From an uncultured Bryobacterales bacterium (GTDB lineage: Bacteria; Acidobacteriota; Terriglobia; Bryobacterales; UBA6623), in NCBI GenBank assembly GCA_958295955.1, contig OY282420.1:2494435-2558434 (forward strand): a DNA stretch of 64,000 bases, in the 5' to 3' direction. The notes beneath the pieces are model-generated. The model did not search any database. It saw only the letters and a list, made by a program, of their open reading frames with translations, and was not told the DNA's origin. Shown piece after piece: positions 1 through 64,000 of this stretch; position 1 is the stretch's first letter; each line of letters begins with the position of its first letter. Position numbers and translations under genes: made by a program.

Positions 1-1
1 C

Positions 2-808
2 GTTGACGAGGCGCTTTCGGTCGGCGATCACTATTTCAGGCAGCGCTGCCTGCGCAAGGTTCACGAGTTGCGCCGCAAGCAGGTAACGATCCTCTTCGTT
101 TCGCACGCGATGGGCGACGTGCAGGCCATCGGCACGAAGGCGGTATGGCTGGAAGGGGGGCGGGTGGTCGAGCAAGGCTCTCCGCAAAAGGTAGTGCGCA
201 GCTATCTGCACCGCATGACCGAAAAGGACGCGGCCTATCTGCGGCGCAGAGGCGCGCCGGCCGGCGCGCCGGCGCCGGCCGCGGTGACGGCGCCCGAGGT
301 CGTCGAGACGATCCCCAACGTGGACACCCGCCGCGGCAACCGGCGCGCCGAGGTGATCGGCATCGCGGCGCTCGACCCCGCCGGGAACGCGCTGCACCTG
401 CTCGAACCCGGCCGTCCGTTGATTCTGCGCATCAGCGTTCGCGCCCACGAACGGATCGAGACGCCGAACGTCGGCTTTACGATGCGCAACCACCTGGGAC
501 TCGATTTCGCCGGCAGCAATGCCCTGCGCGAGGGGCATCCTCTGCCGCCGATGAACCCCGGCGACATCTATACGGTCGATTTTCATCTCGATTTGCCCGA
601 GCTATACCCGCGGGAGTTCTCATTCTCGCCGGCGATCGTGGACGGCGATCTCAGGGAATTCGAGGTGTGCGACTTGATCGACAACGCCCTCGTCGTCCCG
701 ATGGCCGGCAGCGGCAGGGAAGTTTACGGCTACATCCATCTGCCCTGTCAGGTGCGCGCCAATGCCCGCCTCGCCGGCAACGCGGCCGAGGCTCCGGTTG
801 CAACATGA
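2..808 (+). CDS. Polysaccharide ABC exporter ATPase, Wzt type (5' truncated)
   Basis: The gene enters from upstream of the window; its first visible codons encode the end of the Walker B/D-loop region (VDEALSVGD), followed about 30 residues later by the H-loop (FVSHAM). Only the last part of the ATPase domain is present. After a Pro/Ala-rich linker comes a beta-sandwich domain of about 140 residues like the Wzt C-terminal domain, which in O-antigen exporters binds the sugar chain to be exported. It would power export of a lipid-linked polysaccharide across the inner membrane with a permease that is not in view. Its stop overlaps the start of the next glycosyltransferase by four bases, so the two are probably co-translated. 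Confidence 0.85.
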   Translation, partial: VDEALSVGDHYFRQRCLRKVHELRRKQVTILFVSHAMGDVQAIGTKAVWLEGGRVVEQGSPQKVVRSYLHRMTEKDAAYLRRRGAPAGAPAPAAVTAPEVVETIPNVDTRRGNRRAEVIGIAALDPAGNALHLLEPGRPLILRISVRAHERIETPNVGFTMRNHLGLDFAGSNALREGHPLPPMNPGDIYTVDFHLDLPELYPREFSFSPAIVDGDLREFEVCDLIDNALVVPMAGSGREVYGYIHLPCQVRANARLAGNAAEAPVAT

Positions 809-3174
809 CCAAGCTCCGCGCCTGGATGCGGACTTTGGCCGAGTTCGCTTTCCTCCTGGTCGTCGTTCCCGTTCTATTGCCGGCGATCGCTGCGCTGCTG
901 TTCGTGCTGGACGGGCTGGCCGGCTTGCGGCGCAAGAAGCGCTCGCCCGCGCCGCGTCCGGTTGCGCAGGGCGCCGCGACTGTGGTGATCCCGACCTGGA
1001 ACGGGAAAGAGCATCTGGCGCGCAACCTGCCGTCCGTCGTCAAGGCGGCGGCGGCGCATCCGAACCATGAAATTCTGGTGGTCGATAACGCATCCGACGA
1101 CGGCACGGTCGAGTTCCTGGCGCGGGAGTTCCCCTCGGTTCGGGTGCTCGAAATGGGCCGCAATCTGGGCTTCGGCGGCGGCTCGAACGCAGCCGTCAGC
1201 GCCGCCAAAAACGACATCGTCGTCCTGCTGAACAACGATATGCGGGTCGAGCCGGACTTTCTGCAGCCGCTCATCGACGGCTTTCGCGACTCCCGAATTT
1301 TTTCGGTTACCGCGCAGATATTTTTCTCCGATCCGAGCAAGCGCCGCGAGGAGACGGGGCTGGCGATGGGCCGCTGGGTGAACGGCGGCATCCATCTGAC
1401 GCACGTCGTCGATGACGCGGTAACCGAGCTTTTCCCCACGTTTTACGGCGGCGGCGGCTCGACGGCCTACGACAGGCGCAAGTTTCTGGAACTCGGGGGC
1501 TTCGACGAGCTGCTGGCGCCCTTTTACGTCGAAGACGTCGACCTCGGCTACATGGCTTGGAAGCGCGGTTGGATCAACATGTATGCGCCGGACAGCGTCG
1601 TCTATCACGAGCACCGGGGCACGATCGGCAAGCACTTTTCGGAAGCGTACATCGCCGCCGTAGTGCAGAAAAACCGGCTGCTGTTCGTGTGGAAGAACAT
1701 CCACGAAAAGGGCCGCTTGCTCGGTCATTTCTTTTGGCTTTACGCCGGCTTGTGGGCCGGCTTTCTGCTCGGTCCGGCGCCGCAGCGGCCGTCCGGCGGC
1801 GGGTTCCGACTGGCCGCGCGGCAACTGCCGATGCTGTTGCGGCGGCGCGCGGCGGCGCGCGACCCGGCCGCGATCAGCGACACCGAGGCGTTTTGCCGGC
1901 CGCTTGGAGGCTACTTCCGCGACCGTTACCATCGCTTCGAACCGAAGCCTGCTGCGCAGCTCAACGTCTTGTTCGTGGCGCCGTATCCGATTCATCCTCC
2001 GCTGCACGGCGGCGGGGTGTTTATCAACCAGACGATAGACAGATTGGCGCGCATGTGCCGGGTACACTTGCTGTGCCTGCTCGAGCGCGAAGCGGAGCGC
2101 GCCGATAACGCCCGGTTCGCCCGGCGCTGCGCAAGCGCGGAATTGACGGTTCGCCGGCGCGTCCATGACGACAGCGCGACGGCTTTGCGCCCGTTCGCGG
2201 CGCAGCATTTCTGGCATCCGGATATGTTGTGGAAGATCCACCGCGCGATCTTCATGAAACGGATCGACGTCGTGCAACTGGAATATACCCAGCTTGCGGC
2301 TTACGCGGGCAACTTCCGGCAACTGGCGACCTTTCTGTTCGAGCACGACATCTACTTTCAGTCGGTGCGGCGCGCGATCGCCTCGGCGCCCGGCGCCGCC
2401 GGCATACGCGCGGCTTACGAGTATCTGCGCGCCCTGCGGTTCGAGCTTTTGTCGTTGGCGCAGTTCGACGCCGTCCAGGTTTGCACTGACGAACAGCGGC
2501 GCTACTTGCGCGCGTACCTCGGCGATCAGCCGCCGATTCTCGCCGGGCTGCGCGCGGGAATCGACGTGCGGCGGTATGACTACCGGGCGTCCGGCCGGGA
2601 GCCCGATACGATTCTATTCGTCGGCAACTTGCGGCATGAGCCGAACCGGCAGGCGCTGCGTTACTTTCTGCAGCGGATTCACCCCGCCATCCTCCGGGCG
2701 CTGCCGTCGGCCCGAGTGGTGATCGCGGGCGCCGAGGGTCCGCCGGCGTTCGTGCGGACCCTGCAGCGCCCCGGAGTCGAGTATTTGGGCAAGGTGGACG
2801 ATATCCGCTCGGTTCTCGCCAGGTATGCGGTCTTCGCCGCCCCTATTCTGACGGGTTCGGGCGTGCGGGTGAAACTGATGGAGGCGTTCGCGGCAGGCAT
2901 TCCGGCGGTGGCGACGAGTCTTGGGGCCGAGGGATTGCAAGATCCGGACATAGACGTGCTCGAAGTCGCCGATCGCCCGGCCGATTTCGCCCGGGCGACG
3001 GTACGGCTGCTGCAAGACCGCCCTTATGCCGAGCAACTCGCTTACAACGCGCGGCAAATGATCGCCAAGCATTGGGACTGCGCGACGATCGCCCCCAAGC
3101 TCGCGGAGCATTACCGGGCCGTGCTCGAAGCGAAACTGCTTTCGCGGCCCGCATCGCCCTTGCCGCTGCAATGA
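805..3174 (+). CDS. Bifunctional glycosyltransferase, GT2 fused to GT4
   Basis: The ATG at 805 overlaps the stop of the upstream exporter gene (ATGA), which fixes the start even though the frame is open farther upstream. The 789-residue product has a hydrophobic N-terminal segment (about residues 12-38). A GT2 family domain follows (about 60-310), starting VIPTWNG, with an NND motif in place of DxD and a VVYHEH motif. The second half (about 385-780) is a GT-B fold, GT4-like glycosyltransferase, with the glycine-rich loop HGGGVF and the C-terminal motif GSGVRVKLMEAFAAG that binds the nucleotide sugar. It probably adds two sugars in surface polysaccharide assembly and is membrane associated. 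The sugars cannot be deduced. Confidence 0.85.
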   Translation: MTKLRAWMRTLAEFAFLLVVVPVLLPAIAALLFVLDGLAGLRRKKRSPAPRPVAQGAATVVIPTWNGKEHLARNLPSVVKAAAAHPNHEILVVDNASDDGTVEFLAREFPSVRVLEMGRNLGFGGGSNAAVSAAKNDIVVLLNNDMRVEPDFLQPLIDGFRDSRIFSVTAQIFFSDPSKRREETGLAMGRWVNGGIHLTHVVDDAVTELFPTFYGGGGSTAYDRRKFLELGGFDELLAPFYVEDVDLGYMAWKRGWINMYAPDSVVYHEHRGTIGKHFSEAYIAAVVQKNRLLFVWKNIHEKGRLLGHFFWLYAGLWAGFLLGPAPQRPSGGGFRLAARQLPMLLRRRAAARDPAAISDTEAFCRPLGGYFRDRYHRFEPKPAAQLNVLFVAPYPIHPPLHGGGVFINQTIDRLARMCRVHLLCLLEREAERADNARFARRCASAELTVRRRVHDDSATALRPFAAQHFWHPDMLWKIHRAIFMKRIDVVQLEYTQLAAYAGNFRQLATFLFEHDIYFQSVRRAIASAPGAAGIRAAYEYLRALRFELLSLAQFDAVQVCTDEQRRYLRAYLGDQPPILAGLRAGIDVRRYDYRASGREPDTILFVGNLRHEPNRQALRYFLQRIHPAILRALPSARVVIAGAEGPPAFVRTLQRPGVEYLGKVDDIRSVLARYAVFAAPILTGSGVRVKLMEAFAAGIPAVATSLGAEGLQDPDIDVLEVADRPADFARATVRLLQDRPYAEQLAYNARQMIAKHWDCATIAPKLAEHYRAVLEAKLLSRPASPLPLQ

Positions 3175-3199
3175 GCGGCAGCGGCGCGGAGGGCGATTC

Positions 3200-3208
3200 T
3201 GATACAAT
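3200..3208 (+). promoter_or_regulatory. Extended -10 promoter element
   Basis: TG-A-TACAAT lies 19 bases before the ATG of the small gene at 3228. No clear -35 box is visible at the usual distance. It matches other TGnTAnnnT elements in this window. Confidence 0.4.
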
Positions 3209-3227
3209 TCGAGGTTCGATATTGACC

Positions 3228-3527
3228 ATGGCTGAAAAGACCGCAGCGCAGACAGCCGCCGAAGAAGCTCCCGCCCCGCCCGCGAATCTCGTCGCCACTC
3301 TGGCGGACGGGACGTACGTCAAACGCCGCAGCGCGAGGCAGCGCGCCTGCGACGAGCCGAAAGGCAAGAAGATTTGCGCCGGCCACCTCAAACGCTGGTA
3401 CGAAGCAGGCGGCGAAGTGCGCTCGAAGTTCGGCCCGGCGGTCGAAGTGTACCGCTGCGAGCGGTGCCTGACTCTCTACCTGCCGAACGAGTCCGAAACG
3501 CCGCGAACCGGCACGCTGGCCTATTAG
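3228..3527 (+). CDS. Small conserved-type Cys-rich protein, function unknown
   Basis: The predicted protein has 99 residues and I do not recognise a named family. The first 20 residues are Ala/Glu/Pro rich and probably disordered. The rest carries Cys41, Cys50, His53 and a Cys77-x-x-Cys80 pair (YRCERC), an arrangement that could bind zinc. The reading frame is open upstream, but the ATG at 3228 sits just downstream of an extended -10 element and gives a sensible N-terminus. It ends four bases before the acyl-CoA mutase gene, so the two may share a transcript. A regulatory or chaperone-like small zinc protein is possible; nothing in the sequence decides this. Confidence 0.6.
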
Positions 3528-3531
3528 GCTC

Positions 3532-5112
3532 GTGATTCCCAAGACTCTTTCCGGGATCCTCGTCAACCGGCTTTACGGCCCCGGGTCGCTCGCGGACTGC
3601 GACGCGCAATCGCGCATCGGCGAGCCCGGCAAGCCGCCCTATACCCGCGGCATTCATCCCCGCATGTACCGCGGCAAGCTTTGGACGATGCGCCAATTTG
3701 CCGGGTACGGCAGCCCGGCGAAGACGAATGCGCGCTTTCGATACCTGCTGCGGCAAGGGCAGACAGGGCTTTCCGTCGCCTTCGATTTGCCGACGCTGAT
3801 GGGCTACGACGCCGACCACCCGCTCGCGGCCGGCGAGGTCGGCAAGTGCGGCGTCTCCATCTCTTCCCTCGCCGACATGGAGGAATTGCTCGCCGGAATC
3901 CCCTTGGGCGAAGTGACGACTTCGATGACCATCACTTCGTCGGCGGCCATCGTCTGGGCGATGTACCTGGTGGCGGCCGAGAAGCAGGGCGTCAAACCCG
4001 AGCATGTCTCCGGGACGATTCAGAACGACATCCTCAAGGAGTACATGGCGCAGAAGGAGTATATTTACCCGCCGCGCGAGTCGATGCGGCTGGTTACCGA
4101 CACGCTGGAGTTTGCAACCGAGCGGACGCCGCGGTTCAATCCGATCTCGATCAGCGGCTATCACATTCGCGAGGCGGGCGCCACGGCGGTGCAGGAGCTC
4201 GCCTACACGCTCGGCGCCGGCATCGAGTACGCGGCATGGGCTGTCGAACGCGGCCTCGACATCGACTCCTTCGCCCCTCGCCTGAGCTTTTTCTTCGATG
4301 CGCACAGCGATTTTTTTGAGGAAATCGCGAAGTTCCGGGCGGCGCGCCGTATCTGGTCGAGGGTGATGGCGGAACGTTTCGGGGCGCAAGATCCGCGCTC
4401 GCTCCGGCTGCGTTTCCACGCGCAGACCGCCGGCGTCTCGCTGACCGCGCAGCAGCCCCAAGTCAATCTGGCGCGGACGGCGGCGCAGGCATTGTCCGCC
4501 GTGTTGGGCGGCGCCCAGTCGCTGCACGCCAACTCGCTCGACGAAGCCTACGCGCTGCCTACCGAAGAAGCCGCGCTGCTGGCGTTGCGCACGCAGCAGG
4601 TCATCGCCCATGAAACCGGCGTTGTCGAAACGGTCGATCCGTTTGCGGGCAGCTACTTTGTCGAGAAGCTGACCAACGAACTGGAAGAGCGCTGTTGCGC
4701 CGAGATCGACAAGATCGACAGTCTGGGCGGCATGGCCGCCGCCGTCGAACAGGGCTATCCGCAAGCCGAAATCGCCCGATCGAGCTACGAGTTTCAACGC
4801 GAGCTCGAAGCCGGCGAACGGAAGATTGTCGGGGTCAACATCTACGAGGAAGAGCAGAGCGCGCCGATCGAGACGCTGCGCATCGAAGACCGAGTCACTC
4901 GCAATCGGGCCGGCGCGCTGCGGCGCCTCAAGTCGCGCCGAGACCGCGCGGCGGCGCAGGAAGCCTTGCAGCGGCTGCAGTCGGACGCCCGCGGGAGCCG
5001 CAACCTCATGCCGGCGATCGTCGAGGCGGTGCGCGCCTACGCGACGCTCGGCGAGATGTGCGGCGTGCTGCGGTCGGAGTTCGGCATCTACGAAGAAGAG
5101 ATCGTCGTCTAG
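3532..5112 (+). CDS. Acyl-CoA mutase large subunit, isobutyryl-CoA mutase-like
   Basis: This 526-residue protein is the catalytic TIM-barrel half of a coenzyme B12-dependent acyl-CoA mutase; the cobalamin-binding domain is absent and must come from a separate small subunit. Family motifs are [27 protein letters not shown] and [10 protein letters not shown]. Two substrate-selecting positions differ from methylmalonyl-CoA mutase: Tyr89 (Propionibacterium numbering) is Phe56 here, and Arg207 is Gln174. Phe plus Gln is the pair known in isobutyryl-CoA mutase (IcmA). The position that is Asp in 2-hydroxyisobutyryl-CoA mutase is Ala here. The GTG start at 3532 gives a slightly short N-terminus. No small subunit or MeaB-type chaperone is nearby. 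Generic annotation would call it methylmalonyl-CoA mutase. Confidence 0.85.
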
Positions 5113-5161
5113 CGGCTCACTGAGAAAGCGCCGCGGTCTTGCCGCCGCGCAACGGTCCCGG

Positions 5162-6559
5162 TCAGGCCGGCAATTTCTCCACGACCTTGCCGTGAACGTC
5201 CGTCAGGCGGAAATCCCGGCCCTGGAAGCGGTAGGTGAGCTTCGTGTGATCGAAGCCCAGCAGGTGCAGAATCGTCGCATGCAAGTCGTGGACATGCACT
5301 TTGTCCTCAACGACGTTGAAGCCCAGCTCGTCGGTTTTGCCCAAGGTCAAGCCGGGCTTGACTCCGCCGCCGGCCAGCCACATGGTGAAAGCGTTGGGAT
5401 GATGGTCGCGTCCGTCGTAGGAGCCGCCTTGGACCATCGGCGTGCGCCCGAATTCGCCGCCCCAGAGCACGAGCGTATCGTTAAGCAGGCCGCGCTGCTT
5501 GAGGTCTTTGACCAGCGCCGCGCCGGCCCGGTCGGTGTCTTTGCAGTTTTTGGTCAGCCCCTGGATGAGAGACCCATGCTGATCCCACGACTCGTGAAAA
5601 AGCTCCACGAAGCGCACGCCGCGTTCGACCAGCCGCCGCGCCAGAATGCAGTTGTTGGCGAATGACGGCTTGCCGGGCTCCGCTCCGTACATGTCGAGGA
5701 TGTTTTGCGGTTCGCGCGAGATATCCATCAATTCGGGAGCGCTTTCCTGCATGCGGTAAGCCATCTCGAACGATTGGATGCGGGTTTCGATCTCCGGGTC
5801 GCCAACCGCGTCAAGATGCATCCGGTTCAAGCTGCGGATCGCATCCAGAGAGTCGCGCTGCAGTTTGCGGTCGACGCCCTCCGGGTTCGAGAGGTAGAGC
5901 ACCGGATCGCCGCTCGAGCGGAATTGCACGCCTTGATACATCGAAGGCAGGAAGCCGCTGCCCCAATTCGCGTTGCCGCCGCTCGGCCCCTTTTGGCCGG
6001 AACTGAAAACGACGAATCCGGGCAGATCGCGCGCTTCGCTGCCCAACCCGTAGAGCGTCCACGCGCCCATCGACGGGCGGCCGAATTGCTGCGAGCCCGT
6101 GCTCATCATCACCTGCGCCGGAGCGTGATTGAAGGCGTCTGTCACGACCGACTTGACAATCGCGATGTCGTCCGCGATCGACGCCGTATGCGGGATCAAT
6201 TCCGACAACTCGGCGCCGCATTGCCCGTGGCGCGCGAACTTGAACTTGGGTCCGAGAAGAGTCGAATTGGGGTCGATGAACGCCGCGCGGTAACCGTCGA
6301 GCAGATTTTCGGGGGGCAGGGTTCCATCGAACTCGCCAAGCTTGGGCTTGTTGTCGAAAAGCTCGAGGTGACTGGGGCCGCCGCCCATGAAAAGAAAGAT
6401 GACGTTCTTGGCCTTCGGCTCGTGATGGGGCTTTTTCGCCCCGTGCGGGTCGTCGGCGCCCAGCAGTTGCCCGCAGGCTATGGAGCCAAGGCCGATGCCG
6501 CATTGGCGGAGGAACCAGCGGCGCGCGAGCGGATCGGCTGCGAAGGGCGTGCGTTTCAT
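5162..6559 (-). CDS. DUF1501 family secreted protein (sulfatase-like fold)
   Basis: The 465-residue product belongs to the DUF1501 family, distantly related to alkaline phosphatases and sulfatases. It begins with a twin-arginine-type signal ([14 protein letters not shown]), so it is probably folded in the cytoplasm and exported. Motifs include [18 protein letters not shown] near residue 55, [12 protein letters not shown] near 365 and [15 protein letters not shown] near 385. It starts three bases after the stop of the PSD1-type cytochrome gene. That gene pair is a common unit in Planctomycetes, Verrucomicrobia and Solibacter-like acidobacteria. The substrate is unknown; surface polysaccharide or sulfated glycan breakdown is often proposed for such pairs. 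Confidence 0.9.
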
Positions 6560-6562
6560 GGG

Positions 6563-9667
<3,105 letters not shown>

Positions 9668-9753
9668 GACGGCTATTATTATCCACGATCGACGGAGCGG
9701 GCGCCGACGCCGCCCCTCTTCCTCCTTCAGGATCGTTTCTATTCAAAAAACCG

Positions 9754-11028
9754 TCAGAGCAATTGCTCCAGAACGCAGGCCGTGTTCAAGAGGAGGCTGT
9801 CTGCGCCGGGGGCCGCCGCCAACTGAAGCCCGAGAGGAAGGCCGTCCGGCGACTTGCCCATGGGAATGGCGATCGCCGGCGCGCCGAGCGCGGTGAAAGG
9901 CGCGTTGGCCGCCGGGTCGCCGGTGGAGTCGAGTCCCCTGGGCGCGGGCCCGAGGGCGGCGGGCGAGGCGATGACGGTCCGGCCGGCCGCCCATTCCGCG
10001 AACGCGGTCCGCGCAGCGCGCAGGCTCGCCAGAGCGTCCCGATAGTCCTCGGGGGCGATGCGCAGTCCTTCGTCGAGGAGCGCGGCGAGCTTTTCGCCGA
10101 CCGCGGCTCCATGCGCCTGGAACAGCTCGCCGTGCTGCTGCGCGGCCTCGTAGCGCATGACCGTCCGCAGAGCCGCCGGCAGAGCATCGAAAAAGCTCGG
10201 GCGCGGCAGGCGCTCGACCTGGAAACCGGCGTTTTCAATCGTTCGCAGCGCCGCCTCCAAGGCGTCCCGCATCGAGCCGTCGAGCGGGCCTGCCGGGGGC
10301 GGCGGCCAGGGGACGGCGGCGACGGCGCCGCATGGGGCGGCATCCGACGCAAAGCCCAGCGCCCGCCAAACCGCTTGCATGTCGGCCGCGTCCGCGGTGA
10401 ACAGCCCCGCGTGGTCGAGGGTCGGCGCGAACGGCATGACCCCTGCGAGCGGCAGCTTGCCGAACGTTGGCTTGAAGCCGACGACGCCGCAGAACGACGC
10501 CGGACGCAGCACCGAGCCTTGCGTCTGGCTGCCGACCGCCAAAGGAACCATGCCGCAGGCAACCGCCGCGGCCGACCCGCTGGAAGAACCTCCCGGAGTG
10601 TGCGCAGGATTGTGCGGATTGCGCGTGGGCGCGGCGTCATAGTAGGCGAAAGCCGTCGTATGGGTCTTGCCGACGAGCACCGCGCCAAGCGCTTTGAGCC
10701 TGGCGACAAGGGCGCAGTCTTTCGCCGGGACCCGCCCCTTGCAGAGCGGCGTCCCCCATTCGGTCGGCAGGCCGGCGGTGTCGAAAATGTCTTTTACGCC
10801 GAAGGGGACGCCGCAGAGTCCGCTGCGCGCGCCGGGTTGCCGCAACTCCGCGCTCAGCCTGCCTGCGCGCTCGCGGGCGCCGGCGCCGTCGATATGGCGC
10901 CACGCGCGGACAGCGGCTTCGTTTTCGCGGCCGGCGCGCAGCGCGATTTCGAGCAGCGCCGGCGGAGTGGTCCGCCCCGCGCTGAGCGCTTGCGCGGTTT
11001 CGGCTACGGACGGAGAAAACCTGTTCAC
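9754..11028 (-). CDS. Amidase signature family hydrolase
   Basis: The 424-residue protein is an amidase-signature enzyme that hydrolyses an amide bond in an unknown small substrate. The catalytic Ser-cisSer-Lys triad can be placed: Lys79 in GVPFGVKD, Ser149 in PGGSSSGSAAA, and the nucleophile Ser172 in GSQTQGSV. The usual Gly after the cis-Ser pair is Ser here, and the usual GSDTGGS is GSQTQGS, so this is not a close relative of GatA. No gatB or gatC is nearby, and no signal peptide is evident. It lies 25 bases downstream of the M15-like gene on the same strand. Confidence 0.85.
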   Translation of the reverse strand: MNRFSPSVAETAQALSAGRTTPPALLEIALRAGRENEAAVRAWRHIDGAGARERAGRLSAELRQPGARSGLCGVPFGVKDIFDTAGLPTEWGTPLCKGRVPAKDCALVARLKALGAVLVGKTHTTAFAYYDAAPTRNPHNPAHTPGGSSSGSAAAVACGMVPLAVGSQTQGSVLRPASFCGVVGFKPTFGKLPLAGVMPFAPTLDHAGLFTADAADMQAVWRALGFASDAAPCGAVAAVPWPPPPAGPLDGSMRDALEAALRTIENAGFQVERLPRPSFFDALPAALRTVMRYEAAQQHGELFQAHGAAVGEKLAALLDEGLRIAPEDYRDALASLRAARTAFAEWAAGRTVIASPAALGPAPRGLDSTGDPAANAPFTALGAPAIAIPMGKSPDGLPLGLQLAAAPGADSLLLNTACVLEQLL

Positions 11029-11053
11029 TGCCGAAAAGACCGCGGCGCGGGCG

Positions 11054-11671
11054 TCACTTCGCGGCCGCCAGCCGCTGGGCTACGTAGTCCTGGTAGCTGC
11101 GGTGAACCATGACGTGGAAGACGGGTTGATAGAATTCTTCCACCGCGAAGAGGTAGCCCTTGTTGTGCAGCGACAGCAGGACGTTGCGCGCCCATCTTTG
11201 CTGCGCTGCGGTCATCCCCTTTTTCGAGATGTCGAGACAGGCGCCGGTCAGGTGCGACGAAGCTTTGGGGCCGGTAGCCGGCGCGGCGTTTGCGTTGCGC
11301 CGGCGCAGGCCGTTCTGGTAGCTGACGGTTCGCAGCAGGCTGGTGACGCGCATTTGCTTGCCGAACCGCGCGCGGTACTGCCCGCTCAGTCGATCCAGAA
11401 AGAGCTTCGCCCAAGGGCGCAGATACCGCCTCTGCGACGAAAGGTTGTGCAGGTAATAATCTCTGGTTTTGGCGGGTACCGGCACGAGCAGCTTCAGACG
11501 CGCCCAGCGGGCGACCATGTCGTTGTCGGCCATGCGCGAGAGTCGGTCGGCGTCGGCGCGTTCGTTCTGCTTGATTTGCGATTGGGAATTGGCGCGGAGG
11601 CTGGCGGGCGGCGCCGCGGCCGCGGAAAGACTCAAAACAAAGACCAGCCCTGATGTTTTGATACAGTTCAT
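11054..11671 (-). CDS. Exported M15-like (DUF5715-type) peptidase
   Basis: The 205-residue protein starts at an ATG at 11671 followed by a signal peptide (MNCIKTSGLVFVLSLSAAAA); the open frame upstream is not part of it. The C-terminal half carries the metal-binding pattern of M15 D-Ala-D-Ala carboxypeptidases: SSHLTGACLD with His140 and Asp147, then VEEFYQPVFHVMVH with a further Glu and His near residues 180-190. This suggests a zinc-dependent peptidoglycan hydrolase in the periplasm. The sequence also resembles the DUF5715 family found in acidobacteria. There is no Shine-Dalgarno sequence, but a TGnTAnnnT box ends seven bases before the ATG. Confidence 0.75.
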   Translation of the reverse strand: MNCIKTSGLVFVLSLSAAAAPPASLRANSQSQIKQNERADADRLSRMADNDMVARWARLKLLVPVPAKTRDYYLHNLSSQRRYLRPWAKLFLDRLSGQYRARFGKQMRVTSLLRTVSYQNGLRRRNANAAPATGPKASSHLTGACLDISKKGMTAAQQRWARNVLLSLHNKGYLFAVEEFYQPVFHVMVHRSYQDYVAQRLAAAK

Positions 11672-11678
11672 GCGGTTC

Positions 11679-11687
11679 AGGTTAGCA
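11679..11687 (-). promoter_or_regulatory. Extended -10 promoter element, leaderless spacing
   Basis: Read on the minus strand this is TG-C-TAACCT, ending seven bases before the ATG of the M15-like peptidase. That spacing would put the first transcribed base at or next to the start codon. Confidence 0.4.
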
Positions 11688-11715
11688 CGGATGTTCGGCC
11701 GAGTGGGGGGGCAAA

Positions 11716-12555
11716 TTAATAGTTGATGGCCTTGCGGCTGCGCTTGCCCTCGGAGCTGCGCCCCGGCAGGGCGTCCATCACGGCGGGGTAGGCGTAGTCG
11801 AGACCGAGCAGCGCGCGCATGCGGCTGCCGTAGCCTTTTGCCGCCTCGGGGTCGATGCAGCGGCTCCAGTCTTCGATGGGCTTGATTGATTTGCAGGTGT
11901 ACGAGCCCAGCAAGGCGGCGCGGGAACGCTGAGAACGGTTGGCCTGGCCGGCGTGCCAGAGCAGCGCGGGGAACAGAAACAACGAACCGGCGGGCGTTAC
12001 GAGTCGGATGCTCTCGGCGGCGAAGCGCTCGGGGTCGGGCCATGCGGCGAGCTTCTGGCTGCCCGGGACAATGGCCGTCGCGCCGTTTTCGAGGGTGAAA
12101 TCGTCCAGCGTAACGACCGCTTCGACGGCCAGGAAGAAACTTGCGTTCAGCGTTCGCGGCCAGCGGCTGCGGGCGTGCAGGTCCCAGTAGGGATAGTCCA
12201 CGTGGCCTTCTTGCGCCGGAGCGCCGGGGTAGAGAATGTTGGCGGCGAACGAGCTCAGCATCAGATCGTCGCCGAGCAGGGGCGCCATGATCGCCGGCAG
12301 GCGCTCGTCCGAGCATATGCGTCGAAACGCCTCGCCCTTGGCCGGAAGATTCCAGATGCGCTTTTGGGCGGCTTCGGTTTCGTCGCCGTGAAAGTGCGAC
12401 GCGCGGTCAGGCTCGCTGCGCGCCAGTTGGTAAATTGACCGGCGCGCCTCGGCGATCAGTTCCGCGGAGAAGAAATTCTCGAACAACAAATATCCCCGGC
12501 CCGTGGACAATTCGGCAACGGCCCGGTCGATGTCGATATCCCCAACCGCGTTCAT
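11716..12555 (-). CDS. Phytanoyl-CoA dioxygenase (PhyH) family protein
   Basis: The 279-residue protein fits the PhyH family of Fe(II)/2-oxoglutarate dioxygenases. The iron ligands are His118 and Asp120 (GHVDYPYWD) and the distal His201 (LLWHAGQ), with an Arg about ten residues later to bind 2-oxoglutarate. The ATG at 12555 gives the normal N-terminus; longer versions in the same frame run into the next gene. No signal peptide is seen, so it is probably cytoplasmic. The hydroxylated substrate is unknown. Its neighbours are unrelated, so context does not help. Confidence 0.85.
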   Translation of the reverse strand: MNAVGDIDIDRAVAELSTGRGYLLFENFFSAELIAEARRSIYQLARSEPDRASHFHGDETEAAQKRIWNLPAKGEAFRRICSDERLPAIMAPLLGDDLMLSSFAANILYPGAPAQEGHVDYPYWDLHARSRWPRTLNASFFLAVEAVVTLDDFTLENGATAIVPGSQKLAAWPDPERFAAESIRLVTPAGSLFLFPALLWHAGQANRSQRSRAALLGSYTCKSIKPIEDWSRCIDPEAAKGYGSRMRALLGLDYAYPAVMDALPGRSSEGKRSRKAINY

Positions 12556-12562
12556 GCCTGCA

Positions 12563-12568
12563 ATAGTA
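12563..12568 (-). promoter_or_regulatory. -10-like element, leaderless spacing
   Basis: TACTAT on the minus strand ends seven bases before the PhyH start codon. No -35 box is evident and no Shine-Dalgarno sequence lies between. Confidence 0.3.
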
Positions 12569-12590
12569 TCGTGCCGGGTCAGGCGCTTAC

Positions 12591-13271
12591 TCAGGGGGAG
12601 GCGAACTGCAGCTTGCCGTCGACGAGGTCGGCGCGGCGCGGGAAGCGGGCGGCGAGCTCCGTGCTGTGGGTGACGGCGATGAGCAGGACGTTCTCCTCGC
12701 GGTAGAGATCGAGCAGGAGCGCCGCGACCGTTTCGGCGCTGCGGCGGTCCAGATTGCCCGTGGGCTCGTCGGCCAGGATCACCGGCGGCCGATTGATCAG
12801 CGCCCGCGCGATCGCGACGCGTTGCCGTTCGCCGCCGGAGAGCTCGGCGGGTAGGTGGGTCATGCGCTCGGCCAGGCCGACGCGGTGGAGCAGGGAGCGC
12901 GCGCGTTCCGTTGCCGCCGGAGCCGCAGCGCCCGCCATCGCGGGAATGAGCACGTTCTCCAGCGCGGTGCATTGGGGCAGCAGATAATGATCCTGGAAAA
13001 TGAAGCCGACGCGGGTATTGCGGAATTGCGCCAGCGCGCCGGCGTCGAGAGCGAACGGATCGATCCCCGCGACTTCGACGGAGCCGCTCGTAGGCCGTTC
13101 GAGCGAGCCGAGGATGTAGAGGAGAGTGCTTTTCCCCGAGCCCGACGGACCCATTACGGCCAATGCCTCGCCGCGGGACATCTCGAGAGAGAGGTCTTCC
13201 AGGACGACCAGCGGCTCGCCCGGCGTCGGATAGCGTTTCGTCAGGCTGTCGGCTTTCAGATCGGCAGGCAT
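12591..13271 (-). CDS. ABC transporter ATPase, LolD/MacB type
   Basis: This 226-residue ATP-binding subunit has Walker [10 protein letters not shown], signature [15 protein letters not shown], Walker [13 protein letters not shown] and H-loop VTHS. The DRRSAE segment after Walker B is typical of the LolD/MacB/FtsE group, which works with permeases that act on lipoproteins or drugs from the membrane side. I chose the ATG at 13271, which follows a purine-rich stretch and gives the family's normal N-terminus; an ATG at 13328 is the alternative. No permease gene is adjacent, so the partner must be encoded elsewhere. It lies downstream of purF on the same strand. Confidence 0.85.
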
Positions 13272-13359
13272 TCCATCCGCAATTGTTCCATAATTGCCGC
13301 TCGGACGCCCCTGAAGTCGAATCGCCATTCAGGAAAGAGCCGCGGACCGCCGCCGGCGG

Positions 13360-14847
13360 TCAATCGACCCTGCCGGACCGCGCGGCAGCGATTTCGCCTT
13401 GCGCCGCATCGTCTTTCAAGCGGTGTTCCCGCACCAGTTGCTCGATGCCGACCAGATCGGTAGGGTAGCGGCCCGTGTAACAGGAATAGCAGTACGCGCC
13501 TGCGGTGTCGGCAACCGCCTGCCGCAAGCCCGCCGGCGAAAGATAGGCCAGGGAATCGGCGCCGGTGTAGCCGCGAATCTCTTCGATGGTCATGTTGTTG
13601 GCAATCAGCTCGTCGCGGTCGGGAGTATCGACTCCGTAATAGCAGGGCGAAATCGTGGGCGGGCACGAGATGCGCAGGTGGACTTCCGTCGCTCCGGCAT
13701 CGCGCATGATGCCGACGATCTTGCGGCTCGTCGTGCCGCGGACCAGGGAGTCGTCCACCAGAACGACGCGCTTGCCCGCCACGAGATGCCGCACCGGGTT
13801 GAGCTTCAACTTGACGCCGAAATTGCGGATCGACTGCTTCGGCTCGATAAACGTGCGCCCGACGTAATGGTTGCGGATCAAGGCGTGGCGGAAGGGAATG
13901 CCCGACTCGGCCGCGTAGCCGATCGCCGCCGCGACGCCGGAATCCGGCACGGGCGCCACGTAGTCCGCCTCGACCGGGCTTTCGCGGGCGAGGATGCGCC
14001 CCAAGTCTTCGCGGGATTCCTGAACCGCGCGGCCGAAGACCGTCGAGTCCGGACGCGAGAAATAGACGTGCTCGAAAACGCACTGCGACTGCTTGAGCGG
14101 CGGGGCGAACTGCTGCCGGAGCAGGCCTTCGCTGCTGACCGTAATCATTTCGCCGGGGCGAACCTGATCGACGTATTTCGCGCCGATCAAATCGAAAGCG
14201 CAGGTTTCCGAGGCGAAGACGTGAACCTCGCGGCCCTCGTAAGTCATGCGGCCGTAGGCCAACGGCCGGAAACCCCGCTGGTCGCGCGCCACGATGATGC
14301 GGTCTTTTGCCAGCAGCGCCAGGGAAAACGCGCCTTCGAGGCGCAGCAGCGATTCGCGCAATGCATGACGCAAGTTCGGCTCCCGCGACCGCGCCATCAG
14401 GTGGGGGATCACTTCGGTGTCGCTGGTCGCCTGAAAGATCGATCCCGAGATCTCGAGCTCGTAACGCAGGCTGTGGCCGTTGGTCAGGTTGCCGTTGTGC
14501 GCGACCGCCAAGGCGCCCTTGTTGCACTCGACGTAGAAGGGCTGCGCATTCTGACGTCCTCCGTCGCCCGCGGTCGAATAGCGGGTGTGGCCGATCGCCA
14601 TGTGCCCGGGAAGCTCTTCGAGTTGCGCTTCGCGGAAAATCTCGTTGACCAGGCCGGTCGCCTTGTGCGTGAAGACGTTCACGCCGTCGCTGGAACAGAT
14701 GCCGGCGCTCTCCTGGCCGCGGTGCTGCAGCGCATAGAGACCCAGATAGGCGAGGTTCGCGGCCTCGGGGTGGCCGAAGACGGCAAAGACGCCGCATTCG
14801 TCGTGGAAGCGGTCGCTGCCGCCGTCGAGGCCGTCTTGCAGGCTCAC
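13360..14847 (-). CDS. purF: Amidophosphoribosyltransferase
   Basis: The 495-residue enzyme makes 5-phosphoribosylamine from PRPP and glutamine, the first committed step of purine synthesis. A 17-residue propeptide precedes the catalytic Cys18 ([10 protein letters not shown]), as in the Bacillus-type enzyme that needs cleavage and carries a 4Fe-4S cluster. Candidate cluster cysteines are in the SQCVFEH, ISPCYYG and CYSCY segments. The glutaminase domain fills the first half ([13 protein letters not shown]). The PRTase loop [14 protein letters not shown] is near residue 350. Its start overlaps the purL stop by four bases, so it is translationally coupled in purQ-purL-purF. Confidence 0.97.
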
Positions 14848-17096
14848 GATGCCTCCAACATGCGTTCAAGCGCAGTATCCCACGCTGCGTACAACTCGGC
14901 GACCGGGGCGCGGAACGCCTCGGACCCGTTGATCTCCACCACGAGTTCATCGGCGATCGTCTCGCCGACGACGGGCGCTTCGATGCCGTGACGTTGCGCA
15001 ATGCCGAGCACGGCGGCCGCCGCATCGGCGGGCGCGGCTGCCAGCACTCGCGAAGGCGCTTCGTGAAAGAGCGCGACATGCGCCGGCCGGCCGGTCTCGA
15101 CCGCCAGCCGCGCGCCCACTTTCCCGGGACCGAAGCAGCATTCGGCCAAGGCGACGGCCAACCCGCCGGCGCTGAGATCGTGCGCCGATTCGACCAGTCC
15201 CGCGCGGACAATCTCGCGGACGGCGGCCTGCACGGCGGACTCGTAGTCGAGATCCAGGGCCGGGGGCAGCCCCCACGTCCGCCCGAGCACGGTCTTGGCG
15301 TACTCGCCGGAGCCGAAACGGCGCTCGACCCGGTCGTCCCCGCCGGGAAGCAGCCCGCCCAGCAGAATCAACTTCCGTCCCGCCTTCAAAAACCAGGCGC
15401 CCGGCGGCGGATCGACGCGCTCGACGATCCCGACGACGCCCATCACCGGGGTGGGATCGATGCTCTCGCCGAGCGTTTCGTTGTAAAGACTGACGTTGCC
15501 GCCGGTGATCGGCGTTTCAAAATGAGCGCAAGCCTCGGCCATGCCTTCGATCGACTCGACGATCTGGGCCATGATCTCCGGCTTCTCGGGGTTGCCGAAG
15601 TTCAGATTGTTCGTCGCGCCGATGGGTTTCGCGCCGACGACGGCCAGGTTGCGGCAACACTCGGCAACCAGTAGCTTGGTCCCCAGGCGAGGGTCGAGCG
15701 AACAGTAGCGGGCGTTGCCGTCGAGCGACATGGCCAGCGAAATGCCGGCCTCTTTGAGGCGGATCACCGCCGCGTCCCCGCCGGGGCCGGCGGTCGTATT
15801 CGTGCGCACCTGATAGTCGTACTGCTCCCAAATCCAGCGTTTCGAGCACAAGTCGGGCGAGGCGAGCAACTTGGTCAGGGCGGCGCGCAGCTCGCCGCCC
15901 GCCGGCGCGGAGACTTGCGGTCCGTCGAGTGGGGCGGCGCGCAGCGGGGTCGTGTACGGGCGGTCGTAGAGCGGCGCGTCGTCGGTCAGCAGAGAGTTCT
16001 CCAGCAACGCGACCACTTCGCCGTGGTTCTTTACGGTGAGGTTGCCGTCGTCGGTCACGGCGCCGATCTCGACCGCGTCCAGTCCCCATTTCTCGAACGC
16101 AGCGAAGACTTCCCGCTCGCGGCCGCGCTCGGCGACGAGCAGCATGCGTTCCTGCGATTCCGAAAGCATGATCTCGTAAGGGGTCATGCCCTTTTCGCGC
16201 TGCGGGACGTGCTTGAGATCGATTTCTATGCCGACGCCGCCGCGGCCGCCCATTTCCGCCGTCGAGCAGGTCAGCCCCGCGGCGCCCATGTCCTGAATGC
16301 CGAGCACCGCCCCCGTAGCCATTGCTTCGAGACAGGCTTCGAGCAAGAGCTTTTCAAGGAAAGGGTCGCCCACCTGCACGTTGGGCCGCTTGGCTGCGGA
16401 GTTTTCATCGAACTCGGCCGAGGCCATCGAAGCGCCCTGGATGCCGTCCCGGCCGGTCTTCGCGCCGACGTAGATCACCGGATTGCCGACGCCTTTCGCC
16501 GAGCCCAGAAAAATCGAGTCCTTGGCGAAAACGCCCAGCGCGAATGCGTTGACCAGCGGATTGCCGCTGTAGCTGTCGGCGAAGACGCATTCCCCGCCTA
16601 CGGTCGGCACGCCGAAGCAGTTGCCGTAGTGGGCGATGCCGCCTACGACGCCCTTGAGAATATGCCGGTTGCGCATCCCTGTCCGCGGGGCGTCGAGCGG
16701 GCCGAAACGCAGAGCGTCCATCACCGCCACCGGCCGGGCGCCCATGGTGAAAATGTCGCGCAGAATTCCGCCGACGCCGGTCGCCGCTCCCTGGAACGGC
16801 TCGATGTAGCTGGGGTGATTGTGCGACTCGATCTTGAAGGCCGCCGCCCAGCCGCCGCCGATATCGACGATGCCGGCGTTTTCTCCCGGTCCGACCAGAA
16901 TCCTCTCGCCCCTGGTCGGCAGTTTCTTGAGATGGCGCCGCGAGCTTTTGTAGGAGCAATGCTCGCTCCACATCACGCTGACGATGCCCAGCTCCGTGAG
17001 CGTCGGCGCGCGCCCGAGCCGCTCGCTCACGCGGGCGTACTCCTCGCGCGTCAGCCCGTGTTCGAGGGCGGCGGATTCGGAAACTTCGGCAATCAT
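14844..17096 (-). CDS. purL: Phosphoribosylformylglycinamidine synthase II
   Basis: The 750-residue protein is the small-type PurL, the ATP-dependent synthetase half of FGAM synthase in the fourth step of purine synthesis. It contains the paired AIRS-like domains, the SEHCSYKSS motif near residue 45, the [21 protein letters not shown] segment that forms the active site and [17 protein letters not shown] near 265. The start at ATG 17096 matches the family. It lies five bases after purQ and overlaps purF by four. Small PurL works in a complex with PurQ and PurS; purQ is here but no purS is visible nearby. Confidence 0.97.
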
Positions 17097-17101
17097 TGCG
17101 A

Positions 17102-17776
17102 CTAGAGGACGGGAACCGCGGCGGCAACAAGAGATTGGAAAACGGTCAAGCCGTCCGTCGAACCCATCGCCGGATCGCAGGCCCGCTCGGGATGAGGCAT
17201 CATGCCCAGCACGTTGCGCCCTTCGTTGAGAATGCCGGCGATGCTCCGCGCGGAGCCGTTCGGGTTCTCGCCGGCGTAACGGAAGGCGACGCGGTCTTCG
17301 CTTTCGAGTCGGTCGAGCAGATCGCCGCCGGCAAAATAACAGCCTTCGCCGTGCGCGATCGGCGCCGCGAGCACGCTCCCGGGGCGGCAACGATTGGTGA
17401 ACGGCGAGTCGATCGTCGCCACGCTGAGCCGAACCGTCTTGCAGATGAACCGCAGGTTGCGGTTACGCATCAGCGCGCCGGGCAGCAGCCCCGCTTCGAG
17501 CAATATCTGAAACCCGTTGCAGACTCCCATGACCGGCCTGCCCGATGCCGCGAAGCGCTTCACCGAACGCATCACCGGCGAGAAACGGGCGATGGCGCCG
17601 CAGCGCAGGTAGTCGCCGTAAGAAAACCCGCCGGGCAGGAAAACGACGTCGACGCCGCACAGGTCTTCGGAGCGGTGCCAGATCTCGACGACTTCCTGCG
17701 AAAGGTTGCGCGATAGGGCATAAACCGCGTCGTGATCGCAGTTCGAACCCGGGAAAATAACGACGCCGAACTTCAT
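17102..17776 (-). CDS. purQ: Phosphoribosylformylglycinamidine synthase I (glutaminase)
   Basis: The 224-residue class I glutamine amidotransferase supplies ammonia to PurL. The nucleophile is Cys86 in [10 protein letters not shown], and the His-Glu pair is in MMPHPERA near the C-terminus. The oxyanion strand LPGGFSYGD is at about residue 47. ATG 17776 begins the conserved [14 protein letters not shown]; the open frame upstream is not real. It is the first gene of the minus-strand purQLF group and is divergent from the redoxin fusion gene, with 93 bases between them that should contain the promoters of both. Confidence 0.97.
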
Positions 17777-17869
17777 TCGGGGCGGAGAAAACAATGCCGG
17801 CCGACATTTGTAGTGTACCATCGTGAGAACGCGCTTCCCGGTACGCCGGAACGCGCCCGGAGACATTCG

Positions 17870-19444
17870 ATGCTCGAAATCGGCGCCGCAGCCCCCGCGA
17901 TCGACGGCATCGAGTTCTCGCAGCCGACGCTGCTCGCATTCTTCGAGACCGATTGCCCGGCATGTCACCTGACTTTGCCCTATCTCAACGCGCTGCAAGC
18001 CGCGGTGGGGGAGAAGGCCGTTGTCGCGGCCATATCCCAGGATTCCGCTTGCCCGACCGAAGCGCTGGCGAAGTCTCTGCCTATCGAGATTCCCATCCAC
18101 ATCGACCGCGGCTTGGCCGCCAGCCGCGCCTACGATCCGTTGGCGGCGCCGGCGCTGTTTCTGGTGGACCGCGGGCGGCGCATCGCCGCCGAATCGACGG
18201 GGTTCGACAAGGCCGAGTTGAACCGCATCGCCGGGCGGCTCTGCGCGCTCGCGGGCGTTCCCGCCGCGGCGCCGGCGGCGCCCCATGACGGGAATCCGCA
18301 ATGGAAACCCGGCTGCGTGTCGCGCCATCGAGAGCCCGAGTCGGGCGCGGGCGATCCCGCTCCGGTTGACGTCCATGCGCAACGCGGGCAACGCGCCGGC
18401 CGCGTCGAGTTGTCCGCCGCCGATGATCCCTACGAGTACTGCTATGAGCACGGCTTCGCCGACCCGCTGCCGGTCGTGCCGCCGACGGTCGAGCGCGTCG
18501 AGCGGATGCTCGCCGCCACCGGCCTGCCGCCCGAGCGGATCGTTGCCCGCATACCGCCGAACTTCGGCGCGGCGACGGTTGAAAAGATAGCCGCCAACGC
18601 GGTCATGGCCGGTTGCCGGCCGGAGATGATGCGCGTGCTCGTTCCGCTGACGCGCGCCCTGTGCGACGAGCGGCTCGATATCCACGGCGTCCAGGGCACG
18701 ACTCATTCCGCAGCGCCGCTGGTCATCGTTAACGGCCCCGTCCGCGGGCAGCTCGGTTTCGCCTCGGGCAGCAACGTGTTCTCCAACACGGCCCGCGCGA
18801 ACTCGACGCTCGGCCGGGCGGTGCAACTGATGCTGCGCAATCTGGGCGGCGCGGCGCCCGGCGAGATCGACATGTCCACGCTGGGCAACCCGGGCAAATT
18901 CAGCTATGTCATCGCTGAAAACGAAGAGGCCGGCCCGTGGGCGCCGCTGTGCGCCGACTTCGGGATCGATCCCCGGCGCAGCGCATTGACGCTTTATTGC
19001 TGCGAGCCGCCGCGGGGCATCAGCGAGCATGCGGCGCGCACCGCCGAAGTGCTGTTGCGGGCATTCTGCCCCGTCTTGGCCAATCTCTGGAGCCGCCGCG
19101 TCTGCCGCGCGCCGGAAGCGCTGGTGGTCATCGGCCCCGAGCACGCCGCGACGCTCAAGCGCAGCGGCTTCTCGAAAAACGATGTCGTCTCTTATCTTTA
19201 CGAGAACACGGGCATTCCGCTCTGCGAATACGACGGCGACGGCGGCGAGGGCGCGAAGACGACGCAGCGCTACGAAGAGTGCATGATCCGCGGCGTGCGC
19301 TGCTACCGGAAGTTCAACGGAACGGAGTCGATTCGAGTAATGGTCGCGGGCGGCCCCGCCGGAAAATTTTCCGCCGTACTGGGTTCCTGGCAGACGGGCA
19401 GGCGCGGCAGCCAAATGGTCAGCTACCCGCTCGACGACGAATAA
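17870..19444 (+). CDS. Redoxin fused to a large domain of unknown function, beside a UGSC selenoprotein
   Basis: The 524-residue product starts at ATG 17870. Residues 1-135 form a TlpA/AhpC-like thioredoxin fold with redox motif Cys29-Pro-Ala-Cys32 and a cis-proline near AAPALFLVD. No signal peptide is present, so it probably acts in the cytoplasm. After a linker, residues from about 180 to the end form a large unknown domain with segments [29 protein letters not shown] and [14 protein letters not shown]. From memory, proteins like this C-terminal domain occur beside UGSC genes, but I cannot confirm that here. The next gene begins 16 bases later and has its own Shine-Dalgarno, so the pair is probably an operon with thiol/selenol redox chemistry. 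Confidence 0.75.
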
Positions 19445-19460
19445 GAATGGAGCAACCGTC

Positions 19461-19997
19461 ATGTCAACCACACTGGTCAATCCGCTCGACGAGCGCGTGC
19501 GCCCGCAAGCGAACCCGGCGCAGCGCCTCGACACGCTGCAAGGCAAGCGCCTGGCGTTGCTCGACATCAGCAAACCCGGCGGCTCGATATTTCTCGACCG
19601 CCTGGAGGCGCTGCTGACCGAGCGCTATGGGGCGGCAAGCATCCTGCGCATTGCGAAGCCCACCTTCGCCAAGCCCGCGCCCGACGAAGTGCTGGCGAAA
19701 ATTCGGGAGGCGCAAGTGCAGGCAACGATCGAGGCGCTGGCCGATTGAGGCTCCTGCACCACGTGCAGTTTGCACGATTCGATACGGCTCGAAGCTCTGG
19801 GCATCCCGACGGCGCCGGTCGCGACCGACGTCTTCCGCACGGCCGCGCGGGCGCAAGCCGCCGGCCTGGGCCGTCCCGATTACGACGCGGTGTACGTTGC
19901 GCATCCGATTCAGGATCGAACCCCTGAAGAGATCCGGCGGCGGGCGGACGGCGCCGTCGATGAGATCGCGCGCAGATTGACCACGGGTTTCGGGTAG
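19461..19997 (+). CDS. UGSC family selenoprotein (in-frame TGA read as selenocysteine)
   Basis: The frame from ATG 19461 to TAG 19995-19997 encodes 178 residues if the TGA at 19746-19748 is read as selenocysteine 96. The codons that follow give Gly-Ser-Cys-Thr-Thr-Cys, so the motif is exactly U-G-S-C, the hallmark of the UGSC (seleno)protein family, in which Cys can replace Sec. The sequence on both sides of the TGA continues in one frame and looks like a single domain: [18 protein letters not shown] before it, and [15 protein letters not shown] and [19 protein letters not shown] after it. A SECIS-like hairpin lies at the expected distance. A GGAG Shine-Dalgarno sits eight bases before the ATG. 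The biochemical role is unknown; Sec96, Cys99 and Cys102 suggest redox activity. The alternative is a nonsense-mutated pseudogene, which I consider unlikely. Confidence 0.88.
19746..19776 (+). promoter_or_regulatory. Bacterial SECIS-like element at the UGA codon
   Basis: The TGA at 19746-19748 is followed by a perfect 6-bp hairpin at 19762-19776. The arms are CGTGCA and TGCACG and the loop is GTT, whose G is 20 bases after the UGA. An apical loop with an early G-U about 16-37 bases downstream is what SelB recognises in known bacterial SECIS elements. A competing hairpin (CTGCAC/GTGCAG, 19754-19768) overlaps it. Confidence 0.65.
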
Positions 19998-20041
19998 AAT
20001 CTGGAATAGCAAATCGTGCCGTGCATGAACCGGGGGTCGAC

Positions 20042-21232
20042 ATGAAAGCGCCAAGTACGGAAGCACCGCAGCAGCAACACAAGATACTGGTCGTCGACGA
20101 CGAGCCCGATCTCGAGCGCCTCGTTCGGCAGCGCATGCGCCGGGATATCCGCGCCGGCCGTTACAGCTTCGTTTTCGCCCACAACGGGGTCGAAGCGCTC
20201 GATCTGATGGCGCAAAGCCGAGACATCGACATGGTGCTCTCGGATATCAACATGCCGCAGATGGACGGCCTCACGCTGCTCGCGCAGATCCCGAGCGTCG
20301 ACCCCAACATCCGCGCCGTGATCGTTTCGGCCTACGGCGACATGAAGAACATCCGCACGGCAATGAACCGCGGCGCGTTCGATTTCATCACCAAGCCCAT
20401 CGACTTCGACGACCTGCGCATCACCATCGAGCGGACGCTGCGCAATCTGGCCGTATGGCGCGAGGCCCTCGTGTCGCGCGACAAGCTGGTCGCTCTGGAG
20501 AAAGAGTTGGGCATCGCGCGGCGGATGCAGCAGTCGATCCTGCCCACGAAATTCCCCAGCACCGCCGGCTACGAGGTGTTTGCCGACATGCAGGCCGCCC
20601 GCGCCGTCGGCGGCGACTTCTACGACGTGCTGCAACTCGACGAAGGCCGCATCGGCGTGGCCGTCGCCGACGTCTCCGACAAAGGGGTGCCGGCCGCCCT
20701 GTTCATGATGTCCAGCCGCACTCTGCTCAAAGGCGCCGCCATCGGCTGCCACGACCCGGGCGAGGTGCTGCGGGAAGTCAACGATCTGCTCTACGCGAAC
20801 AACGAGACCATGATGTTCGTAACCCTTTTCTATGCGGTTTTCGACCCCGAGAGCGGAACGCTCACGTATGCCAACGGCGGCCACAACGCCCCGCTGCTCG
20901 TCCGTGCCGATGGGAGCTCGGAGTTGCTTCCTCTGACGGGAGGGGTCGCCGCGGGGGTGGTTCCCGATCTCCACTATGGTTCCAGCACGGTAAGCCTCTC
21001 CCCGGGCGATACCGTCGTGCTCTACACCGACGGAGTCACCGAGGCCATGAGCCCCGCTGACGAAGAGTTCGGGGTCGAGCGCCTGTGCCGGGTGTTCGCC
21101 GAAGGGCCGTTCCCTGACGCTCAGCAGGCGAATACGGCTATTTTTCAGGCTGTGAGCGAATTTGCGGCAGACGCTCCCCAGTTCGACGACATTACCTGCC
21201 TGACTCTCTGCTACAAGGGGGCCGCGGCGTGA
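20042..21232 (+). CDS. Response regulator with SpoIIE/RsbU-type PP2C phosphatase output
   Basis: The 396-residue protein has an N-terminal receiver domain (about residues 13-130). It shows the acidic pair Asp19/Asp20, the phospho-acceptor Asp68 (MVLSDINMPQ) and the switch Lys in ITKPID. A helical linker follows, then a PP2C phosphatase of the SpoIIE/RsbU type (about 185-392) with metal-binding motifs GGDFYDV, VADVSDKG and DDITCLTL. It should dephosphorylate an anti-sigma-factor antagonist such as a STAS protein when the receiver is phosphorylated. I prefer ATG 20042 to a GTG 21 bases upstream. Its stop overlaps the RsbW-like gene by four bases. Confidence 0.92.
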   Translation: MKAPSTEAPQQQHKILVVDDEPDLERLVRQRMRRDIRAGRYSFVFAHNGVEALDLMAQSRDIDMVLSDINMPQMDGLTLLAQIPSVDPNIRAVIVSAYGDMKNIRTAMNRGAFDFITKPIDFDDLRITIERTLRNLAVWREALVSRDKLVALEKELGIARRMQQSILPTKFPSTAGYEVFADMQAARAVGGDFYDVLQLDEGRIGVAVADVSDKGVPAALFMMSSRTLLKGAAIGCHDPGEVLREVNDLLYANNETMMFVTLFYAVFDPESGTLTYANGGHNAPLLVRADGSSELLPLTGGVAAGVVPDLHYGSSTVSLSPGDTVVLYTDGVTEAMSPADEEFGVERLCRVFAEGPFPDAQQANTAIFQAVSEFAADAPQFDDITCLTLCYKGAAA

Positions 21233-21663
21233 GCGAGAAACTGGTTCTGCGAGTCGAACCGCAATTGACCGCCCTGGAGAAGATCGATGCCGCGGCCGAG
21301 GGGTTCGGCCGCGCGGCGAACTGGCCCGAAGCTCTTGCCTTTCAGATCCGTCTCGTTCTCGAGGAAGCCGTGATCAACGTCGTCAAGCACGGATACGGCG
21401 ACGGAGAACGCGCCGGCTGCCGGCAAGAAATCGAAATCTCAATATCGTCGGAAGCGGGCAATCTGACGATCGAGATATCCGACGGCGGCAGGGCATTCAA
21501 TCCGCTGGAGGACGGCCCCGAACCCGACCTGGACGCGGCGCTTGAAGACAGGCCCGTGGGCGGGCTGGGCCTGCATCTGATGCGCACCCTTATGGACACG
21601 ATGCGCTACCGGCGGAGCGACGGCAGAAACCACTTGACCCTGGTCAAACGGACGGATGGATGA
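21229..21663 (+). CDS. RsbW/SpoIIAB-like serine kinase (anti-sigma type ATPase)
   Basis: The 144-residue protein has a single GHKL ATPase domain of the anti-sigma kinase type. Its N box is EEAVINVVKHGY (about residues 43-54), the G1 box is IEISDGGRAFNP and the G2 region is GGLGLHLMRTLMD. Such proteins phosphorylate a STAS antagonist and bind a sigma factor or another partner. The start is a GTG overlapping the stop of the phosphatase gene (GTGA), and its own stop overlaps the next ATG. It is one component of a partner-switching module. No sigma-factor gene is nearby, so its target may be something else. Confidence 0.9.
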   Translation: MSEKLVLRVEPQLTALEKIDAAAEGFGRAANWPEALAFQIRLVLEEAVINVVKHGYGDGERAGCRQEIEISISSEAGNLTIEISDGGRAFNPLEDGPEPDLDAALEDRPVGGLGLHLMRTLMDTMRYRRSDGRNHLTLVKRTDG

Positions 21664-22835
21664 TGCGCGCGCCCGGTCTGCCTTCGTTTCTGGTTTTCGC
21701 GGCGCTCTACGCGGCGCCGGATACCCGCGCGGCCGAGGCCGGCGTTTTCGAGGACCGCATTCTTTTCGGCCAGTCGGCGGCATTCAGCGGCCCCGCCGCG
21801 GACTTGGGCAAAGACCTCAAACTCGGCATCGAAGCGGCGTTTCAAGAGATCAACGGGCGCGGCGGCGTCCACGGGCGGAAACTCGAGCTGATCTCCCTCG
21901 ACGACGCCTACGAGCCGGAGCTGGCCATCGCCAACACGCGCAAGTTGATCGACGAGGAACAGGTATTCGCCCTGATCGGCGCCGTGGGCACGCCGACGTC
22001 GCGCTCGGCAACCCCGGTCGCCGCGCGCGCGGGCGCGCCCTACATCGCGCCCTTCACCGGCGCGGCCTTCCTGCGCGACGCCAAGTGGTGGAACGTGATC
22101 AACCTGCGCGCCTCTTATGACCAGGAGACCGAAGAAATCGTCGACCGCCTGAGCGCAGACCTGGGCATCGAACGCATCGCCATTCTGTACCAGGACGATT
22201 CCTTCGGGCGCGCGGGCTACCGCGGCGTGCAGCAGGCGCTGGAGAGGCGCAAGATGAACCCGGTGGCCATGGGATCGTATGCGCGCAACACGACGGCCGT
22301 GAAGACGGCACTGCTCGACTTGCGCGCGGGGAACCCCGATGCCATCGTTCTGATCGGGGCCTACAAGCCGGTCGCGGCGCTGATCTCGTGGGCGCGGCTC
22401 ATGGATTTCAACCCCGTCTTCGTTACGATTTCGTTCGTGGGCAGCTATGCGCTGGCCAAGGAGTTGGGCGCGGACGGATCCGGGATCTTCGTTACTCAGG
22501 TGGTGCCTTTTCCGACGGCCTCCCTGCCCATCGTCTCCGCCTACCGCCGGGCGCTGGCGGCCCACGCGCCCAAGTCCTCTCCCGGTTTCGTCTCTTTGGA
22601 AGGTTACTTGGCCGGACGCTTGGCGATCGTCGGCCTGGAGCGCAGCGGCCGGGAGCCGGATCGGGATCGGTTCGTCGAAAGTCTGCGCCGCATGGAGGAC
22701 ATCGACCTCAACGGGTTCAGACTGCGCTACGGCGCAGACGACAATCAGGGGTCGGACGCGGTCTTTCTCACGATGATCGGCGCCGACGGACGCTACCGTC
22801 CGATCCGCAAGCTGTCGGCCGCGCTGGAGCCGTGA
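21660..22835 (+). CDS. Periplasmic type I binding protein (LivK/TorT-like)
   Basis: The 391-residue protein has a signal peptide (about residues 1-25) and a two-lobe type I periplasmic binding fold of the branched-chain amino-acid receptor kind. Motifs include FGQSAAFSGPAADLG, INGRGGVHGRKLELISLDD, ALIGAVGTPTS and RIAILYQDDSFGRAGY. No ABC permease or ATPase genes accompany it. Instead it overlaps the RsbW-like gene upstream by four bases and the histidine kinase gene downstream by four. This suggests it is a ligand receptor for the kinase rather than a transport component, comparable to TorT with TorS. The ligand is unknown. Confidence 0.88.
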   Translation: MMRAPGLPSFLVFAALYAAPDTRAAEAGVFEDRILFGQSAAFSGPAADLGKDLKLGIEAAFQEINGRGGVHGRKLELISLDDAYEPELAIANTRKLIDEEQVFALIGAVGTPTSRSATPVAARAGAPYIAPFTGAAFLRDAKWWNVINLRASYDQETEEIVDRLSADLGIERIAILYQDDSFGRAGYRGVQQALERRKMNPVAMGSYARNTTAVKTALLDLRAGNPDAIVLIGAYKPVAALISWARLMDFNPVFVTISFVGSYALAKELGADGSGIFVTQVVPFPTASLPIVSAYRRALAAHAPKSSPGFVSLEGYLAGRLAIVGLERSGREPDRDRFVESLRRMEDIDLNGFRLRYGADDNQGSDAVFLTMIGADGRYRPIRKLSAALEP

Positions 22836-24985
22836 CTGCTTTACTGAAACGCCTGCTGCGGGTGCGCCTGCGCATCGCCGAGCAGCTCTATATCGGACTC
22901 GGCGGGGCGGTCGTTCTTACCCTGAGCGCCAGCCTGGTCGCATGGGTTTCTTTCAACAGCGTAGGCGATGCCCAGAGCCAGGTGAACGAGGGCAGCGTTC
23001 CGGAGATGGCGGCTGCGTTCGGCATCGCTCAGCAGGTCGGCGCCCTCGTGGCCGCGGCCCCGCGCCTGACGACCGCGGCGACGCCGCAAGAGTTGGCCCA
23101 AGTCACCGCGGAAATCGGCGCGGAGCGCGGCGCTTTCGAAGAGCGCTTGGCCGCTCTGGCGCAAAGCGGCGAAGAAGAGCGGCGCTTCAACCGTATCCGC
23201 GCCGAGGGCAGAGCGCTGATGGCGAACGTCGATTCCATCGAAGACTCGGTCACGGAGCGGTTCAATCTGGCCGGCCGCAGCGTAGCCCTGCGCAGCGAGC
23301 TGGGGCGGTTGCAAAGCGCTCTGGATGGAATCCTGATCCCGGCCATCGACAATCAATTTTTTTATGCGATGACCGGTTACCGCAACCTCGGCGAGGAGCC
23401 CGCGCCGCGCGGGCTGCACTTTCGGGAACAAGAGGTCAACCGTTACCGCCATTTGACCGAATTGCACGCGGACGCCACCATTGCCACGCAACTCGTGGCC
23501 AGCGCCTTCAACATCTCCGACATCCTTCTGCTCGAACCCTTGAGGGAGCGGTTCGAAGCGGCCGCGCGCCGGATCGACCGGCACCTTGCGGCTCTCGGCA
23601 AAACCCCGTTAGCGAAAGAAACCGACCCCCGTTTCGCCCGTCTGATCGAACTGTGTCTCGGCGAGCAGGGGGGCTTCGACCTGCGCGGGCAGGAACTCGA
23701 TCTCGCCGACCAGCAGCGCCGTCTGCTGATCCGGAACCGGGAGATCGCGCTCGAACTTGTCGCCGAAGTCGAGGGTCTCGTGAGCGCCGCCCGCGAGAGC
23801 GCGGATGCGGCGACGCTGGCGTCCGCCGATACGATCCGCACCGGACAAAACCTCCTGCTCGCGTTGAACGCGGTAGGCATCGCCGGAGCGGTGCTGATCG
23901 CTTGGCTGTTCGTCGGCCGCGTGCTGCTGCGCCGCCTGGCGCTGCTCTCGGCCTGGATGCGCCGCATGGCGGGCGGCGACTTGCATGCAAAGGTCGAAAT
24001 CGGCGGGCGCGACGAAGTGGCGGACATGGCCGCGGCCCTCGAAATCTTCCGCCGTCAAGCGCTGGAAGCGCAGCGCCTGAACCTGGTTGAAAAACTGGCC
24101 GAAGAACTGCGCGGCAAGAATGCCGAACTCGAGACCGTGCTGACGGATCTACGCCGCGCCCAGGATCAGATCGTCACGAAAGAGAAATTGGCGGCGCTGG
24201 GCGAGCTCACTGCCGGCGTGGCCCACGAAATCAAGAACCCGCTGAACTTCGTGAAGAATTTTTCCGAGGTATCGGGCGAGTTGCTGGAAGAATTGCAGGA
24301 GATCTTGCAAGAAGGAGGAGAAAAGTTGACCGCGGAGCAGCACGAGGAAGTGCGCGAGCTCTGCGTGGACCTGACCGAGAATCTCGACTGCATCCGCGAG
24401 CACGGCAACCGCGCCAATCGGATCGTACACGACATGCTCATGATGGGCCGGGACTCCGGCCAGCGCATGGCCGCCGACATCAACACCCTGGTCAAGGATA
24501 ACGCCCTGCTTGCCTTCCACAGCGCGCGGGCGACCGATTCGGATTTTCGCCTCGAGATCGAGGAGGACTTCGACCCGCGGGTGGGCATGGTCGAAGTGGT
24601 CCCGCAAGAAATCGGCCGCGTCATCCTGAACATGGTCGGCAACTCCTGCCACGCCACCGATGACAAGCGCCTCGCCGGCGCCGGGAACAGCGGCGCGGCG
24701 TCGTACGCGCCCACGCTGCGGCTGACCACGCGGCGCGTCGGGGACCGCATCGAAATCAGCGTCCGGGACAACGGAAACGGCATCCCCGCCGACGCCGTCG
24801 ACAAGATTTTCAACCCCTTCTTCACGACCAAGCCGACGGACCGGGGTACAGGACTCGGGCTTTCGATGTCCAACGACATCGTGCGCAAGCATGGGGGCAA
24901 CATCCGCGTCGCGTCCGAGCCCGGAAGCTTCACCGAAATGACCGTTGACTTGCCCGCGGAGGCTCCCGCCGCGGCGCAGAACTGA
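22832..24985 (+). CDS. Membrane sensor histidine kinase, TorS-like sensor domain
   Basis: GTG 22832 overlaps the stop of the binding-protein gene (GTGA) and gives 717 residues. TM1 is at about 17-39. A long, mostly helical periplasmic region (about 40-338) resembles the TorS-type helical bundle that docks a binding protein. TM2 is at about 339-362, followed by HAMP, a coiled coil, a HisKA domain with His465 (GVAHEIKNPLNF) and a HATPase domain with N box VILNMVGNSCHA and the G boxes DNGNGIP and GTGLGLSMS. It should phosphorylate a receiver, most simply the phosphatase-linked one at 20042, in response to a periplasmic ligand. It ends three bases from the convergent STAS gene. Confidence 0.9.
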   Translation: MTALLKRLLRVRLRIAEQLYIGLGGAVVLTLSASLVAWVSFNSVGDAQSQVNEGSVPEMAAAFGIAQQVGALVAAAPRLTTAATPQELAQVTAEIGAERGAFEERLAALAQSGEEERRFNRIRAEGRALMANVDSIEDSVTERFNLAGRSVALRSELGRLQSALDGILIPAIDNQFFYAMTGYRNLGEEPAPRGLHFREQEVNRYRHLTELHADATIATQLVASAFNISDILLLEPLRERFEAAARRIDRHLAALGKTPLAKETDPRFARLIELCLGEQGGFDLRGQELDLADQQRRLLIRNREIALELVAEVEGLVSAARESADAATLASADTIRTGQNLLLALNAVGIAGAVLIAWLFVGRVLLRRLALLSAWMRRMAGGDLHAKVEIGGRDEVADMAAALEIFRRQALEAQRLNLVEKLAEELRGKNAELETVLTDLRRAQDQIVTKEKLAALGELTAGVAHEIKNPLNFVKNFSEVSGELLEELQEILQEGGEKLTAEQHEEVRELCVDLTENLDCIREHGNRANRIVHDMLMMGRDSGQRMAADINTLVKDNALLAFHSARATDSDFRLEIEEDFDPRVGMVEVVPQEIGRVILNMVGNSCHATDDKRLAGAGNSGAASYAPTLRLTTRRVGDRIEISVRDNGNGIPADAVDKIFNPFFTTKPTDRGTGLGLSMSNDIVRKHGGNIRVASEPGSFTEMTVDLPAEAPAAAQN

Positions 24986-24988
24986 CGG

Positions 24989-25333
24989 CTATGCCGATCC
25001 GCCCACGGCGGCGAGCGCCTCGGCCGTAGTGGAATGGATCGCAATGATCTTGTCGAAGCCGCTGATCTCGAAAACCGCGCGCACCGGATCGGCAAGCGCG
25101 CAGATCGCGAATGCCGCATCGCGATTCTGCAGATTCTTGGCGATCACCAAGAGAGCCCGCAGACCGGCGCTGCTGATATAGGAAAGGTCTTCGAAGTCGA
25201 TCACGACGGCGCCGTCGCTCTTGCCGATCGCACCCTTCATCGCCTTCTCGAAATCGCGCGCGTTGGCGCCGTCGATGCGCGCCCAGGCTTTCGCGACCAG
25301 GACGCCTTCCATTCGCTCGGTGTTAATTTCCAT
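24989..25333 (-). CDS. STAS domain protein, anti-anti-sigma (RsbV/SpoIIAA) type
   Basis: The 114-residue protein is a single STAS domain. The phosphorylated serine of this family aligns with Ser55 in DLSYISSAGLRALL; the usual preceding Asp is Ser54. I chose ATG 25333 because AGGAGG lies at proper distance upstream, one of the few strong Shine-Dalgarno sequences in this region; a longer start at 25390 lacks one. It is convergent with the kinase operon. By family logic it is phosphorylated by the RsbW-like kinase (21229) and dephosphorylated by the RsbU-like phosphatase (20042), completing a partner switch. Confidence 0.9.
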   Translation of the reverse strand: MEINTERMEGVLVAKAWARIDGANARDFEKAMKGAIGKSDGAVVIDFEDLSYISSAGLRALLVIAKNLQNRDAAFAICALADPVRAVFEISGFDKIIAIHSTTAEALAAVGGSA

Positions 25334-25500
25334 TTCTCCAGCCTCCTTGCTCGTCCGGGCAAACAAATCCTGTGGAATTTTCGCCCGCACTTAGAGTGTA
25401 GCCGACGAAACCTAATAAATTCCACACATTCCCGCGAAGCCGTCCGGCGAGGAGGAATTCTTCAGGCGAAACCGATCTCGCTTCGAGGCCGCGCGGGCGG

Positions 25501-25509
25501 TGCTACAAT
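25501..25509 (+). promoter_or_regulatory. Extended -10 promoter element
   Basis: TG-C-TACAAT lies upstream of the first outer-membrane beta-barrel gene, 28 bases before an in-frame ATG at 25538 and 67 before the preferred ATG at 25577. No convincing -35 box is seen. The gap 25334-25576 otherwise holds only the STAS gene leader. Confidence 0.4.
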
Positions 25510-25576
25510 TAAGGCCTTATTGCGCCCGGCCGCGGACATGGAACAACTGGAACCGTTATATGTTCGAGGTTTTTCC

Positions 25577-26935
25577 ATGACGGGCGGCGGCGCAAGAGTC
25601 CGGCTTACCGGCCGGCTCTGGGCGGTTGCCGCGTTCGCCGCGTCGTTGGCGCTTGCCGGCAATGTTCCTCAAGCAGCAACCGAAGCGGCTTCCGCGAACA
25701 AGATTCGGCGCTACATCGACAAGACGACGCCGGATTTTCTGTCGCTCTCCGGCGAGTTCCGCTTCCGCTTCGAGGGCCGTCAAGGTCTGGGCTACCGGGC
25801 GGGAAACAACGACGGTTACAGCTTGGTGCGGACCCGCGTCGATATCGGCATCGAGCCGGCGTCGTGGCTGCGCTTCGGATTTCAAGGTCAGGATGCCCGC
25901 GCCCCGGACATCCGCGAAGGGCTTGCCAACATCGGAGCTTTTCGCGACGGATTCGATGTGCGGCAAGCCTACGTCCAACTCGGCGGAGACAAATCGCCGG
26001 TCAGCCTTACCGCCGGGCGGCAGTTGCTGGCGCTCGGAGACCAGCGCCTGGTCGGCGCGCTGGATTGGGCCAATACGTCGCGGGCGTTCGATGCCGTCAA
26101 ACTGCAGATACAGGCCGGCAGGGTACAGACCATCGCTTTTTCGGCCTCGGTCGTGCAGAACGATCCGGAGCGCAGAATCAACCGCTCCGCCGAGGGCAAC
26201 AACCTGCACGGCGTCTATGCCGCGGTCGAGAACATCGTACCCGGCTCGACGCTCGAACCGTATCTGCTTTGGCAGACCACGCCCACGGTCGTCAACGAGT
26301 TGGGTCTGCGCGGCGATCTTGACCGCTATACCGGAGGCGCGCGCGTCTGGGCCAAGGGGCTCGGCCCGTGGGATTACAACGCGGCGCTGGCAAGGCAGTG
26401 GGGCAACGCCGCGGGCGCCGAGATCGACGCTTGGGGTTTTTACGCCGAGCTCGGCTATACGCTCGATGCGCCCTGGAAGCCGCGGCTCTACAGCGAATAC
26501 ACGTTCGGCTCGGGCGATGCGGATCCCGAGGACGGCAAAATTGGCGGATTCGTCGATTTATTTCCGACGGCGCATTTGTGGTACGGCTACAACGATCTCG
26601 TGGGCTGGCGGAACGTAAAGAATCTGCGCTTGGGCGTTCAACTCCGGCCGCGCAGCAAGCTCGGCCTGCGCCTGGATTACCACTCGTTCCATCTTGCCGA
26701 ACGGAACGACGGTCTGTATAACGTCGGCGGCCGGCTGACGGTAGCGGCCCCGTCCGGCGGCGCCGCCGCCGCCAAGATCGGCGACGAGGTCAACGCAACG
26801 GTCACGATTCCGCTGACAGCGGTTCTCACGCTGGGCGGCGGCAGCGGCTACATGATCCCCGGACCGTTTCTGAAAGCCAATACCCCGGGACAGGGGAACA
26901 CGTTCTCGTTTTTCTTTTTCACCTACAAATTCTAG
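25577..26935 (+). CDS. Alginate-export-family outer-membrane beta-barrel protein (first paralog)
   Basis: The 452-residue protein has a signal peptide after ATG 25577 and a beta-barrel of the alginate_export family, ending in an aromatic residue (FFTYKF) as barrel proteins do. Conserved segments are LRFGFQGQDAR, FDVRQAYVQLGG, AGRQLLALGDQRLVGALDW and YSEYTFGSGDADPEDGKIG. It probably forms an outer-membrane channel; the solute is unknown, and no alginate genes are near. A second member of the same family lies at 29161, on the other side of groESL. ATG 25538 is a possible alternative start but would precede the signal peptide by 13 residues. Confidence 0.85.
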   Translation: MTGGGARVRLTGRLWAVAAFAASLALAGNVPQAATEAASANKIRRYIDKTTPDFLSLSGEFRFRFEGRQGLGYRAGNNDGYSLVRTRVDIGIEPASWLRFGFQGQDARAPDIREGLANIGAFRDGFDVRQAYVQLGGDKSPVSLTAGRQLLALGDQRLVGALDWANTSRAFDAVKLQIQAGRVQTIAFSASVVQNDPERRINRSAEGNNLHGVYAAVENIVPGSTLEPYLLWQTTPTVVNELGLRGDLDRYTGGARVWAKGLGPWDYNAALARQWGNAAGAEIDAWGFYAELGYTLDAPWKPRLYSEYTFGSGDADPEDGKIGGFVDLFPTAHLWYGYNDLVGWRNVKNLRLGVQLRPRSKLGLRLDYHSFHLAERNDGLYNVGGRLTVAAPSGGAAAAKIGDEVNATVTIPLTAVLTLGGGSGYMIPGPFLKANTPGQGNTFSFFFFTYKF

Positions 26936-27165
26936 GTTCGCCCGCCCCCCGCCGCCCTTGATCGCCGCTTGCCGCTCAGCCATAATAGAAAGTTCGGGTT
27001 CCGCTCGGGACCGACCCCGGAACCGTATCGTGGCGGGAGCGGGCATGCTGCACGGCCGCCGCCGTTCCGGGGCTCATACGCACGAGTTTTATTGAAGGCC
27101 CGCAGCGGTCGAGGGCAGCGCCGCTTGCCCGCGCGGGCGATCCCAAGCACCAGGAGGAAAACACT

Positions 27166-29092
<1,927 letters not shown>

Positions 29093-29120
29093 TCCGTCTG
29101 ATTTTCGACCGAGAGGAGTA

Positions 29121-29152
29121 CCGGGGCTGCCGGTCGGCGGCCCCCGGGTTTT
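29121..29152 (+). terminator. Rho-independent terminator after groEL
   Basis: An 11-bp GC-rich stem with one bulge (CCGGGGCTGCC with GGCGG-C-CCCCGG, loop GGTC) is followed by G and four T. The T run is short, so termination may be partial. It sits just before the second beta-barrel gene. Confidence 0.6.
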
Positions 29153-29160
29153 GTTCAAGT

Positions 29161-30480
29161 TTGTCCGTTCCGTTAGCGTTTTTTCGTTGGGCTGCCTTGG
29201 CGCTTTTTGTGGGCGCCCCTTGGCTGACGGCCGAGTCCGCCGCTGGATCCGACAGTCCCGATTTCAGGAGCTCGCTTCCCGATTGGCTGGAGGTTCGCCC
29301 CGAAGTCCGCGTGCGCTACGAGGGCCGGTCGGGCAATGCGTTCGACATCGACGTCGCCAACGGCCTGCTGACGCGCTACTTCCTCGGAGTCGGTCTGCGG
29401 CCGCACCGCCGCTTCCGCGTCTTCGTTCAAGGAATGGATGCGCGGATGCCGACCGCCGAGCGCGAGCGACTCACGGAACGCTACCGCGACGTATTCGACG
29501 TGCGCGAGGCATACGTGCAGATCGGCGACCCCGAAAAAGACCGCTTTCGGGTCATCGTCGGCCGCCAGCTTCTGATCTACGGCTCGGAGCGGTTCATCTC
29601 GCAGGCGAACTGGAGCAACTCTCGGCGCGCCTTCGACGCAGCGCGTTTCCGTTTCGAAAACGAGACGGCAAGAGTCGACGGCTTTACCGGCTCGGTCGTA
29701 AACGATTCCCCCGATCTGCCCGATCGCTCCGACTACGGCAACGGCTTCCACGGCATCTATTCCACCTGGAAACGCGCGGTTCCGGACGCCGAGGTCGATG
29801 TTTACCTGCTGTACCGCACCAGACGCCGGACAACCGACGAGCTCGGACGCACCGGCGCCGGCGATCTGTGGGCCCCGGGGCTGAGAATCGCCGGCAAGGC
29901 CCCGGCGGGCGCGGACTACGAAATCGAGGCTTTAATCCAGCGCGGCCGGATGGCCCAAGCGCCTATCTCGGCCTGGTCCACGTTCATCGAGGTCGGCTGG
30001 CGCTTCAACGGGCCGCCGGCAAAGCCGCGACTCTTCGCGATCTACCGCTATGCTTCGGGCGACGCGGACCCGACCGACGGAAAGTTCGGAACCCACGACC
30101 AGTTTTTCCCGGCGAATCACCGCCACCGCGGCCTGCTCGACGTGATCGGCTACCGCAATCTCGAGGACTGGGGCGGCGGCGTCGAAGCCGCCCTGACCGG
30201 CAAGCTGTCGCTGAAGCTCCAAATCGATTCGTATCGGCTGGCCGACCGCCATGACGCCTACTACACGTTCAACGGCAAAGCCCTCGTTCCCCGCGTCGCC
30301 GGCGGCGCGCGCAGCCGGCGAATCGGCTACGAATGCGACTTCTCGGCGACATACCGGCTCAACGCGGTCGCCACGTTCTCAGCCGGAGTCGGGCGTCTCT
30401 TCCGCGGCGATTTCCTGAGGCTGCATTCGAACATCGAGTCGTCCACGTTCGGTTACGCGGCTGTCGAGTTGAAGCCGTGA
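29161..30480 (+). CDS. Alginate-export-family outer-membrane beta-barrel protein (second paralog)
   Basis: The 439-residue protein has a signal peptide and the same domain as the protein at 25577. Matching segments are VFVQGMDARMP, FDVREAYVQIGD, VGRQLLIYGSERFISQANWSNSRRAFDAARF and ASGDADPTDGKFG. The most likely start is TTG 29161, because it gives a clean signal peptide (MSVPLAFFRWAALALFVGAP). No Shine-Dalgarno is visible and the start lies directly after the groEL terminator, so it is uncertain. It is convergent with the glyoxalase-fold gene. It probably forms an outer-membrane pore; the substrate is unknown. Confidence 0.8.
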   Translation: MSVPLAFFRWAALALFVGAPWLTAESAAGSDSPDFRSSLPDWLEVRPEVRVRYEGRSGNAFDIDVANGLLTRYFLGVGLRPHRRFRVFVQGMDARMPTAERERLTERYRDVFDVREAYVQIGDPEKDRFRVIVGRQLLIYGSERFISQANWSNSRRAFDAARFRFENETARVDGFTGSVVNDSPDLPDRSDYGNGFHGIYSTWKRAVPDAEVDVYLLYRTRRRTTDELGRTGAGDLWAPGLRIAGKAPAGADYEIEALIQRGRMAQAPISAWSTFIEVGWRFNGPPAKPRLFAIYRYASGDADPTDGKFGTHDQFFPANHRHRGLLDVIGYRNLEDWGGGVEAALTGKLSLKLQIDSYRLADRHDAYYTFNGKALVPRVAGGARSRRIGYECDFSATYRLNAVATFSAGVGRLFRGDFLRLHSNIESSTFGYAAVELKP

Positions 30481-30492
30481 AGCGATGCCGCG

Positions 30493-30924
30493 CTATTCGT
30501 CCTGCTCGGCCGGTTCCCAAAGCTCGATTTTGTTGCCGTCCGGATCGAAAATCCAGGCAAACCGGCCGTAATCGTAGTCTTCCCGCTGCGGATCGATCTT
30601 TACGCCCCAGCCCTTGAGCTTGTCGAGCAAGGCATCGAGATCGTCAACGATGTAGTTGATCATGAACGGCGCCGGGCTCGGGTCGAAGTACCGCGAGTTC
30701 TGCGGAAACGCGCTCCAGACGGTGGAGCGCCGTACATTGGGGGCGTCGTCCGCGCGCCATTGCAGCAGGATTCCCCGGCCGGGGGAGTGGCGCAGCCCGA
30801 GCTTCTCCCAGTACCACCGGCTCAATTCCCGATGATCGGCAGACTTGATGAACACGCCCCCGATCCCGATCGCCCGGCCTTTCTCCCGAGCTTTTCCCTG
30901 AGCCGCGGCAACCGCCATCGGCAT
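30493..30924 (-). CDS. Glyoxalase/bleomycin-resistance (VOC) superfamily protein
   Basis: The 143-residue protein is a single VOC domain made of two beta-alpha-beta-beta-beta modules (GIGGVFIKSADHRELSRWYW and YIVDDLDALLDKLKGWG), ending with the typical FDPDGNKIELWEP. The Glu in that last motif is a probable metal ligand. It may be a small-molecule-modifying enzyme or a binding protein; the substrate is unclear. Two ATG codons compete: 30924, and 30918, which lies seven bases after a TG-TACACT box and would suit a leaderless transcript. Confidence 0.82.
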   Translation of the reverse strand: MPMAVAAAQGKAREKGRAIGIGGVFIKSADHRELSRWYWEKLGLRHSPGRGILLQWRADDAPNVRRSTVWSAFPQNSRYFDPSPAPFMINYIVDDLDALLDKLKGWGVKIDPQREDYDYGRFAWIFDPDGNKIELWEPAEQDE

Positions 30925-31045
30925 CAGTGTACAAGGAACCGAACTTGGCCGCCGCGCCGCCTTTACCCGATCGCGCGCCGCGGCCGGCGGGCAACTATCC
31001 AATGAGCCAAAAACCGCCTTGTTCTGATTTTCCTTAGAGTAAGAA

Positions 31046-32479
31046 TTGATCTTGCGAGCGAAGGTTGCACGATTCGTCGAGCGCCGCCGGCTGCTCTCCC
31101 CCGGCGACCGCATCGGCGCCGCCGTTTCAGGGGGCGCCGATTCGGTCGCCCTGCTCTATGTGCTGCGGGAGTTGTTTCCCGAGGCGCAACTCGGCGTCGT
31201 CCACTGCAACCACTGCCTGCGCGGCGCGGAATCGGAGCAGGACGAAGCCTTCGTGCGCGCCCTGGCCCGCCGCCTCGAACTGAGCGTCTCCGTGCGCCGG
31301 CAGGATGCCTCGCGGCGCGCCGGCGGATGCGCCGAAAACCTGGAAAAAGCGGCGCGGGACTGCCGCTATCGGTTCTTTTGCGAATTGCTGGCGGCGGGCG
31401 CCTACGACAAGATCGCCACGGCGCACACGCGTTCCGACCAGGCGGAAACCGTGCTGTTCCGCTTGCTGCGGGGGGCGGCGGGACCCGGATTGAGCGCCGT
31501 GCGGCCGCTGCGCAACGGAGCTATCGTCCGCCCCATGCTCGACGTTTCGCGAGACGAGGTAGAGGCTTACCTGACGGCTCAAGGCATCTCCTGGCGCGAG
31601 GATTCGAGCAACAACGACATGGCGTTCGCGCGCAATCGGCTGCGCCGCGAGCTGTTGCCGCAACTCAAGCGCGAGTGGAATCCGCAGATTGAGCGGACAC
31701 TGGCGAAAACGGCCGATTGGCATTTCGCGGAGCAACTGTTCTGGGAAGCGCGCACGGACGAGCTCGTTGCCGCTTGCGCGTCCCGCGAGCCGCGCGGTCT
31801 GCTGCTGCAGGTGGAGGCGGTGCGCAAGCTGCACCCGGCGGAGCAGCGGCGCTTGCTGCGACGGGCGCTCGCGGAGTCGTCTTCCCGGGCGGACGCGGTC
31901 GGTTTTGACCACGTCGAAGCCGTTCGCGCGGCGGTTCACGCGGATGCCGGCTCGGTGCGGATCGATCTGCCCGGCCTGCGCGTAGAGCGCTCTTTCGACC
32001 GTATCCTGCTGCGGCAACCGGGCGCGCGCGCGGTAAGCTTCGACGTTCCTCTGCGCGTGCCCGGTCGAACCGAGGCGCCCGGAACAGCCGCAATCCGTAT
32101 CGAAACGCGATTTCTTGGGCCGTCCGCGGACAAAAAGCGCTATAATGCTACCGATTGGGCGTTTCTCGACTGGGACCGCATGCCGAAGCCGCTGCGTTTA
32201 AGAAACCGGCGTCCGGGCGACCGTTACAGGCCGGCGGGGCGGACTGCAGCCAAAAAGCTCAAACGGCTTTTCCAGGAAAACCGCATCCATTCGTGGCGAC
32301 GGGAGGGCTGGCCGGTGATCGCGGCATCCGCGGACGGCGGGCGGAACGAGGTCATTGTCTGGACCCGCGCTTTCGGTCCCGCCGCCGAATTTGCGGCCGG
32401 AACGGAGAGCCGCAACCGGCTGTCCATTCGGGAGCTCGACCGTTCGGACGAAGAAAAAAGTATCGAACGGCCGCTTTGA
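31046..32479 (+). CDS. tilS: tRNA(Ile)-lysidine synthase
   Basis: The 477-residue enzyme attaches lysine to C34 of the isoleucine tRNA that reads AUA, an essential decoding step. The ATP-binding PP-loop AAVSGGADSVALLY is at about residues 25-38. Other family motifs are HCNHCLRGAESEQDE, ATAHTRSDQAETVLFRLLRG and EDSSNNDMAFARNRLR, and the C-terminal domain has LRLRNRRPGDRYRP. The start is a TTG at 31046; no ATG gives a full N-terminus. ftsH follows, the order seen in many bacteria. Confidence 0.95.
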   Translation: MILRAKVARFVERRRLLSPGDRIGAAVSGGADSVALLYVLRELFPEAQLGVVHCNHCLRGAESEQDEAFVRALARRLELSVSVRRQDASRRAGGCAENLEKAARDCRYRFFCELLAAGAYDKIATAHTRSDQAETVLFRLLRGAAGPGLSAVRPLRNGAIVRPMLDVSRDEVEAYLTAQGISWREDSSNNDMAFARNRLRRELLPQLKREWNPQIERTLAKTADWHFAEQLFWEARTDELVAACASREPRGLLLQVEAVRKLHPAEQRRLLRRALAESSSRADAVGFDHVEAVRAAVHADAGSVRIDLPGLRVERSFDRILLRQPGARAVSFDVPLRVPGRTEAPGTAAIRIETRFLGPSADKKRYNATDWAFLDWDRMPKPLRLRNRRPGDRYRPAGRTAAKKLKRLFQENRIHSWRREGWPVIAASADGGRNEVIVWTRAFGPAAEFAAGTESRNRLSIRELDRSDEEKSIERPL

Positions 32480-32524
32480 GGCGTCTATAGTCTTTAGGGA
32501 CGCGAGTCAAGGGAATCGAATATC

Positions 32525-34438
<1,914 letters not shown>

Positions 34439-34566
34439 GGCTGCTGCCTCTGCCGAGCTACGCGCGCGAACTTGGAACTCATTCGGTATCTTGACGGCGG
34501 CGGGCGGCTTGACCGCGGTCGCGGGGTTGATGGGTCCCGCTAATTTCTCGGCAAGCGGACAGCCGT

Positions 34567-34776
34567 TCAGTCGCCGTGCTCGGCGGACTCAACCAGTGAC
34601 GGGCGGTTGAAGAGGGCTGTCGAAACTACCCCTTCCAGGCGCGACAAGCGGGCGTCCAGCCCGCTCACTTCACGACGCAAATCGGTGAACTCGGCTCGTA
34701 TCTGGCGTTGGCCGTTCAGGATCAGGCCGGCCAACGTAACACCGACTGCAAGGATGCTGATCATGTCGGGCGTCAT
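34567..34776 (-). CDS. Small membrane protein with coiled-coil tail, copy A
   Basis: The 69-residue protein has one N-terminal transmembrane helix (MTPDMISILAVGVTLAGLIL) and a charged, heptad-like helix (EFTDLRREVSGLDARLSRLE) that suggests a coiled coil. It lies within a DNA segment that is tandemly duplicated; the neighbouring copy at 34825 encodes a clear paralog. I chose the ATG shared by both copies; a GTG 15 bases upstream is possible. TACAAT ends six bases before the ATG. The function is unknown; a membrane-tethered oligomerising protein is as much as can be said. Confidence 0.6.
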   Translation of the reverse strand: MTPDMISILAVGVTLAGLILNGQRQIRAEFTDLRREVSGLDARLSRLEGVVSTALFNRPSLVESAEHGD

Positions 34777-34809
34777 AAGCCCATTGTACACGTTTTCCGG
34801 GCTCGCGGG
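34568..34809. repeat. Tandem duplication, copy A (242 bp)
   Basis: This segment matches 34826-35109 over nearly its whole length, from CAGTCGC at the left end to GTTTTCCGGGCTCGCGGG at the right. Copy A lacks about 42 bases present in copy B, within the coding part. It carries the complete small gene and its -10 region. Confidence 0.85.
34783..34788 (-). promoter_or_regulatory. -10 element before small gene copy A
   Basis: TACAAT on the minus strand, preceded by GTG, ends six bases before the ATG. The same position in copy B (35083-35088) reads TACAGT, so the promoter was duplicated with the gene. Confidence 0.4.
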
Positions 34810-34824
34810 AGCGTACCGGACAAC

Positions 34825-35076
34825 TCAGTCGCTGCGCTCGGCGGACTCAACCAGTGACGGGCGGTTGAAGAGGGCTGTCGAAACTACCCCTTCCAGGGTC
34901 GAAACCACCTCTTCCAGGCGCGACAAGCGGGCGTCCAACTCGCTCACTTCGCGACGCAAACCGGTGAACTCGGCTCGTAGTTGCTCCATTCCCCGCCGCT
35001 GTTGACGCCGGCCGTTCAGGATCAGACCGGCCAATGCAATGCCCACTCCCAGAATGCTGATAATGTCGGGCACCAT
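34825..35076 (-). CDS. Small membrane protein with coiled-coil tail, copy B
   Basis: The 83-residue paralog of the protein at 34567 begins MVPDIISILGVGIALAGLIL, followed by a longer coiled-coil region (LRREVSELDARLSRLEEVV). Compared with copy A it has extra residues near RRQQRRGMEQL and an internal repeat (VVSTLEGVVST). Both copies end in NRPSLVESAE. Third-position differences between the copies, with the reading frame kept intact, suggest that both are under selection. Function unknown. Confidence 0.6.
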   Translation of the reverse strand: MVPDIISILGVGIALAGLILNGRRQQRRGMEQLRAEFTGLRREVSELDARLSRLEEVVSTLEGVVSTALFNRPSLVESAERSD

Positions 35077-35109
35077 AAGCCCACTGTACACGTTTTCCGG
35101 GCTCGCGGG
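34826..35109. repeat. Tandem duplication, copy B (284 bp)
   Basis: Direct-repeat partner of 34568-34809, separated by a spacer of only 16 bases. The extra length includes a duplicated CTTCCAGG-type stretch near 34890-34920 and about 20 bases near 34985-35010. Confidence 0.85.
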
Positions 35110-35136
35110 GCGGGGTCGGCTCCGGCCAGCGGGCAT

Positions 35137-35171
35137 GCAAAAAGCCCCGCCGGAGTAACCGGCGGGGCTTT
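35137..35171 (-). terminator. Strong rho-independent terminator of the TonB receptor gene
   Basis: A perfect 13-bp stem (AAAGCCCCGCCGG with CCGGCGGGGCTTT, loop AGTAA) reads on the minus strand into a run of five T. It lies 33 bases after the stop of the receptor gene. It is close to symmetric and could also stop plus-strand transcripts. Confidence 0.9.
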
Positions 35172-35203
35172 CGGGGTTAGTTCCGTTCGAGAACGGAAGG
35201 GTT

Positions 35204-38200
35204 TTAGAAGCGCCAGCGCAGACCCAACTGGATCTGGCGCGGGTTGCCGGTCTGACTGGTGATCTGGTTGAAGTTGCCGCGGTTCATGCGTTCCTGCGGG
35301 ATCCCGAAGTTCGCATGGTTGGGCAAGTTGAAGAACTCCGTGCGGAATTCAATCGCATGCCGCTCGTTGACCCGGAACTCTTTCTGGATGGCGACGTCGA
35401 AAGAGACAATGCCGTCGGCTTCGGTGATGTAGGCTCCGGCGCTGCCGAAGGTGTACTGGTCCGGAACGGCGAAGGCGCCCGCATTGGCCCAGGCATCGGG
35501 CGTTTTCGCCCCGTTGTTGGGATTGCCGGCCAAGTTCGGACGCTGACGCGAACGCCCCGTGTTGGCGATATCGCGGCCCAATTGAATATTGATCGGCGGT
35601 CCGGTCTCCAGGCGGGTAATGCCTTCGAGCGACCAACCGCCGAGGATGGCATTGGCTGCTCCGCTGATGTCGGCGCCGAACTGCCGCCCGCGGCCGAAAG
35701 GCAACTCATAGACGTAGGCGAAGTTGAAGACCTGGCGGGTGTCCCAACTCGACCGCGAGTAATCGAGATGGCGGTTGAAGGGGTCTTGGACCTTGACCTC
35801 GGCCAGAGAAGACTGGCCGTCGAGGGCCTTCTGCCACGTGTAGTTCAGGTTGAACTGCAAGCCCCGACTGAAGCGCTTGAGCAGCTTGACCTGCAGACCG
35901 TTATAGGAACCGTTGTACTGGTTCGAACCGCCGTCGAGGTCGCCGAAGCTGGGCAGCAGGCGGCGCGGCTGCACGTCGCCCGGGCCCGGCCGCAGCGCGT
36001 TGTTGAACGGCGAGTAGCCGATCTGCTTGCGGCTGCCGGAACCGACGTAACCGACGTCCAACGTCATGTCGTCCATGACCTGGCGCTGAATGGTGAAGTT
36101 CCACTGCATCGAGTAGGGCGAGCGGTTGGTCGGCTGCTGCGGCCAGCCGCCGATTGCGGCGGTCGAGGAAAAGGGCGGGCCTTCATCGGTGATCGGGAAG
36201 TCGGGCACGGCGCCGCGGTTCGGGCTGAATACCTGCTGCACGGTGAAGGGCCAGAATTTGCGCAAGTCCTGCAACTCCTGCACGAAGGTCGAGTTGTAGA
36301 ACATGCCGAAACCGCTGCGGATGACCGTCTTGTCGTTGAGGCGGTAGGCAATGCCCAGGCGCGGCGCGAAGTCGTTCCTGTCGGAGCCGATCAGGGCGCG
36401 CCCCCAACCGCCTATGTTCGCCGGCAGGCCGGTCTGGAAAGTATCCAACGGCGCCGGCACGCGGCCGTCCGGGGGCGCGGGCTGCGGATTCTCGGCCGCC
36501 CACAGCAGCGTCCCGAAGTATTCGCCGCTGGTTTGGTCGCGGCGCACCCACAGGTTGCCGAGACGGTCGGTGGTGTCGTACGGGCGGCTGCCGAACTGAT
36601 ACATCAGGCCGATGTTGACGGTCAGCTTCTGGCTGACGCGCCAGTCGTCCTGGACGTGGGCGATCATGAAGTGCCCGATGCCGTTGGTCAGCGTGTTGCC
36701 TTGGCCGCGGCGGATCTCCGTCGGATAGCCGAGCAGCGCGTCGGCCATGGGAAAACCGCTGAGTTGGCCGTTGAATGTGGCGTTGCCGTTCATCGGGTTC
36801 GTCGTATTGGTGTAGAAGCGGCGGCGGTGGTATTGGCCGCCGACCTTGAAGTTATGCTTGCCCTTGACGAACGAGAGGTTCTGGGAAAACTGGTACACCT
36901 CGTCGCCGGTGACCGTCCCACCCCCCTGGCCGGCGCGGTAGGCGCCGAAGTTGATGCTGACCAGCGGATCTTGGAAGACGTCGCGCTGGTACATGCGCAA
37001 GCCGGTTTGGTCGAGAAAATCGCCGCGGGTCAGACCGGACGAGATGCTCGTGATACTCGGATTGTCGGGCTGGTTGGCGCCGAAGGTCGTGGTCAAGACG
37101 GTCGTCGCGCCGAACACGTGGTTCCACGTTCCGCCGTAATTGAAAACATCGAACCCGCTGTTCCTGCTGAAAAGCGGGTTAGAGTCGGGTCTGACGAGGT
37201 CGGCGTTCTGGTTGCTGAAGCGGAAGAAGAACGTGTCGTTGGCGTCCATGTTGTAATCCCAGCGCCAATGCAATTGATCGCGGTCGTTCGCTTGGCCGCG
37301 GTTGTTCGCGAAGTTGTTGGTGTCGCGTCCGGGTATATTCGGTGCGTCGGGATTGGTCAGACGGAGAGCGGTGGGGATCGTCGGATTCTGTTGCGTCATG
37401 GGGATCGTGTTGTTGGGGAACGGGTCGCCCGTAAAGGGATCGCTGATGGTATCCGTGACGCGCGAGAAATCGCCTTGACGGAAATCGACGGGCGGCGTCG
37501 AGAAGAACGTGGTGTTGCCGCGGCGCCGGCGGAACGATTCCCACGAAACGAACCAGAACATCTTGTCGCTGAGGCCGGGGATCGGCCCGCCGACGGCGGC
37601 GCCGAATTGATTGAGGTTGAACGGCACATTCTTCGGAGAATCAGGCCCGCGGCTGCGATTGAAAAAGAACTCGTTGGCGTCGAAATTGTCGTTGCGCAGG
37701 AACTCATAGACCGTGCCGTGAATCTCGTTGGTGCCCGACTTGAGCACCAGGCTGACGTTCGCGCCGGCCGAGCGGGCGAACTCCGAGCCGGTGTTGGTGG
37801 CCACCTTGAACTCCTGAATGGCGTCCATCGGCGGCGAAATGCCCGGCGAGTTCATCATCTGCATGTTGGAGTCGACGCCGTCGAGGGTGTAGTTGTTGTC
37901 CTGTGGGCGCCCGCCGTTGACGGAATACAGTTGCGTGCCCGATTCGCCGGTGCCGCGGGACTGGCTGCGCCGCCGCGAGCTGGTGCCGGGCATGAGCAGG
38001 ATCAAGCGGGTGAAGTTGCGCTGGTTGACGGGCAGGCGCTGCAATTCTCTTTCGTTGACGACGCCGCCGACGGACGCTTCCTGCGTCTGCATGATCGGCG
38101 CGGCGCCGGTGACCTCGATCGTTTCGGTCACCTCGCCGAGCTCCATGACGAAGTCAACTTCGAGCACGTCGGCGACCTGCAGGACGACGTCGTCGCGAAT

Positions 38201-38476
38201 CTGGGTCTTGAATCCGGCCGATTCGGCCCTGACGGTGTAGGCTGCCGGGTTCAGCGGGAACACGCGGAACTGGCCGCCTTCGTTGGACTCGACGATGCGC
38301 TCGATACCCGTGCCCTGGTTGGTCACGGTAATCGCCGCGCCGGGAATCGCCGCGCCCGACGGGTCGGTGACGTCACCGACGATCGCGGCTTGAGTCTGGG
38401 CGAACGCGCCCGACGGCGCGAGCAACAGCAAACTCAGAGCAGTCAGGGCAAGCGCGCCCATCCTGGAAATGGTCAT
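35204..38476 (-). CDS. TonB-dependent receptor with carboxypeptidase-regulatory-like domain
   Basis: The 1090-residue outer-membrane protein has a signal peptide (about 1-26, ending SGAFA), then an immunoglobulin-like carboxypeptidase-regulatory domain (about 30-112, VGDVTDPSGAAIPGAAITV). A plug domain follows (TQEASVGGVVNERELQRLPV, then DGVDSNMQ near 200), then a very long barrel ending LGLRWRF. This Oar-like architecture is expanded in acidobacteria and is usually linked to uptake of complex carbon compounds or to surface adhesion. The substrate is unknown. Transcription probably starts from the promoter at 38593-38622 and stops at the hairpin near 35140. Confidence 0.93.
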   Translation of the reverse strand: MTISRMGALALTALSLLLLAPSGAFAQTQAAIVGDVTDPSGAAIPGAAITVTNQGTGIERIVESNEGGQFRVFPLNPAAYTVRAESAGFKTQIRDDVVLQVADVLEVDFVMELGEVTETIEVTGAAPIMQTQEASVGGVVNERELQRLPVNQRNFTRLILLMPGTSSRRRSQSRGTGESGTQLYSVNGGRPQDNNYTLDGVDSNMQMMNSPGISPPMDAIQEFKVATNTGSEFARSAGANVSLVLKSGTNEIHGTVYEFLRNDNFDANEFFFNRSRGPDSPKNVPFNLNQFGAAVGGPIPGLSDKMFWFVSWESFRRRRGNTTFFSTPPVDFRQGDFSRVTDTISDPFTGDPFPNNTIPMTQQNPTIPTALRLTNPDAPNIPGRDTNNFANNRGQANDRDQLHWRWDYNMDANDTFFFRFSNQNADLVRPDSNPLFSRNSGFDVFNYGGTWNHVFGATTVLTTTFGANQPDNPSITSISSGLTRGDFLDQTGLRMYQRDVFQDPLVSINFGAYRAGQGGGTVTGDEVYQFSQNLSFVKGKHNFKVGGQYHRRRFYTNTTNPMNGNATFNGQLSGFPMADALLGYPTEIRRGQGNTLTNGIGHFMIAHVQDDWRVSQKLTVNIGLMYQFGSRPYDTTDRLGNLWVRRDQTSGEYFGTLLWAAENPQPAPPDGRVPAPLDTFQTGLPANIGGWGRALIGSDRNDFAPRLGIAYRLNDKTVIRSGFGMFYNSTFVQELQDLRKFWPFTVQQVFSPNRGAVPDFPITDEGPPFSSTAAIGGWPQQPTNRSPYSMQWNFTIQRQVMDDMTLDVGYVGSGSRKQIGYSPFNNALRPGPGDVQPRRLLPSFGDLDGGSNQYNGSYNGLQVKLLKRFSRGLQFNLNYTWQKALDGQSSLAEVKVQDPFNRHLDYSRSSWDTRQVFNFAYVYELPFGRGRQFGADISGAANAILGGWSLEGITRLETGPPINIQLGRDIANTGRSRQRPNLAGNPNNGAKTPDAWANAGAFAVPDQYTFGSAGAYITEADGIVSFDVAIQKEFRVNERHAIEFRTEFFNLPNHANFGIPQERMNRGNFNQITSQTGNPRQIQLGLRWRF

Positions 38477-38592
38477 GATGATTCAATCCTCCTGAAACTT
38501 TGTTCCGATCGTATGCGGATAACAGGCAACCCAACTGCTCCGGCAAAAGCCGGGGCGGGCATGCCCCCCCCACCGCGAGATAGGTATCTCGT

Positions 38593-38622
38593 ATATTACA
38601 CCACATCGAGTTTGGATGTAAA
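38593..38622 (-). promoter_or_regulatory. Sigma-70-type promoter of the TonB receptor gene
   Basis: On the minus strand TTTACA (38617-38622) and TAATAT (38593-38598) are separated by 18 bases. A perfect TTGACA lies at 38626-38631 but is too far from this -10. The predicted leader to the start codon is about 110 bases. Confidence 0.5.
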
Positions 38623-38679
38623 GTGTCAATAAGCCCGGCAACGAATTTTCAGGCTTATGCCGGGCCGGTCAACTTCCAA

Positions 38680-40443
38680 GTGAAAAAGTCTTTTCCGTTC
38701 GTTGCATTCCTTGCGGCGGCAGTCTTTGCCGCGGCTGCTTCGCCCGCGAACGCGCAGGGCGTCGCCAGCTCGGGCTCGAAGCCGGCGCCCCGCGTCAAGG
38801 CCTCGGGGCTGCCTTGGGACGCGCAGTTTACCGACATCGCCGCCGAGGCGGGCCTCGATCTGCGCTTCACCTACGGGGGCGAGACCGCGAAAAGCTACAT
38901 CATCGAGTCGAACGGCTCGGGCGCCGCGTTTCTCGACTACGACAACGACGGCCGCCTCGATATCTTTCTCGTGAACGGATCGACGCTCGAAGGCTTTGCG
39001 GACGGCAACGCGCCGACCAACCGGCTCTACCGCAATCGAGGCGGCTCGCAGTTCGAAGACGCGACGCAGTCCGCGGGCCTGGCGCGCTCCGGATGGGGCA
39101 GCGCGGTTTGCGCCGGCGATTACGACAACGACGGCGCGCTCGATCTGTTCGTCGCCTACTGGGGGCCGGACGCGCTTTACCGCAACGCCGGCGGGGGCCG
39201 CTTCGAAGAGGTTGCGGCCGCGACCGGCGTTGCGGGGGGCGGCAAGCAGTGGAGTTCCGGCTGCACGTTCGTCGATTACGACCGCGACGGCCTGCTCGAC
39301 CTGCTGGTGACCCAGTACCAGCAGTTCGACCCGGCGACGGCGCCCCCTCCGGGGAAAGCCTCGAACTGCGAATGGAAGGGCATGCCGGTTTACTGCGGCC
39401 CGCGCGGGCTGCCCTTCGGCAACGTAACCCTGTACCGCAACGAGGGCGACGGCGCATTCCGCGACGTCAGCGCGGCCGCCGGCGTGCGCGGCGTCGAAAA
39501 CTATTACGCCTTTACGGCGGCCGCGGCGGATTTCGACGGCGACGGCTGGCAGGACATCTATATCGCCTGCGACTCGACTCCCAGCATTTTCTTCCTCAAC
39601 AACGGCGACGGCACGTTCGCCGACTTCGCCACCGAAACCGGGCTGGCCTTCAACGAGCACGGCTTCGAGCAGGGCGGCATGGGCATCGGCGTCGGCGATT
39701 TCGACGGCGACGGCCTGCTGGACTTAATCAAGACGAATTTCGCGGGCGATTATCCCAACGTCTATCACCATCAGGAAGGCGGCTTTTTCGAAGACGTCGT
39801 GGTGCGCGCGGGACTGGCGGTCAATCCGCAATACGTCGGCTGGGGCGTCGAATACGCAGACCTGGACAACGACGGACTGCAGGACGTTTTCCAGGTCAAC
39901 GGACACGTTTACCCCGAGCTCGACCGGCAGACGAAGGTGAACGAAACGTACAAGCAATCGAATCTGGTTTACCGCAACCTGGGGGGCGGCCGCTTCGAGG
40001 ACGTAACCGCCCTCAGCGGCCCCGGTCTGAAAATCGAAAAATCGAGCCGCGGGGCGGCGTTCGGAGATTTCGACGATGACGGGGACGTGGACGTAGTGGC
40101 GATGAACATGGCCGATACGGCGTCGCTGCTGCGCAACGATCTCGACAACGGCAACCATTGGGTGAGGATCGAGCTGCGGGGCACGCAGTCGAACCGGGCG
40201 GCGATCGGCGCCGCGGTGACGATCGAAGCAGGCGGCGTCCGCCAGACCGAGGCCGTGCTGAGTCAGTCGAGCTACGTCTCGCACAACGATCTGCGCGTAC
40301 ACTTCGGCCTGGGCGCGGCGGAGCGGGTCGAAGGCATCGCCGTACGCTGGCCGTCCGGGGAGGTGGAGGAGTTTCCCGGGGCGGCGGGCGGACGCACGCT
40401 GCTGCTCGTCGAAGGCTCCGGAGAGGTTGCGGCCTCGCCATGA
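38680..40443 (+). CDS. CRTAC1 family protein (FG-GAP/VCBS repeats, ASPIC/UnbV domain)
   Basis: The 587-residue exported protein starts most plausibly at GTG 38680, which gives a classical signal peptide (VKKSFPFVAFLAAAVFAA ending in NAQG); a GTG at 38623 is also open. The body is a beta-propeller of calcium-binding FG-GAP repeats, seen as recurring DxDxDGxxD loops (DYDNDGRLDIF, DFDGDGWQDIY, DFDGDGLLDLI). At the C-terminus is an ASPIC/UnbV domain (GAAVTIEAGG to GIAVRWPSGEVEEF). It is a secreted or surface protein of unknown role, abundant in acidobacteria. The TPR gene overlaps its stop by four bases. Confidence 0.9.
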   Translation: MKKSFPFVAFLAAAVFAAAASPANAQGVASSGSKPAPRVKASGLPWDAQFTDIAAEAGLDLRFTYGGETAKSYIIESNGSGAAFLDYDNDGRLDIFLVNGSTLEGFADGNAPTNRLYRNRGGSQFEDATQSAGLARSGWGSAVCAGDYDNDGALDLFVAYWGPDALYRNAGGGRFEEVAAATGVAGGGKQWSSGCTFVDYDRDGLLDLLVTQYQQFDPATAPPPGKASNCEWKGMPVYCGPRGLPFGNVTLYRNEGDGAFRDVSAAAGVRGVENYYAFTAAAADFDGDGWQDIYIACDSTPSIFFLNNGDGTFADFATETGLAFNEHGFEQGGMGIGVGDFDGDGLLDLIKTNFAGDYPNVYHHQEGGFFEDVVVRAGLAVNPQYVGWGVEYADLDNDGLQDVFQVNGHVYPELDRQTKVNETYKQSNLVYRNLGGGRFEDVTALSGPGLKIEKSSRGAAFGDFDDDGDVDVVAMNMADTASLLRNDLDNGNHWVRIELRGTQSNRAAIGAAVTIEAGGVRQTEAVLSQSSYVSHNDLRVHFGLGAAERVEGIAVRWPSGEVEEFPGAAGGRTLLLVEGSGEVAASP

Positions 40444-41510
40444 GCGCGCGCGGGGGCAGATGCGGGGCCGCAGGCGCCCTGTTGGCGCTGCTCCTGCCGG
40501 CGCTGCCGGCCCAGGATGTCGATGCTCTGCTCGCCGATCAAGGCGATCCGGCCGCGCTCACCGACGCCGGGCGGGAACTCGCGGGCCGGGGGCGGGCGGC
40601 GGACGCCGCGAAGCTCTGGCGCAAGGCGGCGGCGCTGGCGCCGGATTATTTCCCGGCGCTTTTCAATCTGGGTTTCATGCACTACTCCGCAGGCCGCCCC
40701 AAGGAGGCGGCGGACTGGCTCGCCAAGGCCGCCGAGGCCGGCCCGCGCGACTTCAACGCGCATTATCTGTTGGGGTCGGCGCATCGGCAGAACGGCGCCC
40801 GCGAGGCGGCGCTGCGGGCCTGGCGCGCGGCGCTGGCGATCCGCCCCGGCCACTTCAAGCTGATGCAAGTCATGGCGGTCGAATACGGCAAAGGCCGCTA
40901 TCACAAAGAGGCCGCCGAGCTTTTGCGCCGGGCGCTCGACTTGCAGCCCGAGAACGAAAACCTTTACTACCTCGCGCTGAGCGCGTACCAGCAGGCGGGC
41001 GATTACGCCGGCGGGCTGAAGCTCGCCGCGCGGGCCGCCGCGAAATATCCGCAATCCGCGCGCGCCAATTTCGAGTACGCCTGGCACCTGCAAAAGGACG
41101 GGCGCTTCGACGAGGGGCTGCCGCTGCTGCGCAAGGCCATGGCGCTCGACGCCGGCTACGAAGAGCCGTTCTTCTTTTACGGGGATTGGCTGGTGAAGCA
41201 GGCGCGGCACGAAGAGGCATTGGAATTTCTGGAAAAAGCCGTCGCCGTCCGCGGCGACTACATTGCCGCGCGCATGAGCCTGGCGCGGGCGCTGATGGGA
41301 CTCAGGCGCTGGGAGCGCGCCGTCGAGGTCCTCAACGCGGCGGCGCGCATCGAGCCGCGCCATCCGCAGCCGCGCCTGCTGCTTTCGCAGGTGTACTTCC
41401 GCCTCGGCGAGCGCAAGAAAGCGAGCGCCGAGAAAGAGCTTTCCCTGCGGCTGCGGCGGCGGAATCCAACCTTTCTCGAAGCGGCGCAAACCCGCCCCTT
41501 CCCCGACTGA
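40440..41510 (+). CDS. Exported tetratricopeptide repeat protein
   Basis: The 356-residue protein begins at an ATG overlapping the CRTAC1 stop (ATGA). It has a short signal peptide (ending LPALPAQD) and about eight TPR motifs between residues 40 and 325, for example AAKLWRKAAALAPDYFPALF and AAELLRRALDLQPENENLYY. TPR arrays mediate protein contacts. Because it is translationally coupled to the CRTAC1 protein, the two may act together in the periplasm. No enzymatic domain is present. Confidence 0.85.
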   Translation: MSARGGRCGAAGALLALLLPALPAQDVDALLADQGDPAALTDAGRELAGRGRAADAAKLWRKAAALAPDYFPALFNLGFMHYSAGRPKEAADWLAKAAEAGPRDFNAHYLLGSAHRQNGAREAALRAWRAALAIRPGHFKLMQVMAVEYGKGRYHKEAAELLRRALDLQPENENLYYLALSAYQQAGDYAGGLKLAARAAAKYPQSARANFEYAWHLQKDGRFDEGLPLLRKAMALDAGYEEPFFFYGDWLVKQARHEEALEFLEKAVAVRGDYIAARMSLARALMGLRRWERAVEVLNAAARIEPRHPQPRLLLSQVYFRLGERKKASAEKELSLRLRRRNPTFLEAAQTRPFPD

Positions 41511-41553
41511 CCGCGTTTCCCTTACGCTGAAAGGGCGCGCTCCGGCATAACTC

Positions 41554-42255
41554 ATGCGGCTCTCGGTAGTGATTCCGGTATATAACGAGGCGGCGACGAT
41601 CCGCGAAATCGTCCGCCGCGTTCAGGCCGTGGACGTGTCGAAAGAACTGATCCTGGTCGACGATTTTTCGACGGACGGCGCCAGGGAAGCGCTGGCGGAG
41701 ATCGCCGCGCAAGCCGAAAACGTAAAGGTTCTGTTGCATGAACGGAATCGCGGCAAGGGCCGGGCGCTGCGCACCGGGTTCGATCATGCCGCGGGCGACT
41801 TCGTCATCGTTCAAGACGCCGATCTCGAATACGATCCGCAGGACTACCCCAAGCTGCTGCATCCTCTGCTCTCGGGGCAAGCGGATGTCGTGTTCGGCTC
41901 CCGTTTCCTCACGACGGAACAGCGTCGGGTCCTGTACTTCTGGCATTCGGTGGGCAACCGTTTGCTGACGCTGCTCTCGAACATGGCGACGAATCTGAAC
42001 CTGACCGACATGGAGACGTGCTACAAGGTTTTCCGGCGCGAGTTGATTCAGTCCATCGTGCTCGAAGAAGACCGCTTCGGCTTCGAGCCGGAAATTACTT
42101 CCAAGATCGCCAAGGCCGGCGCCCGTGTTTACGAAGTGGGCATTTCGTACCACGGCCGAACCTACGGCGAGGGCAAGAAGATCGGCGCGAAGGACGGTTT
42201 CCGGGCGTTGTGGTGCATCGTGAAGTACCGTCTGAAACCGCTCAGGAGGAAGTAG
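41554..42255 (+). CDS. Family 2 glycosyltransferase (polyprenyl-phosphate type)
   Basis: The 233-residue single-domain GT2 enzyme resembles dolichyl/polyprenyl-phosphate sugar transferases. It starts [18 protein letters not shown], has the nucleotide-binding [10 protein letters not shown], the DxD-type [13 protein letters not shown] at about residues 87-99, and the acceptor-side [18 protein letters not shown] and [17 protein letters not shown]. No membrane helices are predicted. It probably makes a lipid-linked sugar donor. The end of the gene contains the Shine-Dalgarno of the next one. Confidence 0.92.
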
Positions 42256-42257
42256 GT

Positions 42258-43103
42258 TTGTTGCCGCGGACCGCTGCCGCGCTTACGCTTGCGCTTTCGG
42301 CGGCGCTCGCCGCGGAACCGAACGCAGCGGCGCCGGAAGTCGGCGAAATCGTGAAGCGCGCCTTTCTCCGCGAGCAAGCCAACGAGGCCGCGGCTCGCCG
42401 TTTCGCCTTCCATTTGCGCGAAGAACGGCGCAGCCTCGACCGCGCAGGAAAGATCGCGAGCGCGGAGTCGAAAACGTTCGACGTGACTTTTCTTTTCGAC
42501 GAGAAGCACGAGCGGTTGATTGCCGTCAACGACCGGCCGCTCTCCCCGCGAAGAGACGCCCGGGAACGGCGCGAGCTTGAGCAGCGCATCGCCAAGATAG
42601 AGCGGCTGACTCCGGCGCAGCGCCGCAAGCGGGCCGAGAAAATCGAGCGTGACCGCGAGGAAGAGTACGCCCGCACAGCCGAGATGCGCGACCTTTTCAC
42701 TTTCAGTCTCGTCGGTGAAGAGACCGTCAACGGCGCGGAAAGCTGGGTGATCCGCGCCGAACCCCGCCCGCACTATCAACCGCGGAGTGCGCGCGCCCGG
42801 TTCCTGCAGAAGGTGCGCGGCGCGTTCTGGGTTGCGAAGGAAGATTACGGTTGGGTCAGGCTCGAGGCCGAGACGCTCGACGCCGCTCCATTCCGCATGT
42901 TTCTGTTCCGCTTGGCAAAGGGCTCGACGTTCAGCCTGCGGCGCAGAAAACTGGAAGAAGGCGCGTGGGTGGACGACGGTTTCCGCGTGCGCGCCAACGT
43001 GCGGGTAGGCCCATTGCTGACGCTGCGCCGCGAAATCCTCGGCAGCTACCGCAACTACAGGAAATTACCGGAGGATCCGGGCCGCGCCCCCAAGGCGCCG
43101 TAG
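42258..43103 (+). CDS. Exported protein of unknown function
   Basis: I place the start at TTG 42258, because AGGAGGA lies seven bases upstream (inside the end of the glycosyltransferase gene) and a signal peptide follows directly (LLPRTAAALTLALSAALAAEP). The 281-residue product has a charged helical middle section and a beta-rich part with FSLVGEETVNGAESWVIRAEP, GAFWVAKEDYGWVRLEAE and YRNYRKL. The beta-rich part is reminiscent of LolA/outer-membrane lipoprotein-sorting folds. Similar proteins occur in acidobacteria, but I know of no assigned role. Confidence 0.7.
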   Translation: MLPRTAAALTLALSAALAAEPNAAAPEVGEIVKRAFLREQANEAAARRFAFHLREERRSLDRAGKIASAESKTFDVTFLFDEKHERLIAVNDRPLSPRRDARERRELEQRIAKIERLTPAQRRKRAEKIERDREEEYARTAEMRDLFTFSLVGEETVNGAESWVIRAEPRPHYQPRSARARFLQKVRGAFWVAKEDYGWVRLEAETLDAAPFRMFLFRLAKGSTFSLRRRKLEEGAWVDDGFRVRANVRVGPLLTLRREILGSYRNYRKLPEDPGRAPKAP

Positions 43104-43193
43104 CCGCAATCGACTCGGCGGGAAGCGGGGGGTCTATACTCATAGTGGAGCGACTTGGGACGGCAACCCGGGTAACGGATAAGGATTAAGGAC

Positions 43194-43430
43194 ATGAATA
43201 AAGATACGGAAAATAAATACTCGCTTCCGTTCGATGAAGCTGCCTACAGGCATATCAGCAAGCTTAAGGAAGAAGACCCCACCAAGTACAACACTTTGGG
43301 AGATGTCGTCAGCGACTCGCTCAGGATTCAGGATGCCCTGCGATCCGAAGAGAAACAAGGATTCGACCAGATCCTGGTGCGTAATCGCCGGACGCGCGAG
43401 ATAAGGATTCTGTACTTCCCGGGAAGATAA
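43194..43430 (+). CDS. Small hypothetical protein
   Basis: The 78-residue protein has no recognised domain. It is hydrophilic, with a predicted helix (DEAAYRHISKLKEEDPTKYN) and a basic C-terminal part (NRRTREIRILYFPGR). An AAGGA Shine-Dalgarno-like stretch precedes the ATG. The gene is visibly richer in A and T than its neighbours, especially over its first ten codons, which suggests recent acquisition. A ribbon-helix-helix-type DNA-binding protein or antitoxin is conceivable, but no matching motif is clear. Confidence 0.55.
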   Translation: MNKDTENKYSLPFDEAAYRHISKLKEEDPTKYNTLGDVVSDSLRIQDALRSEEKQGFDQILVRNRRTREIRILYFPGR

Positions 43431-43460
43431 GGCCGCCGGCAAGCAGGCGAACGCGGTCGG

Positions 43461-43799
43461 GTGAGCGTGGAGGCGGTTGCAAGCGCTGCAATGAACGAGT
43501 CCAACGACAACAGCCTCCAGGCAGGCAGCCCGCCGGACTTGGGCAAGGTTTCTTGGGAAGCCTCCGAGTACAATTCCAGGAGATACCGGGACAAAGCGAC
43601 CCGGAGCATCGCCGGTTGGCTCATATGGGTTTTCGTTGCTGTCGTTGCGGGTCAGTACGCTCTGGTGACCTGGTTCACGTTTGCCGATAATGCGGACGGG
43701 CTGGTCCAGATCGAGAAGGTGTTCAACGCCGTGCTGCCGGTTGTGTCCGGCTTGGTGGGCGCGGCGGCAACGTATTATTTCACCAGGGAACGGATTTAG
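43461..43799 (+). CDS. Small membrane protein, unknown function
   Basis: The 112-residue protein starts at GTG 43461 (an in-frame ATG at 43491 is an alternative) and has a hydrophilic N-terminal half and two transmembrane helices (about residues 52-72 and 88-107). It ends in TRERI. The tyrosine- and arginine-rich EYNSRRYRDKATRS segment precedes the first helix. It lies 30 bases after the small gene at 43194 and has a similar lower GC content. Function unknown. Confidence 0.55.
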   Translation: MSVEAVASAAMNESNDNSLQAGSPPDLGKVSWEASEYNSRRYRDKATRSIAGWLIWVFVAVVAGQYALVTWFTFADNADGLVQIEKVFNAVLPVVSGLVGAAATYYFTRERI

Positions 43800-43848
43800 T
43801 CCTTGTCGCCGCCCGCCGCGGCCGCATGACTCCATCCTCCGCCGCGGT

Positions 43849-43854
43849 TATTCT
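43849..43854 (+). promoter_or_regulatory. -10-like element, leaderless spacing
   Basis: TATTCT ends eight bases before the ATG of the YfhO-type gene. There is no Shine-Dalgarno sequence between them. Confidence 0.3.
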
Positions 43855-43862
43855 GGAACTTC

Positions 43863-46082
43863 ATGAAGCTCGATTGGTTCGACAGACGGCCGATCGCAAT
43901 CGTTCTGGCGGTAACGGCTCTTTTTTACTGGAAGCTGTTTTTCTCCGACCAGTTCACGTTTCTCGATTCTCCCGATCACGTCTATCAAATCCTGCCCTGG
44001 TATCAGGTGCAGGCGGCGCAATGGAACGCCGGCGCGTTCCCGCTGTGGGACCCTTACGTCTGGGCGGGGCAGACGCTTGTCGGACAGATGCAGCCCGGCG
44101 CGATGTTCCCGCTGAACTGGCCGTTGTTCCTCGCCCCGCTCAAAGACGGCTTCATCAACCTCAAGTTCATTCATTGGCATTACGCCGCCATGCACCTGCT
44201 CGCGGCGCTGTTCATGTACGCGCTGCTGCGCGAGTTGGGGCGCAGCCGCTATGCGTCGATTTTCGGGGGCGTCGCTTTCGCCTGCGGCGGCTACGTCGGC
44301 GCGATCGGTTGGCCGCAGATGTTGCACGGCGCGGTCTGGCTGCCGTTGGTTTTCCTGCTGTTCCATCGCGTCGAACGCGCGCAATCCGGCGCGGAACGCT
44401 TGCCGTACGCCATACTCTGCGGCGGGGCCGTCGGCTTGGCTCTGCTCAGCGGCCATCACCAGACTCCCATTTTCATGCTGCTCGGCCTTACGGGGTTGTT
44501 TCTGCTCTTCGCTTGGCGGCGGCGGGCTTCTCGCGCCCGCCTCTCCCGTTGGTGCGGCTGGTATTTCACGATCGCGGGAGTCGCATTCCTGGTAGCCGCG
44601 ATGCAGTTGCTGCCGATGCTCGAATACGCCGAACGATCCGTCCGTTGGGTCGGCGCCGACAATCCGATCGGCATAGACGACAAGTTGCCCTACTACCTGA
44701 TGCACGAGTTCCGCGCCTATCCGATTACATGGCTCGGCGCGGTCGTCCCCGGCCTGCATCGCAACGTCAACGTTTTCGTCGGATTCGTCTGCCTGGGGCT
44801 GGCCGCGCTCGGGACCGCCCTTGCCTGGAAGCAGCGCTGGACGCCCGTATATGCCGCGTTGGGCCTCGCCGCGTTGAGCTACTCGGCCGCTCACCTGTCC
44901 ATTTTGCACGGGTGGGCGTACGCTTTCGTGCCGTTCGCGGACAAGGCGCGCAGCGCTTCCCATGCCATCTATATCCAGCAATTTGCGCTGCTCGTCCTGG
45001 CGGCTCACGGCATCGACCGGCTGCTCGAAGCAGGGCCGGACGATGCGGATTGCCTGCGCTGGACCGTCCGCCTCCAGCGGGTCTTGCTCGGCTGCGGCGC
45101 CGTATTCCTCGCGGCGCTCTATTTTCAGGCTGCCGGCGGCGCCATGGAAGCCGTCCCGGGCGATCAGTTCGCGGTGGCGGCCGTATCGGCGTTTCTCTTC
45201 GCCGCTCTGCTGCAGGGCCGGCGGCGGTCCGCCCTGGGAGCGACCGCCCTGAAAACCGCTCTGCTGCTCTTGATGGTCCATGAGACGGCCGCGGTGCAGA
45301 TCTGGCACATCAAGCCCCGGGACGACCGCAATCAAATCAGGTTCTTGACGGAACTGCAGGAGTTTCAGGGCGTTTACCGGTTTCTCCAGAAACAGGAGAG
45401 GCCCTTCAGGTCGGAGTTGCATCATGACCGCGCGATGAGCTTGTCCGCCTGGTACGGCGTCGAGGCGTCCGACGGCTTTACCGCGTCGCTGACGAACGAT
45501 ATCCTCGCGTTCATTGACGCTTGGCCGTCCTACGACGAGGGCCGGTTGAGGCTGAACACGAAATACACCATTGCGCAGGAGCCGACGCGGGACGGCCAAG
45601 TCGAGGTTTACGCCGATCCGAACACCGCCTGGCGGGTTTACTTCAACCCCAATCACGGTCCGCGGGCGTGGCTCGAGCACGCGGCGGACAACATCGAAAC
45701 AGCCGCTGCCGGCGCCTTCGCCCCGGCCGGCTGCGGAGGCGGCGGAACCATCGAGTACACGCTCGTCTCCGCGCAAGCGGCGCGGGTCCGCGCAACCGCT
45801 CCCTGCGATGCATATCTGGTCGTTGCCGACCCGTACTATCCCGGTTGGACGGCGACGAATCACGGCAAGCCGACTCCGCTGCTCCGCGCTTACGGGGGCG
45901 TACGGGCGGTGATGCTGCCCGCGGGCGAGAATCTCGTGGAGTTCGCCTACCGCCCGGGCAGCGTCTATGCCGGCGCAATCCTCAGCGGCGTCGGATTTTT
46001 GCTGTGCTGCGGCGCGGCGGGCGCGCTTGTCCGCCGCAGGCGCTTGAAGAGCCGCGCGTCCGGCGCTACGATGAAGGAATAG
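43863..46082 (+). CDS. YfhO family integral membrane protein (GT-C-like)
   Basis: The 739-residue protein has about a dozen transmembrane helices in its first two-thirds, including an early periplasmic loop [14 protein letters not shown] that carries the acidic residues typical of GT-C glycosyltransferases. A soluble extracytoplasmic domain follows, with the YfhO-type motif [26 protein letters not shown], and a final helix. Members are thought to transfer sugars from lipid carriers onto cell-envelope acceptors. The substrate is unknown. Confidence 0.85.
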
Positions 46083-46158
46083 ACGCCGGTCGGCGCCGGG
46101 CCGGTATCGAGCGGCCCGCAACGGCTTGGGGGCAGGCCGGCGGATTGGGGAGCGCCTC

Positions 46159-47043
46159 ATGTATTTGACAGATGAATTCCGCTTGAAAGTCGGTTTGGCC
46201 GAGCAACTCAAGGGCGGCGTCATCATGGACGTCACCAACGCCGAGCAGGCAAGGATTGCGCAAAACGCCGGCGCCGCCGCGGTCATGGCCCTGGAGCGCG
46301 TCCCGGCCGACATCCGCAAAGAAGGCGGCGTGGCGCGCATGGCGAACATCGCCGTCATCCGCGAAATCATGGAAACGGTCAGCATTCCGGTCATGGCCAA
46401 GGTGCGGATCGGCCACTTCGCCGAAGCGATGGTACTGGAAGCGCTGCACGTGGACTACATCGACGAAAGCGAGGTGCTCACCCCGGCCGACGAGGAGCAT
46501 CACATCGACAAGCGCGGCTTCAAGACGCCCTTCGTTTGCGGTGCGCGGAATCTGGGCGAGGCGCTGCGGCGCATCGGCGAGGGGGCGGCGATGATCCGCA
46601 CCAAAGGCGAAGCGGGTTCGGGCAACATCGTCGAGGCCGTGCGGCACATGCGCGCCATCCAAAGGGAAATGAAGCAACTCACCGTGACGGGCAAAGACGA
46701 ATTGCCCGCGGCGGCCAAGGAACTGCAATCGCCGCTCGAGCTCGTCGAGTGGACGGCCGCGCGCGGCAAGCTGCCGACGCCGAACTTTTCCGCCGGGGGG
46801 ATCGCCACGCCCGCGGACGCCGCGCTGGTGATGAGCCTGGGCGCCGAAGCGGTGTTCGTCGGTTCGGGGATATTCAAGTCCGCAGACCCGGAACGGCGCG
46901 CCGCCGCGGTCGTCAAGGCAACCACGTTTTACAGCGATCCCGACAAGCTGCTCGAAGCCTGCGCGGATCTCGGCGAACCCATGCCGGGGCTCGAAATCGG
47001 CAAGATCGCCCAAGACGATCTGCTCCAGACCCGCGGCTGGTAG
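46159..47043 (+). CDS. pdxS: Pyridoxal 5'-phosphate synthase lyase subunit
   Basis: The 294-residue PdxS condenses ribose 5-phosphate, glyceraldehyde 3-phosphate and ammonia into vitamin B6. Choosing ATG 46159 places Asp24 (GGVIMDVTN) and Lys81 (VMAKVRIGH) at exactly the numbers known for the Bacillus enzyme; the second catalytic Lys is in [10 protein letters not shown] near 149. GGGGAG before the ATG can serve as Shine-Dalgarno. pdxT follows after 27 bases, giving the standard pdxST pair. Confidence 0.98.
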
Positions 47044-47070
47044 CCCGCGGCGCCGGCGCGGCATTCCGCC

Positions 47071-47655
47071 ATGAAAATCGGAGTCCTGGCTCTGCAGGGC
47101 GATTTCGAGGCCCACGAGCGCCGTCTGGCCGAACTCGGCGCGCAGCCGGTCGCTGTGCGTTATGCCCGGCAACTCGACGCAATAGACGGCCTCATCCTGC
47201 CCGGCGGCGAAAGCACCGCCAACCTGCTGCTGCTCAAAGGCGAGGGACTGTGGGAGCCATTGCGCCGGTTTGCCGCAGAAAAGCCCGTCTTGGGCACTTG
47301 CGCCGGCGCGATTCTTCTCGCGCGCGAGGTCGCCGGCCCGTCTCAGCGCTCGCTGGGCGCGATGGATTTCGCTATCGAGCGCAACGCCTACGGCAGGCAG
47401 ATCGACAGCTCGATCCGGCGGGTAGAGCCCGAGCGGGCGTTTACCGAGCGGACGCGGCCCGGCGCGCTCGAAGCGGTGCTCATCCGGGCGCCCATCGTCC
47501 GCTCCGTCGGCCCGCAAGTCGAGGTTTTGATCCGCGACGGAAAAGACCCGATCATGCTGGAGCAAGGGCCCCGCTTGGCCGCGACGTTCCATGCGGAACT
47601 GACGGACGACACCCGCGTCCACGAGCTCTTTCTGGCCAAAGTCGGCCGGCGCTGA
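47071..47655 (+). CDS. pdxT: Pyridoxal 5'-phosphate synthase glutaminase subunit
   Basis: The 194-residue PdxT releases ammonia from glutamine and channels it to PdxS. Motifs are GVLALQGDFEAH at the start, LPGGEST (residues 43-49), the nucleophile Cys77 in LGTCAGAI, and the His-Glu pair in TFHAEL near 172, where the usual FHPEL has Ala for Pro. No oddity beyond that. Confidence 0.97.
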   Translation: MKIGVLALQGDFEAHERRLAELGAQPVAVRYARQLDAIDGLILPGGESTANLLLLKGEGLWEPLRRFAAEKPVLGTCAGAILLAREVAGPSQRSLGAMDFAIERNAYGRQIDSSIRRVEPERAFTERTRPGALEAVLIRAPIVRSVGPQVEVLIRDGKDPIMLEQGPRLAATFHAELTDDTRVHELFLAKVGRR

Positions 47656-47687
47656 GACTTGGCCGCCTTAGTCCGCACGGGCTTGTC

Positions 47688-47696
47688 TGTTAAGAT
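47688..47696 (+). promoter_or_regulatory. Extended -10 promoter element, near-leaderless spacing
   Basis: TG-T-TAAGAT ends ten bases before ATG 47707. This supports ATG 47707 over the TTG at 47659 as the start of the small gene. Confidence 0.4.
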
Positions 47697-47706
47697 ACGC
47701 ACGGAG

Positions 47707-47955
47707 ATGCCGTTTCTACGCTCGCTGATCGGACACGCCTTGCGCCAGGCGGCGAACAACCCGCGCGTCCGCGAGACGGCGAAGCAAGTCTTCGAAGACG
47801 AAGTGAAGCCGGCGGCCAAGGACGCCTGGGAGAAAGCAAAGCCGGAAGTCGAAGCGGCCAAAGACAAGGCCCTGCAGGGCGCCGCGCGCTTCGCGTCCCG
47901 CGTCAAGAAGGAATTCGACGAAAGAAAGTCGGGGCGACCGGATCCGGGGCGTTAG
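47707..47955 (+). CDS. Small helical protein, function unknown
   Basis: The 82-residue protein is almost entirely amphipathic helix, rich in Ala, Lys and Glu (FEDEVKPAAKDAWEKAKPEV). It resembles small membrane-surface or stress-type helical proteins but matches no family I can name. I take ATG 47707 as start because of the extended -10 box just upstream. It ends seven bases before the asparaginase-like gene. Confidence 0.5.
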   Translation: MPFLRSLIGHALRQAANNPRVRETAKQVFEDEVKPAAKDAWEKAKPEVEAAKDKALQGAARFASRVKKEFDERKSGRPDPGR

Positions 47956-47962
47956 AGACGCC

Positions 47963-49036
47963 ATGATTTCTCGCCGCAAGCTGTTCGTCTGCGCCGCCTC
48001 TCCCGCAGTTGCCTCTTCCGCGCAACGCCCGCGGTTTATCGCCGTGTCGTCGAGCAACGGCCTCGCCTGCACGGCCAAGGCCGTCGAGACGATGAAGGCG
48101 GGCGGGGATACGCTTGACGCCGCCATTGCAGGCGTCAACATCCAGGAGCTCGACCCCGAGGATACGAGCGTGGGCTACGGCGGCCTGCCCAACGAGGAAG
48201 GCGATGTCGAGCTCGATTCCTGCGTGATGCACGGCCCCACCCGGCGCTGCGGCGCGGTGGCTTCGATCCGCGGAATCAAGACCCCTTCGAAAATCGCCAA
48301 GCTGGTCATGGAGCAGAGCGATCACGTCATGCTGGTCGGCGAGGGCGCGGCGCGGTTCGCCGAGGCGCACGGCTACCGGGCGGAAAACCTGCTGACCGAC
48401 AAAGCGCGACTGGCCTGGCTGACGTGGAAAGAGTCGCTTGGCGGAGACTGGGGTCCCGGCCTCGATGCGCCTCCCGGCGGCGCTCCCGGCAGAGCCCTTC
48501 TGCAGCGCATTCCCGGCGCCCGCCCCGAATGGCTCGCCTGGGCCCGCGAGACGGCCGCTCATCCGCCGACGGGCACGATCACCTGTCTCACGCTCAATGA
48601 CCAAGGCGAAATGTCGGGCTGCACGACAACCAGCGGACTGGCCTGGAAAATCCCGGGCCGCGTCGGCGACTCGCCGATTATCGGCGCGGGGGTTTACTGC
48701 GATCAGGATGTCGGCGCCGCCGGCTCGACCGGCCGCGGCGAGGAAAACATTCGCATCTGCGGGGCGCACGCGGTGGTTGAAAACATGCGCCGCGGCATGG
48801 AGCCGGCCGAAGCCTGCCTCGATGCGCTGCGCCGCGCCGCGCGGAACTACGACGACGACCGCGGCTGGCTGAGCGGGATCGGTCTGTCGTTCTACGCCCT
48901 CAGAAAAGACGGCGCCTACGCGGGCGCCTCGCTTTGGGACCGCGCGCGCAACGACTCCCGGCGGCGCTCGAGATTCACCGTCAACGACGGCGGCGAAAGC
49001 CGCTCGGAAGACAGCGTCGCTCTGTTCGAGCGTTAA
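47963..49036 (+). CDS. N4-(beta-N-acetylglucosaminyl)-L-asparaginase family (Ntn hydrolase)
   Basis: The 357-residue protein is an isoaspartyl/glycosylasparaginase-type Ntn hydrolase, made as one chain that cleaves itself. The nucleophile that becomes the new N-terminus is Thr205 in PPTGTITCLTLN. Upstream are the substrate-binding segments DTSVGYGGLPNEEGDVELDS and VGEGAARFAEAHG; downstream are GRVGDSPIIGAGVYCD and GSTGRGE. The N-terminus SRRKLF followed by a mildly hydrophobic stretch may be a twin-arginine signal, so it may act in the periplasm on glycoasparagines. Confidence 0.9.
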   Translation: MISRRKLFVCAASPAVASSAQRPRFIAVSSSNGLACTAKAVETMKAGGDTLDAAIAGVNIQELDPEDTSVGYGGLPNEEGDVELDSCVMHGPTRRCGAVASIRGIKTPSKIAKLVMEQSDHVMLVGEGAARFAEAHGYRAENLLTDKARLAWLTWKESLGGDWGPGLDAPPGGAPGRALLQRIPGARPEWLAWARETAAHPPTGTITCLTLNDQGEMSGCTTTSGLAWKIPGRVGDSPIIGAGVYCDQDVGAAGSTGRGEENIRICGAHAVVENMRRGMEPAEACLDALRRAARNYDDDRGWLSGIGLSFYALRKDGAYAGASLWDRARNDSRRRSRFTVNDGGESRSEDSVALFER

Positions 49037-49076
49037 AAGCGCCGCGCGCAGCGGTCCTGCCGTCCGCCATTTACCC

Positions 49077-49095
49077 GCCGCGCGGAAAGCGCGGC
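49077..49095. terminator. Hairpin between convergent genes
   Basis: A 7-bp perfect stem (GCCGCGC with GCGCGGC, loop GGAAA) lies between the stops of the asparaginase-like and dehydrogenase genes. There is no T run, so its role as a terminator is a guess. Confidence 0.3.
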
Positions 49096-50127
49096 CTAAT
49101 ATCCGACCGACTTGTCCACGACGTGGGTCAGCGGCTCGCCGCGGGCGAAGCGGCCGACGTTGCCGGCGATGACGGTGAGCCGGCGGTCGTCCGACGCTTT
49201 CGCTTCCGAGGCGACGTGCGGGGTGATGACGACGTTGCCGAATCCCCATAACGCATCGCCCTTCGGCAGCGGTTCCGGATCGGTCACGTCAAGCCCGGCG
49301 CCGGCCAGCTTCTGCGAATCGAGCGCCTTGACCAGCGCTCCCTTGTCGTACAACCTGCCTCGCGAAACGGCGATGAAGTAAGCGCCCCGCTTCATCGAGT
49401 CGAACTGCTTCGCTCCGATCATGCGCTCGCTCTCCGGGGTCAGCGGCGCGGCGATGAAGACCACGTCGGCGCGCGGCAGCACCTCGTCCAGCCGGTCGGG
49501 CGGAACGATCGTGGGGAAAAAGTTCGACACCGGGATATCTTTCGGGTCGACGCCGATGACGTTCATGCCGAAGCCGCGCGCGCGCTGCGCAATCTGTGTG
49601 CCGATGCCGCCGGCGCCGACAATCACGGCAGTCTTGCCCGGCAACTCGGTCATGCCCTTGGGAGACTTCCCGCGCGGCCGCCAGTTCTGCTCCCCGCGTT
49701 CGGGGATGTACTCGTAAAGCCCGCGCGTCAACGCAAGCAGCATGGCGAAAGCATGGTCGGCGATCGTGGGTCCCTGGACGACTTTGCAGTTCGTCAACTC
49801 CACGTCGCTTTTCATGAACTCGGGCCAAAAGCTGTAGGCTTCGACGCCGGCGCTCGTCGCTTGCACCCACTTGAGCTTCGCGGCCTTGGCGAATTGCTCT
49901 TTATTGATGCCGCCGATGACGGCGTCGGCATCGACGATCTCGCGCTCGAAGGCTTCCATCGAGCGGGCCATCACGACGTCGGCGTCTTTTCCCGCGGCCC
50001 GCTTGTAAAGCCTGGCTGCGTTGTCGTCGTAGGCAAAGCCTCCGGAGAGCGCCCGCACCACGATTTTCTTATCGGCCGCAGCCGCCAGCGCGGCGCAGCC
50101 CAACAGGAGAACTAGAATTCGTTTCAT
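49096..50127 (-). CDS. D-2-hydroxyacid dehydrogenase with a predicted export signal
   Basis: The 343-residue protein is a D-isomer-specific 2-hydroxyacid dehydrogenase. The NAD(P)-binding motif is VGAGGIGTQIA and the catalytic Arg, acidic residue and His are in VSRGRLYDKGALV, VTDPEPLPKGDALW and ITPHVAS. Unlike normal cytoplasmic members it begins with what looks like a cleavable signal peptide (MKRILVLLLGCAALAAAADKK). ATG 50136 (three residues longer) is an alternative start and would not remove the hydrophobic stretch. It may be a periplasmic oxidoreductase with tightly bound cofactor; the substrate is unknown. Confidence 0.85.
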   Translation of the reverse strand: MKRILVLLLGCAALAAAADKKIVVRALSGGFAYDDNAARLYKRAAGKDADVVMARSMEAFEREIVDADAVIGGINKEQFAKAAKLKWVQATSAGVEAYSFWPEFMKSDVELTNCKVVQGPTIADHAFAMLLALTRGLYEYIPERGEQNWRPRGKSPKGMTELPGKTAVIVGAGGIGTQIAQRARGFGMNVIGVDPKDIPVSNFFPTIVPPDRLDEVLPRADVVFIAAPLTPESERMIGAKQFDSMKRGAYFIAVSRGRLYDKGALVKALDSQKLAGAGLDVTDPEPLPKGDALWGFGNVVITPHVASEAKASDDRRLTVIAGNVGRFARGEPLTHVVDKSVGY

Positions 50128-50198
50128 GGTTTCCATCCTCAAGGTGATTAGTGATCCGCTCAGATTGTAAACCACGCGGCCGCCTGAATGTCCGGCCG

Positions 50199-50214
50199 CT
50201 ATTTTAGAAAATAG
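50199..50214. promoter_or_regulatory. Palindromic operator candidate
   Basis: CTATTTT-AG-AAAATAG is an inverted repeat with perfect 7-base arms in otherwise GC-rich DNA, between divergent genes and 12 bases before the ATG at 50227. It overlaps possible -10 sequences for the radical SAM gene. For the other gene, a TACAAT lies at 50164-50169 on the minus strand, 36 bases before that start. Confidence 0.35.
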
Positions 50215-50226
50215 GCAGCGACCGGA

Positions 50227-51351
50227 ATGCCGCCGGCTGGAATCTACATCTCCGTTCCATTCTGCGCTCAGAAGTGTACGTACTGCAATTTCGCGTCCGG
50301 GGTCTTTCCCCGTGAATGGCTGGGCGCTTACCTCGCAGGCGTAGCGGGCGAGTTGGGAAATTCGGCTGCATCGCCTCAAGCGGCGCCGCGCGGGGCGGAT
50401 ACCCTTTACCTCGGCGGAGGCAGCCCGAGCATGCTTTCCGCCGAACAATTCGCCGCGCTTACCGCCAAGCTGCCGGCAAGGGAATGGGCGGAGGCCACGA
50501 TCGAAGCCGCCCCCGGCGATGCCGACGCGCCGCGCATTCGCGCCTGGACGCAGGCGGGCATCGACCGCGCCAGTCTGGGCGTGCAGTCGTTCGTCCCCGA
50601 GGTCGCCCGCGCGGCCGGACGGCGCCACGGTCCGCAAACGGTCCGCGCGGATATCGCGCGGCTGCGCCGGCGCGGCATCCGCAACATTGCGGTCGATCTC
50701 ATCGCCGGCTTGGCGCATCAAACCCGCCGGACATGGGAAGAATCGTTGTCGTGGGTCGACCGTCTCGCAGTCGATCACGTTTCGGTTTACATGCTGGAAG
50801 TCGACGACAAGAGCCGCCTGGGCAAGGAATTGCGCGCGGGCGGCAGCCGTTACGGGGCCGGCGCGGTTCCCGGCGGCGAGCGCATTGTCGAGTTCTATCT
50901 CCGCGCCGTCGAGCGCCTCGCGGAGTTGGGCTTCGAGCGGTACGAAGTCTCCAACTTCGCGCGAGCCGGGAAGCGGTCGCGCCACAACCTGAAGTATTGG
51001 CGCATGGAGCCCTATTTCGGATGCGGCAGCGACGCCCATTCCTTTGACGGAGAGCGGCGCTGGGCCAATGTCGAAACCGCCGGGGAATATGTCTCGCGCA
51101 TCCGCGGGGGGCTTTCGCCGCGCAAGCCGCTCGAGCGCCTCGACGAACGGCGGCTGCTGGAAGAGCGGATACTCACCGGCCTGCGCACGGCCGACGGCGT
51201 GGCCTTGACCGCCGGCGAACGCAAGCTGCTTGCCCCCGAGCGCACCGCAAGCTTCGCGTCGGGCCGGCTGCTCGTCGCCGGGCGGACGCTGCGCCTCTCG
51301 GACGAGGGATTCCTGTTCGCCGACGCGGTCGCGGGCGAGCTCTTGACGTGA
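50227..51351 (+). CDS. hemW: HemW-like radical SAM heme chaperone
   Basis: The 374-residue radical SAM protein belongs to the HemW group, often mislabelled as coproporphyrinogen III dehydrogenase. The 4Fe-4S site is Cys13-x3-Cys17-x2-Cys20 (CAQKCTYCNF), followed by the SAM-binding TLYLGGGSPS near residue 60. The HemW-specific HNxxYW motif is present as RHNLKYW near residue 257. HemW delivers heme to membrane respiratory enzymes. It differs from HemN by this motif and by length. Confidence 0.9.
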   Translation: MPPAGIYISVPFCAQKCTYCNFASGVFPREWLGAYLAGVAGELGNSAASPQAAPRGADTLYLGGGSPSMLSAEQFAALTAKLPAREWAEATIEAAPGDADAPRIRAWTQAGIDRASLGVQSFVPEVARAAGRRHGPQTVRADIARLRRRGIRNIAVDLIAGLAHQTRRTWEESLSWVDRLAVDHVSVYMLEVDDKSRLGKELRAGGSRYGAGAVPGGERIVEFYLRAVERLAELGFERYEVSNFARAGKRSRHNLKYWRMEPYFGCGSDAHSFDGERRWANVETAGEYVSRIRGGLSPRKPLERLDERRLLEERILTGLRTADGVALTAGERKLLAPERTASFASGRLLVAGRTLRLSDEGFLFADAVAGELLT

Positions 51352-51425
51352 CCCCCGCGGGCGGGCGGCGCACTACGGCCGATGGGCCGTCGAGCAACGG
51401 GGCGCCGGCTCATCCGGGGAGCGAG

Positions 51426-52935
51426 CTATTGCTCGAAGATCGTCTCGACGGGCACGATTGCGATCGACCCGATGTCGAGCTTGTAGCCGCCGATTATCTT
51501 GTCCTCGGCAAGGATGTCGTCGGGCGGCGGCGAGGCGTAGAGCGGTTCGGCCCGCGCGCCGGCTTGGAGCATCCGCCGCATCGCCTGCGCATCCTTGGTA
51601 ACGATGACCACGTCGAGATCGGTTGTCCGCAGATGTTTTGCGACGGCGCGATTCACGCCGTCTCGGGTCAGGCCGGCGATCTGCCGCTTGATCCAGCCGT
51701 TGAAATCGGGCAGGCCGTAATGGGCGGCGTCGAGCGCATAGCCGAGCGCGTCCGATTGGGTCTGGGTGAGCAGGTTGACGTACTTGCCCAGGAATTCGGC
51801 CGTGGCCGCAAAATCCTTCTCGGGGATGCCCTCGCGGACCAACTTGTCGAGTTCGTAGAGTGCCGTCTTGAGCGCGAAAAGCCCGTTCTCGGGAACCACG
51901 GGGCGAATCCAGATCTGGAAAATCTGCTGCCGGCGGGCCAGGTTCGGCTCGGGCTTCGTGAGGAACATGCCGCGGGGGAAATACTCGATATAGGCATAGT
52001 CGCCGTAGTTCATGCCGCGGATTTCACGGATGCGTTGATAGAGGCGGCTCTTGCTGGAGCGGTGCTGTCCGAAATAGGACTGCATGAGCTTGAGCGCCGG
52101 CCAGTCGGGGTGGCCGCGGTTGACTGCGAGCGGGAAGCCCAGGGAGATGAGCGTGGAGCGCGTGTCCTTCTCGACGATGTGGACGCGCAGCTTGTCGGGG
52201 GACTCGGGCTCGGGCAGCGCGGTTTCTTCGGGGGCGCCGTCTGCGAGCGCCTCGAAGTCTTTGCGCGCCCGCTGGGGGAAGTCCGCGGGGTAGCCGCCCG
52301 CCAGTCCGATCGTGAGATTGCCCCGCCGGTAGTTGGCTGCGTAGAAGGTTTTGACGTCTTCGAGCGTCATGGCTTCCAGGGAGCGCGCCGCGCCGGAGTT
52401 TTGCCGGCCGTAGGGGTGGTCTTCGTAAATCTTGAGGTAGAGGTATTCCTTGCCCAGTTCCTCTTCGTTGTTGGCTCGAAGCCGGACCCGCAGATCGTTG
52501 AGGGTTTTGTCCTTGAGCCGGTCGAAATCGTCTTCGCGCCAGCCGGGCTCCAGAAGCATTTGACGCAGGATTTCGTAGTAGGCGTCGAGGTTTTCCACGT
52601 GGGTCGTTCCGCTGAAGACCGTCATCTCTTTGTCCACTTGGGCGGAGACCCCGGCGGCCATCGGGAAGAATGCATCGACGATGTCGTCATAGCTCATTTT
52701 CCGGCTGCCGCCTGCGCTCAGCATCGCGGCGGTCAGCGCGGCCGCGCCTGCCTTGCCGGCCGGGTCGGAAGCGGCGCCGGCGCGGAAGACGAGGCGCAAG
52801 GTCACCAGCGGCGACTCGCCGGGCCGGAGCAGCAACTCCGGTCCGGCGCCGTGCGCCGCAGGCGCCCAAGCGGTCAGCGCGGCCGCCGCCGCTGCGCAAA
52901 ACGCTGCATGCGCAAAGAGCCGGCGGCGCTTGCAG

Positions 52936-52943
<8 letters not shown>
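51426..52943 (-). CDS. M16 family peptidase-like protein lacking the zinc motif
   Basis: The 505-residue exported protein (signal peptide to about 32) has two M16 domains. Where the zinc-binding HxxEH should be, the sequence reads AGAAALTAAMLSAGG, so this subunit cannot cleave by itself. It keeps the Arg/Tyr substrate-binding pair of the other M16 half (YQRIREIRGMNYGDYAY). It overlaps the upstream M16 gene by eight bases; that gene has the zinc site but lacks the Arg/Tyr pair. The two are therefore likely to form one active periplasmic heterodimer. Confidence 0.9.
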
Positions 52944-54306
<1,363 letters not shown>

Positions 54307-54368
54307 GAGCGGTCTCCGCTGACGCTCTTCATGCTACCGGAAGAAGCAGCCGCGCGCGCCGCGGCCTC

Positions 54369-54377
54369 TGATAAAAT
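54369..54377 (+). promoter_or_regulatory. Extended -10 promoter element, leaderless spacing
   Basis: TG-A-TAAAAT ends eight bases before ATG 54386, with no Shine-Dalgarno in between. Confidence 0.45.
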
Positions 54378-54385
54378 CAAGAACC

Positions 54386-56689
54386 ATGAGCGGCCTCCGC
54401 AAGGGTTTCGACGTTTTTCATGTTAACGGCCCGCGGCGCAGACCCCGCAGATCTTTGCTCTCCGCTCTCCGTTCGCCGTTCGCCGCCGGCCTTCGTGTTC
54501 TCGTCTGCCTGCCGGCGGCCGCTCTTGGGGCGCAGGCTTTGCAGGGCGCCGAGTGGCCGAATTGGCGGGGACTGAATGCCGACGGCGTCTCCAGCGAGCG
54601 CGGACTGCCCGAAACATGGTCGCCCGACGGCGAGAATTTGCTGTGGCAAGCGCCTTACGGCAGCCGCGCGACTCCGATCGTCCTCGACGAGCGCGTCTGC
54701 GTGATCCGGCTCGCGGAGCCGGACGACGCGACCCGCTGGCAGGAACAGGTCGTCTGCCTGAACGCGGATAGCGGGGAGAAGGTTTGGGAATACCGGTTCA
54801 ACGTCTTCCAGACCGATATTCCGCACCACCGCGTGGGCTGGGCGAGTCTTGTCGGCGACCCGGCGACGGGCAACGTTTACGCCCACGGCGTCGAGGGCAT
54901 GGTGATCGCCTTCGATCCCGGCGGCAAGGTGCTTTGGGAACGCGCGACCACGCAGGAAATCGGGCGGATCTCGGGTTTCGGCGGGCGCACGGTGAGCGGC
55001 GTGCTCGACGGCGATCTGTTGATCGTCAGCTTTCTTTCGGCGGGCTGGGGCTCGACCTTCATCCCGCGTCACCGTTTTTACGCTCTCGATAAAAGGACCG
55101 GCGAGACGGTCTGGCTGTCGACGCCCGGCAACGCCCCCTACGATACGACCTATTCGGCGCCGGTCGTGCGGGAAATCGACGGCGAGCGCCTGCTGATCGC
55201 GGGCAACGGAGACGGCGGCGTCTATGCCTTGCAGGTCGCCACGGGCAAGAAGGTCTGGGCGTTTCCGATGTCGAAGCGCGGCATCAATTCTTCGGTCGTC
55301 GTGGACGGCAATATCGTTTACGCCTCGCACAGCGAAGAGAATATCGACGAGAGCACGGCTATGGGCAGGCTGGCGGCGCTCGACGCCGCGGCCGTATCCG
55401 ACGGCAAGCCGGAGCAATTGTGGATGCTCGACGGATTTACGGGCGGCTATGCTTCGCCGGCGATTCATGACGGCGTTCTGTATCACGTCGACAATTCGGC
55501 CAATCTCGTCGCCTTCGACGGCAAGAGCGGCGAGCAACTTTGGCTCGAGAACCTGGGCATCGCGCAGAAAGCCTCGCCCGTGATCGGCGACGGCAAGCTG
55601 TACGTCTCCGACGTGGACGGCAAGTTCCACATTTTCAAGCTCAACGGCCGCAACCGGCCCGAGAAGCTCGACCTCGACGAGTTCAAGAATCCCGACGGCA
55701 GCGCCACGCAGATCAACGGCTCGCCGGCGATTGCCGCAGGGCGCGTGTACTTCGTCACCAACAACGACCTCTACTGCATCGGCAAGAAGGGGTCCGGCGA
55801 AGGGGCGGCGCGCAGCATGACGGGCGCGCCGTCGAAAGCTCCGGCGGGGGCCGCCGCGGCTCTCTTGCAAGTAACGCCCGCCGAGATCAACTTGCGTCCC
55901 GGCGGCAAGGCGCAGTTCACTGCGCGGACGTTCGACGCCAAAGGCCGCGCGATCGGCGAGGTCGAGGCCCGCTGGTCGATCGAAGGAGCGCTCAAAGGCA
56001 GCGTAAGCGGCTCGGGGCTATTCGCGGCAAGCAGCGATTTTCCCCAGGGCGGGCACGTCGTTGCCGCGCTAGGCGAGTTGAAGGGCGTTGCCCGCGTCGC
56101 CGTGCGGCCGGCGTCCGGGTTTAGCGAAGATTTCTCGCGCTACGAGTTGCAGAGCGTTCCCGACGGCTGGTCCGGGGCGCGGGGCCGCTTCCAGGTTGCC
56201 GCGGTGGACGGCGAGAAAATGCTGCGCAAGCCGTCGGGCAACCCGCGCAGTTGGCGCACGACGGTCTATGTCGGCGATACGCGCCAGAAGAATTACGAGG
56301 TCGAGGCCGAAGTGCTGTCGAAGGAGTCCCGCCGGCGCATGGCCGACGTCGGCCTCGTCTCGCACCGTTATACGCTGGCCCTGATGGGCAACGCCCAAAC
56401 GCTGATGATCCGCACCTGGTTGTCCGAGTTGAGCCGTTTCTCGAAGGAAGTCGATTTTCCCTGGGACCCCGATGTCTGGTATCGCATCAAGCTCCGCGTC
56501 GAGCCCGCCGCCGACGGCAGCGCCGCGGTCCGCGGCAAAGTCTGGGAAAAAGGCAAGCCGGAACCCGAGGCGTGGAGCATCGAAGCTACGGATCCGCTCG
56601 GGCACGGCCGCGGCAGCCCCGGCATCTACGGCTATTCCTCCGCCGACATCTACTACGACAACCTGAAAGTCACGCCTTTCGGCGGCTGA
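54386..56689 (+). CDS. PQQ-like beta-propeller protein with C-terminal sandwich domains
   Basis: The 767-residue exported protein has an unusually long, arginine-rich N-terminus before the hydrophobic signal segment (LRVLVCLPAAALGAQA). A PQQ-like propeller follows (about 55-465); tryptophan-docking-like repeats such as GKKVWAFPM and GEQLWLENLG are visible. Next are an Ig-like domain (about 490-570, VTPAEINLRPGGKAQF) and a LamG/concanavalin-type domain (about 580-760). No enzyme activity is evident; members bind ligands or act in the periplasm. Heptamer repeats lie in the DNA of its first 35 codons. A second propeller gene follows 35 bases later. Confidence 0.85.
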   Translation: MSGLRKGFDVFHVNGPRRRPRRSLLSALRSPFAAGLRVLVCLPAAALGAQALQGAEWPNWRGLNADGVSSERGLPETWSPDGENLLWQAPYGSRATPIVLDERVCVIRLAEPDDATRWQEQVVCLNADSGEKVWEYRFNVFQTDIPHHRVGWASLVGDPATGNVYAHGVEGMVIAFDPGGKVLWERATTQEIGRISGFGGRTVSGVLDGDLLIVSFLSAGWGSTFIPRHRFYALDKRTGETVWLSTPGNAPYDTTYSAPVVREIDGERLLIAGNGDGGVYALQVATGKKVWAFPMSKRGINSSVVVDGNIVYASHSEENIDESTAMGRLAALDAAAVSDGKPEQLWMLDGFTGGYASPAIHDGVLYHVDNSANLVAFDGKSGEQLWLENLGIAQKASPVIGDGKLYVSDVDGKFHIFKLNGRNRPEKLDLDEFKNPDGSATQINGSPAIAAGRVYFVTNNDLYCIGKKGSGEGAARSMTGAPSKAPAGAAAALLQVTPAEINLRPGGKAQFTARTFDAKGRAIGEVEARWSIEGALKGSVSGSGLFAASSDFPQGGHVVAALGELKGVARVAVRPASGFSEDFSRYELQSVPDGWSGARGRFQVAAVDGEKMLRKPSGNPRSWRTTVYVGDTRQKNYEVEAEVLSKESRRRMADVGLVSHRYTLALMGNAQTLMIRTWLSELSRFSKEVDFPWDPDVWYRIKLRVEPAADGSAAVRGKVWEKGKPEPEAWSIEATDPLGHGRGSPGIYGYSSADIYYDNLKVTPFGG
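54458..54485. repeat. Heptanucleotide repeat, four units
   Basis: The units read CTCTCCG, CTCTCCG, TTCGCCG, TTCGCCG in tandem, inside the 5' coding region of the propeller gene. A related array is at 58252-58279. Confidence 0.6.
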
Positions 56690-56724
56690 CCCGCAAAATC
56701 CAACCGAAAAGGGATCGAAACCTT

Positions 56725-58140
56725 ATGCCGACCGCTAATCTCCCGCTCTCCGTTGCGCTTGCCGCGACGCTCGCCGTCCCGCTGCCCGCGGCCGATTGGC
56801 CGATGTGGGGCGGCGATGGGGACCGCAATATGGTCTCCGGAGAATCGGGCATTCCGCGCACTTGGGACGTCAAGGACAAAACGAACATCAAGTGGGTGGC
56901 CGAGATCGGCTCGCAATCCTACGGCAACCCGGTCGTCGCCGAGGGCAAGGTTTATCTGGGGACGAACAACGAGTTGCTGCGCGACCCCGAGCAAGACGGC
57001 GACCGCGGCGTGGTCATGGTCTTCAACGAGGCCGACGGCGAGTTCCTGTGGCAGATCACGCATCCGAAGCTCGCGGCCGGCCGGGTGAACGATTGGCCGG
57101 AGCAGGGCGTCTGCTCTTCGCCCGCGGTCAAGGACGGCATGGTCTATTACGTTTCCAACCGGGCGGAAGTCTTGGCGCTCGACGCCGAAGGCTTCATGGA
57201 CGGCGAGAACGACGGCCCTTACAAAGACGAGGAGCATGTCTCCGAGACCGACGGCGACATCATTTGGAGCCTCAACATGTACGACGACCTGGGCGTGTTC
57301 CCGCACAACATGGCGGCGACGTCGCCTTTGATCGTGGACGACATGCTGTTCGTCAATACGTCGAACGGCGTGGACGAAAGTCACGTGAACATCCCCTCGC
57401 CTCGGGCGCCCAGCTTCCTGGCGATCGACCGCCTGACCGGTGAAATTCTGTGGGAAGACCGCTCGCCGGGCCGCAATATCCTGCACGGCCAGTGGTCGTC
57501 CCCCGCCTATGCCGAAATCGGCGGCAGGAAGCAGGTGATCTTCGCGGGCGGCGACGGCTGGCTGCGCAGCTTCGTTCCCGAAAGCGGCGAGTTGCTCTGG
57601 AAATTCGACGCCAACCCGAAGGATTCCGAATGGAAACAGGGGCGCGGCGACCGCAACAACATCATCGCCACGCCGGTAGTCCACGAGGGCATCGTTTACA
57701 TCGCGGTCGGGCAAGACCCCGAGCACGGCGAGGGCGTGGGGCATCTGTGGGCGTTGGACGGCGGCGGCTCCGGCGACGTGACCGCAAGCGCCGTGGTCTG
57801 GCATCATCCGTTTCGCCGCACCATTTCAACCGTCGCCATTGACGGCAGCATCGTTTACGCCGCGAATTTTTCCGGCTTCCTGCACGCGCTCGATCTCGAC
57901 TCGGGCAAGCTGCTGTGGGAATACGACATGCTGGCGGCGGTTTGGGGTTCCCCCTACGTGGTCGACGGCAAGGTCATGATCGGCGACGAAGACGGCGATC
58001 TTTCGGTGCTCAAGGCCGGACGGGAGATGGAGACGCTCTCGGAAATCAACTTCGGCAACACCATTTACTCGACGCCGGTGGCGGCGAACGGAACGCTCTA
58101 CATCATGACGCGGTCGCATCTGTACGCCATCGCCGAGTGA
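56725..58140 (+). CDS. PQQ-like beta-propeller protein, second copy
   Basis: The 471-residue protein starts at ATG 56725 with a signal peptide (MPTANLPLSVALAATLAVPLP) and is a single PQQ-like propeller. Repeats include DGEFLWQITHP, LTGEILWEDRS, ESGELLWKFDA and DSGKLLWEYDM. It opens with ADWPMWGGDGDRNMVSGESG, a usual N-terminus for this outer-membrane-assembly/dehydrogenase-like group. There are no cytochrome domains and no clear catalytic Asp/Glu calcium site. It probably shares an operon with the upstream propeller gene. Confidence 0.88.
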   Translation: MPTANLPLSVALAATLAVPLPAADWPMWGGDGDRNMVSGESGIPRTWDVKDKTNIKWVAEIGSQSYGNPVVAEGKVYLGTNNELLRDPEQDGDRGVVMVFNEADGEFLWQITHPKLAAGRVNDWPEQGVCSSPAVKDGMVYYVSNRAEVLALDAEGFMDGENDGPYKDEEHVSETDGDIIWSLNMYDDLGVFPHNMAATSPLIVDDMLFVNTSNGVDESHVNIPSPRAPSFLAIDRLTGEILWEDRSPGRNILHGQWSSPAYAEIGGRKQVIFAGGDGWLRSFVPESGELLWKFDANPKDSEWKQGRGDRNNIIATPVVHEGIVYIAVGQDPEHGEGVGHLWALDGGGSGDVTASAVVWHHPFRRTISTVAIDGSIVYAANFSGFLHALDLDSGKLLWEYDMLAAVWGSPYVVDGKVMIGDEDGDLSVLKAGREMETLSEINFGNTIYSTPVAANGTLYIMTRSHLYAIAE

Positions 58141-58248
58141 AGGCGGCGGCGCCGTCCGGAACTCGGTCGAAGCAGGCGCTGCCCGGACTCTCCACCAACG
58201 TAATGCGCGCCCCGCGGCCGAAACGTTGAGCAGGAATTCGGCGCGGCC

Positions 58249-59826
58249 CTACTCTCCACTCTCCGCTTCCCGCTCTCTACCGGCTCTGCGCAGACGCTCG
58301 GCGATGCCGATTTCTCCCTCCGGGCGCAGCAGCGGGAACAAGATCACGTCGCGGATGGTCGGGGAATTCGTGAGGATCATCGTCAGGCGGTCCATGCCGA
58401 TGCCCTCGCCGGCGGTAGGCGGCATGCCGTAGCAGAGCGCGCGCAGGTAATCCTCGTCCATGCCGTGGGCTTCGCCGTCGCCGCCTTCCCGCAAGACGAC
58501 TTGCTCTTCGAAACGGGCGCGCTGCTCTTGCGGATCGTTCAACTCGGAATACCCGTTGGCGATTTCCATTCCGCCGCAGAAAATTTCAAAGCGCTCGACC
58601 CAGTCGGGGTTGTCGGGCTTGCGCTTCGACAGCGGGGACGCTTCCAGCGGATAGTCGTAAACGGCGGTCGGTTGGATAATGCGCGGCTCGCATGCGGCTT
58701 CGAACAACTCCAGCAGAGCCTTGCCCGGCGAGACGGCGCCGCTGAAATCGAGCGCGCTTTCGGCCTGCGCATTGTGGACGGCGGCCAACTCGCGGAGCTT
58801 GCCGATGTCGCCGAGAGCGTCGACGGTCGGGCGCGTTGCGGCGTCCGGCCAATACTCGACCACGGTTTCGGCCAAGGTCAGGCGATTCAGGCCGGCAAAG
58901 TCGATCTTGCGCCCGCCGAATTCCGCGGTCGTGCCGCCGTCGAGCACGGCTTGCGCGGTTTCGGCGAGGAGTTCCTTGCTGAACTCCATCAGATCGCGGT
59001 AGTCGCTGTAAGCCTGATAGAACTCGAGCATCGTGAATTCAGGATTGTGCTGCTTGGAGAGTCCTTCGTTGCGGAAGTTGCGGTTGATCTCGTAAACCCG
59101 GTCGAGGCCGCCCACGACGAGGCGCTTCAGATAAAGCTCGGGGGCGACGCGCAGGTAGAGATCGACGTCGAGCGCGTTGTGGTGCGTTACGAACGGCCGC
59201 GCCAGCGCGCCGCCGTACACCGGCTGCATCATCGGCGTTTCGACCTCGACGTAGCCCCGGCGGGCGAACGAATCGCGTATCGACCGATTGATTCTGTCGC
59301 GCGCGGCGAAGGTCTCGCGGACGCAGTCGTTGGTGAAAAGATCGAGGTAGCGCCGACGGCAGCGGGTTTCGACATCTTGCAGGCCGTGGAATTTTTCCGG
59401 CAGGGGCAAAATGCCCTTGGACAGGAACTGCACGTCCGCGGCGCGCACGCTCAACTCGTCAGTCCGCGTGCGGAACAGGCGGCCGGAGACGCCGACGATG
59501 TCGCCCGGGTCGAGCTTCTTGTAGAGTTCGAAATCCTTTTCGGAGACCTCGTCGCGGCGGATGTAGATTTGCAACTGCAATCCGCCCTGCTTGAGATGGG
59601 CGAAGCCGGCCTTGCCCTGGCGGCGCTTGGTCATCAAGCGCCCGCAGATGCGGACTTGCGGTCTTTGCGCTTCGAGGGTTGCGGCGTCCGCGGAGTCGTA
59701 GCTCTCGCGGATCTGCCCGACGGTGTGGGTGTACGCGTACTTGCGCGGGTAGCGCTCGTACCCCAACCGCTCGATCTCGCTCAGCTTGTCGTAGCGCTGT
59801 TGAAAAAGACGGTCTTCGAGAGACAT
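58249..59826 (-). CDS. lysS: Lysyl-tRNA synthetase, class II
   Basis: The 525-residue enzyme charges tRNA(Lys). The N-terminal OB-fold domain (about 50-170) binds the anticodon. Class II motif 2 is in VYEINRNFRNEGLSKQHNPEF near residue 255 and motif 3 is GIGMDRLTMILTN near 480. The C-terminus (RRAGREREAESGE) is longer than usual and is encoded by a heptamer-repeat stretch, so the last residues look like a recent addition. A TACAAT box lies 54 bases upstream of the start on the minus strand. Confidence 0.97.
   Translation of the reverse strand: MSLEDRLFQQRYDKLSEIERLGYERYPRKYAYTHTVGQIRESYDSADAATLEAQRPQVRICGRLMTKRRQGKAGFAHLKQGGLQLQIYIRRDEVSEKDFELYKKLDPGDIVGVSGRLFRTRTDELSVRAADVQFLSKGILPLPEKFHGLQDVETRCRRRYLDLFTNDCVRETFAARDRINRSIRDSFARRGYVEVETPMMQPVYGGALARPFVTHHNALDVDLYLRVAPELYLKRLVVGGLDRVYEINRNFRNEGLSKQHNPEFTMLEFYQAYSDYRDLMEFSKELLAETAQAVLDGGTTAEFGGRKIDFAGLNRLTLAETVVEYWPDAATRPTVDALGDIGKLRELAAVHNAQAESALDFSGAVSPGKALLELFEAACEPRIIQPTAVYDYPLEASPLSKRKPDNPDWVERFEIFCGGMEIANGYSELNDPQEQRARFEEQVVLREGGDGEAHGMDEDYLRALCYGMPPTAGEGIGMDRLTMILTNSPTIRDVILFPLLRPEGEIGIAERLRRAGREREAESGE
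58252..58279. repeat. Heptanucleotide repeat, four units
   Basis: CTCTCCA, CTCTCCG, CTTCCCG and CTCTCTA follow one another inside the 3' end of lysS. The units match those at 54458-54485. Confidence 0.6.
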
Positions 59827-59895
59827 TGCTTTGTAGGGAAAGATGGGGATCGGCTCCCCGCGGCGCCGGGGGAATTTTCATTGTAGAGGGGCCGA

Positions 59896-61332
59896 CTATT
59901 GCGGCATGGCGAAGCAGTACAACGCCGACTTCGTGCGCACGAACAGCCGCCCGTCGACGATGGCCGGCGTGGCGTGAATTTCATCGCGCATGTCATTCGT
60001 GCGGAGCACTTCCCACTCCGCCCCGGGCGCGATGACCGAGACTTTTCCGGCCTCGTCGGCGGCGAAAATCTTGCCGTCCGCCGCGACCGGCGAGGCGAAG
60101 TAACGGTCCATCGCCTCCCGCAGCCGCCCCTGCTTGAGCGCCTTTCCGTCTTGCGCATCGAGCGCGGTGAAGACGCCGCCGTCCTTCACCAGATAGACGA
60201 TGCCGTCGTAGAGCAAGGGCGACGGCACGTTCGGCAAGCTCTTGTGATGGCTCCACTGCACGGCGCCCGCGGTCATGTCGCCTTTTCCGCCGAGCTTGAT
60301 TTTGCGCATCGCGTTGACGACTTTCTTTTTGCGGCGGTGGTGCTCCCAGTCGCGCTCTTCCATGAAGCCCGTCAGATCGAGGTCGAAGCTGCCGAGACTC
60401 TTCGCTACCTTGCGGCCGAACGCGGGCAGCAACTCTTCCCGCGACAGCCTGCCGTCGTTGTCGCCGTCGTATGCGCCGAGGGCTTCCCGGAAAGACGGAA
60501 CTTCTTCCTGCAGGCCGAGGTCGGCGTTGCCGGCCCAGCCGAGAACGTAAGCGTAGTCCCCGGCAATGACCGGCGTCGGCTTCAACTGCCACGTCAGCGC
60601 CTGCACGAACCAGACTTTCTCGCCCGACGCCGCGTCGAATGCGGCAAGTTCATAAGACCCGGCGACCACGATCTGCAAGCCGCCGCCGGCCGGCCGGTAC
60701 AGAACGGGCGTCGAAAAACCGCGCAACGAATAGGGGCGCTCGTTTCTCCAGACGATCTCGCCGCTCCGCGCGTCGGCGGCATACATGTACGACCCGGTTT
60801 CCGAGTCGCAGACCTGAATCACCTTGCCGCCGGCGTAAATCGGCGAAGCGGCCAGCCCCATCGGGTTGTTGAAGGGGCCTTGCTCGATCCGCCACAACTC
60901 ATTACCGTCCGGGCCGTAGGCGATCATGCCGAAGTCCTGGAAGAAAACGAATACGTTGGCGCCGTCGGTGGCCGCGCTGGGCGCCGCCGGGTTGTTCGGT
61001 TTCCGCAGGCTCCCCGCGCGCGTCCGCACGATCTCCCGCCGCCATTGCGCCCGCCCCGATTTGCGGTCGAGCGCAATCGTGAACAGCTTGTCGCCCTCGA
61101 AAGCGGTGAGGAAAATGCTTTCTCTGCCGAAAACCGGCGAGGAGTTGCCGTCCGGCAGCGGCGTCTTCCAGACGACGTTTGTCTCGGGGCCGAACTCGAC
61201 GGGAATGTTCGTGTCGCCGGCAACGCCGGTCCCGTTCGGACCGCGGAACCGGTTCCACTCCGCCGCGGCTTCGAAAGCCGCGGGCAGCAGCAGCGTTGCG
61301 AGAAGCAGGGTGAGTGGATGTTGCATCGCCAA
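59896..61332 (-). CDS. PQQ-like beta-propeller protein with inserted EF-hands
   Basis: The 478-residue exported protein has a signal peptide (MAMQHPLTLLLATLLLPAAF) and a PQQ-like propeller beginning WNRFRGPNGTG. Between blades, at about residues 285-330, sits an insertion with an EF-hand calcium loop (DGDNDGRLSREE) and a second, weaker one (DLDLTGFMEERD). Calcium may therefore control its shape or binding. It is the third propeller in this 7-kb region but faces the other way and is separated from the others by lysS. Confidence 0.85.
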   Translation of the reverse strand: MAMQHPLTLLLATLLLPAAFEAAAEWNRFRGPNGTGVAGDTNIPVEFGPETNVVWKTPLPDGNSSPVFGRESIFLTAFEGDKLFTIALDRKSGRAQWRREIVRTRAGSLRKPNNPAAPSAATDGANVFVFFQDFGMIAYGPDGNELWRIEQGPFNNPMGLAASPIYAGGKVIQVCDSETGSYMYAADARSGEIVWRNERPYSLRGFSTPVLYRPAGGGLQIVVAGSYELAAFDAASGEKVWFVQALTWQLKPTPVIAGDYAYVLGWAGNADLGLQEEVPSFREALGAYDGDNDGRLSREELLPAFGRKVAKSLGSFDLDLTGFMEERDWEHHRRKKKVVNAMRKIKLGGKGDMTAGAVQWSHHKSLPNVPSPLLYDGIVYLVKDGGVFTALDAQDGKALKQGRLREAMDRYFASPVAADGKIFAADEAGKVSVIAPGAEWEVLRTNDMRDEIHATPAIVDGRLFVRTKSALYCFAMPQ

Positions 61333-61370
61333 AAAAGACTCCCGCCCGGCGCCGCGGCCGGGCCCACGAT

Positions 61371-61940
61371 TTATTTTCGCAGCGAGTCGATCATTTTATG
61401 AAATGCCGTTTCGGCCTCCGCGGCCGTCTTGTCCGGGGCGGTGAGCTTGAAGAAGATCGGCGCATCCGGACCGCTTGCGATTGCGGCCAACATGCGGTAG
61501 CCGGGCTTCTCGACGGCTTGACGGGCCATCGGAAACGGCTTGAACAGATACGTGCCGGAGACGTCGAGCGTCGTGACCGCGATTCCGTTGACGGTCCGCT
61601 CCAGCCGTTTCGCCTGCGCGGCTGCGAGCGGCCGGCCGTCCGCTCCGAGAAATTGCCCCAGCCAGCGCCGCACGTTCGCTTCGACGCCCCCGCCCTGACC
61701 GGGGCCGAAGTAATGGACGGCGCACTCACCGTCTCCGCCGGCGCCCGGCACGACGAAGTTCGCCGTCCTCATGGGCTTGGGCTGCGACTGCCAATCGGAC
61801 GGGGGATCGTAGCGCAGCCCCCCGGCTTCCTCCGCCGCCGCCTGTCCCGCCGGCAACCCGCAAAACGCAAGCAACAGCCATGAGGCAAGCCGCAAGCCGT
61901 CAACTCGCGGGGACGGCGTCCGTTTCTTTCTTGAAATCAT
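61371..61940 (-). CDS. Small exported protein, function unknown
   Basis: The 189-residue protein starts at ATG 61940 with a signal peptide (basic MISRKKR, then LASWLLLAFCGLPAGQAAAEE). The mature part is about 150 residues with LRYDPPSDWQSQPKPMRTA, HYFGPGQGGGVEANVRRWLGQF and AETAFHKMIDSLRK. This looks like a periplasmic lipoprotein-like or PsbP-like fold, but I cannot assign it. The frame continues open far upstream, which is not coding. A TATAAT box ends nine bases before the ATG. Confidence 0.7.
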   Translation of the reverse strand: MISRKKRTPSPRVDGLRLASWLLLAFCGLPAGQAAAEEAGGLRYDPPSDWQSQPKPMRTANFVVPGAGGDGECAVHYFGPGQGGGVEANVRRWLGQFLGADGRPLAAAQAKRLERTVNGIAVTTLDVSGTYLFKPFPMARQAVEKPGYRMLAAIASGPDAPIFFKLTAPDKTAAEAETAFHKMIDSLRK

Positions 61941-61949
61941 TGCCGGTCC

Positions 61950-61955
61950 ATTATA
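61950..61955 (-). promoter_or_regulatory. Consensus -10 box, leaderless spacing
   Basis: TATAAT on the minus strand ends nine bases before ATG 61940. It lies in the 42-base gap between two divergent genes. Confidence 0.5.
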
Positions 61956-61982
61956 GGCGGCGCAGCGTCTGCCCGCTCCGGT

Positions 61983-64000
<2,018 letters not shown>

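Follow-up and report, generated by a model that had tools for sequence, protein, structure and literature searches.

Does the in-frame TGA of a short bacterial gene end a 95-residue protein, or does it encode selenocysteine (Sec) within a longer one, and in the latter case what could such a protein do? The question is raised by a forward-strand frame in the 64,000-nucleotide stretch of DNA analysed here (the window). Translation table 11 yields a 95 aa gene call at 19461-19748. Read directly from the sequence, the frame runs from ATG 19461 to TAG 19995-19997 with a single internal stop, TGA 19746-19748, at residue 96, and continues for 82 residues past it, which makes 178 codons in all (19461-19997). 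The original prediction, made from the letters alone, saw here a selenoprotein of the UGSC family hidden behind the TGA; its interrupted frame, UGSC motif, coordinates and residue counts were all correct on re-reading, and family matches spanning the TGA, retention of the TGA in relatives and the presence of Sec machinery bear out the reading itself. The locus is, on this evidence, a real selenoprotein gene cut short by gene callers at UGA, and its product is an additional member of an already known, uncharacterised family. Beyond the known family, we describe an obligate partner, a linkage to thioredoxin and a relationship to glycine reductase. With a partner, a fused thioredoxin domain, a linked thioredoxin reductase and a Sec domain homologous to that of glycine reductase, the function of UGSC becomes biochemically testable.

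A UGSC-family gene interrupted by UGA

The 178-aa read-through protein matches Pfam PF24696 (UGSC) at 7.7e-48 over residues 5-174, and NCBIfam NF041046 (UGSC_fam) at 151.2 bits, above the curated cut-off of 125 bits, so that the family assignment proposed from the motif holds. Both matches lie on both sides of the TGA, and the read-through is therefore far beyond chance. The UGA codon (19746-19748) falls in the sequence U-G-S-C-T-T-C, whose U96-G-S-C99 fits the [U/C]-G-S-C family motif with Sec from UGA; Cys99 (19755-19757), invariant in alignments A1 and A3, is the probable resolving Cys of a U-x-x-C pair. A GGAG at 19449-19452, 8 nt 5' of the ATG, is a probable ribosome-binding site. TGA is the ordinary stop of the next gene (21230-21232), which excludes a general code change.

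The family is present in 31 of the 297 genomes sampled from the phylum. The stand-alone copies recovered whole elsewhere in the phylum, from many genera, likewise carry TGA at this codon, and homologues with Cys in place of Sec96, which the original prediction had suggested looking for, were found by a pattern scan at 25 loci, among them Methylobacterium, Bradyrhizobium, Rhodoplanes, Elioraea, Burkholderiales and Bacteroidota. No relative of UGSC turned up in a scan of viral contigs, and sequence searches of the PDB found none for UGSC, GrdB or the partner domain described below.

A separate observation concerns a family of the same phylum, designated f29 here (genus g43), in which genomes carry from 9 to at least 12 UGSC-type genes each. 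Most are fusions of UGSC with the partner domain, about 550-620 aa long, in which an in-frame TGA occupies the Sec position; many start with an apparent signal peptide (judged by eye). The set looks like an unusual proliferation of selenoproteins that appear to be exported.

Selenocysteine machinery and a SECIS-like hairpin

The host genome (4.58 Mb, 95.5% complete) holds the full apparatus on which a selenocysteine reading depends. The selA, selB and selD genes score 518, 376 and 296 bits, each above cut-off, with selD less than 4 kb from selA, and a single tRNA-Sec stands above cut-off at 75.9 bits, with anticodon TCA as read by ARAGORN, that is, tRNA-Sec(UCA). These observations support decoding of UGA 19746-19748 as Sec by SelA, SelB, SelD and tRNA-Sec.

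Just 3' of the UGA lies a SECIS-like hairpin, CGUGCA-[GUU]-UGCACG (19762-19776, forward strand), with a 6-bp stem, G as the first base of the loop, and a loop that begins 19 nt past the UGA. Bacterial SECIS elements typically have such a loop at such a distance. The full six-pair stem occurs in 10 of the 11 distinct Sec genes, where synonymous codon shuffling predicts 0.58, and in 0 of 20 Cys genes; one relative (L039) preserves it through a two-sided change, CGUGGA/UCCACG. The tested sequences are related and the stem is marginal at best in single genes (p 0.03 to 0.28), so that the weight lies in the whole set and in the contrast between Sec and Cys genes. This contrast may itself partly reflect residue differences past the motif, for which the shuffles control within each gene. 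Folding of 19740-19800 favours another hairpin, CUGCAC/GUGCAG; the test across relatives was made for the CGUGCA/UGCACG stem. Scanned against Rfam, neither the window nor 19600-19950 by itself gave a SECIS or any other RNA. In the f29 fusion genes, another hairpin, such as GCCGGC-GGUC-GUCGGC, is found at about the same place.

An obligate partner gene

The original prediction regarded the operon context of a UGSC protein as useful, and so it is: the conserved part is the upstream gene, and not the regulatory genes downstream. The stop codon of this upstream gene ends 16 nt 5' of the UGSC ATG. Its start was called mechanically at GTG 17732; ATG 17870 is likelier, as orthologues begin at the corresponding Met, and this places the gene at 17870-19444 on the forward strand. 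It encodes two domains. The first is a thioredoxin-like domain (17924-18214; residues 65-161 of the 17732 frame) that matches Redoxin (PF08534) at 3.1e-9, has a C-x-x-C motif (TDCPACH) and resembles DsbE/ResA in fold. The second is a C-terminal domain of about 345 aa (18407-19441), which we name Unk1 and for which Pfam, NCBIfam and the PDB gave no relative. Structure prediction for the whole partner was poor (pLDDT 61.5), with fold matches only for the thioredoxin domain.

Unk1 is an obligate partner of UGSC. All 31 UGSC genomes of the 297-genome sample have it, and the two co-occur in 31 of 32 genomes, the sole Unk1 match without UGSC being a 48-residue piece at a contig end. It stands directly 5' of UGSC in 25/25 Cys loci, and the 4-base overlap of the two genes in several of these (L049, L050, L052) suggests translational coupling. 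Twelve plasmid loci were checked, from Actinomycetota, Pseudomonadota and haloarchaea, and in every one Unk1 adjoins UGSC or is fused to it. Single chains containing both occur in f29 genomes and on plasmids of Acidovorax and Variovorax boronicumulans.

Some of the plasmid copies deserve mention in their own right. Natrinema and Halalkalicoccus plasmids carry Cys-type UGSC with Unk1 neighbours, and in Halalkalicoccus UGSC is flanked by one Unk1 on each side. On the conjugative IncP plasmid p2-T1 of Acidovorax sp. T1 (L136, 8640-11135), UGSC and Unk1 are fused in a gene with an in-frame TGA, of which the annotation shows only a 96-residue hypothetical protein.

Proposed electron supply and gene neighbourhoods

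A thioredoxin-like domain is fused to Unk1 in the window and in most Cys loci, where it has a CETC motif. TrxB-like genes lie near UGSC-Unk1 in 12 loci: 11 of the UGSC loci examined and a Paracoccus plasmid. The latter, pFER4 of Paracoccus ferrooxidans, is the most informative of these and assembles in one region (about 1313.8 to 1336.2 kb; L151, 5792-28943) genes for tRNA-Sec, TrxB, SelA, a cysteine desulfurase, TusA- and DsrE-like proteins, UGSC, Unk1, a TRAP-type binding protein and SelB. Its UGSC is annotated as two hypothetical proteins divided around the TGA, and copies of ISPme2 at 1315 and 1336 kb bracket most of the region; the whole resembles a transferable selenocysteine module. By uniting Sec machinery, TrxB and UGSC-Unk1, pFER4 ties selenium, the partner and the thioredoxin system to one function. 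On pBEN of P. versutus, as on pFER4, tRNA-Sec is close to UGSC-Unk1.

The other neighbours of UGSC relatives are catabolic. A BKACE gene is directly 5' in five Bacteroidota loci; genes for a 3-hydroxyacyl-CoA dehydrogenase, an AraC regulator and an amino-acid permease were confirmed at L050; and elsewhere we find a Na+/dicarboxylate symporter, a TctC receptor, GntR/FCD regulators and CaiB/BaiF CoA-transferases. Neighbours vary between lineages, which makes one substrate for all unlikely.

Within the window, the UGSC/partner pair is flanked by no catabolic genes. Downstream, 20021-24985 encodes a response regulator-SpoIIE phosphatase, an RsbW-like kinase, a periplasmic binding protein and a histidine kinase that weakly matches a TorS-like sensor; together they may form a partner-switching or ligand-sensing system. 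In none of the four listed close relatives do these genes recur next to the pair, and they are thus probably unrelated to it.

Relationship to glycine and D-proline reductases

GrdB and PrdB are the Sec-containing B subunits of glycine/sarcosine/betaine and D-proline reductase. In a bona fide GrdB of our set (L114), an in-frame TGA terminates the PF07355 match; read past this codon, the protein continues with U-x-x-C-x-x-C, E-x-x-G-I-P and IPHP, in the layout of UGSC and with identical Sec-to-GIP spacing. Alignment with hhalign of 44 UGSC against 20 GrdB/PrdB-like sequences gave 88% probability (E 2.9e-6), with Sec on Sec. The score of 45.1 compares with at most 24.4 for 150 column-shuffled GrdB alignments and 16.5 for a reversed one, and was still 36.8 with the Sec motif masked. 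With small alignments the match was three residues out of register, and larger ones placed Sec on Sec. Two GrdB reading frames are also the top hits of a UGSC HMM within their loci (5.6e-5 and 0.0054).

These profile comparisons support a homology of UGSC with the Sec domain of GrdB/PrdB that is remote and confined to that domain. The end of the Pfam PF07355 match at the Sec codon would account for the missing link between UGSC and GRDB in Pfam. PF07355 has no match in the UGSC protein even at E 10, and none in the genome. In the available portions of papers that mention both UGSC and GrdB, no link is drawn between them. PF04723 (GrdA) and PF09338 (the pyruvoyl subunit) have no match in the genome, nor in control genomes. 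The phylum also has many small PrdB-like proteins with a U-P-x-C pattern, cut at TGA by ordinary gene calling.

Discussion

The UGSC family, its Sec decoding apparatus, the Unk1 partner, the thioredoxin linkage and the homology of the Sec domain with that of GrdB are each supported by the observations above. A GrdB-type Sec domain combined with a thioredoxin chain makes a two-subunit reductase the most economical model, and we consider it fairly likely that UGSC serves as selenol subunit in a thioredoxin-dependent reductase of two components, its UGA being decoded as Sec with the aid of a SECIS element. From these elements we infer a UGSC-Unk1 complex, its chemistry and its substrate, the last probably an acyl-CoA or a small organic acid. 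The hairpin just 3' of the UGA would help SelA, SelB, SelD and tRNA-Sec to decode Sec96. Unk1, in the upstream protein, would most likely hold the substrate, although this role is a guess as long as its structure prediction is unreliable. Sec96, where a helix begins behind the third strand of the predicted doubly wound alpha/beta domain, would be the nucleophilic or redox residue, as Sec is in GrdB/PrdB; its selenolate could attack the organic acid or acyl-CoA held by Unk1, and Cys99 could resolve the intermediate by forming a selenenyl-sulfide. Reduction of this selenenyl-sulfide would then fall to the thioredoxin-like domain joined to Unk1, itself recharged by thioredoxin reductase.

Alternatively, UGSC could be a general thiol or selenol oxidoreductase, similar to thioredoxin or peroxiredoxin and acting on protein disulfides or peroxides, with Unk1 as an accessory. 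The U-x-x-C redox motif and the thioredoxin linkage of UGSC loci are in keeping with this view, as is the Trx-like fold proposed for UGSC in the accessible text of a 2008 survey (PMC2398784). However, our AF2 model (pLDDT 87.5, pTM 0.83) shows five parallel strands in an alpha/beta sandwich, with Sec96 immediately ahead of helix 97-112, and its best PDB fold matches are lumazine-synthase and CheY-like chains, with no thioredoxin-fold chain among them. The predicted fold, with Sec at a helix start, thus appears CheY/lumazine-synthase-like rather than that of thioredoxin; a large obligate partner and catabolic neighbours also argue against a general oxidoreductase, which we hold to be possible and rather unlikely. 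It is more doubtful still that UGSC-Unk1 serves to bind or detoxify some metal or metalloid for which Sec would be the ligand: such a role has been proposed for other orphan selenoproteins, as far as the available part of that report goes (PMC13188914), and several UGSC copies are on conjugative plasmids, but in the plasmid loci read the annotation places no metal-resistance genes next to UGSC, and the neighbours are TrxB, CoA-transferases, BKACE and carboxylate transporters. That the TGA is a true stop, through sequencing error, a pseudogene or a premature 95-residue product, has in its favour only that table 11 terminates there, and is hardly credible given family matches on both sides, a TGA shared at this codon by relatives from many genera, a full Sec machinery and the SECIS contrast between Sec and Cys genes.

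Extending the selenol-subunit reading to the family as a whole, we tentatively raise the idea, with somewhat less than even confidence, that UGSC and Unk1 represent an unrecognised glycine-reductase-like class: a thioredoxin-driven Sec/Cys reductase or reductive lyase, with Unk1 in place of the pyruvoyl subunit, which would serve organic-acid catabolism in bacteria and haloarchaea and reach at least 9 copies per genome in one lineage.

Three known systems offer a comparison. With the UGSC family of NF041046/PF24696, the window protein shares a full-length match, the U-G-S-C motif, UGA-encoded Sec and the existence of Cys homologues; the protein itself has no distinguishing feature, and it is the partner gene that carries a fused thioredoxin-like domain. 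The 2008 Global Ocean Sampling survey, in the part available, describes a fusion of UGSC with a domain termed Unknown_1 (PMC2398784), which is very likely, if unproven, the same as Unk1. There, as here, UGSC is linked to one conserved unknown domain, whereas the window has two separate genes and an Unk1 fused to a thioredoxin-like domain. Finally, UGSC has in common with GrdB/PrdB (PF07355) a homologous Sec domain, with U-x-x-C-x-x-C, the same spacing to E-x-x-G-I-P and a later I/V-x-x-HP. GrdB is thioredoxin-dependent, and we propose the same for UGSC. In contrast with GrdB/PrdB, UGSC is without the N-terminal region modelled by PF07355, has Unk1 rather than a pyruvoyl subunit as its partner, and occurs in aerobic lineages and haloarchaea.
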